Below are positions 1 to 64,000 of a stretch of 64,000 bases of DNA, in pieces. The position numbers were made by a program, and so were the translations under genes. The notes under the pieces are model-generated. The model did not search any database. It was not told the DNA's origin and saw only the letters and a list, made by a program, of their open reading frames with translations. Location: the NCBI GenBank assembly GCA_905250025.1, contig CAJNOJ010000071.1:62001-126000 (forward strand). The letters run 5' to 3'. Each line of letters opens with the position of its first letter. The first letter of the stretch is position 1. The DNA is from Adineta ricciae. Its lineage: Eukaryota; Rotifera; Eurotatoria; Adinetida; Adinetidae.

Positions 1-2354
1 AGTACGAATGACGTCAGCAATCGTCGTTCATTTTGCTCAGAGATAGAATTCGATTAGAAAGACTCATCATTATGCGTAAACAAATCTCATCGATGCACGA
101 GAGAAAGCCGAGAGAAGAAAAAAAATAGTTAATATCTAATCAAATACGCTAGGATGTTAGAAAGACTGTTCTTCTATAAACAAAACACATACGTCCTTGT
201 TTTAGACAGACGTTCGATATCGAACACCTTTTTTTCATCTCCGTCGATGTCGTTGCTTTTTTAATGATGTGCTTCATGTATTCATACGATTATTTCGCTT
301 ATCCGCGACAGTATCTTGGCTCGTAATGAGAAAGAAATACTATTATATACCTTCAAGCATGTAACTGAGCTGAATGAACATTGAGGGAGAAAAACGTAAA
401 TTGATTTTGATCATTTGCATGAAGCAGGTGAAAAATAGATTTTTAACTTGAAATAACTCGGATAGGGATTGTATGCAGGGTTTATGATTACTATCTTGAT
501 GACAAGAACGTAAGTCATGCGCACTTGTATACATGGAAAGATCAAAAATGCACTATATAAATCACGGACTCCAACGATGAATGAAGGTTATTAGAAAGAC
601 TAAACTACTCGATAACTGAATCTATTCGTTTTAGTACGATTGGATTAAGAAATTGGTTATACATGATCAGTAAGTGATACATCAAAGGTAATTCAGCTCT
701 CTGACTTTTCTTTTCTTTTTCAAGAATACTTTGTTAGGAGAAGGTAAAATTGATTGTTGTTTGAATAGTATGACTTTAATCTCTTCGGAATTAAACAATT
801 TTGAGATGCACGAATAATTCCTTTTGATCTCGTTTTTATTAATGAAAAGATCTAGGCATATATGTGCTCGATTGCTTTGTTCTAATCTCGGATGCATAGT
901 GTTTTTTTTCGTGCGTCTGTGTTTGATGTCGAAATATCACAAAAATAAACTCGATTATTTTTTAGTAAATAAGAACTTTTACGATTGTTGCTGTCATCAC
1001 GAATTGTAATAAAATTTTCGTTAATAGAAAACGGCATTCTTTCTCTCGAACAGATTCGACTATATAATCTAAGCCATATGATTGACTCGCTTCGATCAGA
1101 TGTCTATAGTTTTTTTCTGTGTGAAGTTGAAGCTACTTGACCTTGCGTGTTCTTTATCTTTCGACTGAAATTTTACAATATGTAAGCAGTGATCGCAAAT
1201 ACTTTCTTATTCCATTTGCTTTTCAAGGTCTTTCTTGGTAAGAAATTTGTACGATACCATTATTTTATAAGCTCAAGTAGTTTGCTTACTCATTCACTCT
1301 CTGCTTCTTTCTCATTTGACCGCCTACTACTTCCTCCATGACACGATATTTTCATGGTATATATCATGCTTTTCTCTTCTTCATTTTTGCTACACGTTAT
1401 TACTCAAAAGGGCAAAAAAGTTATTTCATAATAACAAGGGTTAAATGTCCATTTTCATGAGGAGATCAAAAGGAATTGCATGCCTTTTCTTTTCTGAACG
1501 GCAGAGTGACCTGTATGCTCGAATTCGAACGCACCGGCGAACACAAGCAGAAATTCGTTCCGTTTACTACAAGTTCTTTCTTTTTTCTCGTTGCTTCACT
1601 TCGATATACATGCGTGTATGTATATGCGTTGTTAGTCACGATCACGACAGCTGATTTGTTCGCTTTTCAAATAGCGAGGGAATAATAGATAGAGAGAACG
1701 AGAAAAGAAAGTGAAGGAGCACAACTTACTACTAGAAAAGTAAATGTAAACGAACGAATCAGAGAAGAAGAATTTTCTTTCACACGTATGCATTCAGCAT
1801 CATTGTATTTGAAGTTGTGTTCATCATTATCGCGCTTTTGTGATATGATGATGAAAGTTTCTCTCACTTTTTTTGCCCTGTGACATGTAAAAAATTGAAT
1901 ATACAATGATGATGTCGACACAATGACGATTGGCAAACTTCTTTTTTCATTTATCATCACTTATACGTTTACTCTTGTCTATTGTTCTATCTTTTCTAGG
2001 CTCGTTCTCCTTTTTTGCACATTGTCATTGAAATGCGTATTTTGATCTTATTCTAGAATGCAACAAAAACCGGCGACCAATCTAGTCAAGAAAAATCAAA
2101 ATACAGCAAAGAACGCTTCATCATCACTTACCTGTCATCTATAGTTTACATCATAGTTGCACTCAAAAACAAACTATGACTCAGAATAACTAATATTTCA
2201 ACATCACCATACATTATTCTATATGTCGTAGTCAATTATTTCTCTTTCTCCCTCTTTCTTACTCTTCTCTCTTTCGTTTCTCTTGTTGACAACGAGTTAT
2301 CCATCGAATAATTGTGCTTATACATAACTATTTTTGTCCAGTATTTCGTCAACT
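1..2354. other. Intergenic / 5' flank of the MAST gene, no gene seen
   Basis: AT-rich sequence with only short, low-complexity open frames on both strands. None shows a recognisable domain or a chain of splice-compatible exons. The last 150 bases are pyrimidine-rich (TTTCTCTTTC type) and lead into the MAST start, so they may hold the promoter, a 5' UTR or a trans-splice acceptor. Upstream non-coding exons of MAST cannot be excluded. Confidence 0.5.
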
Positions 2355-5300
2355 ATGAGAAAATTCTTCAGTCAAAAATCTAAACACAAGACAACATCAA
2401 CATTGACAGGTTCATCATCGACCACAGGAACACCATTTATTAAAGATGATGAATTACAAATAACAAGCAGTTTAACAAGAAAATGCAAATCACAGACAAC
2501 GCCTAGTCAATCTCAAGTTTTAACAAATTCAGCAGCAGATCTTATCTTTGAACCGACAATTAATGAAAACATATCATCCGAACAAAATCTTAATACTCAA
2601 TTCAAACCAGATGACAATGAAGAAAAATCAAAAAAACTATTTGTTGTTGTTTCGGGTAATTATTCTCGCTTGATGATAAACATTAATGGAATGCTATTGT
2701 TTCTTTTCCTTGTTCTCCTAATGAAAAGCCTACTCCTTCTATACAGCCATACTTTCGTACCCTTTAACCAAACGTCATCTACACAACAAAAGAACGGTAC
2801 TATCTTATGACTGTATAGTTGTATATTTTTCCTAAAACACGGACTTTATGAATGGAATTTCAGTCGACTTCATCAAATTCCGACGTGATTTTATCTTTAT
2901 CCATATATTAATCGATCTACAAAAGCATTCTTCTAATTTTCTAATGTTGTTCTTTCTAGACGTCGACTCAACTGGTGCATCATCGGTGCCAACAACAGCA
3001 ACGGTATCCAATGAAAATGCTGATTCTCATTTATTAAGTGTTGAGGAACGTGAATCGAGTGAACCGGTGACTACACTTCAACAATCTCATTATCAACAAC
3101 ATCCCCTAACGCGTAAACGTTCATCAACTGGGTCAGGTCAACATCTAGTTCGTTATCGTGAACAAAATTCGAAGAAATTCGTTGAAGAACGTCTTCGTCG
3201 ACGCAGTTGGATGGTCTCCCAAGCACAGTTATTATCAACATCGTCGAATTGTTCAAATGTGATGTCAACATCGGTAAACAATTCACAATCGCCTGAGATT
3301 CTTTCGCATAATCAACAAACAACAAATCTCTCCCGTTTACGTCGTTTACGTTTAGGACAATCAGAGCCTAATTTGAATTCAGTACAGATGAATTACTTCT
3401 ATCAGATATCACCGTCACTTAAGTCATCGCCTCGGACATCATCATCAACAACAAATGAACAAAATAGTTCGCAGACAAATCAATCCAATTCTGCCAACCA
3501 TCCATTAACACCATCACAAAGTCAACAAACGCAACATTTCTTTCCCTATCCATTGCGTCGACCAAGTTCACGTCGTTCGAATTTATCCAGTTTGAATCTA
3601 ATCAATTTGAAACATGTGCTAAGAAAACAACTATCTCCTCAACAACAAATCTTATGTCCAGCATTATCTGAACCACAAGACGCAAATAAAACAGCGAATG
3701 CGTTCAATCCATCGTCCACCAGTGCATTTAAACCGATCGTGAATCTCGATGATAATTCCAACCGTCGATGGTCATTAACATCAGCTCCATCATCAAGTGG
3801 TTACGGAACAACAACACCGATAACATGCCATTCACACGAAAGTTCACAATACTCATCATCGGAACGTCTTCAACATCAGCAACAACAACAACAAAGCCAA
3901 CAACATGTCTGCACGTGTAAACAACCAAGCAATCTACCGAATTCCAACGAAGGAAGTTCATCGAATGGTAGTCCACATGATGATTTCGCCTATGGAAGTT
4001 TACAACGTTTAGAATCACGCTCATTGTCAATGTCGATGCTCGATGCGAATATCTCCTCATCGCCATGTAAAATGATGACTATGCCCGCTCAGGACATGAA
4101 TACAATGGCATACATCTACAAGGAACGTTATCCCACTGCGAAGGTACAAATGGAAGAGCGTCTACAAAACTTCATTGATACGCATAAAACAGTTGATAAA
4201 TACGAATATTGTTCGGACGGATCAGCTCGATTCATTCATAATCAAATTATTGAATTAGCCAAAGATTGCTTGGAAAAGTCACATGAAGATTTAATAACAA
4301 CATTGTACTTCAATGAAATGACAACGAATCTAGAGCGTTTGTTGTTGAATGCAAAGGAAAAATGTCCACAAGCGATTGAAAATCTGCAAACTGTCGCGCG
4401 AAATCTTCTGTTAACAACAGCACGATCAGCACGTCTATTAGAATGTTTAGAATTCGATCCGGAAGATTTCTTGCGAACGTTAGATGAAGTGGAGTGTCAA
4501 GCGAAGATCAATGGAAACATTAAACAAGATATTCCGAAATATATTTGTTCAAAGCTTAACTTAGACCGGAATCCACTTGAAGTTATCGACGCATTACAGG
4601 TAATTTGCTAGTTGAATGCATCTCATTCAGAAAACTTTGATCGGTCCTTCTCTATTTAGGTCAATGAATCAAGTGATCTTGAACGACATGATTCTGTCGA
4701 TAGCAAAACGAGTGTTGGTCTATCGGAAAGCGAAAGCGAATCATTAACAGATTCGAACTATTTAACTATCACACCGAATTCTACGTTTCCACCGATTGAG
4801 CATTCATTGTCGACCAAAGCTCCATGTGAAGACGATTTCGAAGTGATTAAACTAATCTCGAATGGAGCCTATGGTGCCGTTCACTTAGTCAAACATCGTC
4901 AAAGTCAGGAACGATATGCAGTGAAGAAGATTTCCAAGACTCATCTAATCTTACGAAACCAAGTCGAACAAGCTTTTGTCGAACGCGACATCATGACATT
5001 TACTGATAATCCATTCGTTGTTGCATTGATATGCACATTCGAAACGAAAAAGCATCTATGTCTTGTGATGGAGTACGTCGAAGGTGGAGATGTTGCTACA
5101 TTATTAAAAAACATCGGTGGACCTTTGAATATCGACATAGCACGAATGTATTTTGCTGAAACAACGCTGGCTGTGGAGTATCTTCATTCCTATGGTATTA
5201 TTCATCGTGATCTTAAACCAGATAATCTGCTTATAACAGCTGTTGGCCATATAAAACTAACCGATTTCGGCTTATCGAAAATTGGTTTGATGTCATTAAC

Positions 5301-8300
5301 AACGACTTTTTATGAAAAACATATCGATAAAGAAACGAAAGCATTCAATGATAAGCAAATATGCGGAACACCGTCATACATAGCGCCTGAAGTTATTCTT
5401 AGAAAAGGTTATGGCAAACCGGTCGATTGGTGGAGTATGGGTATTATTTTATATGAATTTTTAGTTGGTGTACCACCCTTTACGGGTAATACACCTGACG
5501 AATTATTTGTGAATGTTATCAACGGACAAATCGAATGGCCTGACATTCTCGACGAGTCAACTCTTGATTTGTCTTCGTCGACATGTTTCGACTCATCGGA
5601 ACAAGTCTTTTGTCCCGAGGCGAAGAGTTTAATTGAACAACTCCTTGAACATGATCCATCGCAACGTTTGGGTACATTAGGTGGTGCTTTAGAAATTCGT
5701 GCACATCCATTTTGTGCTTGTATTAATTGGAATACTTTATTACGTGAAAAAGCTGACTTCGTACCAGTATTAGAATCACCTGATGATACATCGTATTTTG
5801 ATACGCGAGAAGATCGTTATCAACATTCAGATGATGATGTTTTATCATCGACGACGAATAAACAAACACAAGTAGCATTACCTGACAATGATTCCGATAT
5901 ATTATTCGCTTCATTTTCATCCGTCTCGTTAAAATATGTTTCAGAACTATCGGGTAATTCGAAACAACGTCATTCAAATAAAACTCAACACCCTCAAGAC
6001 TCGACAACAACAAACACAACTGCATCGGAGGTCTCATCAACTGATGTATCAAGAACGAATTCATGTTCCGAATGTTTTAATCCTGATAATATTATAAGAA
6101 TTAATTCACCAAGTGCTTTTCAACCACTTGTTATGTCCCAATCAATGCCACCACAGACAAGAGATAAGGGTAAGTTGCTTTTCTCTTTTGCCTCTTTGTC
6201 CTCATTTGGCTTCTTTTCTTCTGCAGTTGAACCATCGCCCGTTCAGCCAACATTTGGTTCGGATACTTTTGAACCATTGCTTGTCTCATCAGATGATAAT
6301 TCTTCAGAAACACCATCTCATAAGAATAATTCCGTAGCATCAGCTGGTTCCGATAAGCTTTTATTATCGAATATATCACTGTCAAGACAAAACTCTTCCT
6401 CATCATCGTCACTTTCATCATCAATTCCAAATTCTACATTAACCCCGATAACAAAAAATGTTGAAGAAAAGAAAACAGCTGCAATCACTACTAGTACACC
6501 TTCGACAACAACGAAACATTACAAGCAACGTAAAACGTCACTCAGATTACTTGAACAGCAAAATGCGAATGATAGTGGTGATGACAATCAACAGCAAAAA
6601 GGTAAACCCCGCCATCATTACCACCATAAGAAAGTGCGAATACCTCGAGTCCTATCTCCTCTACGTCCAAAACAATCAACAACATCACCAACACCAGCGA
6701 GTAATATTCCTATTCCATCAAATACAAAATCACAAGACGTCATACAATCAAATAAATCAAATAACTCGTCAACATCATCACAAACTACACCAAAGGCAGC
6801 CGTTATCAATGAAACTGAATTTAAAAAATCAGCTTCATCCAATTCGTTGATACCAGCACCAACACATAAAGTTATTTCATCTAATCTAACAACAACAACC
6901 ACAACGACGTTGACGACCACATCAGTAGCAAACACAAACCGACCGATTAAATACAATAATCAACAACGAAGTTTTCCACGATCTTTATCGAAGTCATTTT
7001 CATCGTCTTCTTCGTCGTCATCACCGCCGCCACCAGTATGGTTTAACAATCCAGTAGGTTTTTTTTCTTCTTTTTTTTGCAAGTAAATCTCGTTTATTTG
7101 CTTAGGATGATCGTTCTTATCGTCATACACAACGTCATAACATGGCTGTCTCGCCTCTCGAACGTGATACAACTCTCCGAGCCCATCAACAAAATTCATT
7201 TTCATCATCGACAATATCTCCTGTACACTCATTAACACACAATCTTCGACCACCGATCATCATTCGTCGTGGTCCACGCAGTTTTGGCTTTACATTACGT
7301 GCTGTGAAAGTCTTTCATGGTAACACCGACTATTATACAACACAACATGTTGTCGTCGCTGTTGAAGGCCCAGCTGAAGAAGCTGGCCTAAGGCCGAATG
7401 ATGTTATTACTCATGTGAATGAACGTCCTGTTGCTGGTCTTCTACATCCTGAAGTTGTGAAATTAATTTTAAGTGGTTCACCGAAATTGTCTATCCGAGC
7501 AATTCCTTGTTCAGAAACTCAGATACGTACTGGTGGACGACGTCGTTCGCCTTCAAAACAGAAGATTCGCTATCAACAGCAACATTATTACGATAACAAG
7601 AAAACTCAAACGAGCAATTCATATCATCAACCATATTGCCTAAAATATCGAACGAACTCGTCAGGAAACTCTTCCAGTATTAATTCAAATAATAGTAATG
7701 GAAATAATGCAGTAACTAATCCAAATAAAAAGCATCCACAAAACAATTCACTCTTTCGACGTTTGAGTGAAAGAAAAGTAGCACGAGATATGGAAGCAGC
7801 AGCCGTCGCTGCTGGTCTCCCATTAACCATTCCAACAACGTTTATAACCAATACCAATTTAGCACATACATTAACAACGACAAACACATCTATACTCTCG
7901 TCATCGTTACCATTACTTTTGTTTAATAATCAATCGATTCATGAACATAACAACGAAAGATCTGCATCAGTAAATTATCATCAACCTCGTCCCAACATAC
8001 TTGATTCATCCGAATGGCCACCACTTCAAGCACCGCTCAAACCACCGACACCGACTGGCACTGAACCAGATTCTCCTCAACCCACACTATTACCATTAAT
8101 TGCCAGGCAGAAATCACAGGTATACTTAGGCAGACTAACGATCCCTCTGTGTATCAACGAATGCTTACTTTTCTTTTGTCTTTTCCTAATTTGAGATATC
8201 TGTTTCGCCTTTGGCTAAATGTCCTTCATCGGCAACATCATCGAGTACAACAAATTCAAATCTACCGACATCAAATCCATCTACACATCACTCTCTTTGT

Positions 8301-8929
8301 AAAACCCTATCTGAACCACCCGTTTTTCCTCATCAGCATAGCCAGATTCAATATCCGGTAAACAATAACGAAAACAACAACAATAACGCTCAGAGTGATC
8401 AGCTCTGAATGTCTGTGTGCCCGCGCTTTGCTTCAATATATAAATGCCGTCTTTTTAAATAACAGACAGCCACGCGCTGACGCTTGTGTGTGTTATGTAA
8501 ATATACATATAACTCTGTGTGGGTTTACTTTTTTTGTGTTTTGATCAACCAATATTACTATATGCATACAAAATACTCGATTGATACAATGATAACCTAA
8601 GGTAACCAAATAACATATGATTATGTTTTTTTTTTATAATTAATTGTGTTTTTTTAACAAGAGAATTATTGCATCTATGTGTGTGTATTTTCGTTGTTCT
8701 ATTCTAGTCTCGACAGAACCGTCATGAACAGAAACCAAGACGAAATCATTGCTATGTACCCATGGCAACAACTCATAAGAAGAAAGTTTTTCATCAGACA
8801 CCTGTTCATCCATCATCTTCGATATCTCAACCGCCATTCATTTTGGAAACTAATCTCAATCGAAACGTTCAAGCAAGTCCAAATTATCTCGATGTATTCC
8901 ATCATGATCAATTAACTCGTTCATCTTGA
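2355..8929 (+). CDS. MAST: Microtubule-associated serine/threonine kinase (MAST family)
   Basis: An AGC-type protein kinase with a PDZ domain, a combination specific to the MAST family, which acts at the cytoskeleton. Exons read by eye are 2355-2655, 2960-4599, 4660-6169, 6227-7053, 7106-8119, 8196-8357 and 8708-8929. They sum to 5676 nt (1891 residues) in frame. Domains in order: a low-complexity Ser/Gln-rich N-terminus; the helical MAST pre-kinase domain (coded about 4090-4600); the kinase (from [23 protein letters not shown] lysine in YAVKKISK, catalytic [16 protein letters not shown], and [10 protein letters not shown] in the activation segment); an AGC tail; a long Ser/Thr-rich linker; and one PDZ domain (coded about 7255-7510, with SFGFTLRAV as the carboxylate loop). 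The ATG at 2355 is the first in-frame one. An alternative short end at 8406-8408 arises if the last intron (8358-8707) is retained. The family call is very secure; the paralogue (MAST1-4) is not assigned. Confidence 0.93.
8358..8707 (+). other. Alternative terminal intron of MAST (retained or spliced)
   Basis: GTAAAC at 8358 and TTCTATTCTAG ending at 8707 form an in-phase intron of 350 nt, much longer than the 45-75 nt introns around it. If it is retained, translation stops at 8406-8408 after an Asn-rich tail. If it is spliced, the frame continues into an open exon of 73 codons that is Pro/Ser/His-rich like the rest of the tail and stops at 8927-8929. Confidence 0.6.
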
Positions 8930-9631
8930 ATTGAATCATCAACGAGTTTACCATCGACTCGAATGCATGTTGATAATTTTTCTTCCACCCCGGTCGTGAT
9001 CCCTACAACAAATTTTTTTCTATCGACGAAGATAGGCTTCTTTTAAAATGTACATATTTATATATATATATATGATGTGCGTGAGTGTGTATATGTATTT
9101 AGGCTAGCCTTGTATATACGTTTTTCTTGGTTTTTTTTTCTTCTTTTACATGTGTCTTTCAAGTAAACTGTCTCTTTCTTTGCTCTTATTAAAAACCCTC
9201 TAGCCCAATAATTGTGCTGCTTTTATTCTTGTCCACAGGACTTTCTCACACGATTTCGACTATTCTTGTATTTCTTTTGATGATTATGAAGATGAGAAAG
9301 ACTTTGTTGGTTTTCGAGGCGTGACGTATTATTGTTCAAATCTGATGATGGACATGTACACACACATAAAAAAAGCAAACTAAGATGTGCGCTCGTATCT
9401 ATGTTTACATATTTCTTTCATTCGGTGTTTCTCTTTTTTTCTCCCCGTTTTTTTGCTTCTTCGACTGTGTACATTATCACAACCATATGTTTTTTGTTCT
9501 TTTTTTCTCGCTTGCACAAACAGATGGATTATTAAAAAAAGCAACAAACAACAAGAACTAAAAGAGTTTCTCTATAACTAATGACAGTGCCATTCGAGAG
9601 CTAAACTTTAGTTTCAGATTATTGAAAAGAA
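8930..9631. other. Intergenic, MAST 3' flank and MRPL24 upstream region
   Basis: No gene seen. It contains a short (TA)n tract at about 9059-9073, T-rich stretches, and a TTTAGTTTCAG acceptor-like sequence just before the MRPL24 start. Open frames here are T-rich and lack coding character. Confidence 0.5.
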
Positions 9632-10662
9632 ATGGTGCGTTTGACACCCATCTTACGGTGGAGTGATTATTTTCATATGCCAAAGAGATTTGTTGAACGG
9701 ATGAAATTCAATGGAACTGTAATTGGTAAAAATTGCCCGGACTTCCATTTAATCATATATCTATCGTCACATTCTTTTAGAGGGAAATATGAATGTTATA
9801 CCTCATAAAACAATTAAGTATAACGACCCATGGATATATACGCAAGATCCACCATGGACGGATCTTGCACAACGTAAAAATGACCCAAGGCACGGTACCC
9901 GACATCCACAATTGATCGAACCTTTGAAGACGTGGGATTTCTTTCGTGGAGATTTAGTATGTTCGATTGTCCTTCTCTCTCTTCGCACGATATCATTTGA
10001 AATCTTTCTCGACAGGTTGAAGTCATGGTTGGAAAAGACAAAGGCAAACAGAGCAATGTTGTTGCTTATATTCGTGAATTGAACGCGGTTTTTGTCGGTG
10101 GATTAAATCTAGTATGATTATACGTTGTCCATGATACAGTTGTTATGCGTTCATTCATCTTGTAGGAAATTCAACGAGTGAGTGGCGGCGCAATTACAAG
10201 TACTTCGATTGCTGCCAAAGAAAAACCATTGATTGCTCCATATCAAGTAAAACTAATCGATCCTTATGATGGGTATGAAACACTGCATATTCAATCGGTA
10301 TTGTCTTTCTCATATCTGATGATCATATTTTAGAAAACCGTGTACTATCGAATGGCGATATACAGCTGAAGGTGAACATGTGCGTGTCTCTACTAGATCC
10401 GGTCGTATTATTCCTAAGTCTCCTGCCTGGGAAGAAACCAATGACTATGCCAAGAAGAAGACATACAAACGTAATAAATATCAATCGGACAAACATCATT
10501 CAACTGCATTTTTATTTTATTCTAGCCGGTCCTAATGACACTGTCGATAATGACCTGAAAGCTGTTACATTTGAACCGAAATTGATGACAGTTGCCGAAG
10601 AATTAATGCAAGTGAATGGTATTGTAGAAACGAAGAAGCGTGGTCCTGTGTATATCTATTAG
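9632..10662 (+). CDS. MRPL24: Mitochondrial large ribosomal subunit protein uL24m
   Basis: This is the mitochondrial member of the L24 family, which binds 23S-type rRNA early in large-subunit assembly. The six exons read by eye join in frame. The KOW-type core is visible as [15 protein letters not shown] followed by VGGLNLE, and then the animal-type C-terminal extension ends in KKRGPVYIY. Residues [19 protein letters not shown] and [11 protein letters not shown] match the conserved stretch ahead of the KOW motif. Introns are about 55-65 nt. The ATG at 9632 follows an acceptor-like TTTCAG at 9612-9617, and the predicted N-terminus is basic ([10 protein letters not shown]), as expected for a matrix-targeted protein. 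AATAAA lies just after the stop. The next gene starts only 96 nt downstream, which suggests co-transcription. Confidence 0.9.
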
Positions 10663-10747
10663 TTAAAGATACAAAGAATAAAAACATCTGTTTTGTTATA
10701 CAATAGATAAATTGATATTCTATGTTTCATTTTCTACTTTGATTTTC

Positions 10748-10749
10748 AG
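10748..10749 (+). promoter_or_regulatory. Candidate spliced-leader trans-splice acceptor between MRPL24 and the next ORF
   Basis: A polypyrimidine run ends in TTTTCAG ten bases before the ATG at 10759, and the upstream stop is at 10662. There is no upstream coding exon to supply a donor, so the AG would serve as an outron acceptor. Bdelloid rotifers are known to use spliced-leader trans-splicing; its use here is inference. Confidence 0.45.
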
Positions 10750-10758
10750 ATTAGGAGA

Positions 10759-11207
10759 ATGATAAGTTCATTCGTATTAAAAGCATCTGTGTTGACGAAT
10801 ACAGTTCGAAATGCTCTTCCTAGTATATTACTAATGCAACCCGTGCGGACTGCTTTTCTTTACGAATCAAAGCATCGCGTGAATATAATGAAACGTATGG
10901 CGAACAAAGGAATTCATAACCAACTGGGACGAAAGAAGGGTCAAGTATATCTATGGGAAAAACTGATCAAAGGTGAAGAAGTTGTTGTCGGTACGCAGAA
11001 TGCAAAATCTTTACATTGTTTGTTTCTAACAAAAGGTCTTGATCTGTTTTAGAAGCGCCATTCTTCCCATTTACTGAAGCTGCCAAAGCTGCAAGCAAAC
11101 CGTTTTGTGAAATTAAAGACAAGTACAAACCTCTGAAACCTGTTCGAATACCACGACCGGATCCTTGGCTTGATCGAAAATCATTCAAACATACAAAGAA
11201 ATTCTAA
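10759..11207 (+). CDS. Small basic protein, probably mitochondrial, family not recognised
   Basis: Two exons (10759-10990 and 11053-11207) join in frame across a 62-nt intron. They give about 128 residues. The N-terminus is hydrophobic/basic without acidic residues in the first stretch, compatible with a mitochondrial presequence. The middle is lysine-rich (KRMANKGIHNQLGRKKGQ), and the C-terminus carries the pattern PVRIPRPDPWLDRKSF before a Lys-rich end. Its position 96 nt behind MRPL24 with an acceptor-like TTTTCAG suggests that the two are expressed together, so a mitochondrial ribosome or assembly role is a fair guess. I could not match it to a specific mitoribosomal family. It is convergent with the riboflavin transporter, whose stop lies 63 nt away. 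Confidence 0.7.
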
Positions 11208-11270
11208 TTGTTATTTGTATCTATAGAATGTCTTTCAGTAAAACAGATTCTACTAGGAATTTATTCATTT

Positions 11271-12527
11271 TTAACAGTATGCTTGACATACAGCTCGGCT
11301 TTTAAATATATTGTAGACATTAATAAGTAGATACATTGGAACGGCTCCAACTAGACTGCCGAGTTGACTTGCTGCTCCAAACCAAAACAAACCACTTTCG
11401 CGTGGAAATTCTTGCCGAATCCGGTTGCCAAGAACTAATTTTATATAATAAAAGAGTAGATACGCTAGGAAATAACAACTAATGATTAACACAGCACCAC
11501 CTGCCGAGTCGTGTAACGGTGGACATGGACTTAAGGCAGCAACAACAATCACATAGATTGATATACAAGTAGCGCAAACGAGTAAAATTGTTAACGTAAA
11601 AATGCTCAAGATACTTCGTAAGAAGATACCAAGTAAAACTGATAATGGATTTGATATCGGTAAAATAAGACTGAAAATGTAATATGCTCTTTGAGAGTAT
11701 GGTAACACAGCATAAGTGCCAATCGAAGGTAGAATGCCGTAAATGATAATACTTGATAGAAATCCGAACGTGAGTAAGATATAATAATGCTTCTTCGACA
11801 TATGCGATGATGTTGTTCGACTATCTGGAGTAAGACTTGTTTCAACGGAGAATTCCATGACGTTGAAAGTTCGTTGCGCTTTTGGAATCGACGAGAATTC
11901 CAGTAAGAGAAAAGCAATCAGGGAAAGAAGGATAATGCCGGCAAATATCCAAAAATAAACTTGAACAGAAAATCGTGGAGAAGAATACTCAGGATAAGTT
12001 GAATTCTCTCGACAGATTGTTTCCCCACCTACACCCTGAATTGATGCTAAAATCGACGGAATCAACGATGTTAAACTTTCGCCAAGATACAATGCATTTA
12101 ACAATTTTGCATGGTATCGCTTCATATAATCCGCATAAGTTACAGTCGACGTTGTATCCAATGTGCCAAGTAAAAAAACTAAAACCAAAAAGAATACTGA
12201 ATGTGGTCGACCAGCGAAATAACTTGTTGTGTTCCAGTGTTGAGCAATTAAAGCACATGATATGATGCCAACTAGAATTTCTATATAGATAAATATTCGT
12301 TCATCAAGATGCTTTTTGAAACGAAGTTTTAATAGAACGATAATCAATGGTCCGATGTTACTCAATGCAATCGCTAAAGTTAAATATGATGGTAAAGACC
12401 ATCCTTCTGGCGCTTCGTTGACAATCAAAGGAAGTTCAACCCACACACCATTCACGTCAAGCCAAGTAGATAGGGCGAAGACAATCAGAAGAAGTGCCGT
12501 TAGTGTGAAACTCCTATCACGTAACAT
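11271..12527 (-). CDS. SLC52A: Riboflavin transporter, SLC52A (RFVT) family
   Basis: An intronless frame of 418 residues with about ten or eleven hydrophobic segments, close to the usual length of 440-470 for animal riboflavin transporters. The N-terminus carries the family signature: a first helix, then WLDVNGVWVELPLIV and EGWSLPSYLTLAIALSNIGP. The C-terminal half ends in GLFWFGAASQLGSLVGAVP, again typical. It should sit in the plasma membrane and take up vitamin B2. The ATG at 12527 is in the expected place, right before the first helix. Lack of introns contrasts with the intron-dense neighbours, but this is not in itself a sign of transfer. The gene converges on the small basic protein gene. 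Confidence 0.9.
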   Translation of the reverse strand: MLRDRSFTLTALLLIVFALSTWLDVNGVWVELPLIVNEAPEGWSLPSYLTLAIALSNIGPLIIVLLKLRFKKHLDERIFIYIEILVGIISCALIAQHWNTTSYFAGRPHSVFFLVLVFLLGTLDTTSTVTYADYMKRYHAKLLNALYLGESLTSLIPSILASIQGVGGETICRENSTYPEYSSPRFSVQVYFWIFAGIILLSLIAFLLLEFSSIPKAQRTFNVMEFSVETSLTPDSRTTSSHMSKKHYYILLTFGFLSSIIIYGILPSIGTYAVLPYSQRAYYIFSLILPISNPLSVLLGIFLRSILSIFTLTILLVCATCISIYVIVVAALSPCPPLHDSAGGAVLIISCYFLAYLLFYYIKLVLGNRIRQEFPRESGLFWFGAASQLGSLVGAVPMYLLINVYNIFKSRAVCQAYC

Positions 12528-13518
12528 ACCAGGATGTTCTCAAAGATATTTCTTTTATTCTAAAAATAAAAGAAAATAAACGTGATTCGAAAACAGCCTT
12601 GCATAACTAAAACGAATATGCATTACAAGTGAAATATATATTGCCTCACTTTCCACGATGCGCAATGTCAGTGATAAAATCTCATTGACATCGTGATAGA
12701 TAACAAAAGTATACAATTGAAATTTTAAAAAAGACATACGCCAGTTCCCTAATCGTTTGCCAAACACCTTTCAAGATACATATCAACGAAACAACATTCA
12801 AAACCAACTGCTATTTGGATAGTCATGTGAGCGAAAAAGAAGCATAGAATGATAAATATTTGTCGACATAACTACGCGAAAAGATATGTGTATTTGCGTA
12901 ACATTCTTGTGAAATCAAAGGTCAGTTTTTGATATTAAAGTATGTATTAATCAGGATTGAACCACTAATCGTAAAATGTAAAAAATTGAACTAATCATTA
13001 GATAGAAGATAGATGTAATGCTCAAAAAGCGGATAGATAATATCTGTTAGAACGCAATGAACACATTCCTCGTATCGTTATTTATGAAAGTCAGATGTGC
13101 AATGAATTCATCTTTATTTAGTGATAGTGTCAAAGAGATGCACTTTGATCTGACTGGTGAAAGAAGAGAATGTGGATATGCACTTCAGTAGACAACTGTT
13201 TGTGCAGAAATCGATGAGTCTTCGCGTTGAGTGAACGCATTATATTGTGCTTAAATTTGTATTCTTCACTGTGTCGTTTGATTACGAAAATAGAACGAAC
13301 ATTGAGGATTTTTCCTATTTTTAGAAATAGTCAACGACAGTTGTCGCTATTCTTCGTCAATCCTTTAAAATGTATACACTAACAAAATAACCGTCATCCA
13401 ACACGATGAAGCGAACGAAAAACAATCTTCATTTGGGTTTATTATTTGCTATTTAACTGCCTGCTTTTTGTCCCGTGTTACTTTTTATCTTTACGTTTGT
13501 CGAATACCCATTATTTTT
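12528..13518. other. Intergenic between divergent SLC52A and the Dabb gene
   Basis: About 1 kb of AT-rich sequence with no coding signal beyond chance open frames. It must hold the promoters of both divergent genes. No TATA box or repeat stands out. Confidence 0.45.
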
Positions 13519-13839
13519 ATGGCTGAAAACAAGCAGCTTCGTCATGTTGTTTTGCTGAAATTCAAGGAAGATACTCCACCAGCAGATATAACTCGTTTGG
13601 AAGATGAATTTCGTTCGTTAGCTAAGGTGAAAGTCTCCGTAGTTAAACAATATGAATGGGGTACCAATGTCAGCAAAGAAAACTTTGATCGAGGTTATAC
13701 GCATTGTTTTCTGTTGACGTTCGCCAACGAACAAGACCGAGATACATATCTTCATCACGCAGATCATATGGCTTTCGTCGAACTTTTGAAACCACATATC
13801 GGTGAAGTAACCGTGATTGACTATTGGGCACACCATTAA
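13519..13839 (+). CDS. Stress-responsive A/B barrel (Dabb) domain protein
   Basis: An intronless 106-residue protein that is one Dabb domain end to end. It opens with LRHVVLLKFKEDTPP (first strand with the conserved H-V-V-L-F-K). It continues with the helix around RLEDEFRSL and the strand TNVSKENFDRGYTHCFLLTF. It ends with the typical YLHHADHMAFVELLKPH segment and VIDYWAHH. Dabb proteins form dimeric ferredoxin-like barrels and are best known in plants, fungi and bacteria, where a few are stress-induced or act as small enzymes. The function in animals is unknown to me. The ATG at 13519 is chosen because the longer frame at 13468 would begin with TTG. The lack of introns and the family's spread make a horizontally acquired origin possible but unproven. 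Confidence 0.85.
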   Translation: MAENKQLRHVVLLKFKEDTPPADITRLEDEFRSLAKVKVSVVKQYEWGTNVSKENFDRGYTHCFLLTFANEQDRDTYLHHADHMAFVELLKPHIGEVTVIDYWAHH

Positions 13840-14236
13840 TTCAACTATATGCTTTTATCGATATTGTGACAAGAAGAAATATATAAACTAACCGAGCTTT
13901 TTCATATCAGTAAATAAATTGCGACTATTACTAAAAAATGATGTTGAAAATATGACTCAAAGAATAGAATGCTTTAGAGGACTCTAGTAGACAGATTAGA
14001 TACTTGAATGAAAGTATTTCATTGGTTTTTCTCGTACGCGAGTAATAAGTAAAGGAACAGAGGATATGAAATCGCGAATCGCGAATAGAGAAGAGTTTAT
14101 TCAGGACGTTTTGTAACTTGAAAAGTATTTATAAGTGAATGTACAATCTGTGGCGGGCTAGAAAGTACGATTCATTCGCGAATATACAGAAACATTTTTT
14201 CATTTCAGCGTTTCTCTAATTCGTCTGACTGTCAGA
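13840..14236. other. Intergenic between the Dabb gene and SPATA20
   Basis: No gene seen. Close to the SPATA20 ATG are two acceptor-like sites (TTTCATTTCAG and CTGACTGTCAG), which could be cis or trans splice acceptors for the SPATA20 5' UTR. Confidence 0.45.
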
Positions 14237-16972
14237 ATGACTCAACAAGAACAGCAACGTTTTGCTAATCGATTAGCAAACGAAAAATCTTCTTATCTGC
14301 AACAACATGCTCATAATCCAGTGAACTGGTGAAATAGTTTAAATACCTTCGTTTTTGTTCGATTATTCACAGGTGTTTTTTTAGGTATCCGTGGTGTAAA
14401 GATGCATTTGAAAAGTCGCGTCAAGAAAACAAACCGATATTTCTTTCCAGTAAATCAAGTTATACCTTTAATTACTAGTGAATACTCGTTTTTTTCCTTT
14501 CAGTTGGATATAGCACATGCCATTGGTGTCATGTCATGGAACACGAATCGTTCGAAAACGCTGAAATTGCTAAAATACTCAATGATCATTTCATTTCAAT
14601 CAAAGTTGATCGAGAAGAACGACCGGACGTCGATCGAGTCTACATGACATATCTCCAAGTAAGCAGTATCGGTTCGTTTCCATTGTTTTAGTTTTTCTTT
14701 ACGAAGAGGCGACAGAAGGTGGTGGTGGTTGGCCATTATCAGTGTGGCTTACTCCACAATTACAACCTTTCTTCTCCGGTACTTATTTTCCACCAACAAA
14801 TGAACATCAATACGGTCGTCCAGGTTTCAAAGAAATCTTATTGAAATTAAACGAAGCTTGGCGAACAAAATCAAAGGATATTATCGATGGAAGTAAAGAT
14901 GCAATACAACAATTAACAACAGCGATGGAAAAACAGACTGCTATTTCAGAAAATAACTCTGATGTTATCACCAATACGAGTGTACAAACGTGTTTCGCAT
15001 ACTTTGCTAATGATTTCGATGATGATCATGGCGGGTTTGGTACAAGTCCAAAGTTTCCACAACCAGGTATATTAAAATCAGATAGTTTGTGTAAATTCTC
15101 AGATATTCTTTGTAGTTAACTTTAACTTTTTATTGACGCATGCTGCTGTAAGTCATCAATCGAAGGGAAAACCTGATACAGCTAGACTAGCTATCGATAT
15201 GACACAATTGACATTGAAGAAAATGGCTCTAGGTAAACCGTCCCCATCTGATCATTAGAACTAAAAACGATCATCGATTTGTCTCTAGGCGGCATCAATG
15301 ATCAATTAGGAAAAGGTTTCCATCGATATTCAACTGATAAGCGATGGCATGTGCCACATTTTGAAAAAATGCTATATGATCAAGGACAAATCGCTGTGGC
15401 ATTAGCAGATACATATGCAGTAGGTTAATCTGCAATTGGGGAAAAGGTGACTGAGATTTTTGTTGTTGAAGATTACTAAAGATGAACTTATCGGTGAAAC
15501 ACTGCGAGATTTAATTTCGTATGTTCAACGTGATCTACGTCATAGTCAATATGGAGGTTTCTATTGCGCTGAAGATGCGGATTCATTGCCAACAAAAGCT
15601 GATAAAAAGAAAAAAGAAGGTTAGAAGAGACCAGACACTTTCAATGATAAATACTTCGCATTCTATTCAGGTGCTTTTTATGTGTGGAGTTATGATGAAC
15701 TATATCAGCTGTTACCAGAAAAAAATGCACAAATCTTCAGTCATTACTATCAATGCAAGAAAAATGGTAATGTTGATCCTATGCAAGTAAGATCCTAAAT
15801 ATATCTTCGCGCATTTTTAAAAGGTCTCTTTTCAAGGATCCGCATGACGAATTGAAAAATCAAAATGTTCTGATTACCGATGATAATCTCCAAGCTACCG
15901 TTGAAAAATTCCAACTTGCCAATACGAATGAATTGAAAGAAATCTTAGCTGAGTGCCATCAGATTCTTTTGACATATCGAAATGAAAATCGACCACGACC
16001 ACATCGTGATGAGAAATTTCTCGCATCGTGGAATGGCTTGATGATAAGTGGTTTAGCTCGCGCAGCTTGTGTATTACAAGAACGAAAATACACTCAACTT
16101 GCTGAACAAGCTATGAATTTTATTCGTACTCATTTGATCGATTCGGCAACACAACGACTTCTGCGTACATGTTATATCGATCAAAAGACGCATGAAATTC
16201 AATATACGTAAGGAAATTTGTTCGCATTGTAGTTTTCGTTATGTTTGTTTCTCAGAGATTCGAAAGTGAATGGATTCTTAGATGATTATGCTTTTGTTAT
16301 TCAAGCTTGTATTGATCTTTACGAAACGAACTTCGATGAAGAATTATTACTATTCGCGTATGATTTACAAAAGCAGCAAGATGAACTCTTTTGGGATTCA
16401 AATAAAAATCGATATTTAAGCACAGACGGCAAAGATACTTCCATTATTTTACGTCTTTCCGAAGGTATTTAATACCAATCCACTTCTTGATTGTTTCTGA
16501 AAACGTTTCTCTAGATCACGATGGCGCTGAACCATCACCAAATGCAATAGCATCTCTCAATCTTCTGCGTCTCGGTCATTACTTTGCTGATACCTCACTC
16601 CACGATCGTCTTCGACTATTATTCAAATCTTATTCTCGTCAATTGACTAAAGTGCCAATGACGATGCCAACAATGATTCGTTGTTTTGAAATGTACACGC
16701 AAGGTATGAATGAAATTGTTGTTCAATCATCAAACAACGAAGAAATCAATCGATACATTCAAACATCCTATCTTCCGAATAAGATCATCATCAATTTAAT
16801 TAAGCCAAATCATAAGCTTCTTCAATACAACAAACACTTAACATCATTTATGGACGGAACAAACGAACAGACGCGTATTTTTCTTTGTAAAAATTTTCAA
16901 TGTCAATTGCCTGTAGCATCTTTTGAAGATTTTAAACAAAAACTAGATCCTTTAATTCTAACATACAAATAA
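14237..16972 (+). CDS. SPATA20: SPATA20-type thioredoxin-fold / six-hairpin glycosidase-like protein (YyaL family)
   Basis: A conserved protein found from bacteria to man, with an N-terminal thioredoxin-like DUF255 domain and a C-terminal alpha/alpha barrel. Reading exons by eye gives an N-terminus with [20 protein letters not shown] and W-Y-P-W, then the CxxC motif in [15 protein letters not shown], then [19 protein letters not shown] and [11 protein letters not shown]. All are hallmark blocks. The barrel follows with [43 protein letters not shown] and [19 protein letters not shown]. Ten or so short introns split the gene, which ends LDPLILTYK at 16972. The exact biochemical function of the family is unsettled. 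The GST gene begins 34 nt after the stop, and the polyadenylation-like AATAAA overlaps the stop codon. Confidence 0.9.
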
Positions 16973-16989
16973 AGACCATACTCTGCTTT

Positions 16990-16991
16990 AG
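16990..16991 (+). promoter_or_regulatory. Candidate trans-splice acceptor between SPATA20 and GST
   Basis: TCTGCTTTAG ends at 16991, inside a 34-nt gap between the SPATA20 stop and the GST ATG at 17007. The gap is too small for a conventional promoter, so the AG is best explained as an acceptor for a spliced leader on a polycistronic transcript (inference). Confidence 0.5.
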
Positions 16992-17006
16992 TTTCATTTA
17001 TTATTT

Positions 17007-17791
17007 ATGTATAGATTATCATTAGTGAATTTTTGTCGAATATTCAATCGACGTTTAATGGCGACAAACACGAGTGCCCAAACAGGAGATAAACCTATTC
17101 AATTGTATTCATTAGCTACACCAAATGGACAGAAGATTGGTATCGCCCTGGAAGAATTAGGTCTCGAATATGATGCACATCTCATTGATATTAGTAAAGA
17201 TATACAATACGGTAAAGAAATTGAAAGCAATCGCTTGAAATAACGTCGGTTTTTGTAGAGGATTGGTTTAAAAAGTTGAATCCAAATTCGAAGATTCCTG
17301 TTCTTGTTGATCGACAACCACCTGGTGAAGATAAGCAACCGTTGACAATATTCGAAAGTGGAGCCATTCTGATCTATCTCGCCGATAAAACTGGTCAATT
17401 TCTTGCTCCTATGGGAACACGTCAACGCTATGAAACACTCGAATGGCTTATGTGGCAAATGGGCGGCGTTGGTCCGATGTTTGGACAAGCAAATCATTTC
17501 CATCGAGCAGCAAAAGAACAGATTGATTACGCCAAAAACCGTTACTTAGATGAAGCAAAACGTCTTCTGAAAGTTCTCGACACACAACTAAATAAAACCG
17601 GTTCATACGTCAGTGGTAATGATTACACTATAGCTGATATGGCTATTTTTCCCTGGGTGCAATTCTTTACCAAGAATTATAAGGAAAAACTCGATGATAA
17701 CGCTTATTCGAATATTGATCGATGGTTGAAGGTGATCGGTGATCGACCACAGGTTAAAAAAGGCTTGAAAGTTTGTTCGAAAGATGGTTAA
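17007..17791 (+). CDS. Glutathione S-transferase, bacterial YfcG/YghU and fungal Ure2 type (Nu class)
   Basis: Two exons join in frame: 17007-17213, and a second exon starting just after the TTTTTGTAG that precedes 17264. The thioredoxin-fold half contains LYSLATPNGQKIGIALEELG and then LNPNSKIPVLVD and FESGAILIYLADKTG. The helical half has WLMWQMGGVGPMFGQ, YAKNRYLDEAKRLLKVLD, and the capping DYTIADMAIFPW. The TPNG loop and the NPNSKIP / GGVGPM.GQ blocks are specific to the YfcG/YghU/Ure2-like GSTs, which act as disulphide-bond oxidoreductases on glutathione, rather than to the common animal classes. The first 17 residues (to an internal ATG at 17058) are basic/hydrophobic and could be a mitochondrial presequence. 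It sits between SPATA20 and FNTB in an operon-like row. Confidence 0.9.
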
Positions 17792-17887
17792 ATGACTCGA
17801 TTTTTTTATGCTAACATTTATTTAGTAAACTTATTTAAACCCTCACCCTTAACCTTGCATTCGTCTAACGTAACTCAGCATCCTTTT

Positions 17888-17889
17888 AG
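17888..17889 (+). promoter_or_regulatory. Candidate trans-splice acceptor before FNTB
   Basis: ATCCTTTTAG ends at 17889, two bases before the FNTB ATG at 17892 and 98 nt after the GST stop. The spacing is the same as at MRPL24. It is offered as part of a SPATA20-GST-FNTB polycistron. Confidence 0.45.
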
Positions 17890-17891
17890 AT

Positions 17892-19890
<1,999 letters not shown>

Positions 19891-20929
19891 AACGACTCTA
19901 ATCTTCTCATTTTTTTCTTTTTTCCGTCCTCTCTTTCATTGTTAAATAAACATGATTTCATTCGTACATTTGGTTTTCTCTCTCTCCTTTTTTTTCTTCT
20001 CGTAACCACACAAAGACTGCATGCGCTGCCAACATGTATGCGCGTGTTCTCTCGCTCGTTAGCTATGACGTCGTAGACCCTTGTGAGCACGACGAACACA
20101 TTCGCCATTCGCATGATCCTTACATACATATATAAGAGGAGAGAGAGAGAGAGAGAGAAGACATATGCACACACACATACATACAATAATGACGATCACA
20201 TGCCTGCCCGTCAGTTTTGCTCTCTCTCTCTTTTGCTTGCTTCGTTCTTTCTTCCTTTCTTTTTTTTCTTCGACACATTTGCCACATCGCCTAGAATAGC
20301 AGCAGTAGCAGCAGCAGTTGTCAAAGTATGTATGTTCGTGTCGAGAAGAAAATGTAGGATTCGGCAGACATTCTTTTTTCTTTCTTGTCTTTGCAATAAG
20401 AAAGACGAAGAGAGAGAGAGAAATCAGTGTATACTGATCGACCGTCTTGATTGTTAGCGAGAAAATCTGTAAATACGTGCCGTTGTCATGATCACTATCA
20501 CTTGATTTCTTATATCTGATGTTCATTTCTTTCTTAATCGTCGACATTATAGGTCTGTTTTTTCCTATACGAGATAAAAAAAAGAGACTAGAGTAACGTC
20601 CTTGGTTTGCGTCTTCATTTGTTCGTTAGGAAAAGAAACCGCTCGTTTTTTTTCTCAACGTATAGCAGAGAAGGGAAAAAATGGTTGATTGTCTAAAAAA
20701 CAAGTTGTTGTTGTTTTGTTATTGTCGATGTCATATATGCGCGTTGAAAGGGCAAAACGAATCTCGATACATTGACGACAAGAAACGGTAATAGGCAAAT
20801 AGGGCAATGGGACAAGAAAAGAAGAAAAAACATATGTGTTCCTCCTACCACTCTACTGTATCCCATTTTTTGTTTCTAGATTGTTACTCTATTTTCTCTC
20901 TCTCTCTTACTTATCTTTAATACCTATTA
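19891..20929. other. Intergenic with purine/pyrimidine-biased low-complexity sequence
   Basis: No gene supported. It contains a (GA)n run at about 20141-20158, CT-rich runs (20220-20280) and a CAG-like run near 20297-20318. Open frames on both strands are low-complexity Arg/Lys/Ser products of these repeats. It is probably the regulatory region of the small gene at 20930. Confidence 0.45.
20141..20158. repeat. (GA)n microsatellite
   Basis: Nine uninterrupted GA units, embedded in a wider GA/CT-biased stretch. Confidence 0.9.
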
Positions 20930-21337
20930 ATGGCTGCTGGCAATGTCCCTTTCAAATCATCGCCGAAACAGATGAGTGATTCATGGATTGTTATTGATGA
21001 TCAAGATGAATCGGACTTTGTCGTCATCGAAGATGAACACAGCAAACAGCAGTCTCCTGTCCCCGTGATTCCATCTCCAAAAGTGTCACCTCAATCGAAG
21101 CGGCCATTGGCACAGAATAATCGTAATAATAAGCCAACGAATATGTGTCAACCATCATCTGGTGTTAAACAGAATAAAAAACGTAAATGGAAGGTGCTCT
21201 ATTCATTACCATCAACAGGTGTTAAAGCAAATGTTGATGATTCGAATCTTGATTCCTATGTCATGGATCAACATGCGCAATTATTCGACAAACGTGATTT
21301 ATTCAGTTCTCAACAACGTATTGTCAAAGTCAAATGA
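20930..21337 (+). CDS. Small hypothetical protein with two LIR-like motifs and a basic C-terminus
   Basis: A single-exon frame of 135 residues with no recognised family. The N-terminal third is acidic and carries two motifs of the form aromatic-x-x-I next to Asp/Glu: SWIVIDDQ (residues about 18-25) and DFVVIEDE (about 29-36). These match the LC3/ATG8-interacting pattern W/F-x-x-L/I and resemble the single such motif of TP53INP proteins. The middle is Pro/Ser/Asn-rich and disordered. The C-terminal half has a basic patch, KQNKKRKWKV, that could be a nuclear localisation signal, and then a more conserved-looking YSLPSTG stretch. Coding status is supported by codon-like composition and an undisturbed frame after a pyrimidine-rich 5' flank, but there is no homology. 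It could be an autophagy adaptor or nuclear co-factor; this is a guess. Confidence 0.6.
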   Translation: MAAGNVPFKSSPKQMSDSWIVIDDQDESDFVVIEDEHSKQQSPVPVIPSPKVSPQSKRPLAQNNRNNKPTNMCQPSSGVKQNKKRKWKVLYSLPSTGVKANVDDSNLDSYVMDQHAQLFDKRDLFSSQQRIVKVK

Positions 21338-22466
21338 TTTATTTTTTTGCTCCTCTTTTTTCATTTATAATCAATGCCAAAGTTAGGTTAGATTTTCTTC
21401 TCATCTTTTTTCAAGCCCGATTCTTTTCTTTTCTAATCTAGTGTTGTATATTAGCAAAATCTATCTTTTTCTCGCTAAACTAATACTTCCTCATTTATAT
21501 ATCCATATATATATATATAATATTATTATTTTTTGGAGCTTTTTCCTCGTTTGCTATATGTGTATATTTCTATTGTTCTTATATGTGTCTAGTGTCATTT
21601 TTCTTTCTTTGTATGACGATCAAAACATGCAGATACGCGTGCGTGAGTGAGGTGAGACAGATTTGGAAATATCAAGTGGAAATCGTCTCCATTTTTTTTG
21701 TACAATGTATGATTTGGATTGAATCTGTAACGAAAAGAAGATCAGAGAGAGTGTACATCAATGTGTTTGTTTATCCAAACGTTTTCTTTTTTTCCTATCT
21801 TTGTATGTCTTATACGTCTGTTGTCATCGTCTAGAATATTTATGTATATAACAGGAAAAAACACGATGAATAGAGTAAAAGACGAACGAAATGTGAGAAC
21901 AAGTATAATAATAAAATCGAGTGTTTACAAATCATTTCGCAGAGTTCAACTTTGTATCCTAAATAAATTTCACAATTCAATCCTCCTGATAGACATTGTT
22001 GTTGTTCTTTCGTTCGATGTACTTAATCGATGTATTAATTTTATTTACCATCAATTTCAGCCGCACTTGAATTCTGTACATCGAGATAAGCTTCTCTTGT
22101 TATTGTCTAAACAATGAAGTGCAAAGTCCAGTCAAATATTGACAAAAAACAAGCTAATCACGCTGAATTTGCATCGAAAAGGTAATGGAGTATGAACGAA
22201 AAACATCATAGACAACTACGCACATATTCGTTCGATGTGAATCATCTCAAAATAAATATTTTTCCATAGTTTGATGAAACATTCCGACGATGAATTATTC
22301 CGCAGTCGTAATTTTCAGAACTATTCGCGAACAAAAATTTCTTCGTAAACAATATTTCATATTCGAACTTATGTATTTGAATGTCTATGAATATTCGTCT
22401 CATGATTTAGCAAAGACGAGTGTGTACGATCGACTTTTAAGCAACGCACGAACGGTTCAGTAACGT
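21338..22466. other. Intergenic, AT-rich
   Basis: No gene seen. It includes a short (AT)n tract near 21506-21521 and long T-rich 3'-UTR-like sequence after the small gene. Open frames are Phe/Leu-rich chance products. Confidence 0.5.
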
Positions 22467-22538
22467 GGCCTGATGGTCTAGTGGTATGATTCTCGCTTTG
22501 GGTGCGAGAGGTTCCGGGTTCGATCCCCGGTCAGGCCC
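22467..22538 (+). tRNA. tRNA-Pro, anticodon UGG
   Basis: A complete 72-nt intronless cloverleaf. The acceptor stem is GGCCTGA (22467-22473) with TCAGGCC (22531-22537) and discriminator C at 22538. The anticodon arm is CTCGC-TTTGGGT-GCGAG, which gives anticodon TGG for proline. The T arm is CCGGG-TTCGATC-CCCGG. The internal promoter boxes are intact: the A box around TGGTCTAGTGG and the B box GGTTCGATCCC at 22517-22527. It ends eight bases before a T run. Confidence 0.97.
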
Positions 22539-22545
22539 GTCTCTC

Positions 22546-22552
22546 TTTTTTT
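22546..22552 (+). terminator. RNA polymerase III T-run terminator
   Basis: Seven consecutive T residues lie eight bases downstream of the tRNA-Pro 3' end, the usual Pol III stop. Confidence 0.85.
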
Positions 22553-22736
22553 GTATCTTCTCGCATCACCTACGCTCGTATATCGAATGTTTACATAGAT
22601 TCACTGCTCATATGATTTCTCTTTTTGGTTAAAATGATGTCCTTTTTGAATGAAACGGTGTGACATTTGCTTGCTTGCTTGCGAACTATGGCGCGTAAAT
22701 ATTGAGTTAAATTATGTGTCAATAGACTGCTCTGTA

Positions 22737-24735
22737 ATGGAAAATTTGCCATTACTACCAGGATACCGCTTCTCTGATGTTTCGGTACGTATTGGAAATG
22801 GTTTTCTTCGAATTTTTTCATGATTTACACCTAGCAAACGAATTTCGTCGTTCCACGTACACTTTCATTCAAAAATGGACATCGAATTGTTCGTTTGCCG
22901 AAATTTGGTATCGGTCAGACATATAAACAAAATATTCAACTGACAGAAGATGAACAACGATTGCTGACTGATTTTCAACCGGAACTGATCTATGGTCGAG
23001 TACGTGTACAAAAACCATCGAAATTCGTACCAGCTATCGTATTCTATGATAAAAAAGTATTTGGATTCAGTTCGAGATCAAGCGAAAGTGTGAATTGTCT
23101 TCTTAATACTAGATACTTCGATTCTATGGATATTTTAAACAGATAATCCATGAAAATTCATTGGAACTATATCGTATACGACCAGTGATTCTCTGTTATT
23201 ATCTCGAAGATGATACCATGTCGATCTATGAAACGCCTTACAAAAACAGTGCACTCGATCAAGTAGAGAAATATCTTATTGAAAGCTTTTGTCAAAATTG
23301 TATTTGAAAAAAAAGGGTATGCGCGTTCGTCGTCATCGAATAGTTAAAAATGATCAGAATGAATTCTACAATTGGCGTGATTTGAATCTTAGAGAGAATT
23401 TGTTTGTCTACGGAACGATCTATCGAATATGTGATTGTGATTCGTTTACAAAAGTAGAGCAGTCCATTCGTTTTCTTCGAAATATGCAATAAAAGTTAGT
23501 TTAGGAGTGGTTGGAAAGTGAAGGTATTGAAGTGAAATGTGCAGAGCTCATACCAGCAGATCCTTATATGATGCAATTGATCGAAAAGCAGAGTAATACG
23601 GAGACTATAACAAAGAGTGGAAAGTCTGAGAAGATCAATGGCAAAGTTTTGAGATTCTATGCAGTATTTGACAATGAACAACACCAGTGTGATACTGCAA
23701 GGAGATTCATCATTCTCGTAAGTAATTTCATTCTCCGAAAGTGTAGGTAAGTCTGAAACTTGCATATCTTTGAAGTTCTATCTGGTTGATGACACAATTG
23801 AAATACGGGAGATTCATCACACAAATAATGGATACGACCCGTTACCAATCTATCTTCATCGGCAAACAGTTCCTAAAGATTCATTCTATGGCATCAGTAA
23901 GCAATTGCTCAAAAATAAATCTGACTTCTATGAGAATCGATATGATGTTTGATAGAATCATTTGTGAATATCTTCCTCGATAAACGTCAACAGGATGAAA
24001 TATGTTATCTAGAGGCGAAAGATTTCATTCTCAATCAAACAATTACCATTTTCAATCGCTCTTTTTTCCTCTATGATTGTGATGCTTTCACAAGAACATT
24101 CTGCCAATTTGATATCAATCCAAGAGCATCCAAAAGATCGGCAATTTCCTTCCCTCTACTAACATCGTCTCACATGACTTTTGCTGAAGACTTGTTAGCA
24201 AGAAGAGTTTCCGGAAACGATATTTGTCTTTTACGCTACGAAGCAATTATGGTAAGAAATATACAACGATAGATGATAATCGATTGAGTCTTCTCAGGAA
24301 TCTTCGGATACGAATGGTTGCTGTCGACGATTTGTCATTACTTACCGACTTGCCGATGGTCGCATCTCTGTTTACGAAAGACCACTTGCCGGATATTCGC
24401 ATTCGACGAAAAAGTTTCTCGAACGGCTTCGTATACCTAAACCAGGTTTGGTTCATACTTTCTATTGTTTTCTATTTCATATATTCCCTGTGTAAACAGA
24501 TAATTGTTCGATTTACTACGAACCAAATGACTTTTACATTGGTGCACATGTGGAATTCTTCAAACATCGTTTCGTTATTGTAAACGCTGATCGTTCGGTA
24601 TGGAAATTTGTTGAAGAAAATCAACAGTTATTTACATCAGATGTGATCGATTCATTTCGAAAAAATACTCATTTGTGGAAAGTAGGAGATCTCAATACGC
24701 AAAGTCAAAACGAAACACAAATACATATCGCATGA
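22737..24735 (+). CDS. EFHC: EFHC-like DM10-domain protein lacking the EF-hand
   Basis: Homologue of EFHC1/EFHC2, proteins of ciliary doublet microtubules. Exon 1 is 22737-22784 (MENLPLLPGYRFSDVS) and exon 2 starts at 22835. Three DM10 domains can be read. The first contains VPAIVFYDKK, spliced to ILRFYGYF, then YYLEDDTMSIYE. The second has GKVLRFYAVFDN and YLVDDTIEIREIHHTNNGYD, then VPKDSFYG. The third has RLADGRISVYERP and FYIGAHVEFFKHRFVIVNAD. NDQNEFYNWRDLN and YEAKDFILN-like blocks between them match the family. The protein ends about 45 residues after the last DM10, where vertebrate EFHC1 continues with a C-terminal EF-hand. Nothing like an EF-hand loop is visible before the next gene at 24849, so the calcium-binding part is absent. 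Motile cilia are prominent in rotifers, which fits. Confidence 0.88.
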
Positions 24736-24848
24736 TACTGATTCAAATCGAGTCTGTGTGAATATTAACAAATGTTTCACAATGACTTTCGTTGTTTTCA
24801 AAAACATATCAATCATTTATCGATCACACCCATTTCTTACAGTTAAAC

Positions 24849-25127
24849 ATGAAAAAAGCTGTTCTGAGTCTTGTACTCATATCGATTTTCATAAATAGCA
24901 TTGTCTCCTCACCAACATCCAATGCAGATGCATCATGCCCACCTTACACCTGTATTGTCGACACATCATTCTGTTTTTGTGGTGTAACACAAACTCCTGA
25001 GGATCGGTGCTGTAAAGCTACTTGTACGCCGTGTCCGCCTGACTTTAATGTTAAACCATGGCTTACTATCGACTGGAGTTTATTCACTTTACCTCCAATT
25101 CAATTTCCTTTACTTCGTCGAGGATGA
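24849..25127 (+). CDS. Small secreted 8-cysteine protein, copy 1
   Basis: A 92-residue single-exon protein with an N-terminal signal peptide (MKKAVLSLVLISIFINSIVS, cleavage expected soon after). It is followed by a compact cysteine module with spacing C-x4-C-x6-C-x-C-x9-C-C-x3-C-x2-C, and then a proline/hydrophobic tail ending PLLRRG. The eight cysteines would make four disulphides. I do not recognise the family. A second gene with the same spacing lies directly downstream, which argues that both are real and under selection for the pattern. The role (structural, antimicrobial, protease inhibitor or other) is unknown. Confidence 0.75.
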   Translation: MKKAVLSLVLISIFINSIVSSPTSNADASCPPYTCIVDTSFCFCGVTQTPEDRCCKATCTPCPPDFNVKPWLTIDWSLFTLPPIQFPLLRRG

Positions 25128-25271
25128 GTCAAAATCGTTTTTCTCTCGGATTATTTTTGTTTGAATCGAATAAAAATGAATAATCGTCTGAGAGCATAAA
25201 CAGATGATTCTTTTTCGAAATATAACTGGCTTCTTTTCTCTGATACGTTAGCATTGACTGAGAAAACAAAG

Positions 25272-25574
25272 ATGAAGTGTTTTCTATTATTCATCGCATT
25301 TGCTATTGCAACTGTATCATCATCACCAACACCAATTCGTCGCAATAGCCAAAATCCATCATGCGATACTATCTTTTGCATCAACGAACCTGCTTTTTGT
25401 CTATGCGGGTTCGAAGAGACCCCAAATGATCCATGTTGCAAGCATAAATGTAGCACTTGTCCAGCTGATTTTGTGCTACCATGGCTGAACTTTGAAATTG
25501 CGCCATTGAATTTTTTTCCTTTGGGTCCGCTGAATTTTACCGGATTAAATTTCAATTTACTTGGTCGACGTTAA
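25272..25574 (+). CDS. Small secreted 8-cysteine protein, copy 2
   Basis: A 100-residue single-exon paralogue of the preceding gene. The signal peptide is MKCFLLFIAFAIATVSSS, and the cysteine module has identical spacing (C-x4-C-x6-C-x-C-x9-C-C-x3-C-x2-C). It shares short flanking identities such as CPADF and the Trp-Leu that follows it. The tail is again rich in Pro, Leu, Phe and Asn and ends in LLGRR, parallel to LLRRG of copy 1. Outside the cysteines and these blocks the two differ strongly, so the duplication is not recent. The ATG at 25272 is preferred over the TTG-initiated longer frame. Confidence 0.75.
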   Translation: MKCFLLFIAFAIATVSSSPTPIRRNSQNPSCDTIFCINEPAFCLCGFEETPNDPCCKHKCSTCPADFVLPWLNFEIAPLNFFPLGPLNFTGLNFNLLGRR

Positions 25575-25699
25575 TGCTTCTACTTTTGTCGATTTATTTT
25601 TCTGTACTGCAGTGAAATAATAATAAAAACGAAGAAGACACTGATTTGAGCACCACTGCTGTTTTTCTTTTTACGAGTGATTTAATAAAAAGAAGATCG

Positions 25700-27177
<1,478 letters not shown>

Positions 27178-27746
27178 ATTGATGAATCACTCTGTAGACA
27201 TTTCTGTTTTGTTTCTAGACAAAGAAACTTACACGTCGAGCTTGAAGTAAATGAGTGTTACAGTATAGAGATAATAATAATAAAACTGAGCGACTATTGA
27301 ATATTGACATCTGAAACAAGCAAAGAGATTTAAGAGTTTCGATAAATATTGTGTAGCTATTTGCGTTTGCTTCCATCGATATCGACAATTTCTTTTAGAA
27401 GCAGAATGCTTTTGTTTTTTTCTCAACGGAATCTAATCTCTTCAAAGCGAAGGATTAGACTCTTTTCCATCAAAAATTTTGATTCGATTCCTCCTGTTCT
27501 ACTTGTCTTTTATTACTGTCAATAAAATTCGGTTGATTTTTTCATTCACCTGCTTCGTGATTGGTTCGATTTGTTGGCCAATAGAAAATCTGTGTCTCCT
27601 CCATACTTTCAGAGCGATGTCGAAGTCATGTGTTGCTAAAGTATGTTTTACATACTTCTCCATTTGCTCTTTATTTTGCAATTCTACTCGAATTAAGCAC
27701 CGATCAGATTTTCGTCATTAGTGTTCTAGATGATCTAGTCAAACTA
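27178..27746. other. Divergent promoter region QPCTL / PIK3C3
   Basis: 569 nt with no coding signal. It lies between two divergent starts and should carry both promoters. TTCTAG and ATCTAG sequences lie within 30 nt of the PIK3C3 ATG and could be acceptors. No TATA box is evident. Confidence 0.45.
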
Positions 27747-31643
<3,897 letters not shown>

Positions 31644-32680
31644 GTTAAGCTCATGTTTTTTGTGTGCTTCCAAACGTTTTTCCTGTAAACTTATCTAAAA
31701 GAAAAATCGAACGAACAATTGTACTCTCCTGTTTTTATTTATGATGATTACTACTATTACTATTTTTGTTGATATTAATTTGTTTTACGTGTGATTTGCC
31801 ACTTCGTTTTCCTTTGCTGCTTTTTCATACGAAAAGCCAGATATCGAGAAAATTATTTATTATTTTTCAGATAGATTCACGTCCGGCATAGACGATCATA
31901 CCCATCACCCATGAAGCAAAACGATTTTGGTTCGAGACTCGAGCAGAAGAATAGACGGAATGATGCAAGTACATGAATATTATGCAAAGAGATGTCAATG
32001 AATCATTTCTATCACATGATGTAAGCTTGATGGCATGTGATATAAAAGAGTTTTTTTTATAAATGAGTGCCGTTGACATGTCTCATTTCAGAGTTTTTTC
32101 TTCTTCTTTTAATAAGATAATGTGGATCATACGTGGCACTGCAGTCAAATAGGAAAACGTATGATTACTTAGAATATCATGCAAACACGATTCGCGAACT
32201 CGAATAAAGATTCAAAAGTTTTGGCGGATGGAAATCGTATCTTTCGATTCATCCGATATCAATCGATCAGTAGTTTCTCACGATTAGAAATGCGAAGTCC
32301 TCGATGTACATATCGTTTTCTTACTATCCCGATAAGTGAATCGCAGTCAAGCATCTGTTTTCTTTTCTTTATAATATAATCAACTATCATTATCCTCTTA
32401 TCGTCATAGCATAACTTCGCTCTCAGCTGATGTTAATGTAGTGGTATCATATGCTGATCAAATACCACGTGCTTGAAGATTATCATAGCTAATGACCATG
32501 TAAACGTTGCGAAAGAATGAGAGCAAGCGGAGTTATTGTTGATCACTATCTCATTCAAATGTTATTTTGAAACGTCAAACGACGAATATATTCATGGCTT
32601 ATGATTCGTCTGCGAATAGTTTCTTTGAGAAAATGTCTATTTTTTAGATCTTCCTTTCTTAAAACGTAGTCTTAACAGAA
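31644..32680. other. Intergenic between PIK3C3 and the first PAQR gene
   Basis: About 1 kb without a supported gene; only short chance frames on both strands. The final bases, CTTAACAG before AAATGG, form an acceptor-like site next to the PAQR start. Confidence 0.45.
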
Positions 32681-34251
32681 ATGGATTCTTCATACCGCCG
32701 AATGAAAGATAAATTATTATCAGACACGATACCAGTGAGCGATCAAGATTTACACGAACCAACGATTCGCAAAAGAACATTGACTCGTCCACGAGTACGT
32801 ATCAATCGACTCAAACAAATAAACATTCAGAGGATGTCGCAGCTAACTGTCATATATATTCAACACGAGATGATTCTTAACCATCTGTATTCGCGTTTGT
32901 TTTCTAGAGTGAACCATCACTTTGCGTTGATCCACAATCAAATACATACAGTCGAAGTCTATACCGTCTATCTTACAACGATCTTCGTGATCAAACCGAT
33001 GATCTAATCGATACAGTTTTCGAAGTTCCAACAAAATGTGTTGAGCAAGCGAAAGAAGTGGGTAAACTTGTTGTTCAATACGTCGTCGATCATAGTCATC
33101 TACCACATTGGTTGCTCGACAATGAATTTCTCATCTCAGGACATCGTCCACCAATGCCAAGTTTCAAACAATGCTTTGCATCGATCTTTCGTCTTCATAC
33201 GGAAACAGTAAACATCTGGACACATTTACTGGGAACTCTGTTTTTTATCATCATTGCTATTTACTTCACCACTCGCCCATCGACCGAAGTTCATACGGAA
33301 AAGAAATTAATTTTTGGCGCATTCTTCCTGGGTGCTATTATTTGTTTACTATGTTCGACATTATATCATACACTTTACTGCCATTCACCGAAGATTTCAA
33401 AGTTTTTCAGCAAGTAAGCGCTCAAGAAAATATTGCAGTCATTTGTGTATAATGACTTATTTGTATTTAGACTAGATTATTGTGGAATCGCGATCTTGAT
33501 CATAGGATCAATTGTTCCATTACTTTACTATCAGTTCTATTGTGAGTTCGGCACAAAAGTGGCGTATCTAACGTTGATTGGAATATTGGGAGCCGGATGT
33601 ATAGTTATATCAATGTGGGACAGATTCTCTTCGTCAGAATATCGAGTCTATAGAGCTTGTAAGTTGTTCGATAAAATAATAACTTTGTTGGTAGACGGAA
33701 ATATTGATCATCATTTATAGTGCTATTTATTACATTCGGTGTATTTGGTTTCATACCTACATGCCACTACATTATACGTTTTGGCATTAAACATGCTTTT
33801 ACAAGTATGAGTAATCGATATCACTATCATGATGTGTATAATAAATGTATCTAACTTTTTCAGCCGGCGCTACTCAATATTTATTATTAGTAGCTGCACT
33901 TTACGTGACTGGTGCTTGCATCTATGCTGGTAAATTTAAAATGAAACGATCGAGTATTTTACTGTTGAACATCTTTGTTTTTGTGTAGCACGAATTCCTG
34001 AACGATTAGCACCCGGTGCTTTCGATATCTGGGTAAGTTTATCAACATCATGGAAAGGTTGTTCTAGAATAATCTTTCTTTTGTTCGATTAGTTTCAAAG
34101 TCATCAATTATTCCACATTTTCGTTGTCGCTGCAGCCTGTGTTCACTATTATGGTATTTGCGTGCTATCGTATAATCAAACGAATTATTTTGGCGATTGT
34201 CGGAATATCCTAAGCCCAAATACAGCGCCTATGGCTGCAATGATGGCGTGA
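32681..34251 (+). CDS. Adiponectin-receptor-type PAQR protein, copy 1
   Basis: Seven-transmembrane PAQR protein of the AdipoR1/AdipoR2 group, in which a zinc site within the membrane supports a ceramidase-like activity. The cytoplasmic N-terminus is variable; the conserved part begins at WLLDNEFLISGHRPPMPSF and FRLHTETVNIWTHLLG. Zinc ligands are visible: His in STLYHTLYCHS and two His in SHQLFHIFVVAAACVHYYG. The LDYCGIA segment and AARIPERLAPGAFDIWF are also family hallmarks. Introns are short and lie at the same places as in copy 2 (after FFSK, after YRA and near ACIYA). The C-terminus is short and lacks the vertebrate tail. A tandem paralogue follows 394 nt downstream. Confidence 0.92.
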
Positions 34252-34645
34252 GAAATCGAACAATGATTCACTGTTTCAGTTTGACTTATTTTGCAGTTGA
34301 GAACTGGGTACATATTGTAGACTTCCTTTACCTACTTCCTGTCATATGTTCTTCGACTTCTTAGTCATTTTTCTTATACGCAAGTTTGTTTTCTACATTT
34401 TTAGTTTCCATAAAAGCAACCAATGTTGTAACGGTTCTTCTTAATGTATCGATAGAGCTATTTCGTGTTTAGACTTATATATTTGTGTTTCACTGTTCTA
34501 TATCAAAGAAATATTCTAATTTCTTTGTTGAAAATACATTCCACGTTTGTTTCTTCACACTTTTTGTTTCAATCGTGAATGATCATGAGTCATACCATCT
34601 GCTTCAGATATTCTTTTTAATATACTGCTTTATCGAAAACTATTC
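34252..34645. other. Intergenic between tandem PAQR genes
   Basis: 394 nt of AT-rich 3' UTR and promoter sequence with no gene and no obvious repeat. Confidence 0.5.
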
Positions 34646-36102
34646 ATGACGGACGAAATGGAAAGTAGCAAACCTGATTCTACTGAAGCAGATGTTCGAC
34701 GACGAGTACTTGCTCGTACACTCGTACGTATAGAATCGATGGAATCTCACATATCAAAATAATTCTTTATTTGTTTAGAGTGAACCAAATAATGATGGAG
34801 ATAATCAATCAACGTATGCACGCAGTAAATCTTATCCATCCAAACCGGAATCCAATGATGACAACAATGAATTGATGGACGCGGTCTTTGAAATGCCAAC
34901 CAAATGTGCTGAACAAGCGAAAGAAGTGGGTAAACTTGTTGTTCAATACGTCGTCGATCATAGTCATCTTCCACATTGGTTGCTCGACAATGAATTTCTC
35001 ATCTCAGGACATCGTCCACCAATGCCAAGTTTCAAACAATGCTTTGCATCAATCTTTCGTCTTCATACGGAAACAGTGAACATCTGGACACATTTACTGG
35101 GAACTCTGTTTTTCATCATCATTGCCATTTACTTTATTACACGTCCATCATCTGAGGTTCATATTGAAAAGAAAATTACGTTCGGAGTATTTTTCCTCGG
35201 CGCTATTCTTTGTTTATTGTTCTCAACTTTATACCATACAGTCTATTGTCATTCACCAAAAGTTTCGAAACTCTTCAATAAGTAAGATGCCTTTTTATTA
35301 TAAGTACTCGTATTTATATGTACGATTGATAGGCTCGATTATTGCGGAATATCAATTTTGATCATTGCATCATTTATTCCATGGATCTATTATGGTTTTT
35401 ATTGTGAATTTGGAACAAAGATAGCATATTTGCTGATTACGATAACATTGGGCACCGGCTGTATAATTGTTTCCATGTGGGACAAATTTTCTGCACCGGA
35501 ATATCGAACATGTCGAGCACGTACGTTTCTCTTCGATTTTCGATAGAGAACAAACTATTCCTTGCGCTTCTCTCATTTTATTTTCTAGTTCTATTCATTG
35601 CTTTTGGCCTATTTGGTTTTGTTCCAACTTGCCACTATGTGTTACTTTTTGGATTTAAGCATGCGTTTACAAGTATGCGACGAATTTCAACTGATCTTCG
35701 TAAAAGTTTCGAATTTTTTTAGCTGGTGCAGCTCAATGGCTAGTCGTCATGGCAGTTTTATACATTACAGGTGCTTCTCTCTATGCAGGTAGCTACTATC
35801 CGTATATTTCCAGTCATTTGTATCCTTTTTTTTTAAATTAGCACGTATACCTGAACGATTGGCTCCTGGTTACTTTGATATCTGGGTAGGAATAGTTGAG
35901 TTACTTTCGTAGAGTTAATTCCACAAGATGTCGTTTGTTATAGTTTCAAAGTCACCAGATCTTTCATGTTTTCGTTGTTGCTGCAGCCTGTGTTCATTAC
36001 TATGGTATCTGTGTACTTTCGAAGCATCAATCGGACATAGGAGATTGTCGCAAAGGTGTTCTTCCATCGATTCACAATGCGTTCAATTCTGTATATCAGT
36101 AA
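34646..36102 (+). CDS. Adiponectin-receptor-type PAQR protein, copy 2
   Basis: Tandem paralogue of the preceding gene. The stretch coded at about 34910-35100 is nearly identical in nucleotides to copy 1 (EVGKLVVQYVVDHSHLPHW through TVNIWTHLLGTLFFIIIAIY), while flanking exons and introns differ more. This suggests a local conversion tract or strong constraint. The PAQR zinc histidines are kept (STLYHTVYCHS and SHQIFHVFVVAAACVHYYG), as are LDYCGIS and ARIPERLAPGYFDIW. The N-terminal tail differs entirely (MTDEMESSKPDSTEADVRRR). The C-terminus ends NAFNSVYQ after GDCRKG. Confidence 0.92.
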
Positions 36103-36814
36103 ATTTTGAGAAGGACGAGAAAACTGAGAACAGTTTTGTTTTGTTTTGATTTGACTTTCTTTCGATCTGAGCATTTTCCGCGTTTTCATTTTCTATCATG
36201 GCTTTATTTTTTTCCTATTATATTTTGCACACGTTTCACAATCCAGTGTCTTCGAATGGTCGAAGGCATTTCTTTTTTGCACTGTGATACTGAAGGATAG
36301 AGGGTCTATCAAATCAACTAAAACTAACAAAAAATCAGATGATCGTTGATTTTTTAATACAATAAGAAGGCACCGATATTTTCTTGCCACCGCTGGGAAA
36401 AATCCCACATTTTTATAAGATCTAGAACACTGCAAATGCTTTCTAACAGAATTGTCATGATTCTTGTTTCATATTTTTTCGAACTGCTCCTCTGATAGAC
36501 CGATTCATCAGTTTTCTGCAACAAATTGCAAATACTTACAACATAGAAAATAATAGTAACTACTTATGTACATACATTGTTCTATTCCAATTCAACAAGA
36601 TTTCTTTCGCTAACTGTGACAGCCTACGGCCTCTTTCGACCACAAAATATACCCGTCATGCATTTGTTGGATCAGCCCATGAGAAACTTGCAAAAGAAAA
36701 AGAACAAAGCAAAAACCAAAATTCCCAGTCGAAGAAAAATCTCTCCTCTCAAATGTATATCAATGCGGCTTTTCTCAATGTTTTGTCAGAATTATTCACT
36801 TTTGAGAAAGACGT
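36103..36814. other. Intergenic, PAQR 3' flank and upstream region of Argonaute A
   Basis: No gene supported. This 5' flank of Argonaute A is unrelated by eye to the conserved 5' flanks of Argonautes B and C, so A is driven by a different promoter. Confidence 0.5.
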
Positions 36815-39800
36815 ATGACTTCAGCACAACAACCAAAAGGTAGGGGACGCGGTCGTGGAACGGCATGCGCCACCGTTGCCCCACCAGTCCCTGCAATTAC
36901 TTCTGTTACCGATGAATTACCAATTTCTTCTACTCCAGAGAACACTGCACCATCTCCTTCATCCCTGGCAGATGACACAATTTCAGCGACTTCTCAAAAA
37001 AGCACCACCGACACAACAAAAAGCACAGATACTGGGTTTGCTTCTACTTCAAGTAATGTGAATCAACCAACAACAACTTCGTCGACTGTACCACGTGGTC
37101 GAGGACGCGGAGGAGATCCAAAACGAATCGATCCACCACCGGACCCCTTTTGGACTGTTACCGATCTCACTCAACGACAATTCAGCACCAACGACCGACC
37201 GATCAAACCCGATCAACTCGGCACTCTCGGACAACAAATCGACGTGGCTACCAACTACTTTCCCGTCCTCCACTTTCCACAAAAAGGTCTCGTCTACAAA
37301 TATCACATTCTCATTCGAAACAGGAAAAATCTCGATATTCACAGAGATCGACGACGGTAAACATTCTGCACGCTCTCCTTCGCTCCCATCACAACACTTC
37401 TTCATGTTCTAGCATCTTCTATCACTCTTGGCTTCTGGCATTCTGTCGACAGAATCCACAAGTGAACAAGAACAAGATCGTCTTCGACAACCAGTCAACG
37501 ATATTCAGCTTCGATGAGCCACTTCCTGGCATCACAGAAAATGTAACATGTCCCATTCTCAATGTACCCTCTCTCACTTCTTCACTTCTAGACCCCTGCA
37601 CAAATCATCGACGGTCCCAATCGCTCAAATCGACAAGAACCACACAAAGTCATCGTGCAACGAGTGGGAACGCCAGTTGATCTTGCACTGATCCGAAATC
37701 TGGACGAGCTCTTCGACCCATCATCACTCACGAATGAGAGAATCGAAGATTTGCAAGAGGTGAAGCAGGTGCTGTCAGTGGCACTACACGAGCACTGCTC
37801 ATCACAAGCATCATTTGTGTTCACTCGTTCGTTCTTCACTCCGAGCACTGACGGACGTGGTTGTGAATGGGATCTCGGGCTGGGCAAAGCAGCGTGGCGT
37901 GGATTCTACTCGTGTCTGGTATTTTCCAAGGGCAAACATCAGTTATTGATGAATCTAGATGGTAAGTGTGTAGATGATGGATGAAGGTGGTGATACTAGA
38001 TGGTTATGATGATTGTAGTGAAACATTCTGTTTTCATGAAGAAGCAGTCGTTTTTGGATTTTGTGTGTGAAGTGATGGTGCAAAGTCCCAGCGGAAAAGC
38101 CAAATATAGTAGACAGAGAGATGTGCGAATGGCCGATAGTCGTGATGTTTTGCAATGGCTTGATGTAAGAAACCGAAACTATCGAAATGATGCTGAGTTT
38201 TTGTTGAAGCATTGTAAACGTAAGTACTTTGATACATTAGCAATGAAAAGAACGTTTTGATGAATATTTTGGACCAGATCTTCGAGTGCGCTCGCAGGCT
38301 GCAGACAAGCCAATCAGTTATGAGATAGTGAAACTTGGACGCCCTGCATCAGAGGAAAAATTTCATTGGAAGCAAGAAAAATGTGACGTGACAATTGAAG
38401 AATATCACAAAAAACAATACAATGTCGAATTGAAGTGAGTACAGAAATAAGTGTATTTTCTATGTTTGAACACTTGATAACTTTTCAGGTATCCATCATT
38501 ACCGACGTTAGAGATGCGTAATGGGTCGTTTCTCCCAATGGAACTGGTCGATGTCGAGCCTGTGAGAGTGAAGAAAGTGACTGACGAACAGAGAGCCACG
38601 ATGTGTAGTGTGTCAACGATGAAACCGCTGGAATATGAGAGAACAATCAAGCAGATACGTGCCGATCCAAAGAAGCAGCGTTTCGAAGCTGATCCATTTG
38701 TGGCTGCATGGCAGATGAATATAGACGTAAAAATGGTGACAGTGCCAGCTCGCGTTTTGCCGGTGCCAGAAGTAGTTTATCGGGATGACCATCGAGTAAC
38801 TTCGAGGGATGTTAGAGATGTAGGAACTTGGGAGGCTAGGGGAGCTCGCTTTCACACACCATCAGCATTTCCACGTGTATGGGCAATGATCAATCTGTCG
38901 AGGATTCATAGAGATGATTGTGAACAGTTCTACATTCAATTGAGTGGAGCTGCACGACGACATGGGATGCAATGTAGCGAACCTGAACTATACGAAGAGT
39001 TTGTAGCTACCACGGATCGTTCATATTCGATTGAGAAGGTGGTAGATAATATTAAAGAAAAGATGAACAAGAATCAGGACTGCAAGTTTTTCATCGTGAT
39101 CCTACCGTCAAAAAGTTTGTCGAAACAAAACAAAGAAGCTTATAGAGATCTGAAAAAACTGGTAAATACCTGCAAAACTAATTAAATAATTCGAGTTACA
39201 CTGATTTGTTTTAGTGCGAGCTGGACACGGGTGTCGGGATCGTCACTCAAATGATTGAGGAAAAAAATGCTCTCAAAGGATCAAGGAAACGTCCTGACGA
39301 TTGGGACCTTGCGAAGTTGAGCAATATACTGCTGAAAATCAATACAAAACTAGATGGTACCAATAGTATACTTCGAGTCCCGTAAGTTACATTATATCTA
39401 TTTCGATGATGCAAGCGTGTGCGAAGTCTTGACAGAAGAATCGAGAAAAACTGATGCAAATAGGAATAAAGCCAGCTTTCAAGATAGAAGCGATTACAGA
39501 TCTTTAAATATGGATCCTCGAACAACTACCTGCCCTTGTCTTTTTGTTCATAACCACCAATAAATAAAAAACATACTACCCGTATTCGCTTTTTACCGAG
39601 TCAATCTACGCAAAACCAAACTCATCAATCGGTTAACTTTCGAGAAAACGTTTGAATACTATTCATTCTCAGTCACATAAACATTTTCACTATTATGAAA
39701 CTTCGTTATATCTGATCAAATAGTTCTACACTTGTTTATTCCTTCTATTTCAGGCCAGTCATCGAGCGATTCTTCACCCAGGGTCATCGTATTATGTATG

Positions 39801-40731
39801 TCGGTGCTGATCTTAGCCATCCTGCTCCCGGTGCCACCACGCAGCCTTCAGTAGTTGCCGTCGTCGCATCTGCTGATGACATACCCAACCGATACTTCAA
39901 AGAAGTCTACCAACAGTTTCGACCACCTCAAACACGAGGCGAAAGTCGAGAACATATCGTCAGTCTCAAGCAGATCATGAAGTCACTCATCTCACAATAT
40001 GCAAAACATCGAGGATTTCCACCCAATGCCATCGTCTTCTATCGTGATGGCATCTCAGAGGGCGAATTCGATTCTGTCTTCGATAAAGAGCTCACGAGCA
40101 TACGAGAAGCTTGCGTCGAGCTGTCACCTGTCTATCGTCCGTACCTGACATACATTGTTGTCAGCAAACGACATCACACAAAACTCTTTCCAGCAAAATC
40201 AGACAAGAACGTACCAGCAGGCACTGTTGTCGATTCGCCTGACATCACCAATCCAACCAAATACGACTTCTATTTGTGTAGTCATCACGGTGCACTCGTG
40301 AGTCAACAGTTGATCAGATGAGATGATACGCGATGTTTGTTGTAGGGAACAAGTCGACCGACACACTATTATGTCTTGTACGACGATAACAAGTTGAAAC
40401 CGGACGAAGTGCAGATGCTAACCTATGCTTTGTGTTATACATTTGCTCGATGTACTCGTTCGGTGTCGATTCCTGCACCAGTGAAGTATGCTGACTTGTT
40501 AGCTATTCGTGCGACACTGTATATCAAGAGTGATGATCAGTCCGATACGTAAGCTTGTGACAGTTAGATGATGGTCGAATGAACTGAGTGTTGATTTTGT
40601 ATTGTAGTGACTCGGTGTCATCTGAGACTCGCTTACCGGTGAATCAAAGTACCAATGTGGAAGGTGGTGTGAGAAGCGAACGTATCGTTCTGAGCTCTAA
40701 AATCGCTCCTGAGTGCCCATTCTTTTTATAA
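36815..40731 (+). CDS. AGO: Argonaute (AGO clade), copy A, complete
   Basis: Small-RNA-guided nuclease. Exons read by eye are 36815-37356, 37413-37563, 37592-37961, 38019-38219, 38278-38434, 38489-39161, 39215-39381, 39754-40297, 40346-40548 and 40608-40731. They sum to 3132 nt (1043 residues) in frame. Order: a disordered Ser/Thr tail with GRGRGRG and RGRGRGG repeats; the N domain ([20 protein letters not shown]); linker 1 ([20 protein letters not shown]); PAZ (about residues 355-475); linker 2; MID (about 600-753; KINTKL lysines and TQM glutamine kept); PIWI (754 onward). PIWI catalytic residues are D of GADLSHP, E of ESREHIVS, D of [10 protein letters not shown], and an Asp in KYADLLAI where human AGO2 has His. 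This gives a D-E-D-D set that should still cut. HYYVLYDDN and [11 protein letters not shown] are AGO-type. It shares near-identical blocks with copy C. Confidence 0.92.
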
Positions 40732-41245
40732 ATTTTGACATATTTCTTCATCTTCCAAAGATTATATTTTTATTTAGCCATTGGTTTTCTTTTAATGCTT
40801 TACTTTTTATGGTTACGTTTGAATGATAAAATAATAGAAATGACGACCTCCAGGAAAACCGGTCTTTTGTTTCCAATAAAATTATTTTTGTGCTCTTAAA
40901 AAAAGCACTTAGGTGTCGCTTTGCGCAGTTTTAGGCAGATGCTGCATTTTCGTTTATAGTTGATAATTAGAAGTCCACAGATTCTATTAGAATATCTCAT
41001 TACTTCAGATTATCATGAAATCAACATAAAGCGAAACTTAATGTTCTTAAAAACACGCCTTTTACTTCAAGCACGACGTCTCTCTTCATTGACGGTAGTT
41101 ACGTTTCATATTTATTACTCATTAAATTGGACACGTAACTGGAGTTGTTCCCTTTGTGGGAAATTACGCAATCCTGCACTATAAAACGCTTGCAAACTAG
41201 GCTCGTTTCAAACGATTTCTGCCTGTTGACTTTCCATTCCAGATC
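40732..41245. promoter_or_regulatory. Duplicated spacer: 3' flank of Argonaute A and promoter of copy B
   Basis: 514 nt that align along their length with the 41954-42468 spacer. Shared blocks include TTGATAATTAGAAGT, the stretch around AACTTAATGTTCTTAA, and the last 20 bases before the ATG. A TATAAAA box at 41180-41186 lies 66 nt before the ATG at 41246. TTCCAG ends three bases before that ATG. Confidence 0.7.
41180..41186 (+). promoter_or_regulatory. TATA box of Argonaute copy B
   Basis: TATAAAA, 66 nt upstream of the ATG. The same box at the same distance precedes copy C, within otherwise diverged spacer sequence. Confidence 0.6.
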
Positions 41246-41953
41246 ATGCTGCAATCAATACGCGGACGAGGACGAGGACGTATGTGTCCTACTCGAGATC
41301 CCTCAATCTTAGACGGCTCGACGTGCACCCGTTCCGGTAGCTCAACAGCAACATCCCTTATTACGCTTCATGGCACGAATGAATCGGATTCCGGTATTTC
41401 CACAGCTTCAGGTAATGAGTCGCCAGCATCAATATTTCGAGCTACTCTCTCGCGTGGCCGAGGACGCGGAGGAGATCCAAAACGAATTAATCCACCACCG
41501 GACCCCCTCTGGACTGTTACCGATCTCACTCAACGACAATTCAGCACCAACGATCGACCGATCAAACCCGATCAACTCGGCACTCTCGGACAACAAATCG
41601 ACATGGCTACCAACTACTTTCCCGTCCTCCACTTTCCACAAAAAGGTCTCGTCTACAAATATCACATTCTCATTCGAAACAGGAAAAATCTCGATATTCA
41701 CAGAGATCGACGACGGTAAACATTCTGCACGCTCTCCTTCACTCCCATCACAACACTTCTTCATGTTCTAGCATCTTCTATCACTCTTGGCTTCTGGCAT
41801 TCTGTCGACAGAATCCACAAGTGANGTAGTGAATCGGTATCATCTGAGGCTCGTTTACCGGTGAATCAAAGTACAAATGTGGAAGGTGGCTTGAGAAGCG
41901 AACGTATCGTCCTGAGTTCTAGGATCGCTCCTGAGTGCCCTTTCTTCTTATAG
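41246..41953 (+). pseudogene. AGO: Argonaute copy B, assembled only as first and last exons around an 'n'
   Basis: Exon 1 (41246 to about 41715) encodes [12 protein letters not shown]..., an RG-rich start and the N domain, nearly identical to copy C. After the 54-nt intron, exon 2 breaks at the single 'n' at 41825. The sequence then resumes at a splice acceptor and the last exon (SVSSEARLPVNQ..., stop at 41951-41953), followed by a 3' flank like that of copy A. Compared with A, the missing part corresponds to about 3.1 kb (37466-40603). Both remaining exon frames are open and carry copy-specific silent and replacement differences, so B may be a whole gene collapsed by assembly rather than a true deletion. 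As given it cannot encode an Argonaute. Confidence 0.8.
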
Positions 41954-42468
41954 ATTTCGTTATATTTTCTTCATCTCCCAAAGATTTTATTTTTATTTAG
42001 TGATCGGTTTTCTTTTAATTCTTTATTTGTTATGGGCACCTTGAAATGATAAAATAATATAGAGGATAACTGCCAAGAAAAACGGTCTTTTGATTGTAAT
42101 AAAATTATCTTTGTACTCTCAAAAAAGTGCTTAGGTGTTCTTTTGTGCAGTTATAGAAATATTGTACATTTTCATCTATAGTTGATAATTAGAAGTTCGC
42201 AGATGCTATTAGAATATTTCATTACTTCAGATGATCATAAAATCTTGATAAAACGAAACTTAATGTTCTTAAGAAAACAACTTTTATTTCAAGTGCAATG
42301 CCTCTACTCATGAACGACGGATGACGTTTCATCTGTATTACTCATTACACTGTACACGTAACGAAATATATTCCCTTTGTGGAAAATTACCCAATTCTTC
42401 GTTATAAAATGCTTTCAAACTAGACTTGTTTCAATCGATTTCTGGTAGTTGACTCTCCATTCCAGATC
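41954..42468. promoter_or_regulatory. Duplicated spacer: 3' flank of copy B and promoter of copy C
   Basis: 515 nt homologous to 40732-41245, with many substitutions but conserved ends. It shows that the tandem unit is gene plus spacer. It contains the TATA box of copy C. Confidence 0.7.
42403..42409 (+). promoter_or_regulatory. TATA box of Argonaute copy C
   Basis: TATAAAA, 66 nt before the ATG at 42469, in the same position as in copy B. Confidence 0.6.
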
Positions 42469-45400
42469 ATGTTGCAATCAATACGGGGACGAGGACGAGG
42501 ACGTACGTGCCCCACTCGAGATTCCTCAATCTTAGACGGCTCGACGTGCACCAGTTCCGGCAGTTCAACAGCAACATCCCTTATTACGCTTCATTGCACG
42601 AATGAATCGGATTCCGGTATCTCCACAGCTTCAAGTACTAATTCGCCAGCATCAATATTTCGAGGTCCTCTCTCGCGTGGTCGAGGACGCGGAGGAGATC
42701 CAAAACGAAACAACCCACCACCGGACCCCTTCTGGACTGTTACCGATCTCACTCAACAACAATTCGGTACCAATGATCGACCGACCAAACCCGATCAACT
42801 CGGCACTCTCGGACAACAAATCGACGTTGCTACCAACTACTTCCCCGTCCTCCACTTTCCACAACAAGGTCTCATCTACAAATATCACATTCTCATTCGA
42901 AACAAGAAAAATCTCGATATTCACAGAGATCGACGACGGTAAACATACTTCGCGTTCTCCTTCACTCCCATCACACCCTTCTTCATGTTCTAGCATCTTC
43001 TATCACTCTTGGCTTCTGGCATTCTGTCGACAGCATCCACAGGTGAACAAGAACAAGATCGTCTTCGACAACCAGTCAACGATATTCAGCTTCGATCAGC
43101 CACTTCCTGACATCACAGAAAATGTAACATGTCNCAACGAGTGGGAATACCAGTTGATCTTGCACTGATCCGAAATCTGAACGAGCTCTTCGATCCATCA
43201 TCACTCACGAATGAGAGAATCGAAGATTTGCAAGAGGTGAAGCAGGTGCTGTCAGTGGCACTACACGAGCACTGCTCATCACAAGCATCATTTGTGTTCA
43301 CTCGTTCGTTCTTCACTCCGAGCACTGACGGACATGGTTGTGAATGGGATCTCGGGCTGGGCAAAGCAGCGTGGCGTGGATTCTACTCGTGTCTGGTATT
43401 TTCCAAGGGCAAACATCAGTTACTGATGAATCTAGATGGTAAGTGTGTAGATGATGAATGAAGGTGGTGATACTAAATGATTATGATGATTGTAGTGAAA
43501 CATTCTGTTTTCACGAAGAAGCAGTCGTTTTTGGATTTTGTGTGTGAAGTGATGGTGCAAAGTCCCAGCGGAAAAGCCAAACATAGTAGACAGAGAGATG
43601 TGCGAATGGCAGATGGTGGTGATGTTTTGCAATGGCTTGATGTAAGAAACCGAAGCTATCGAAATGATGCTGAGTTTTTGTTGAAGCATTGTAAACGTAA
43701 GTGACTTGTGATGTTGTGAATGAATGAACTCATTGAATTCCGATGGATCTTTCCAAATAGATCTCCGTGTTCAGTCGCACAATACTAATAAACCACATGA
43801 TTACGAAATATTGGACTTCGGACTGCCTGCATATGTGCAAAAGTTTCACTGGAAATCAAAGAGGATTGAAGTGACAATTGAAGAATACTATAAAGAAGAG
43901 TATGAGATCGTACTGAAGTAAGCATCTGTCGAGGAATGAGTATATTGTTCATTTTCAATCAACACTAGGTATCCATCATTACCGACGTTAGAAATGCGTA
44001 ATGGGTCGTTTCTCCCGATGGAAATGGTCGATGTCGAGCCTGTGAGAGTGAAGAAAGTGACTGACGAACAGAGAGCCACGATGTGTCGTGTGTCAACGAT
44101 GAAACCGCTGGAATATGAGAGAGCAATCAAGCAGATACGTGCCGACCCAAAGAAGCAGCGTTTCGAAGGTGATCCATTTGTGGCTGCATGGCAGATGAAT
44201 ATAGACGTAAAAATGGTGACAGTGCCAGCTCGTGTTTTGCCGATGCCAGAAGTAGTTTATAGTGACATATATCGAGTGAGATCAGATACCACGAGAAAGA
44301 TGGGCGATTGGGATGTGAGAGGTACGACATTTTACAAGCCAGCTGACTTCCCACAATTGTGGGCAATGATTAATTTAGCTGAAATCAACGAAGAGACATG
44401 CAAAGACTTCTATAATGATCTGAGGGTAGTCTCACAGGATCGAGGAATCGATTGTAAACCCCCTGAGATCTATGTTGAGGAGCCAATTAGTAGGTTTTCG
44501 ACCGCGAAAATAATTACTGTATTAAGTGATATAATAGCAAAGCATGACGATTGCAAATTTTTTCTTATTATTCTGCCTGATGACAAAACGCGGAACACCG
44601 TTGTTTATAATTCTACCAAGAAGCATGTAAGACCAGTTTTAACGATCCTCTGTACAGATATAATTTAGCCTGCATTTTAGTGCGAGCTAGAACGGGGATT
44701 TGGAGTAGTAACGCAAATGCTCCGTGCTGTAACGGTCGTCGGTCGTCATGTGCGGAACCCGGGCAAGATCGACTATTCTAAATTCAATAACATCTTACTG
44801 AAAATAAATACGAAACTGAATGGAATAAACCATGTCCTTGAAGTTCCGTGAGTATATACTATTTACATTTAAAACCTTAACTCATCATTGATTATATGTA
44901 TATATCTGAACTACGCTTTAGGCCAATCGTCGAGCGATTCTTCACCCGTGGCCATCGTATTATGTATGTCGGTGCTGATCTTAGCCATCCTGCCCCCGGT
45001 GCCACCACGCAGCCTTCTGTGGTTGCCGTCGTCGCATCTGCTGATGACATACCCAACCGATACTTCAAAGAAGTCTACCAACAGTTTCGACCACCTCAAA
45101 CACGAGGCGAAAGTCGAGAACATATCGTCAGTCTCAAGCAGATCATGAAGTCACTCATCTCACAATATGCAAAACATCGAGGATTTCCACCCAACGCCAT
45201 CGTCTTCTATCGTGATGGCATCTCAGAGGGTGAATTCGATTCTGTCTTCGATAAAGAGCTCACGAGCATACGAGAAGCTTGCGTCGAGCTGTCACCTGTC
45301 TATCGTCCGTACCTGACGTACATTGTTGTCAGCAAACGACATCACACAAAACTCTTTCCAGCAAAATCAGACAAGAACGTACCAGCAGGCACTGTTGTCG

Positions 45401-45899
45401 ATTCGCCTGATATCACCAATCCAACCAAATACGACTTCTATCTATGTAGTCATCACGGTGCACTCGTAAGTCAACAGTTGATCAGATGGGATGATACGCG
45501 ATGTTTGTTGTAGGGAACAAGTCGACCGACACACTATTATGTGTTGTACGACGATAACAAGTTGAAACCGGACGAAGTGCAGATGCTAACCTATGCTTTG
45601 TGTTATACATTTGCTCGATGTACTCGTTCGGTGTCGATTCCTGCACCAGTGAAGTATGCTGACTTGTTAGCTATTCGTGCGACACTGTATATCAAGAGTG
45701 ATGATCAGTCCGATACGTAAGCTTGTGACAGTTAGATGATGGTCGAATGAACTGAGTGTTGATTTTGTATTGTAGTGACTCGGTGTCATCTGAGACTCGC
45801 TTACCGGTGAATCAAAGTACCAATGTGGAAGGTGGTGTGAGAAGCGAACGTATCGTTCTGAGCTCTAAAATCGCTCCTGATTGCCCTTTCTTCCTGTAG
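42469..45899 (+). CDS. AGO: Argonaute (AGO clade), copy C, with a one-base gap symbol
   Basis: Same exon plan as copy A. Exon 1 ([12 protein letters not shown]...) belongs to the B/C type, unlike A. An 'n' at 43134 joins sequence equivalent to A positions 37552 and 37658, so about 105 nt (end of exon 2, intron 2, start of exon 3) are missing in the assembly and the frame cannot be read across it. Linker 1, early PAZ, linker 2 and the whole PIWI region are almost identical to A, with the same D-E-D-D residues. The PAZ exon 43761-43917 and the stretch 44261-44847 (end of linker 2 and MID) are clearly different. The specificity-loop region reads [19 protein letters not shown] against [20 protein letters not shown] in A. 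MID anchors (Y, K, the Q in VTQML, and the KINTKL lysines) are kept. The stop is at 45897-45899. It is probably functional. Confidence 0.88.
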
Positions 45900-46821
45900 A
45901 ACCAATCGTACCGTTAAAGTTTTGTCTACTTTATTTGTCAGATTTTTTTAATAAATGAATGTCTTGATACACTATCTATAATGATGGAGACAGCGCGTTT
46001 ACGCTATGGTTTACTATTTTGCCCCATTTGATTTTCGTGCAATGCTTGTTAAAAATGTCTCACTTTGTAGAAACCTGACCAGTAAGGCTTGCTCTTATCA
46101 GAACAAAATCAGTAAGAAAAGCCGATTGCGGAGTTTGGAAATATTTTCTAAATAAGATGTGACAATGTGCGGCCTCTTTCGTGTGGATGAATGAAACTAT
46201 AGTTTGCTTCGATACGTTAAACAGCCTATCAAGATTGAAGAACAAGAGAGAAGAAAGAAGCAGTTCGTTTTTTCCTCATGAGCTGCATCGTTTGCTCGAC
46301 AAAATTCATGAACATTCACTCATGAAGGTTACTTGTGATCAAATCAGTCGAAATTGCCAATGACAGTCAAGGGTATACATAGATATTTAAGAAATAAGAT
46401 GCTATGACTTGAAAATAAATATGTATTCTTTGTTCTAGCTAAACAGTTATGTTATTATTGAAGTAAATAAGTTTTCAGTTCGGCTACACAACGGTCACGG
46501 CAGATTGGTGGAATATTCGACGCAGTTACTTGTATAACTTCTTCATTCTAAACAATTTCAAACGACCGTAAGTAATCCAACGTTAATTACGACTTATACT
46601 CACATAATTTCAAGCATCTTACGCAATGATTCATTTCTTGGAATTATTTACAATTGGAAGACACATCAAATGAGATGTTAGATCTTAACTGTAGATTTGA
46701 TAGGCAATGAGATTGATGAGATTGCTCTTAAGATCAGCACAAGGATAATATATGTCTGCGTGGAAGAAATAATCAACATGGCAATGCATATAAAGAGGTT
46801 TTCTTTTAGATAGAAATATTC
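45900..46821. other. Intergenic between Argonaute C and the F-box-like gene
   Basis: AT-rich, no supported gene. The 3' flank of copy C is not homologous to the A/B 3' flanks, so the duplicated unit ends at the last codons of C. Confidence 0.5.
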
Positions 46822-48813
46822 ATGACAAAAGTAATTTCAAAATTCGAAAATCTGCCCAATGAACTTCTTCTCGATATCTTTACCTACTGTCGTCCACGAG
46901 ATTTATTTACATCTCTATTCAATCTAAATCGACGTTTGAATATATTGATTAATCTGCAACCATTGGGTGTTGATTTAGGCAATGCTTTACCTAAATATTT
47001 ACTTGATATCCACTATCAATCAGTATTATCCTATGCCCGGGAACAGATTATCAGTTTACGATTGTCTGATACGTACAATCGTATGAAACGTTTTGTTGCT
47101 AATGATGAAGATTTAGGAATTGATTTTGAAACACGCAAAGCTATTCTTCAGCGCGTAAGATGTTTAATTTTATGGGATCCAACCATGAATAGTCTTTATG
47201 ACACTTTACAATATGCCAACAATCTCGAATCTTTTCATTTAACATCCATCGGACGAGCACGAGAAACACCAAATTACTCCCATAGCCTATTAAAGATTCT
47301 TTTTCAAATGAAAACACTCAAACGACTTTACCTAGCATTGCATGATTCGATCATATACGACAATGGCATTGGTAAATGATACATACACCTTTTCTTAGAG
47401 ATCAAACAGATTCTTTCTAGATATAAACACATCAATAACTCATTTAATATTAAATGGATGTCATATGCAACATTTCGGATCATTACTCCGTCACCTACCA
47501 AATATTCAAACATTGAACATAATGTGCTACAATAGACCAAATCTATTTTCATGGACGCAGGAGAACTTCGATCATACTCTCTATGATGGTCTTTCTGAAC
47601 GTATTCTGCACTTAACTAACCTGACATTACAAGTAACTCATACACCTTTTTTCGAAATTGAAATTCTTCTTCGTCAATTACCCAAACTAATCAAATTCTC
47701 ATTCTCATCACTTCTCATCGAAGATTATTCAAATGGAGCAAATTGGGAACGTGTTATCACGAGTTCTCTTCCTGTTTTAAAAAAATTCTCCTTATTCATC
47801 AATGAGACGCACGTTCCAATGCGTATCCTAATCGATCTAGAAAAAATGATCCAATCATTTTCATCTTTCTTCTGGGATCGTTGGCCAGTGGTTATCGAAT
47901 ACTACAATGAAGGATCGTCCAAACGGCATGTCATGTTATACACATTACCGATGCAGAAAGACAGTGTACGAACATATCTATACGGGGTACAAACATATCC
48001 AACCCAGAACAGTGACAATACATATGACCTAGTGTAAAATAGATGAGATTTAAGAGTGAATTTGATTGGATTGATTGTTTGCCTTTAGACCAAATGAAGA
48101 GAAAAAAAACGATTATAAGAAAGTGTATGAGCTACATTTTGTTTTACATCCCAGTCCACCAGCGAATGTTCTTCTACCAAATCGTGCCTATACCAATCTG
48201 AAATCTTTATCATTTACATCGGAACTAACCGACTCAGGATCGTATGATTCTGACGCGATACTAATTGATCTGCAGAAATTATTTTCTTCTTCAACACTCG
48301 CAAATATTAAACGCATCTATCTGTACAAACAAGTCTATCCGACCAATTTCTGTAAATATCTTTCGAAACTTCACACCGAGAACTTTCTATTCTATTCTAG
48401 TTTCGAAATTGTTGAATATTTTACCCAATGTTCAAAGTGTTCGTATATCTGATGCATTACTACATATTTCCACAGTTGCACCTCGCATTACCAGCTTAAC
48501 AATCGACTTCACATCGACTGTTGTTTCAAATGTCACAGATATTCTTCGTCAAATGGGCACTTATCTTCCTAACTTACGTTATCTCTATTTGGAATTGAAA
48601 GATGCTCAGAACATATACATTTTTCTCGCATATTGCTTGAGAAAACTTCAACATTTGTTGGATATTCATCTTACATTTCATGACGCCAATGCATGTATCG
48701 ATCAACAAACTTTTCTCTCCTGGTTTACAGATTACAAAGCATTAAATGCATTAAATAGCAAAGTACAAGTGGAATTTAATGATAAAAATAATCGTTTACA
48801 CATTTCCTTGTGA
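46822..48813 (+). CDS. F-box-like protein with LRR-like repeats
   Basis: The N-terminal 40 residues fit an F-box (FENLPNELLLDIFTYCRPRDLF, then FNLNRRLNILI), the module that binds SKP1 in SCF ubiquitin ligases. The remainder is a long array of Leu-rich, irregular repeats (for example LKRLYLALHDSI, LTNLTLQVTHTP, LPNLRYLYLELKDAQ), as in substrate-binding arms. Four exons join in frame with introns at about 47371-47420, just after 48034, and at 48352-48395 (44 nt). The last intron explains an apparent frameshift at Tyr-Ser/Phe. Such large F-box-like families without known substrates are frequent in rotifers (from memory). The gene ends LHISL at 48813. Confidence 0.75.
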
Positions 48814-49410
48814 TATGTATAGGAAAGCAAAAAAATGCTAATTTAACCATGAATGTTCACTTTTTTAAATTGATTCAAAATAAAGTATATTTCAATCTTT
48901 TTCTAGAAAACGGCCTATTTATTTCAGGATTAGACGCCATATGATGGCATCAAGAACACCGTATACTGGTGGAATTCTTTTTTCATGTCGAGAAATGGAG
49001 AATGCGCTTTTCATGACTTTGATAACAGTATTGCTTTCGTCCTAAATTAATGAGGCGCCGTATGTAACATTGTCACAATCGAAATCTCCAGGAGTATCTC
49101 TAGAGTCAAAGGGTGAGTGAACCGTGAAAAGAACAGAATGTCAATACTTCTAATGGAACCATTATCATCATCGCCGCTGAATGTCTACTCAAAAGGTGAT
49201 GATCATGAGACGAATGGATTAGAAATAACAATTTTAGACATGCTGTCAGAAGAAGTTGAAGTTCACACCCGTCAGCATTCGTGCAAAAAAGAGATTATTC
49301 TTTGAAATTACTCTAATTATTACATCAGGCGAATTCTTATTTACGACCTAATATTCTGCTTTCATTTTCTTTTTTCTTCTTAGTAACTGAGGACGATATC
49401 AGAATTTAAA
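48814..49410. other. Intergenic
   Basis: 597 nt of 3' UTR and promoter sequence; one short frame at 49117-49305 is not supported by any similarity. Confidence 0.45.
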
Positions 49411-50488
49411 ATGTCACCGACAATAGCTGAATCAATTATTTTCGTATCTCAAAAATACACAATTGTCGTATATATTATCATTTTCCTCACTGGAATTGTA
49501 GGCAATATCTGTAATATAATTGTTTTTCGTACGCTAAAAGTATTTCGACTTAATCAATGGGCCTTCTATCTTGTTGTTGCAGCTATCGTAGATTTATTTT
49601 TACTATTAATTGTTCTACCATTGCGTATAGCTGATTATGGATATGGTTATGATGCGATGCGCTACTCGCTTGCCTGGTGTAAGATCCGACAAACCATCGT
49701 TCCGATATTTTCACTTCTGTCGTTTTCAGCAATATGCCTCGCATCAGTTGACCAATATCTATCAACTCATTATATTCCTTCGTTGAGACAAATGAGTTCG
49801 TTGAGATCGGCTCATCGGCTGGTTTCTATTGCCATCTGTCTTTGGACGTTACATGGGATTCCGTTTCTAATATTTTTCGAGATAAAACAACCAGCTGGCT
49901 GTGCAGTGTATAATCGAGGGTTTCTTATTTACTATTCATACGTTCAGTTTTGTACACTCAGCGGAATACTGCCAATCACAATCTCAGCAATTTCGGCGTC
50001 ACTTGCGTATTTAAATGTTCGTCGCATTGTGCGACGTCAAATCCCAATCATTCGACGGCGATTAGATCGTCAACTCACAGCGATGGTTTTAACAAAAGTG
50101 ATGTTTTTAGTGGTTACTACTTTACCATTCGTTGTCAATCGTATTGTTTTCATGAATATATACATTGATCCTAACGATTCGTTACGAGTAGCTATTGAAC
50201 AATTAATCTCAACTGTTACTTCATCTTTATTCTACATAAATTCAGCGGTAAGTGTTTGTTCTTTATTTTGAAAATCTCTTTATTTATATTGTTATTTACT
50301 TATAGGGCACGTTCTACGTTTTCCTATTTGTGTCCAAACGTTTTCGGCAACAATTCAGATATGTGTGGAAAAAAGCGATCGGAAAACCGATGCTTCGTAT
50401 GATGAACTGTTCTCGACTACTTCATACAGAGAACCAAGTAATACCTGAACAGTTCGGCTCTCATATAGCAGACGATGAGCTAAGCTAA
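49411..50488 (+). CDS. Rhodopsin-like GPCR, tandem copy 1
   Basis: Seven hydrophobic helices in about 340 residues, in two exons (49411-50247 and 50306-50488) split inside TM7. Class A landmarks are present. TM1 has GIVGNICNIIVF with N1.50. TM2 has IVDLF with D2.50. A conserved Cys occurs in SLAWCKIRQ before TM3 and in PAGCAVYN in the second extracellular loop. The DRY box is altered to DQY in ASVDQYLSTHY. TM6 has LPF but no CWxP. The TM7 NPxxY is NSAGTFYVF. A basic stretch (RRQIPIIRRRLDRQLTAMV) follows TM5 at the G-protein side. Ligand unknown; the loop lengths suggest a peptide-type receptor. It is closest to the next two genes. Confidence 0.85.
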
Positions 50489-51782
50489 AAGCCAAGTTTT
50501 AAACACATATATTCTTGTTCAGTAAATAACCTTTTCAATAAAAGCAAGAATACTATAGCACGTATTCAACTTTTGAGATCCTGTTGTGCTTGAAAGCGTA
50601 TTGATTGAAACACACGTATTGTCTCGAGATGACCTAACAATAGTATCAGAAGATCTGCACATAAAAAGACTAAAATTACCCCACTGGAAATGATGGTATT
50701 CACGTACGAAGAATAATCGTTGTTGGTGACCTATACCCTCTCTGTATTGGTAGTAACATCATCCAAACTGTTCACCTACGCATAGTTTTCGTTTCTTCAA
50801 AACCTTTCAACTTTGCTCATGAGAATCCGAAACCGTTTTGAAGATTCTATCTATTTCCAGCAAAGATTAACGACTGTCGTTCAGTAGAATATTCTGGAGT
50901 TCTATTTATGTCATCTAAACCTTCTTAACGACTCTTATATATAATAATTCTAATGAGATTTGTAATTATAAAGTCACCTATACTTAACAGAATGTTATAT
51001 TTCGAGGCTGTAATTTAGAATGAACAAATTCTAATGATTTACATGTCAATGTCACGATACATTGCACCGAATGCTTTGGCAGGTATCAGTAATGGAATAT
51101 GACAAACGCACTTGGACTTTTTATGGCTAATTTCAACTATCATTAGTGCTGAAAGCGTACGTAATCCGCGTGATAATTTTTTGAAAGATGTTTAAAAAAT
51201 TTCATTTTGTTGCTCCACAAAGAGTTTCGACGCCAATGAATGAAAATCATGCAGCATCATCATCGGTACGACACCGCTCAAAGCAGAATAGCATCAGCCA
51301 GAACTAACTCATAGATAATACAGAATGATAAATTTAGTTTTTAATAAAATTTCTTTACACATTCAACTTGACCTGTAAGACTCAAAAACTTGCTTTGAAC
51401 TCTATATAATGCTTTAGACTTGCATAAATGTCTTTAACAAAAAACATTTAATCACTAATTCTGTCTATCACAGTTAACTCTTCATTCTGAATTACCGACA
51501 TCAAGTTGAGACTCGTGGAGAATGAACCATTTGATTTTCTTTCCTCATTTTCTAATGAATATGATATAAATGAGTTGCTTCCTAATTAAACCGTTTTTAT
51601 AGAAATAACAGACTATTAGGAAACGTCTAGAGGTATTACCTAAATGCTATTTTCTAGTTAATAATTGACTTCATAAAAACTAAACGAGAGACACGGGCAA
51701 TTTGAATAGATATCCACATTTTGAATTTATTATTCTACCTTTAAAGATTTTATTTTAATTGGCTCTAAAATATTCGTTTAGA
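50489..51782. other. Intergenic between GPCR copies 1 and 2
   Basis: 1.3 kb, AT-rich, with stop codons in all frames and no residual GPCR exon recognised. Confidence 0.45.
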
Positions 51783-52825
51783 ATGTCATCAACAGACATC
51801 GCGACATCGATTTTGTTTGTTTCAAAACAATTGGCTATCTACGGATATCTTCTTATTTTAATTGCTGGTGTAATTGGAAATATTATGAACATACTTGTTT
51901 TTTCATGTTATAAATTATTTCGACGCAATCACTGTGCTTTTTATCTTCTTGCCCAAACGATCATCGATTGTTGTTTATTAGTTATTGCTTTATCGTTTCG
52001 TATTCTGGAATTAGCATTTACAATTGATTACACTCGAACTTCAGTTGTCTGGTGTAAACTAAGACCAATGATTGCTCACACGTTAACACTTCTGACATTT
52101 TCAGCGATCTGTTTTGCAGCGATTGATCAGTATTTATCAACCAATTATCATGCTTGGTTACGACAAATGAGCACGTTCAGATTGTCTCGTGGTCTCGTGT
52201 ATATCAGTATTATTGTCTGGATTCTTTATGATTCGATATTCTTATTCTTTTTCGAACTCCATCCAGACACAGGCTGTAATATATACAATGCAGATTTCTC
52301 GAAATATTACTCATTTTTTCATTATATCATATTGAATGGATTTATACCTATTCTGATATCGACAACTTTTAGTGTATTGGCTTATCTCAATGTTCGTCGG
52401 ATTGTTCAAATGCGGATGCAAGTAGTTCGAAGAAAACTGGACAAGCAGTTGACAGCTATGGTTTTAGCCAAAGTCGCATCTCTTGTCTCTACAGTTCTCC
52501 CATCAATCGTCTTTCGAATTTATGTACTAAACGTTACAGTGAATTCCACCGACACCGTTCGCATAGCTATTCATCAATTGGTATCAAATATTGCATATGC
52601 TTTATTTTATATCAATCCTGCTGTAAGTCATTGTATGATGTATCGCTTTATGAACATTATACATTTTAGTGTACGTTCTATCTATTCATATTGGTATCGT
52701 CGAGATTCCGTCGACAAATTCGATATACATTTGCGTTTTTGAAGGGTTATGGACGCCGATGTTGTCGACTTCCAGTGACGAATCAAATCGTGCCAGCTAA
52801 CGATGAAAGAAGTGAATTCGAATGA
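51783..52825 (+). CDS. Rhodopsin-like GPCR, tandem copy 2
   Basis: Paralogue of copy 1 with the same architecture and the same TM7 intron (52623-52669, exon 2 from 52670). The uninterrupted frame through the intron stops at 52742, but splicing gives the conserved CTFYLFILVSSRFRRQIRY and ends SEFE at 52823-52825. TM1 is GVIGNIMNILVF, TM2 keeps Asp in IIDCC, the extracellular cysteines are in SVVWCKLRP and DTGCNIYN, and the DRY position reads AAIDQYLSTNY. TM7 is INPACTFYLF, the most canonical NP of the three. The ATG at 51783 is used; the upstream frame begins with TTG. Confidence 0.85.
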
Positions 52826-53363
52826 GCTTGCGCATTGTTTTTGTCGGACATACGTAAAAAAATAACAATTACATGGGAAGTTCAGAGGAAGTGCTCCTTT
52901 TTAGTGAACTGTACACAGAATATAATCAAGACGCTCATGCGACCTACTATTCTCTTCTATAACGAACTGTGAGTGTAATAAGAATATTCAAGCCAAAGTT
53001 CAAAGTGGATACTTATAGTTACCATTCAGCGTAAGACGCTGAACCTTCTTCATAAACCCAAATAAAGTTCATTCAGTTCAAACACTTCACATCACACACT
53101 GATTTGTGAGATTTCTTGCACATCAGTACATATTTATACGATGCATGTTTGTTATATTCTTCAAGGACAACTTCATAATGAGTATAAGCATCAAAATGAC
53201 TTCTCTCTAAAAACATACCTGCATAAATTAAAAATTCGATATGTGATACTCAGTGCAAAAATATCTTCATTCACCACGGTGACGATAATGATATATTAGC
53301 TTTCTGCGTAGAAATTTTCTATGAATATTTATAAAACAGTAGAGCTAGTGAACATTCAACGTG
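52826..53363. other. Intergenic between GPCR copies 2 and 3
   Basis: 538 nt, AT-rich, no gene recognised. Confidence 0.45.
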
Positions 53364-54410
53364 ATGACAGAGGACGAGATATACGGTGTTTCTCGATATC
53401 TGACCAATTTATTTAGTTTTATCATATTATTCGGCGGGTTGATTGGTCATGTTATCGATATACTCGTTTTCACAAGTTCGAGACGATTTCGTAATAGACC
53501 GTCCGCTTTCTTTTTAACTATTGAATCCATCGTTAATTCAGTACAATTGATCATTTCATTTAGTTCTCGTATCGCAATCAGTGGTTTTGATGATGATCTT
53601 ACACAAACATCCATCGTCTGGTGCAAATTACGCTCTGCTATTGCAACAAGTTGTACACTTATCTCGTTTACTATTGCTTGTTTTGCAGCTATAAATCAGT
53701 ATTTAGCCACTAGTTATCAATCATATTTGAAAACTTTGAGTACACTTAACCTTGCGCATTACCTTACAGGTATGGCGACTATCATTTGGAGTCTACATGG
53801 CATCCTGTTTTTGATCTTTATGGATAATAAATCAACAGTAAAATGCGTGATAATAAGTGATGGATTTCTTGTTTATATTACGTATGTATATTATTTAATA
53901 TGGACGGGATTTTTGCCAATTATAATCATGTCGGTGTTCGCAGTCTTAGCTTCTTTTAATATTCGCGCTATTGTACGAAGTCATATACCGATCTTTCGTC
54001 GACGAATTGACCAGCAGCTAACTTCGATGATCATTGCTCGTGTTGCATTTTCGGTGATTATTACATTACCTTATGTTCTTTTTCGTGTGTATTCACTTCA
54101 AAGTCATATGTGGAGAAAAGGTTCAGTCTCTCCAGCCATCGCAGATCTGATTGGAACGATTGCTTTCGCATTATTTTATTTAAATTTTTCTGTATGTAGC
54201 ATCACTGTACTTTGACATTGGTTTATAACTTGTTTTTTCTTTCTTTGTTCATAGGGCTCGTTTTATTTATTTCTAATGTCTTCAACACGATTTCGTCGAC
54301 AAGTGCGATACGTTCTGGTAAAGAAATACTGGCGAATGCTGTGTAACAAGACAGCACATGTAAATCGCATATCCCCAATCTCACATATATCGAGTGTGGA
54401 ACTAGACTAG
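53364..54410 (+). CDS. Rhodopsin-like GPCR, tandem copy 3, motif-degenerate
   Basis: Two exons (53364-54191 and 54255-54410) with the same intron position as copies 1 and 2. Seven helices and both extracellular cysteines (SIVWCKLRS and TVKCVIIS) are kept. Several class A key residues are replaced: TM1 reads GLIGHVIDILVF (N1.50 lost), TM2 reads SIVNSVQ (Asn for D2.50), the DRY box is AAINQYLATSY, and TM7 reads NFSGSFYLF. The loop RSHIPIFRRRIDQQLTSMI is conserved. The open, undisturbed frame argues against a pseudogene. It may be a non-signalling or constitutively tuned receptor. It ends SSVELD at 54410. Confidence 0.82.
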
Positions 54411-55441
54411 AGCCCAGATGTTTGTTGTTTTTCTATTAATTATTTGTGTTCTTTTCGGATTCATTCCAGCAATCCAATAATACATATTCAAGAGATAAAA
54501 CGAATAACGAAGTTTTTTGTCTACACTTCTACATACATTTGATACAGCGGAATCATCACAGATGATTTGATTACATGATGAAAACCATACTGAAGATTAT
54601 TGAACTGATCAGTATAATCTTTTTTCTAAAACAAAAGTCAAGAGCTGTGCACATGACATCTAGAAGAAGTACGAAGGTGCTTTCTATGAAGGTGTGAAAA
54701 GTATATTTATATAATAAGAACTAGGATGTCGACTCACTCGATGTGCATCTGAGTTTCTGACATTTTGCTCCGAAGTGAAATTTTCTAGTATTATTTCATT
54801 CGACTGGAATTACTATACTCTACTTTTGTTGATTGGTATGTACAAACAAATCATCCATCTTCTATAAGGTATATGATTACGCTTGAATTATGTTGTTCTA
54901 TAACACTATCAGTAATAATTCTTTCGACATTGCATGGAATATCATAGCCTACTTTTCCGAATCTTCACTTTATCAGTAGACTGTAGTGCATATAAGAATG
55001 CATTCATATCTTGTCCATATTCGATTCGATATATTTCAAATGTTAGTTTTACTTGTTGCTCCGAACAAGGTGACTAGAGTATCTACCTTTTACCTTCTAA
55101 GATCTTCTAGGTATCCAGTTTCTTTATATAAATAATTCAACTGATAATTAGTTATGCGCATACACGTTTTTTTTACCTTCTGATTATTTCATTCTATCAG
55201 CATCGTCATTATGCGAAAGAAAGCCTTTATCTCGTGCAACCGAATGACGGTAATAAACAGTCGAATAAGTCCAGTTTCCAATAATTCAACTGTAAATTCG
55301 TCGATGATTTATAAAAGTATTGATGATGATAGAGAAAGAATATAATTTATTTGCAAAATTAATTATAATAAGCGTTTTTCTCTGAAGTATAATCAACAAC
55401 ATCGAATTGGAAAAGTGTTTATTTCATATTCTGCTTTTAAT
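54411..55441. other. Intergenic between GPCR copy 3 and the EF-hand gene
   Basis: 1 kb of AT-rich sequence between convergent genes; no gene or repeat recognised. Confidence 0.45.
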
Positions 55442-56056
55442 TCAATTCACTTTTCGTTTAGCCATATACATGCAGAACTGCGAATAAACACAATGGAAAA
55501 GAAAACACTCAGATGTGGAAAATTGTTCGCGTGAACTTACCTCATCGAATAGAATGTAACCACCTCGATTTGTATCAATGCTATTGAATTCTTTTCGTAA
55601 GAACTGTTCATCAGTATCATCTTCACCCAACAGGCTAAAACCTTTCTTGAATTCAGGATAACTAATACGATGATCATCATTGGTATCCAATTCTTCGAAA
55701 AGTTTGCTCAACTCATCATAATGATGAAGTAACTGAATAATCTTTCGAAATTCTCGTAGTTCAACAAAGCCATTCTGAAAAAGAAACAATATTTTTACGT
55801 GAGAACAAAATCGAGTTTCGCCAATATCTTACTCCGCTACTATCGGCTTCTTTATAAGCTCGCATGATTGCTTTCTTATTTGTTCCTAATTGCGGATAAC
55901 GATGAGTAATAGCTCGATCAATCTCTGCCAAGGACAAATGTCCATTTCCATTATCGAATTCATTGAATAACTAAACAAAAGCACATGTGATATGATCAAT
56001 TGGGGGAATTCTCGATATACTTTTTTGACTTCTTCCTTGCTCATTTGGCCCGACAT
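55442..56056 (-). CDS. Four-EF-hand calcium-binding protein (calflagin-like)
   Basis: Minus-strand exons read MSGQMSKEEVKK, then LFNEFDNGNGHLSLAEID, then, after an intron, NGFVELREFRKIIQLLHHYD and onward, with a short last exon FCMYMAKRKVN. Four EF-hand loops are visible: EFDNGNGHLSLAE, EADSSGNGFVELRE, ELDTNDDHRISYPE and SIDTNRGGYILFDE. The first three have acidic or polar ligands in the right spacing; the fourth is weaker. The arrangement and the GYISLxE-type first loop resemble flagellar calcium-binding proteins, which suggests a ciliary role, but no N-terminal Gly for myristoylation is present. The intron between exons 2 and 3 splits the second EF-hand at DSSG/NG. Confidence 0.8.
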
Positions 56057-56703
56057 TGTAAAATAGTTTCGTGAGAAGTTGTTTTTTGTCAAGTAAACCT
56101 TTTGTTAAGGTCGGCAAGCGAACGTACACTAAATGTTTGTTCAAATAGAAGCGTTTCTTCTTTTCTTCTGACGATTTCTTGAGAGAGAAAAACAACCATC
56201 GTCAAGACTACCTGCCGCGTACACGTATATTCATCATATTGCATTTTTTTTCTTCTATTTTGTCAAATTATAACTTAGCAGGAGAAAGAAATTGTCGAAA
56301 CTTTTTTCTTGTAATGGATCATGAGAAGTATTGTATCAACTGTAAAATTAGTTATTCGAATGAGTTGTTTTTCTCTTCTGCAAAAAGATTATTCATGAGT
56401 AAAGAAGTGAGAACATGTCCTTGAGTTTTATGACAATGTGAAGCAATTTGAAATATTCAATAAAGATGTGAACATGTGTGACGCTGTGAAAAGCGTCGGT
56501 TTGGTTGTTGCAATAAAGTTTTATTTGAGATCACTGATTATCATCGAAAGTTGATGATAAATCGAAAAGAACGAACAGAGAATATATAAAGTTTAAAGAA
56601 AAACGCCCTACCATACAGTGCTAAACTAACAAACAGAAGAATAAGAATCTTAAATTGTTTCATGGGTTTATAATCTCGTGTTTGACTTGACTAGCGAGAA
56701 CAT
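56057..56703. other. Intergenic upstream of the EF-hand gene and downstream of GPD1
   Basis: 647 nt with no supported gene. It holds the EF-hand gene promoter on the minus strand and the GPD1 3' flank. Confidence 0.45.
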
Positions 56704-58040
56704 TTACCAGAACTCTGGATGGTAACGAAGAGCATCAATTAATGCTTTAGGATCCATTCGGCGTTCACAAATATCATGAACAGCAGCAAATAATGGAAAT
56801 CTACATTGAAATAAAGATAGACAAGGAGAATTTGAATTAGACAACTAAAAACGTACTTGTTTGCTTGTCCTTTTTCTTTCAACCATTCTTGTACTTCAGC
56901 AGCAGCATCAGGCCCTTGTAGTTTCTGCCCATTAAGCATCTCTTCTTCGAGCGTTCTTATATCTTTGCCAGTTTTGACAAAAGCTGCAGCCACTTTACGA
57001 TTACGACCACCATAACAAGTCGTGACGAGATCAGCAACACCACATGATTCTAAAAAGATTTGTGGATGATGTCCTAAAAAGAGTGAAACTCATCATTCGA
57101 TTTTCTATTGATTACTTTACGAGAACAAACCGGGAAAGAATTCTTCGCAAAATTTTACCATCTCTTTTAAACCAAGACGAATAACAGCTGCTTTGGTATT
57201 GTCACCATAACCCAACCCATCGGAGAAACCTGCTGCAACAGCGACGATATTCTTCAACGCACCAAGAACTTCGATAACTTCCGTATCGGGTTTAATAACA
57301 ATTCGAAATTCATCCGTTTGGATAAGTCCTTTTACCAATTGTCCATGTTCGTAGTTACGTGAGCCAACTGTTGCTTCACAAAACGTACCAGCTGCTACTT
57401 CAGTGGCAATATTTGCACCCATTAACACATAGCAAGGTATTTCCAATGATCGGCTGATTACCGAGGATAACAGATCGACATGTTTATCTTTGCCAACATA
57501 GAAACCCTGAATACAAAACATAAGGAAAATGTTCGAGTTTCCATCAAAGACATACTTTGGAAAATGACACGGCAAAGGCAGTACTTTTCACATGTGATTT
57601 GATTGCAAGACACGTTCGTTCGACGAATTGATGTGGTAGAATAAACAATAAGATATCAGCGTCTTTGACTGCTTCGATTACATCGGGATATGCGACCTAA
57701 ACGAATGTTCTTTCTTACAATCAACATTCTTTTTCTCTTCGTCGGTGACACTCACAACATTTGGTGAAAATTTATGACCAGGCAAGTATTTAACATTCTC
57801 ATGTTCTTGATTGATGATTTCAGTTAGTTTTCGTCCGTCGACCATTTCCTCATATACATACATTCGTACTTCATTTTCGAAGGTATTGAATTTTTCAATG
57901 TTATTACCAACAATCTTCGCAATGGTTGAGCCCCTAAGTTATTTCAAATAAAATTCTATGATCAATCATGTCAGAATACAAGTATGAACATACCAATTAC
58001 CACTACCAACAATAGCGACACGTTTCAGTGGATCACCCAT
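56704..58040 (-). CDS. GPD1: NAD-dependent glycerol-3-phosphate dehydrogenase, cytosolic
   Basis: It reduces dihydroxyacetone phosphate to glycerol-3-phosphate for lipid synthesis and the glycerophosphate shuttle. Minus-strand exons give an N-terminal Rossmann fold, [16 protein letters not shown] (the Gly-rich loop is split by an intron after W). Next come [36 protein letters not shown], and [20 protein letters not shown]. The catalytic stretch is [20 protein letters not shown], followed by [17 protein letters not shown] with the active-site Lys and Arg. The C-terminal part has [20 protein letters not shown] and [17 protein letters not shown], and ends ALRYHPEFW. This is an intact, typical animal protein. 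The start is at 58040 and the stop at 56704-56706. Confidence 0.94.
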
Positions 58041-59421
58041 CTAAAATTAGAATAAAATAATGAAGAGCGAATAGTGCAGCTGTGGCCTATGGACTTTTTT
58101 TCATCTCCGTACGACAGATATGTCTCTTATATGTGGTCGTCCCGTACTGTTATCATTTCGAATGTTTATACTCAACATATCGGATAAGAAATATAAAAAA
58201 TATTCGATAGAAACACGTGCAAATAAGACGAGAAGATATTTCTTTGTTGTCATCGTAAGACAACTTACCTATATAATAGAAATGTGATTTATATGAATAG
58301 GAATGACTATCATGTGAGCGCGAAAAGAATGAAATAATTACGAATAGGCCATGCTCCGGCAGAAAAAGGCATAGAATCACTGCGAAATCAATTTTTGTTT
58401 CTTCATGGCGATTAGATTTCGTGCTCGTGTTGTACGAAGAACAAACGTGTCTGTCGCTACTTGATTTATTTCAGTTAACGTTGAAGAAAGCGACATATAT
58501 CTACCCTAAAAACTGCCTAAATGCGAGATGGCATTCTTAGAACAGAATCCAAAGATAAAAATCATGTCTCTCTGTAGAGATGGAGCTATGTGCATTGATC
58601 TGAAAGCGAAATTATTCTGATCGATTTCGAATGCATCAATCATTCTGTTATAATAGTGTAATAAAGCATCAAATGAAAAATAGCAAGAATTTGATTTCAT
58701 TTCCAAAAAAATCTCCAATTACGTTTGTGAATAATCCACTAAATTTGATACTTTCTTTCAAAAAGAAAAGCCTTTCAATGTCTGGATAGAATGAATCATA
58801 AGTTATTTAACAGTGTGATTCATAGTGTCTCCAGTTGATATACAATAATTCATTTGCATGAAAGAATGTTCATTTCTGTTTCGTGTCAAAATCGACTGTG
58901 TATATAAACATTCGTAGGAATTTGTTTGTAAAATTCGATGTATTTTATTAATTGATGATTCAAACGCCTACAGATATTGAAGGTGTGGTAATTTGCAATA
59001 GATTTGTTTTTATAATGACGATCTTTCGCAATTACCATTCGTTTTCTTTTTTGCGTCAATATTATATTAAATAATTGCAATATGATAGATCTTCTCGAAA
59101 TGTATGTGTACTGAAGCAGGTATTTTCTTCTCACACAACGATCTTGGATACCTGAAGCAATCCTGTCAACGTACAGAAACATGGTGGTGCTTAGCTTTTG
59201 TTTCTAAAAGAAAAACGAATATTCAGTAAAATGTATTAAAAGTCCTTCTATAGACACTATTCAGCAAGATATTGATGCTGATTACTCCACTACGACCAAC
59301 TAAAAGTAATCAGACGAGTGAGATCGGCAAAAGTGTTAGAAGTATAACACAATAGACGGTTGTCAAAGCAGTGCAGTCTTTAGCTCAAATATTGTCTACA
59401 ATTTTGACGTGAGCAATATCT
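58041..59421. other. Intergenic upstream of GPD1
   Basis: 1.4 kb, AT-rich. Several short minus-strand frames (58153-58380, 58506-58718, 58886-59182) have no recognisable content. GPD1 promoter expected at the left end. Confidence 0.45.
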
Positions 59422-59559
59422 ATGAAAATGGCGTTATTAGCAGATGTATCACTAAATGGAATAAAAGTTCGTAACTGTCAATTGATCGAAAATGTTCTAC
59501 GCTGTCAAATATGTCGATTGCTGTATAGTGGCGGAATGTGCGTTACAATCTTGCAATAA
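59422..59559 (+). pseudogene. Truncated paralogue of the TRAF-like RING gene
   Basis: A 45-codon open frame whose residues VSLNGIKVRNCQLIENVLRC are clearly related to VSLGGIEVRNYQQIESTQVC at the start of the TRAF-like gene at 61225. The first CxxC pair (CQIC) is kept, but the frame ends soon after LLYSGGM, so the remaining zinc ligands, coiled coil and MATH domain are missing. No later exons are recognised in the 1.6 kb that follow. It is best read as a relic of a tandem duplication; an expressed micro-protein or lost first exon cannot be ruled out. Confidence 0.6.
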
Positions 59560-61224
59560 ATGAAACAGATAAGATGAATCGATGTGAACGGTGCACGGTT
59601 TAGCAGATGAACATCCAAATACGTTGATAGAATATGCATACAAAATCTCAAATATAATATTTTAATACTAGGATTACTAAAAGAGTAAATACAAAAAATA
59701 ACCAATTATTTGAAAGAAGATATCTTTCTGAATATGTGTAATTGTATTTCTGTCTCTATCGTTTTTCAATTATAAAGTTATATTTGATTTCAGGCTTACA
59801 CGACTAACACGAAAGGTTGTTAGCTATATCTATTAACATTTTGCAAATATTTACTAAAAATAAACTTCTTGTTGGATTTTCCCAATAGAACTTAGTGAGG
59901 AAAAACCCAGTTGCAAAAACAAAAGGTTCGGTCTGAGTCAGAAAATGTGCATATACTTGGAATAAGACTGGTGTATCACAAAGCGCTCTGTTTCTTTAGG
60001 GACTTGTTTACACAAAGCATGTTGATCCAGACAATGATTCATCTATGTGCGCATCTATAAGAGGCGCTCCAGTATTCTTAAGCTCGTATATTTCTGTCAG
60101 TCTCTATCGAATTGATATATTCTTTCAGGATTTTACGCAGTATAACACAACTAGTTGAGATAATTATAGATTCTTGAGTGTCTTGTATCCGAATTGTATG
60201 TATACATATACTTTGACAAAGACTGCAGGCTGCTGATATCTGTAAACTGTATGAATAGGTACTTGTACCACATTTCGGATGATGTCTGAGTAGGGGACAG
60301 ATAAGATTCGGGTTTTTTTACCCAATGTTTCTTTTGTGAAGGCCTTCGAGAGAAATTTATTATAAGCTAACTCTTATAGTACGAACAAATATTGACAAGA
60401 TTAGAAATTTTGTTCATTGGTCGACAAAGTAACATTCAGTTAGTACGAAATAGATGACAGTATCGTGACATACTCGCGTAGATAAAGAAGCTACAGAGTA
60501 ATTGACTAAAATGATTCTTACCGACTAAGTAAATTAATAGTACGTAAGTAACAATCTTCATGAGCTTGCCCACTCGATCAAGTGTTTACTAATAAAAGAC
60601 CTATTTAGTCATCGCGCATGACTTTCAGAAAAAAAAGTACAAAGTAAAGCACATAATTTTTCTAGGAAATAGTACATGTTTTGTCACGAAAAACAGCTTC
60701 CGTCAGTGTTATACGCGTTGCCTATATATTCTTGTCATTACTTCGTATATTAGTGTATGAGAAATAAGATTCTTCAAGTTGTTATTTGATCTCTTTGCTT
60801 GCAGGTTTACGACTATCATTTTTCTTCAACGATGCAGTTCCTTGATTGAAGTCTTTTTAAGTATGTTAGAATACAAAGTCATCAAGCACGTAGCATTCAT
60901 TTATCGATTCTTTGTACCTCTCACCGTATGGAGATAGGTGTTAATAGTGTAAAATTTGCTCTTATTCTCAATAGGAGTATTATAATTTGTGTAAAACTAG
61001 CCAGTCAATTATTTCACAGACTTGACTGCAGTCTCAATTTTTCAGAACTTGAGGGCCCTTTGTTTGATATGGGGGAGCGCGTTATTCATTTTTCTCCACC
61101 AGTTACTCATTTAAAAGTGAAAAAATAAAATAATCATATTCATGACTCACTCTCACTATTAAATAGCGTTGCTATAAATCAAATTCATTGTTTTATATTT
61201 CGGTCAAATCATCAATCTGTTACA
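59560..61224. other. Intergenic between RING relic and TRAF-like gene
   Basis: 1.7 kb, AT-rich, no supported gene. It may contain decayed remains of the relic's downstream exons, but I could not recognise any. Confidence 0.4.
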
Positions 61225-62791
61225 ATGAATCAGATGATCACGTCGATAGACAAGAATAACGTATCACTAGGTGGAATTGAAGTTCGCAATTATCAACAGA
61301 TCGAAAGCACCCAAGTGTGTCAGATATGTCAACTCGTGTTGCTGCATCCTTGCCAACTCCTGTGTTGTGGTGTTCGGCTCTGTCGATGGTGCTCCAAAAA
61401 AGGACTTTCTAACAAGTACACACCTCTTCGTTGTCCTCCCACACTCACTTTTTGCGTTCTGATCTTTGATTAGTCAGCCATTCGTCTGCCCGTTTTGCCA
61501 CGCACAACAAATGAAGAAACAGGTGAGACCGTCATGTGCCTATATGTTTATCCGTATAATGCGAAAGCGATGTTATCCAATAGAATCAAGCTGATCGTGG
61601 TGTAGCACGAGAATTGAATACAGTCTTGGTTGACTGTTATGTATGCGACTGGAATGGAATGTATCGGGACTACCTTGTAAGTAACGAGCAGAGTAGGTAA
61701 GAGTAGCGAGGCATGGATTTCTGATGTTTTGACAGGAACATTTGAGAATGGAGCATCCAGTGTTGAAATGTGAAGATTGTGAAGAATGTTTTGTGGCGAA
61801 GAACTCATTGGAAGAACATCGAGAAGAACAATGTGAATATCGAAGTGTAAGCTGTGATTTGCTTGGTTGTGGCGAAGTGGTGAGTTATGACATTCTGAAA
61901 GTCATATAGTCTTCTAAATGATTTGTTTTCGGTGATGCGTAGGTTTTATGGTCTAATGCAAAAGCACACTACTCATCTATGAAACATCAACATATTCTAC
62001 TAGAATTTTTTAGGCAATCTTTAAGTTCTAAATACACGTCAAGTCAGATTAAACATGAACAACTAGTCGAATTTCAAGAACTTGTAAATACTCTTGTTCC
62101 AATTATCGAAATGTTAGCAGGTGATTGGACACGATTAAAATTGGAACATGATGAATCGAAAAACAAAACCGAGCAATTGTGCTCCGAATCACAAGCAATA
62201 GTAAAAATGAGCAATGATACAGATGAAAGTCTTAGAAGTCTCGTACAGCTGGAAGAGAGCACTTCAAAGAATTTAGTCAATACAAAAAAATCCTCTTCAT
62301 GCTTTCAAACTTTTCTGCTGGATAACGGTGGAATGATTATTTTTCCATTTACTTTACAACCAGATAGTATTAATTCATCATTTTTTCTCGCTTCACCAAT
62401 CTTCAACACAGCACCTTTCGGTTATTCGTTTGTTCTCAACGCGTTTTCAACAATCAATGAAGAAAATCACAATGAACGGTATTTATCGGTTTCCATTGAG
62501 CTACTTTGCTCAGAATATGATGCCATTCTACCCTTTCCATTTACTTACAATCTATTTTTGTCTCTGCTTGATCAATCTGGACAAAGAAAGCATCAATCGG
62601 TAATGCTATCATCATCGGATTGTGAAGTGCTGATTCGACCAACTAGTGAAAAGAATTCTACGATAAATCTCATAAAATTTTGCCCCTTAAGTTATTTGAC
62701 AGCAGAAAGTAGCATTTATTTCAGAGAGAACAGATTTTATTTGCAGTTTTTTGTGGACTTTCTTAATGCGCGATCATTCCCTTTTGGTTGA
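61225..62791 (+). CDS. TRAF: TRAF-like RING / zinc-finger / coiled-coil / MATH protein
   Basis: Exon 1 starts at 61225 and holds the RING beginning (QVCQICQLVLLHPCQ, LLCCGVRLCRWC); exon 2 gives the closing CPFCHAQQ. The usual RING His (CGHRxC) is replaced by Val in CCGVRLC, so E3 activity may be altered. Exons 3-4 form TRAF-type zinc fingers (DCYVCDWNGMYRDYL, EHLRMEHPVLKCEDCEECF, EQCEYRSVSCDLLGCGEV). The last long exon begins near 61943 and encodes a coiled coil (about residues EFQELVNTLVPII to LEESTSKNLV). A MATH-like C-terminal domain follows (SPIFNTAPFGYSFVLNAF, ERYLSVSIELLCSEYDAI, NLFLSLLDQSG). TRAF proteins trimerise and link surface receptors to signalling; the receptor partner here is unknown. 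The stop is at 62791. Confidence 0.82.
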
Positions 62792-62881
62792 TCATTTGCT
62801 GAGATATTTTTTTAGGCATATGTTTTGACTAGGGAACCAGAGGAAATAGCCAAGAGAGAGAGAGAAAGAGTACTGATGTTG

Positions 62882-63925
62882 TTAACGCTTTTTTGTTATT
62901 GTTTTATTATATTTACCTACCATTTTCCAATAACGGTCTCCAATATCTAGAGAGACACTAATCTCAAAATTCAGTCTTTCAAGATCTTTGCCGATCGGTA
63001 CAACAGTTGTTTCGTTGATATCATCTGGACGAAATTTAATATCCACGTCCAAAACTCTCAATCGAGGTGTGTAAGTGTCTATCCATTGCAGCCAAGTTTT
63101 ACTTTGCAATAAGTCGATGTGATATTGTTGAAAAGGACACACCGAGCAATCTAATTTAAAATAGCGAAGATTAGATGCGTGTCGAAAGATTCCACCGAGA
63201 ATGATTGTTTGTAAACAATCAATGTGCAGATCAAGTTTCCTAATAAAAGGAAAACGAAGTTCAGGAGAAAGTTTTTGAATATAACTAAAACTCGAATGAA
63301 ATTCGAATTGGATTAGACGAGGTAGATACGAGAGAATCGATTGTAGAGTTAACCAATGACAATAGATACTGATGATTACACGTTCGAGATCTGATGAGCG
63401 AAATGTTGATGGGAAAGTTAGTTCATTGAATAATTCCACCATTCGTAAGCTTGATTTCGATTCGTGTAATTCGAAACGCTTCAACCCACGCAGCTGAAAG
63501 GCATGTTCAAGCACTCGTGTACCGATATCTGACGATTTGTTTCGCACATCGGGATTTCGAATCGATAAGGATAAATACTCGAGACGATATGGCGGCCAAT
63601 CAGAATTTCTTTCAAAGAGTTTCAATGGATTATCCACGTCAGAAAGAACGAGCGAGCGAAGATTGGTAAACTTAAATATCGATGGATTATAAGGTCGAGT
63701 CGGGACACTCAGTGAAACGACTTGTGTTAAACTAATATGTGGTAAAATCCATCGAATAAAATAAGTATTGTTCGAACGAACATGTAATTGAACACGCCCA
63801 TCTTTCAGTAGACTTGGTAAGTTCGGAATTAATAAACAAAATGAATAGAATATTTCATGGATGTTGAAATAAGAAAGAAGTTCGATGATAACGTCATCGC
63901 ATAGATCCTTGAACGTGCTTTTCAT
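62882..63925 (-). CDS. F-box-like protein, intronless
   Basis: An open frame of 347 residues on the minus strand, converging on the TRAF-like gene 90 nt away. The first 35 residues fit a degenerate F-box (FKDLCDDVIIELLSYFNIHE). The rest is a Leu-rich repeat-like arm (LRSLVLSDVDNPLKLF, YRLEYLSLSIRNPD, LRYFKLDCSVCP, TPRLRVLDVDIKFRP, LERLNFEISVSL). The fold resembles the gene at 46822 but sequence identity is low. The first Met at 63925 matches the F-box start. Confidence 0.75.
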   Translation of the reverse strand: MKSTFKDLCDDVIIELLSYFNIHEIFYSFCLLIPNLPSLLKDGRVQLHVRSNNTYFIRWILPHISLTQVVSLSVPTRPYNPSIFKFTNLRSLVLSDVDNPLKLFERNSDWPPYRLEYLSLSIRNPDVRNKSSDIGTRVLEHAFQLRGLKRFELHESKSSLRMVELFNELTFPSTFRSSDLERVIISIYCHWLTLQSILSYLPRLIQFEFHSSFSYIQKLSPELRFPFIRKLDLHIDCLQTIILGGIFRHASNLRYFKLDCSVCPFQQYHIDLLQSKTWLQWIDTYTPRLRVLDVDIKFRPDDINETTVVPIGKDLERLNFEISVSLDIGDRYWKMVGKYNKTITKKR

Positions 63926-64000
63926 CGTTTATTTCAACCTGATCGAATCATCGGTAAAAGTACGATGTCATGCTATGTCAAACTCAACGAATGAAGCTTT

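Follow-up and report, generated by a model that had tools for sequence, protein, structure and literature searches.

How can two neighbouring genes be almost identical, introns included, over three stretches and deeply diverged over the two stretches between them? The question is raised by a tandem pair of Argonaute genes in the window, by which we mean the whole 64,000-nucleotide stretch of the rotifer Adineta ricciae that was analysed. From this point on, the two genes are referred to as A and C, the contig of the window as C71, and the alleles of the two genes on contig C14 as A' and C'; X1 and X2 denote a tandem pair on contig C95. The model of A was built by hand from GT-AG exons with a stop-free translation, and its reproduction by a spliced aligner supplied with A's own protein is a consistency check only. 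X1 and X2 were modelled by spliced alignment with A as the query and are partial (X1 without its start, X2 without its last exon). The features are as follows.

36815-40731, + strand: Argonaute gene A, 10 exons, 1036 aa, intact and N-free
37128-38219, + strand: homogenised tract 1 of A, exon 1b to exon 4 (N domain, L1, first half of PAZ)
38220-38488, + strand: divergent island 1 of A, intron 4, PAZ exon 5 (38278-38434) and intron 5
38489-38774, + strand: homogenised tract 2 of A, L2, first part of exon 6
38775-39753, + strand: divergent island 2 of A, MID (rest of exon 6, intron 6, exon 7, intron 7)
39754-40731, + strand: homogenised tract 3 of A, PIWI (exons 8-10 and introns)
43135-45899, + strand: Argonaute gene C from exon 3 to the stop, reading frame intact, Pfam matches
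43697-43968, + strand: divergent island 1 of C, intron 4, PAZ exon (43761-43917) and intron 5
44255-44921, + strand: divergent island 2 of C, MID (rest of exon 6, intron 6, exon 7 at 44681-44847, intron 7)
44922-45899, + strand: homogenised tract 3 of C, PIWI (exons 8-10), 97.95% identical to A over 977 bp

The preliminary description of this DNA had reported that identity between A and C stops and resumes abruptly, and this mosaic proves to be real: three tracts are 96-98% identical including introns, and two islands, one formed by the PAZ exon and one by MID, each taken together with its introns, reach only 53-67%. Its coordinates hold to about one base, the PIWI exon starting at 39754 in A and 44922 in C. 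The profile by feature, introns included, which it had proposed as a check, is not uniform, as high tracts alternate with low islands. In tract 1, nucleotide identity is 98.0% in exon 3, 94.7% in intron 3 and 97.0% in exon 4; in island 1 it is 56.9% in intron 4, 65.0% in the PAZ exon (157 nt in each gene) and 57.8% in intron 5. Exon 6 is 96.9% identical up to A 38774 and 52.7% beyond, followed by intron 6 at 66.7%, exon 7 at 54.5% and intron 7 at 56.8%. PIWI then returns to 97.4% (exon 8), 95.8% (intron 8), 99.5% (exon 9), 100% (intron 9) and 95.2% (exon 10). Breakpoints in A fall between 38178 and 38226, at 38486, near 38781 and near 39751, three of the four inner edges lying no more than about 12 nt from a splice junction. 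C14 carries the same mosaic, with edges that agree within a few bases. Divergence is not confined to PAZ and MID: the two genes also have different promoters, N-terminal tails and 3'UTRs.

C71 and C14 are collinear at 91-93% over the 24 kb compared, the Argonaute array excepted, and behave as expected of homologous haplotypes. On each contig an RdRP-family match lies some 66 kb away from the Argonautes, in the same relative direction, the two matches not having been compared with each other; the RdRP family is strongly expanded in the assembly (95 exon-level matches). The assembly also holds many Argonaute loci, two further ones being likewise paired, at 93.5-94% over 5.3-5.9 kb. With four copies on two haplotypes, each informative site can group either the paralogues of one haplotype or the alleles of one gene. 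Sites were counted in 1793 of 3991 alignment columns, those with a gap or an N in any of A, A', C and C' being left out; the count omits exons 1-2, most of exon 3, and PIWI beyond A 40007. In the tracts, 39 of 41 informative sites group the paralogues by haplotype (one allele-type, one other), and in the islands 294 of 298 group the alleles (three haplotype-type, one other). These 337 sites of two classes form 13 runs, whereas 100,000 shuffles gave 74.5 runs on average and never fewer than 56, so the mosaic exceeds chance.

The individual blocks agree. Over tract 1, A and C as laid out differ at 40 of 986 positions versus 79 of 1085 for A and A', and the part present in all four copies has 20 haplotype-type sites, no allele-type site and one other. 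In tract 2 all 13 informative sites pair the paralogues by haplotype (9/286 differences for A-C, 24/286 for A-A'). Tract 3 differs at 23 of 978 positions between A and C and at 60 of 978 between C and C', with six haplotype-type sites and one allele-type site in the 254 columns where A' is present. A' is without most of PIWI in the assembly, so for C14 tract 3 rests on these 254 columns, plus exon 10 if the reassignment of 41826-43133 given below is right; the contrast in these columns is modest (A-A' 96.5%, A'-C' 99.6%) and one site is contrary. In island 1, 61 of 64 informative sites are allele-type, and dS over the PAZ exon is 2.7 for A-C and 0.37 for A-A'. In island 2 the count is 233 of 234, with amino acid identity of 42% for A-C and 85% for A-A' and saturated A-C dS. 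Taken by class, dS in the tracts is 0.03-0.08 for A-C, 0-0.07 for A'-C' and 0.12-0.33 between alleles; in the islands it is 2.7 or saturated for A-C and 0.12-0.43 between alleles. AU tests support (A,C)(A',C') for the tracts (p-AU 3.6e-12 for both alternatives) and (A,A')(C,C') for the islands (p-AU <=1.7e-4 for both alternatives).

Since paralogues within a haplotype are closer than alleles in the tracts, introns included, interlocus gene conversion inside each haplotype, sparing PAZ and MID, is strongly supported by these comparisons. The proposal that conversion keeps PIWI uniform is thus borne out, and extends to N/L1 and L2. Homogenisation extends to introns 3, 8 and 9 but not to introns 4-7, which implies a cause acting on DNA and not purifying selection on the protein.

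Single Ns lie inside the Argonaute array on both C71 and C14, and those of the window delimit the following pieces.

41246-41824, + strand: exon 1 and part of exon 2, in appearance an extra copy but most likely C's true 5' end
41825, no strand: single N, read as a scaffold join
41826-43133, + strand: probably a contig that belongs to the C14 haplotype and was placed here in error (3' end of A', intergenic sequence, 5' end of C'), with exon 10, a 3'UTR and allelic-level identity
43134, no strand: single N, read as a scaffold join, within gene C

In the present layout, the N at 43134 removes about 100 nt from C (part of intron 2 and part of exon 3), and the exons 1-2 that position alone would give to C (42469-43123) are probably those of the other haplotype. 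All 15 informative sites in the 5' part of tract 1 are haplotype-type, pairing A with 41246-41824, provided that this piece is the true 5' end of C; the same 15 pair A' with window 42320-43133. The exon-10 part of 41826-43133 is identical to C' at 121 of 121 positions, its 3'UTR is A-like by eye, and the piece is 87.2% identical to window 40604-41824, near the allelic level of the array flanks (86.8-90.4%). No match to window 41947-42675 was seen within the 24 kb of C14 compared. A third gene copy between the two Ns was considered and rejected as most likely an assembly artefact, as the four-way sites and the 3'UTR put the piece on the C14 haplotype.

Such joins could suggest that the mosaic itself is an assembly chimera of two genes or haplotypes. 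The A. ricciae assembly of Nowell et al. 2018 (PMC5916493; GC 35.6%, the window having 35-40% in four 16-kb steps) was scaffolded with SSPACE, and these authors caution that scaffolding errors at Ns may explain some breaks in collinearity in bdelloid assemblies; here, Ns occur within the array on both contigs and one piece between them looks misplaced. Nevertheless, A is wholly N-free, and so are the PAZ-to-PIWI part of C and C' and the part of A' before PIWI; the mosaic recurs on two contigs with matching edges; and the dispersed substitutions between A and C in the tracts indicate that the two are not simply collapsed. A chimeric origin of the mosaic was rejected on these grounds and is very improbable. 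A second possibility, raised in the preliminary description, is cassette-like shuffling, in which a recently duplicated gene would have acquired PAZ, MID, promoter and tail from a third Argonaute. The sharpness of the edges, and the position of three of the four inner ones near exon junctions, would suit it, and in the short stretch encoded by exon 7 (about 57 aa) the C95 copies match at 45-56%, as closely as A and C match each other (47-49%), at lower or similar scores. However, this would take no fewer than four separate imports, the homogenisation within haplotypes postdates the haplotype split, and the MIDs of A and C are each other's nearest relatives in trees, albeit weakly (60-81%). When the whole assembly was searched with each MID, no donor scored above the other copy and the alleles; next came the C95 pair (32-56% per exon), then C7, C19 and C77 (32-35%). 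Import from another Argonaute was therefore rejected for this genome, and shuffling in general we regard as improbable.

X1 and X2 supply a natural unconverted control. The pair adjoins matching flanking genes over 12 kb, which makes C95 a probable homoeologous locus, and its amino acid identities (L1 49, PAZ 41, L2 38, MID 42, PIWI 62%) show no homogenisation like that of A and C. Its MIDs are about as far apart as those of A and C (42%), which also speaks against shuffling. Positional orthology of A with X1 and C with X2 was considered as well; MID comparisons of 35-41% in all eight cross pairs gave it no support. Allelic dN/dS by block, another check suggested at the outset, is below 1 in every block computed (0.06-0.56); the value of 0.56, for the MID of A, is high. 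Given these ratios and the equal MID distance of X1 and X2, positive selection is not needed as the driver of island divergence and was set aside.

We infer that the islands are kept apart by selection for different guide RNAs, and the main rival is conversion limited by homology alone: PAZ and MID would already have been too diverged, conversion would stop where homology ends, and the difference between A and C would carry no special function. The island edges lie at the ends of alignable sequence, mostly near splice junctions and nearly the same in both haplotypes, which counts against selection; island introns are as diverged as island exons, and the unhomogenised X1/X2 pair arrives at an equal MID distance. 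However, a conversion event anchored in the 96-97% identical tracts on either side ought to have erased island 1, which is only about 260 bp long; introns 1-3 lie within tract 1; and the islands keep open frames and allelic dN/dS below 1. On balance, conversion without selection seems unlikely, and it is probable that conversion rewrites N/L1, L2 and PIWI while PAZ and MID are spared by selection for different guides.

Both proteins have the AGO-clade order N-L1-PAZ-L2-MID-PIWI, and the frames of A, C, A' and C' are open as far as assembled. Piwi, PAZ and ArgoL1 exceed the Pfam cut-off in A and C; ArgoN, ArgoL2 and ArgoMid are detected just below theirs (29.5/30.9, 31.6/33.3 and 25.9/27.5 bits in A), ArgoN in A only, the scanned C protein having started at exon 3. 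The best PDB matches of the A MID-PIWI region are human AGO1-4 (E 5e-81 to 9e-78), PIWI proteins scoring 2e-28 or weaker, and C from exon 3 to MID also matches AGO1-4 best. By domains and matches both are Argonautes of the AGO clade, and they form an old tandem pair. The residues aligned to Y529, K533, Q545, K566 and K570 of AGO2, which we take to hold the 5' phosphate in MID, are kept in both (Y, K, Q, K, K). Human AGO1 F292, Y309 and Y314 presumably form the aromatic 3'-end pocket of PAZ; all three are kept in A and both tyrosines in C, the phenylalanine of C being seen only via its alignment to A. With these contacts kept in both, a change of specificity is not evident from the residues, though it would suit the modules that differ.

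A slicer-competent Argonaute has the tetrad DEDH or DEDD. The preliminary description spoke of a nearly identical slicer, and the near-identity of PIWI stands (285/289 aa), but this is no standard slicer, as the tetrad is D-S-D-D, without the glutamate finger, in A, C, C' and X1, D-S-D-N in X2, and D-S in A' as far as it reads before its N. Ordinary AGO genes on C7 and C19 (L015, L016) show D-E-D-H in the same alignment. Slicing is thus doubtful, and the shared chassis probably binds and represses targets instead.

In the reading we favour, conversion within each chromosome copy keeps rewriting N/L1, L2 and PIWI, leaving A and C near-identical there; the PAZ exon and MID, both with their introns, and the N-terminal tail, the promoter and the 3'UTR go unconverted and retain old, deep differences common to both haplotypes. 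Most likely, conversions overwriting PAZ or MID would be selected against because the two proteins would anchor different guide RNAs at their 5' and 3' ends and be expressed from different promoters, and the common remainder would be a chassis without a glutamate finger, probably binding and repressing targets, as D-S-D-D suggests. A WAGO-like version, with RdRP products as guides, has its only lead in the expanded RdRP family.

The closest known pattern is the exon 5 divergence peak of the human red/green (LW/MW) opsin genes (PMC3924837). There, as here, neighbouring duplicates are homogenised by conversion, introns included, with divergence peaking in the specificity-setting part; outside the peak paralogues are closer than orthologues and within it the reverse holds, and in A and C the same inversion is found with alleles in place of orthologues. 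The opsin peak, however, surrounds two substitutions whose effect is known, both in a single exon between homogenised introns, whereas in A and C the divergence of two whole modules, introns included, is at or close to saturation and any difference in function is putative. GOT1p1/GOT1p2 of the copepod Tigriopus californicus (PMC3728101), duplicates under ongoing conversion, form a similar mosaic of high- and low-divergence regions, but in a metabolic enzyme and not in guide-anchoring modules of an Argonaute. For Aedes Piwi2 and Piwi1/3 (PMC6907866), interlocus conversion among neighbouring Argonaute-family paralogues has also been proposed, but from gene-tree clustering, and protected PAZ or MID islands are not mentioned in the relevant part of that paper. 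A and C probably belong to the bdelloid expansion BDAGO I/II, a set of additional Argonautes in an RdRP-rich genome (PMC7943196), an account whose section on these clades does not treat conversion, domain mosaics or the catalytic tetrad. No precedent for such conversion-spared islands in Argonautes was found in the open-access literature searched.

If selection does keep the islands, the sequence distinguishes the parts that determine the pathway of an Argonaute (MID and the second half of PAZ) from those that can be exchanged (N, L1, L2, PIWI). Such a natural experiment is unusually clean, being replicated between alleles on two haplotypes and controlled by an unconverted pair on a contig that is probably homoeologous. 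Tentatively, A and C may be a modular pair in which recurrent conversion keeps one non-slicing chassis uniform and selection keeps two sets of PAZ and MID apart, so that two small-RNA classes would feed one type of effector in a putatively asexual animal. The locus is a tangible example of ectopic conversion recurring inside the haplotypes of a bdelloid, which bears on how duplicated and allelic copies homogenise, and it directs attention to bdelloid Argonautes whose silencing probably involves no slicing.

An A-C identity profile that includes introns is not uniform: high and low nucleotide identity alternate sharply along the two tandem Argonaute genes, at the coordinates assigned in the preliminary description, as borne out by exon models and identity by feature. 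The window, G000:C71:62001-126000, belongs to an assembly of 130.46 Mb. Both models were built by hand, with GT-AG introns and open frames, and a spliced aligner queried with A's own protein returned the exons of A unchanged (a consistency check). The features concerned, in window coordinates unless a contig is named, are as follows.

36815-40731, + strand: gene A, 10 exons, 1036 aa
43135-45899, + strand: gene C, exon 3 to end, hand-built exon model
about 33000-36000: tandem gene pair, with a Haemolysin-III related (PAQR-type) domain match in the second gene
49387-54215: three receptor-like open frames in tandem, the 7tm_1 match being significant in one
G000:C71:30962-32839 and G000:C14:310141-312055: RdRP-family matches, with the Argonautes about 66 kb away
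L013, L049 and L050 (contig C95): un-homogenised Argonaute pair X1, X2
L015, L016 and L017 (contigs C7, C19 and C77): ordinary AGO genes, D-E-D-H read in L015 and L016

The solved structures closest to A and C are human AGO1-4, and by sequence both are AGO-clade Argonautes. Pfam detects L1, PAZ, L2, MID and PIWI in both proteins and N in A only, the C protein having been scanned from exon 3 and so without its N domain; matches for N, L2 and MID fall slightly below cut-offs. Homogenised between the two genes are exons 1b through 4, 286 nt at the start of exon 6, and exons 8-10, with introns 1, 3, 8 and 9 at 89-100% identity. Two islands are divergent (53-67%), namely intron 4 with the PAZ exon and intron 5, and MID with introns 6 and 7. 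Identical residues number 160/168 in L1, 87/91 in L2 and 285/289 in PIWI, as against 28/53 in the PAZ exon and 77/184 in MID. Promoter, N-terminal tail and 3'UTR, absent from the preliminary description, are also unlike.

Window positions 27538-54825 have a collinear counterpart on the minus strand of contig C14, at 91-93% outside the Argonaute array, and two further Argonaute loci of the assembly are likewise paired (93.5-94% over 5.3-5.9 kb). We read the window's contig, C71, and C14 as homologous chromosomes. The RdRP-family matches, located on each contig separately, lie on the corresponding side of both; the genome holds 95 exon-level matches to this family. Argonaute and RdRP expansions in bdelloids are described in PMC7943196. 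The C14 allele A' extends to the start of PIWI, where a single N follows, and C' starts at exon 3. The closest pairs are A-C and A'-C' in the tracts, and A-A' and C-C' in the islands. Over 1793 gap-free columns out of 3991, informative sites grouping by haplotype, by allele and otherwise number 20, 0 and 1 in the exon 3-4 region and 2, 61 and 1 in the PAZ island; haplotype and allele sites number 13 and 0 in L2, 1 and 233 in the MID island, and 6 and 1 at the PIWI start. These labels fall into 13 runs, where 100,000 shuffles gave 74.5 on average. In tree tests the allele tree is rejected for the tracts, by delta lnL 102, and the paralogue tree for the islands, by delta lnL 570. Island edges are equal to within a few bases on both haplotypes; in A coordinates, dense mismatches of the first start at 38226 and stop at 38486 on both, and the second starts at 38780-38781 and ends at 39746-39751. 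Within the PIWI exon, 39869-40007 (about 139 nt) holds no informative difference, and all four sequences are 100% identical in steps 39872-40007, unlike the whole PIWI tract, where C and C' differ by 6.1%; the haplotypes may have exchanged this stretch recently, or it may be a conserved element.

A-C dS is 0.032 in L1, 0.070 in L2 and 0.080 in PIWI; it reaches 2.7 in the PAZ exon and saturation in MID. Between alleles, dS ranges over 0.12-0.43 for the blocks L1 to PIWI; for the N domain, from A and A' alone, it is 0.11. Because introns alternate like exons, the homogenising force acts on DNA and is interlocus gene conversion; because A-C and A'-C' distances in tracts are well below allelic ones, conversion was active on both haplotypes after their split. 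The early proposal that conversion keeps PIWI uniform is thereby upheld: recurrent conversion has affected three tracts and spared two protected islands on both haplotypes. Allelic dN/dS, computed per block, is below 1 throughout, at 0.06-0.30 outside MID and, within it, 0.56 in A and 0.26 in C, so that all blocks appear constrained, MID least. The value for MID of A (38775-39381) is the highest allelic one among the blocks computed.

The favoured reason why the islands are spared, an inference, is that selection eliminates converted PAZ or MID, A and C probably serving guides of different classes. As the leading alternative, divergence by itself would block conversion of the islands; the short PAZ island, flanked by two near-identical tracts, makes this less likely. 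Contig C95 bears a tandem Argonaute pair, X1 and X2, with exon order like that of A and C as far as modelled. Its open frames match the window PI3-kinase gene (27.7-31.6 kb) on one flank and Pfam-annotated window genes at 47.7-54.2 kb on the other, the receptor-like frames included. With 12 kb of flank compared, these matches on both sides suggest that C95 is probably the homoeologous locus from the ancient bdelloid tetraploidy. Parts of the PI3-kinase gene beside them have diverged less than the C95 Argonautes. X1-X2 identity is 49% in L1, 41% in PAZ, 38% in L2, 42% in MID and 62% in PIWI. A and C are equally distant in MID (42%), somewhat nearer in the PAZ exon (53%), and 95-99% identical in L1, L2 and PIWI. 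Equal MID distances imply that the islands are not unusually fast; they reflect the true age of the A/C pair, the remainder having been overwritten.

No comparable mosaic was found in the two other tandem pairs examined. The C10 Argonaute-family pair (L009; one copy begins with a single N) is 89-100% identical per 100-bp step over a 2.7 kb match, without islands. The HlyIII-type duplicates at about 33000-36000 show no sign of homogenisation, with paralogues at about 79-80% (compared across C71 and C14) and alleles at 93% over a 12 kb stretch. Divergence peaks kept by selection under conversion are already known, in theory and examples reviewed with opsin exon 5 as model (PMC3924837), and GOT1 in a copepod resembles the A/C mosaic (PMC3728101). 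Conversion between Argonaute-family duplicates has been proposed in Aedes (PMC6907866); a search for it among the ago-1 copies of aphids found none (PMC3536612), and for Diptera it was left as a possibility (PMC4824172). For conversion-protected PAZ/MID islands, no precedent was found among the open-access papers listed on the point, judged by title, opening of the abstract and selected passages.

The 5' phosphate residues of MID, Y529, K533, Q545, K566 and K570 in AGO2 numbering, align with identical residues in both A and C, and the PAZ tyrosines are also kept; both proteins could thus plausibly hold guides by both ends. Relative to ordinary AGO, the loop ahead of the MID tyrosine is longer by six residues in A and four in C, with unlike letters; A and A' have the same loop, C and C' do not. 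Any difference in specificity would lie in this loop and surrounding residues. Aligned to human AGO2, D597 is kept, E637 is replaced by S, D669 is kept and H807 is replaced by D. The resulting D-S-D-D is common to A, C, C' and X1; X2 has D-S-D-N, A' is readable as D-S before its N, and D-E-D-H stands in the ordinary AGO genes of C7 and C19. (The C19 and C77 copies are 94% identical over 5.9 kb, and C7 is about 78-91% identical to them.) The catalytic numbering of D597 and E637 is also that of PMC10772731, which calls the glutamate finger critical to cleavage in humans and not needed to assemble RISC. Given this need and the loss of E637, the PIWI common to both genes more likely serves binding than slicing; of the "nearly identical slicer" first described, the near-identity stands and the slicer is doubtful.

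An apparent third Argonaute copy lies between the only Ns in the window, at 41825 and 43134, and was rejected as most likely an assembly artefact. Over the part of exons 1-2 that is shared, 15/15 informative sites group 41246-41824 with A and 42469-43133 with A'; in promoter and tail, 134/135 group A with A', the remaining two sequences forming the second pair. The exon-10 piece at 41826-41946 is identical to C' (121/121), and its 3'UTR is A-type by eye. The simplest reading is that 41826-43133 is misplaced C14 sequence holding the 3' end of A' and the 5' end of C', and that gene C truly begins at 41246. The PAZ-MID-PIWI mosaic is unaffected, and gene models that take 41826-43133 as part of the A/C locus would be wrong.
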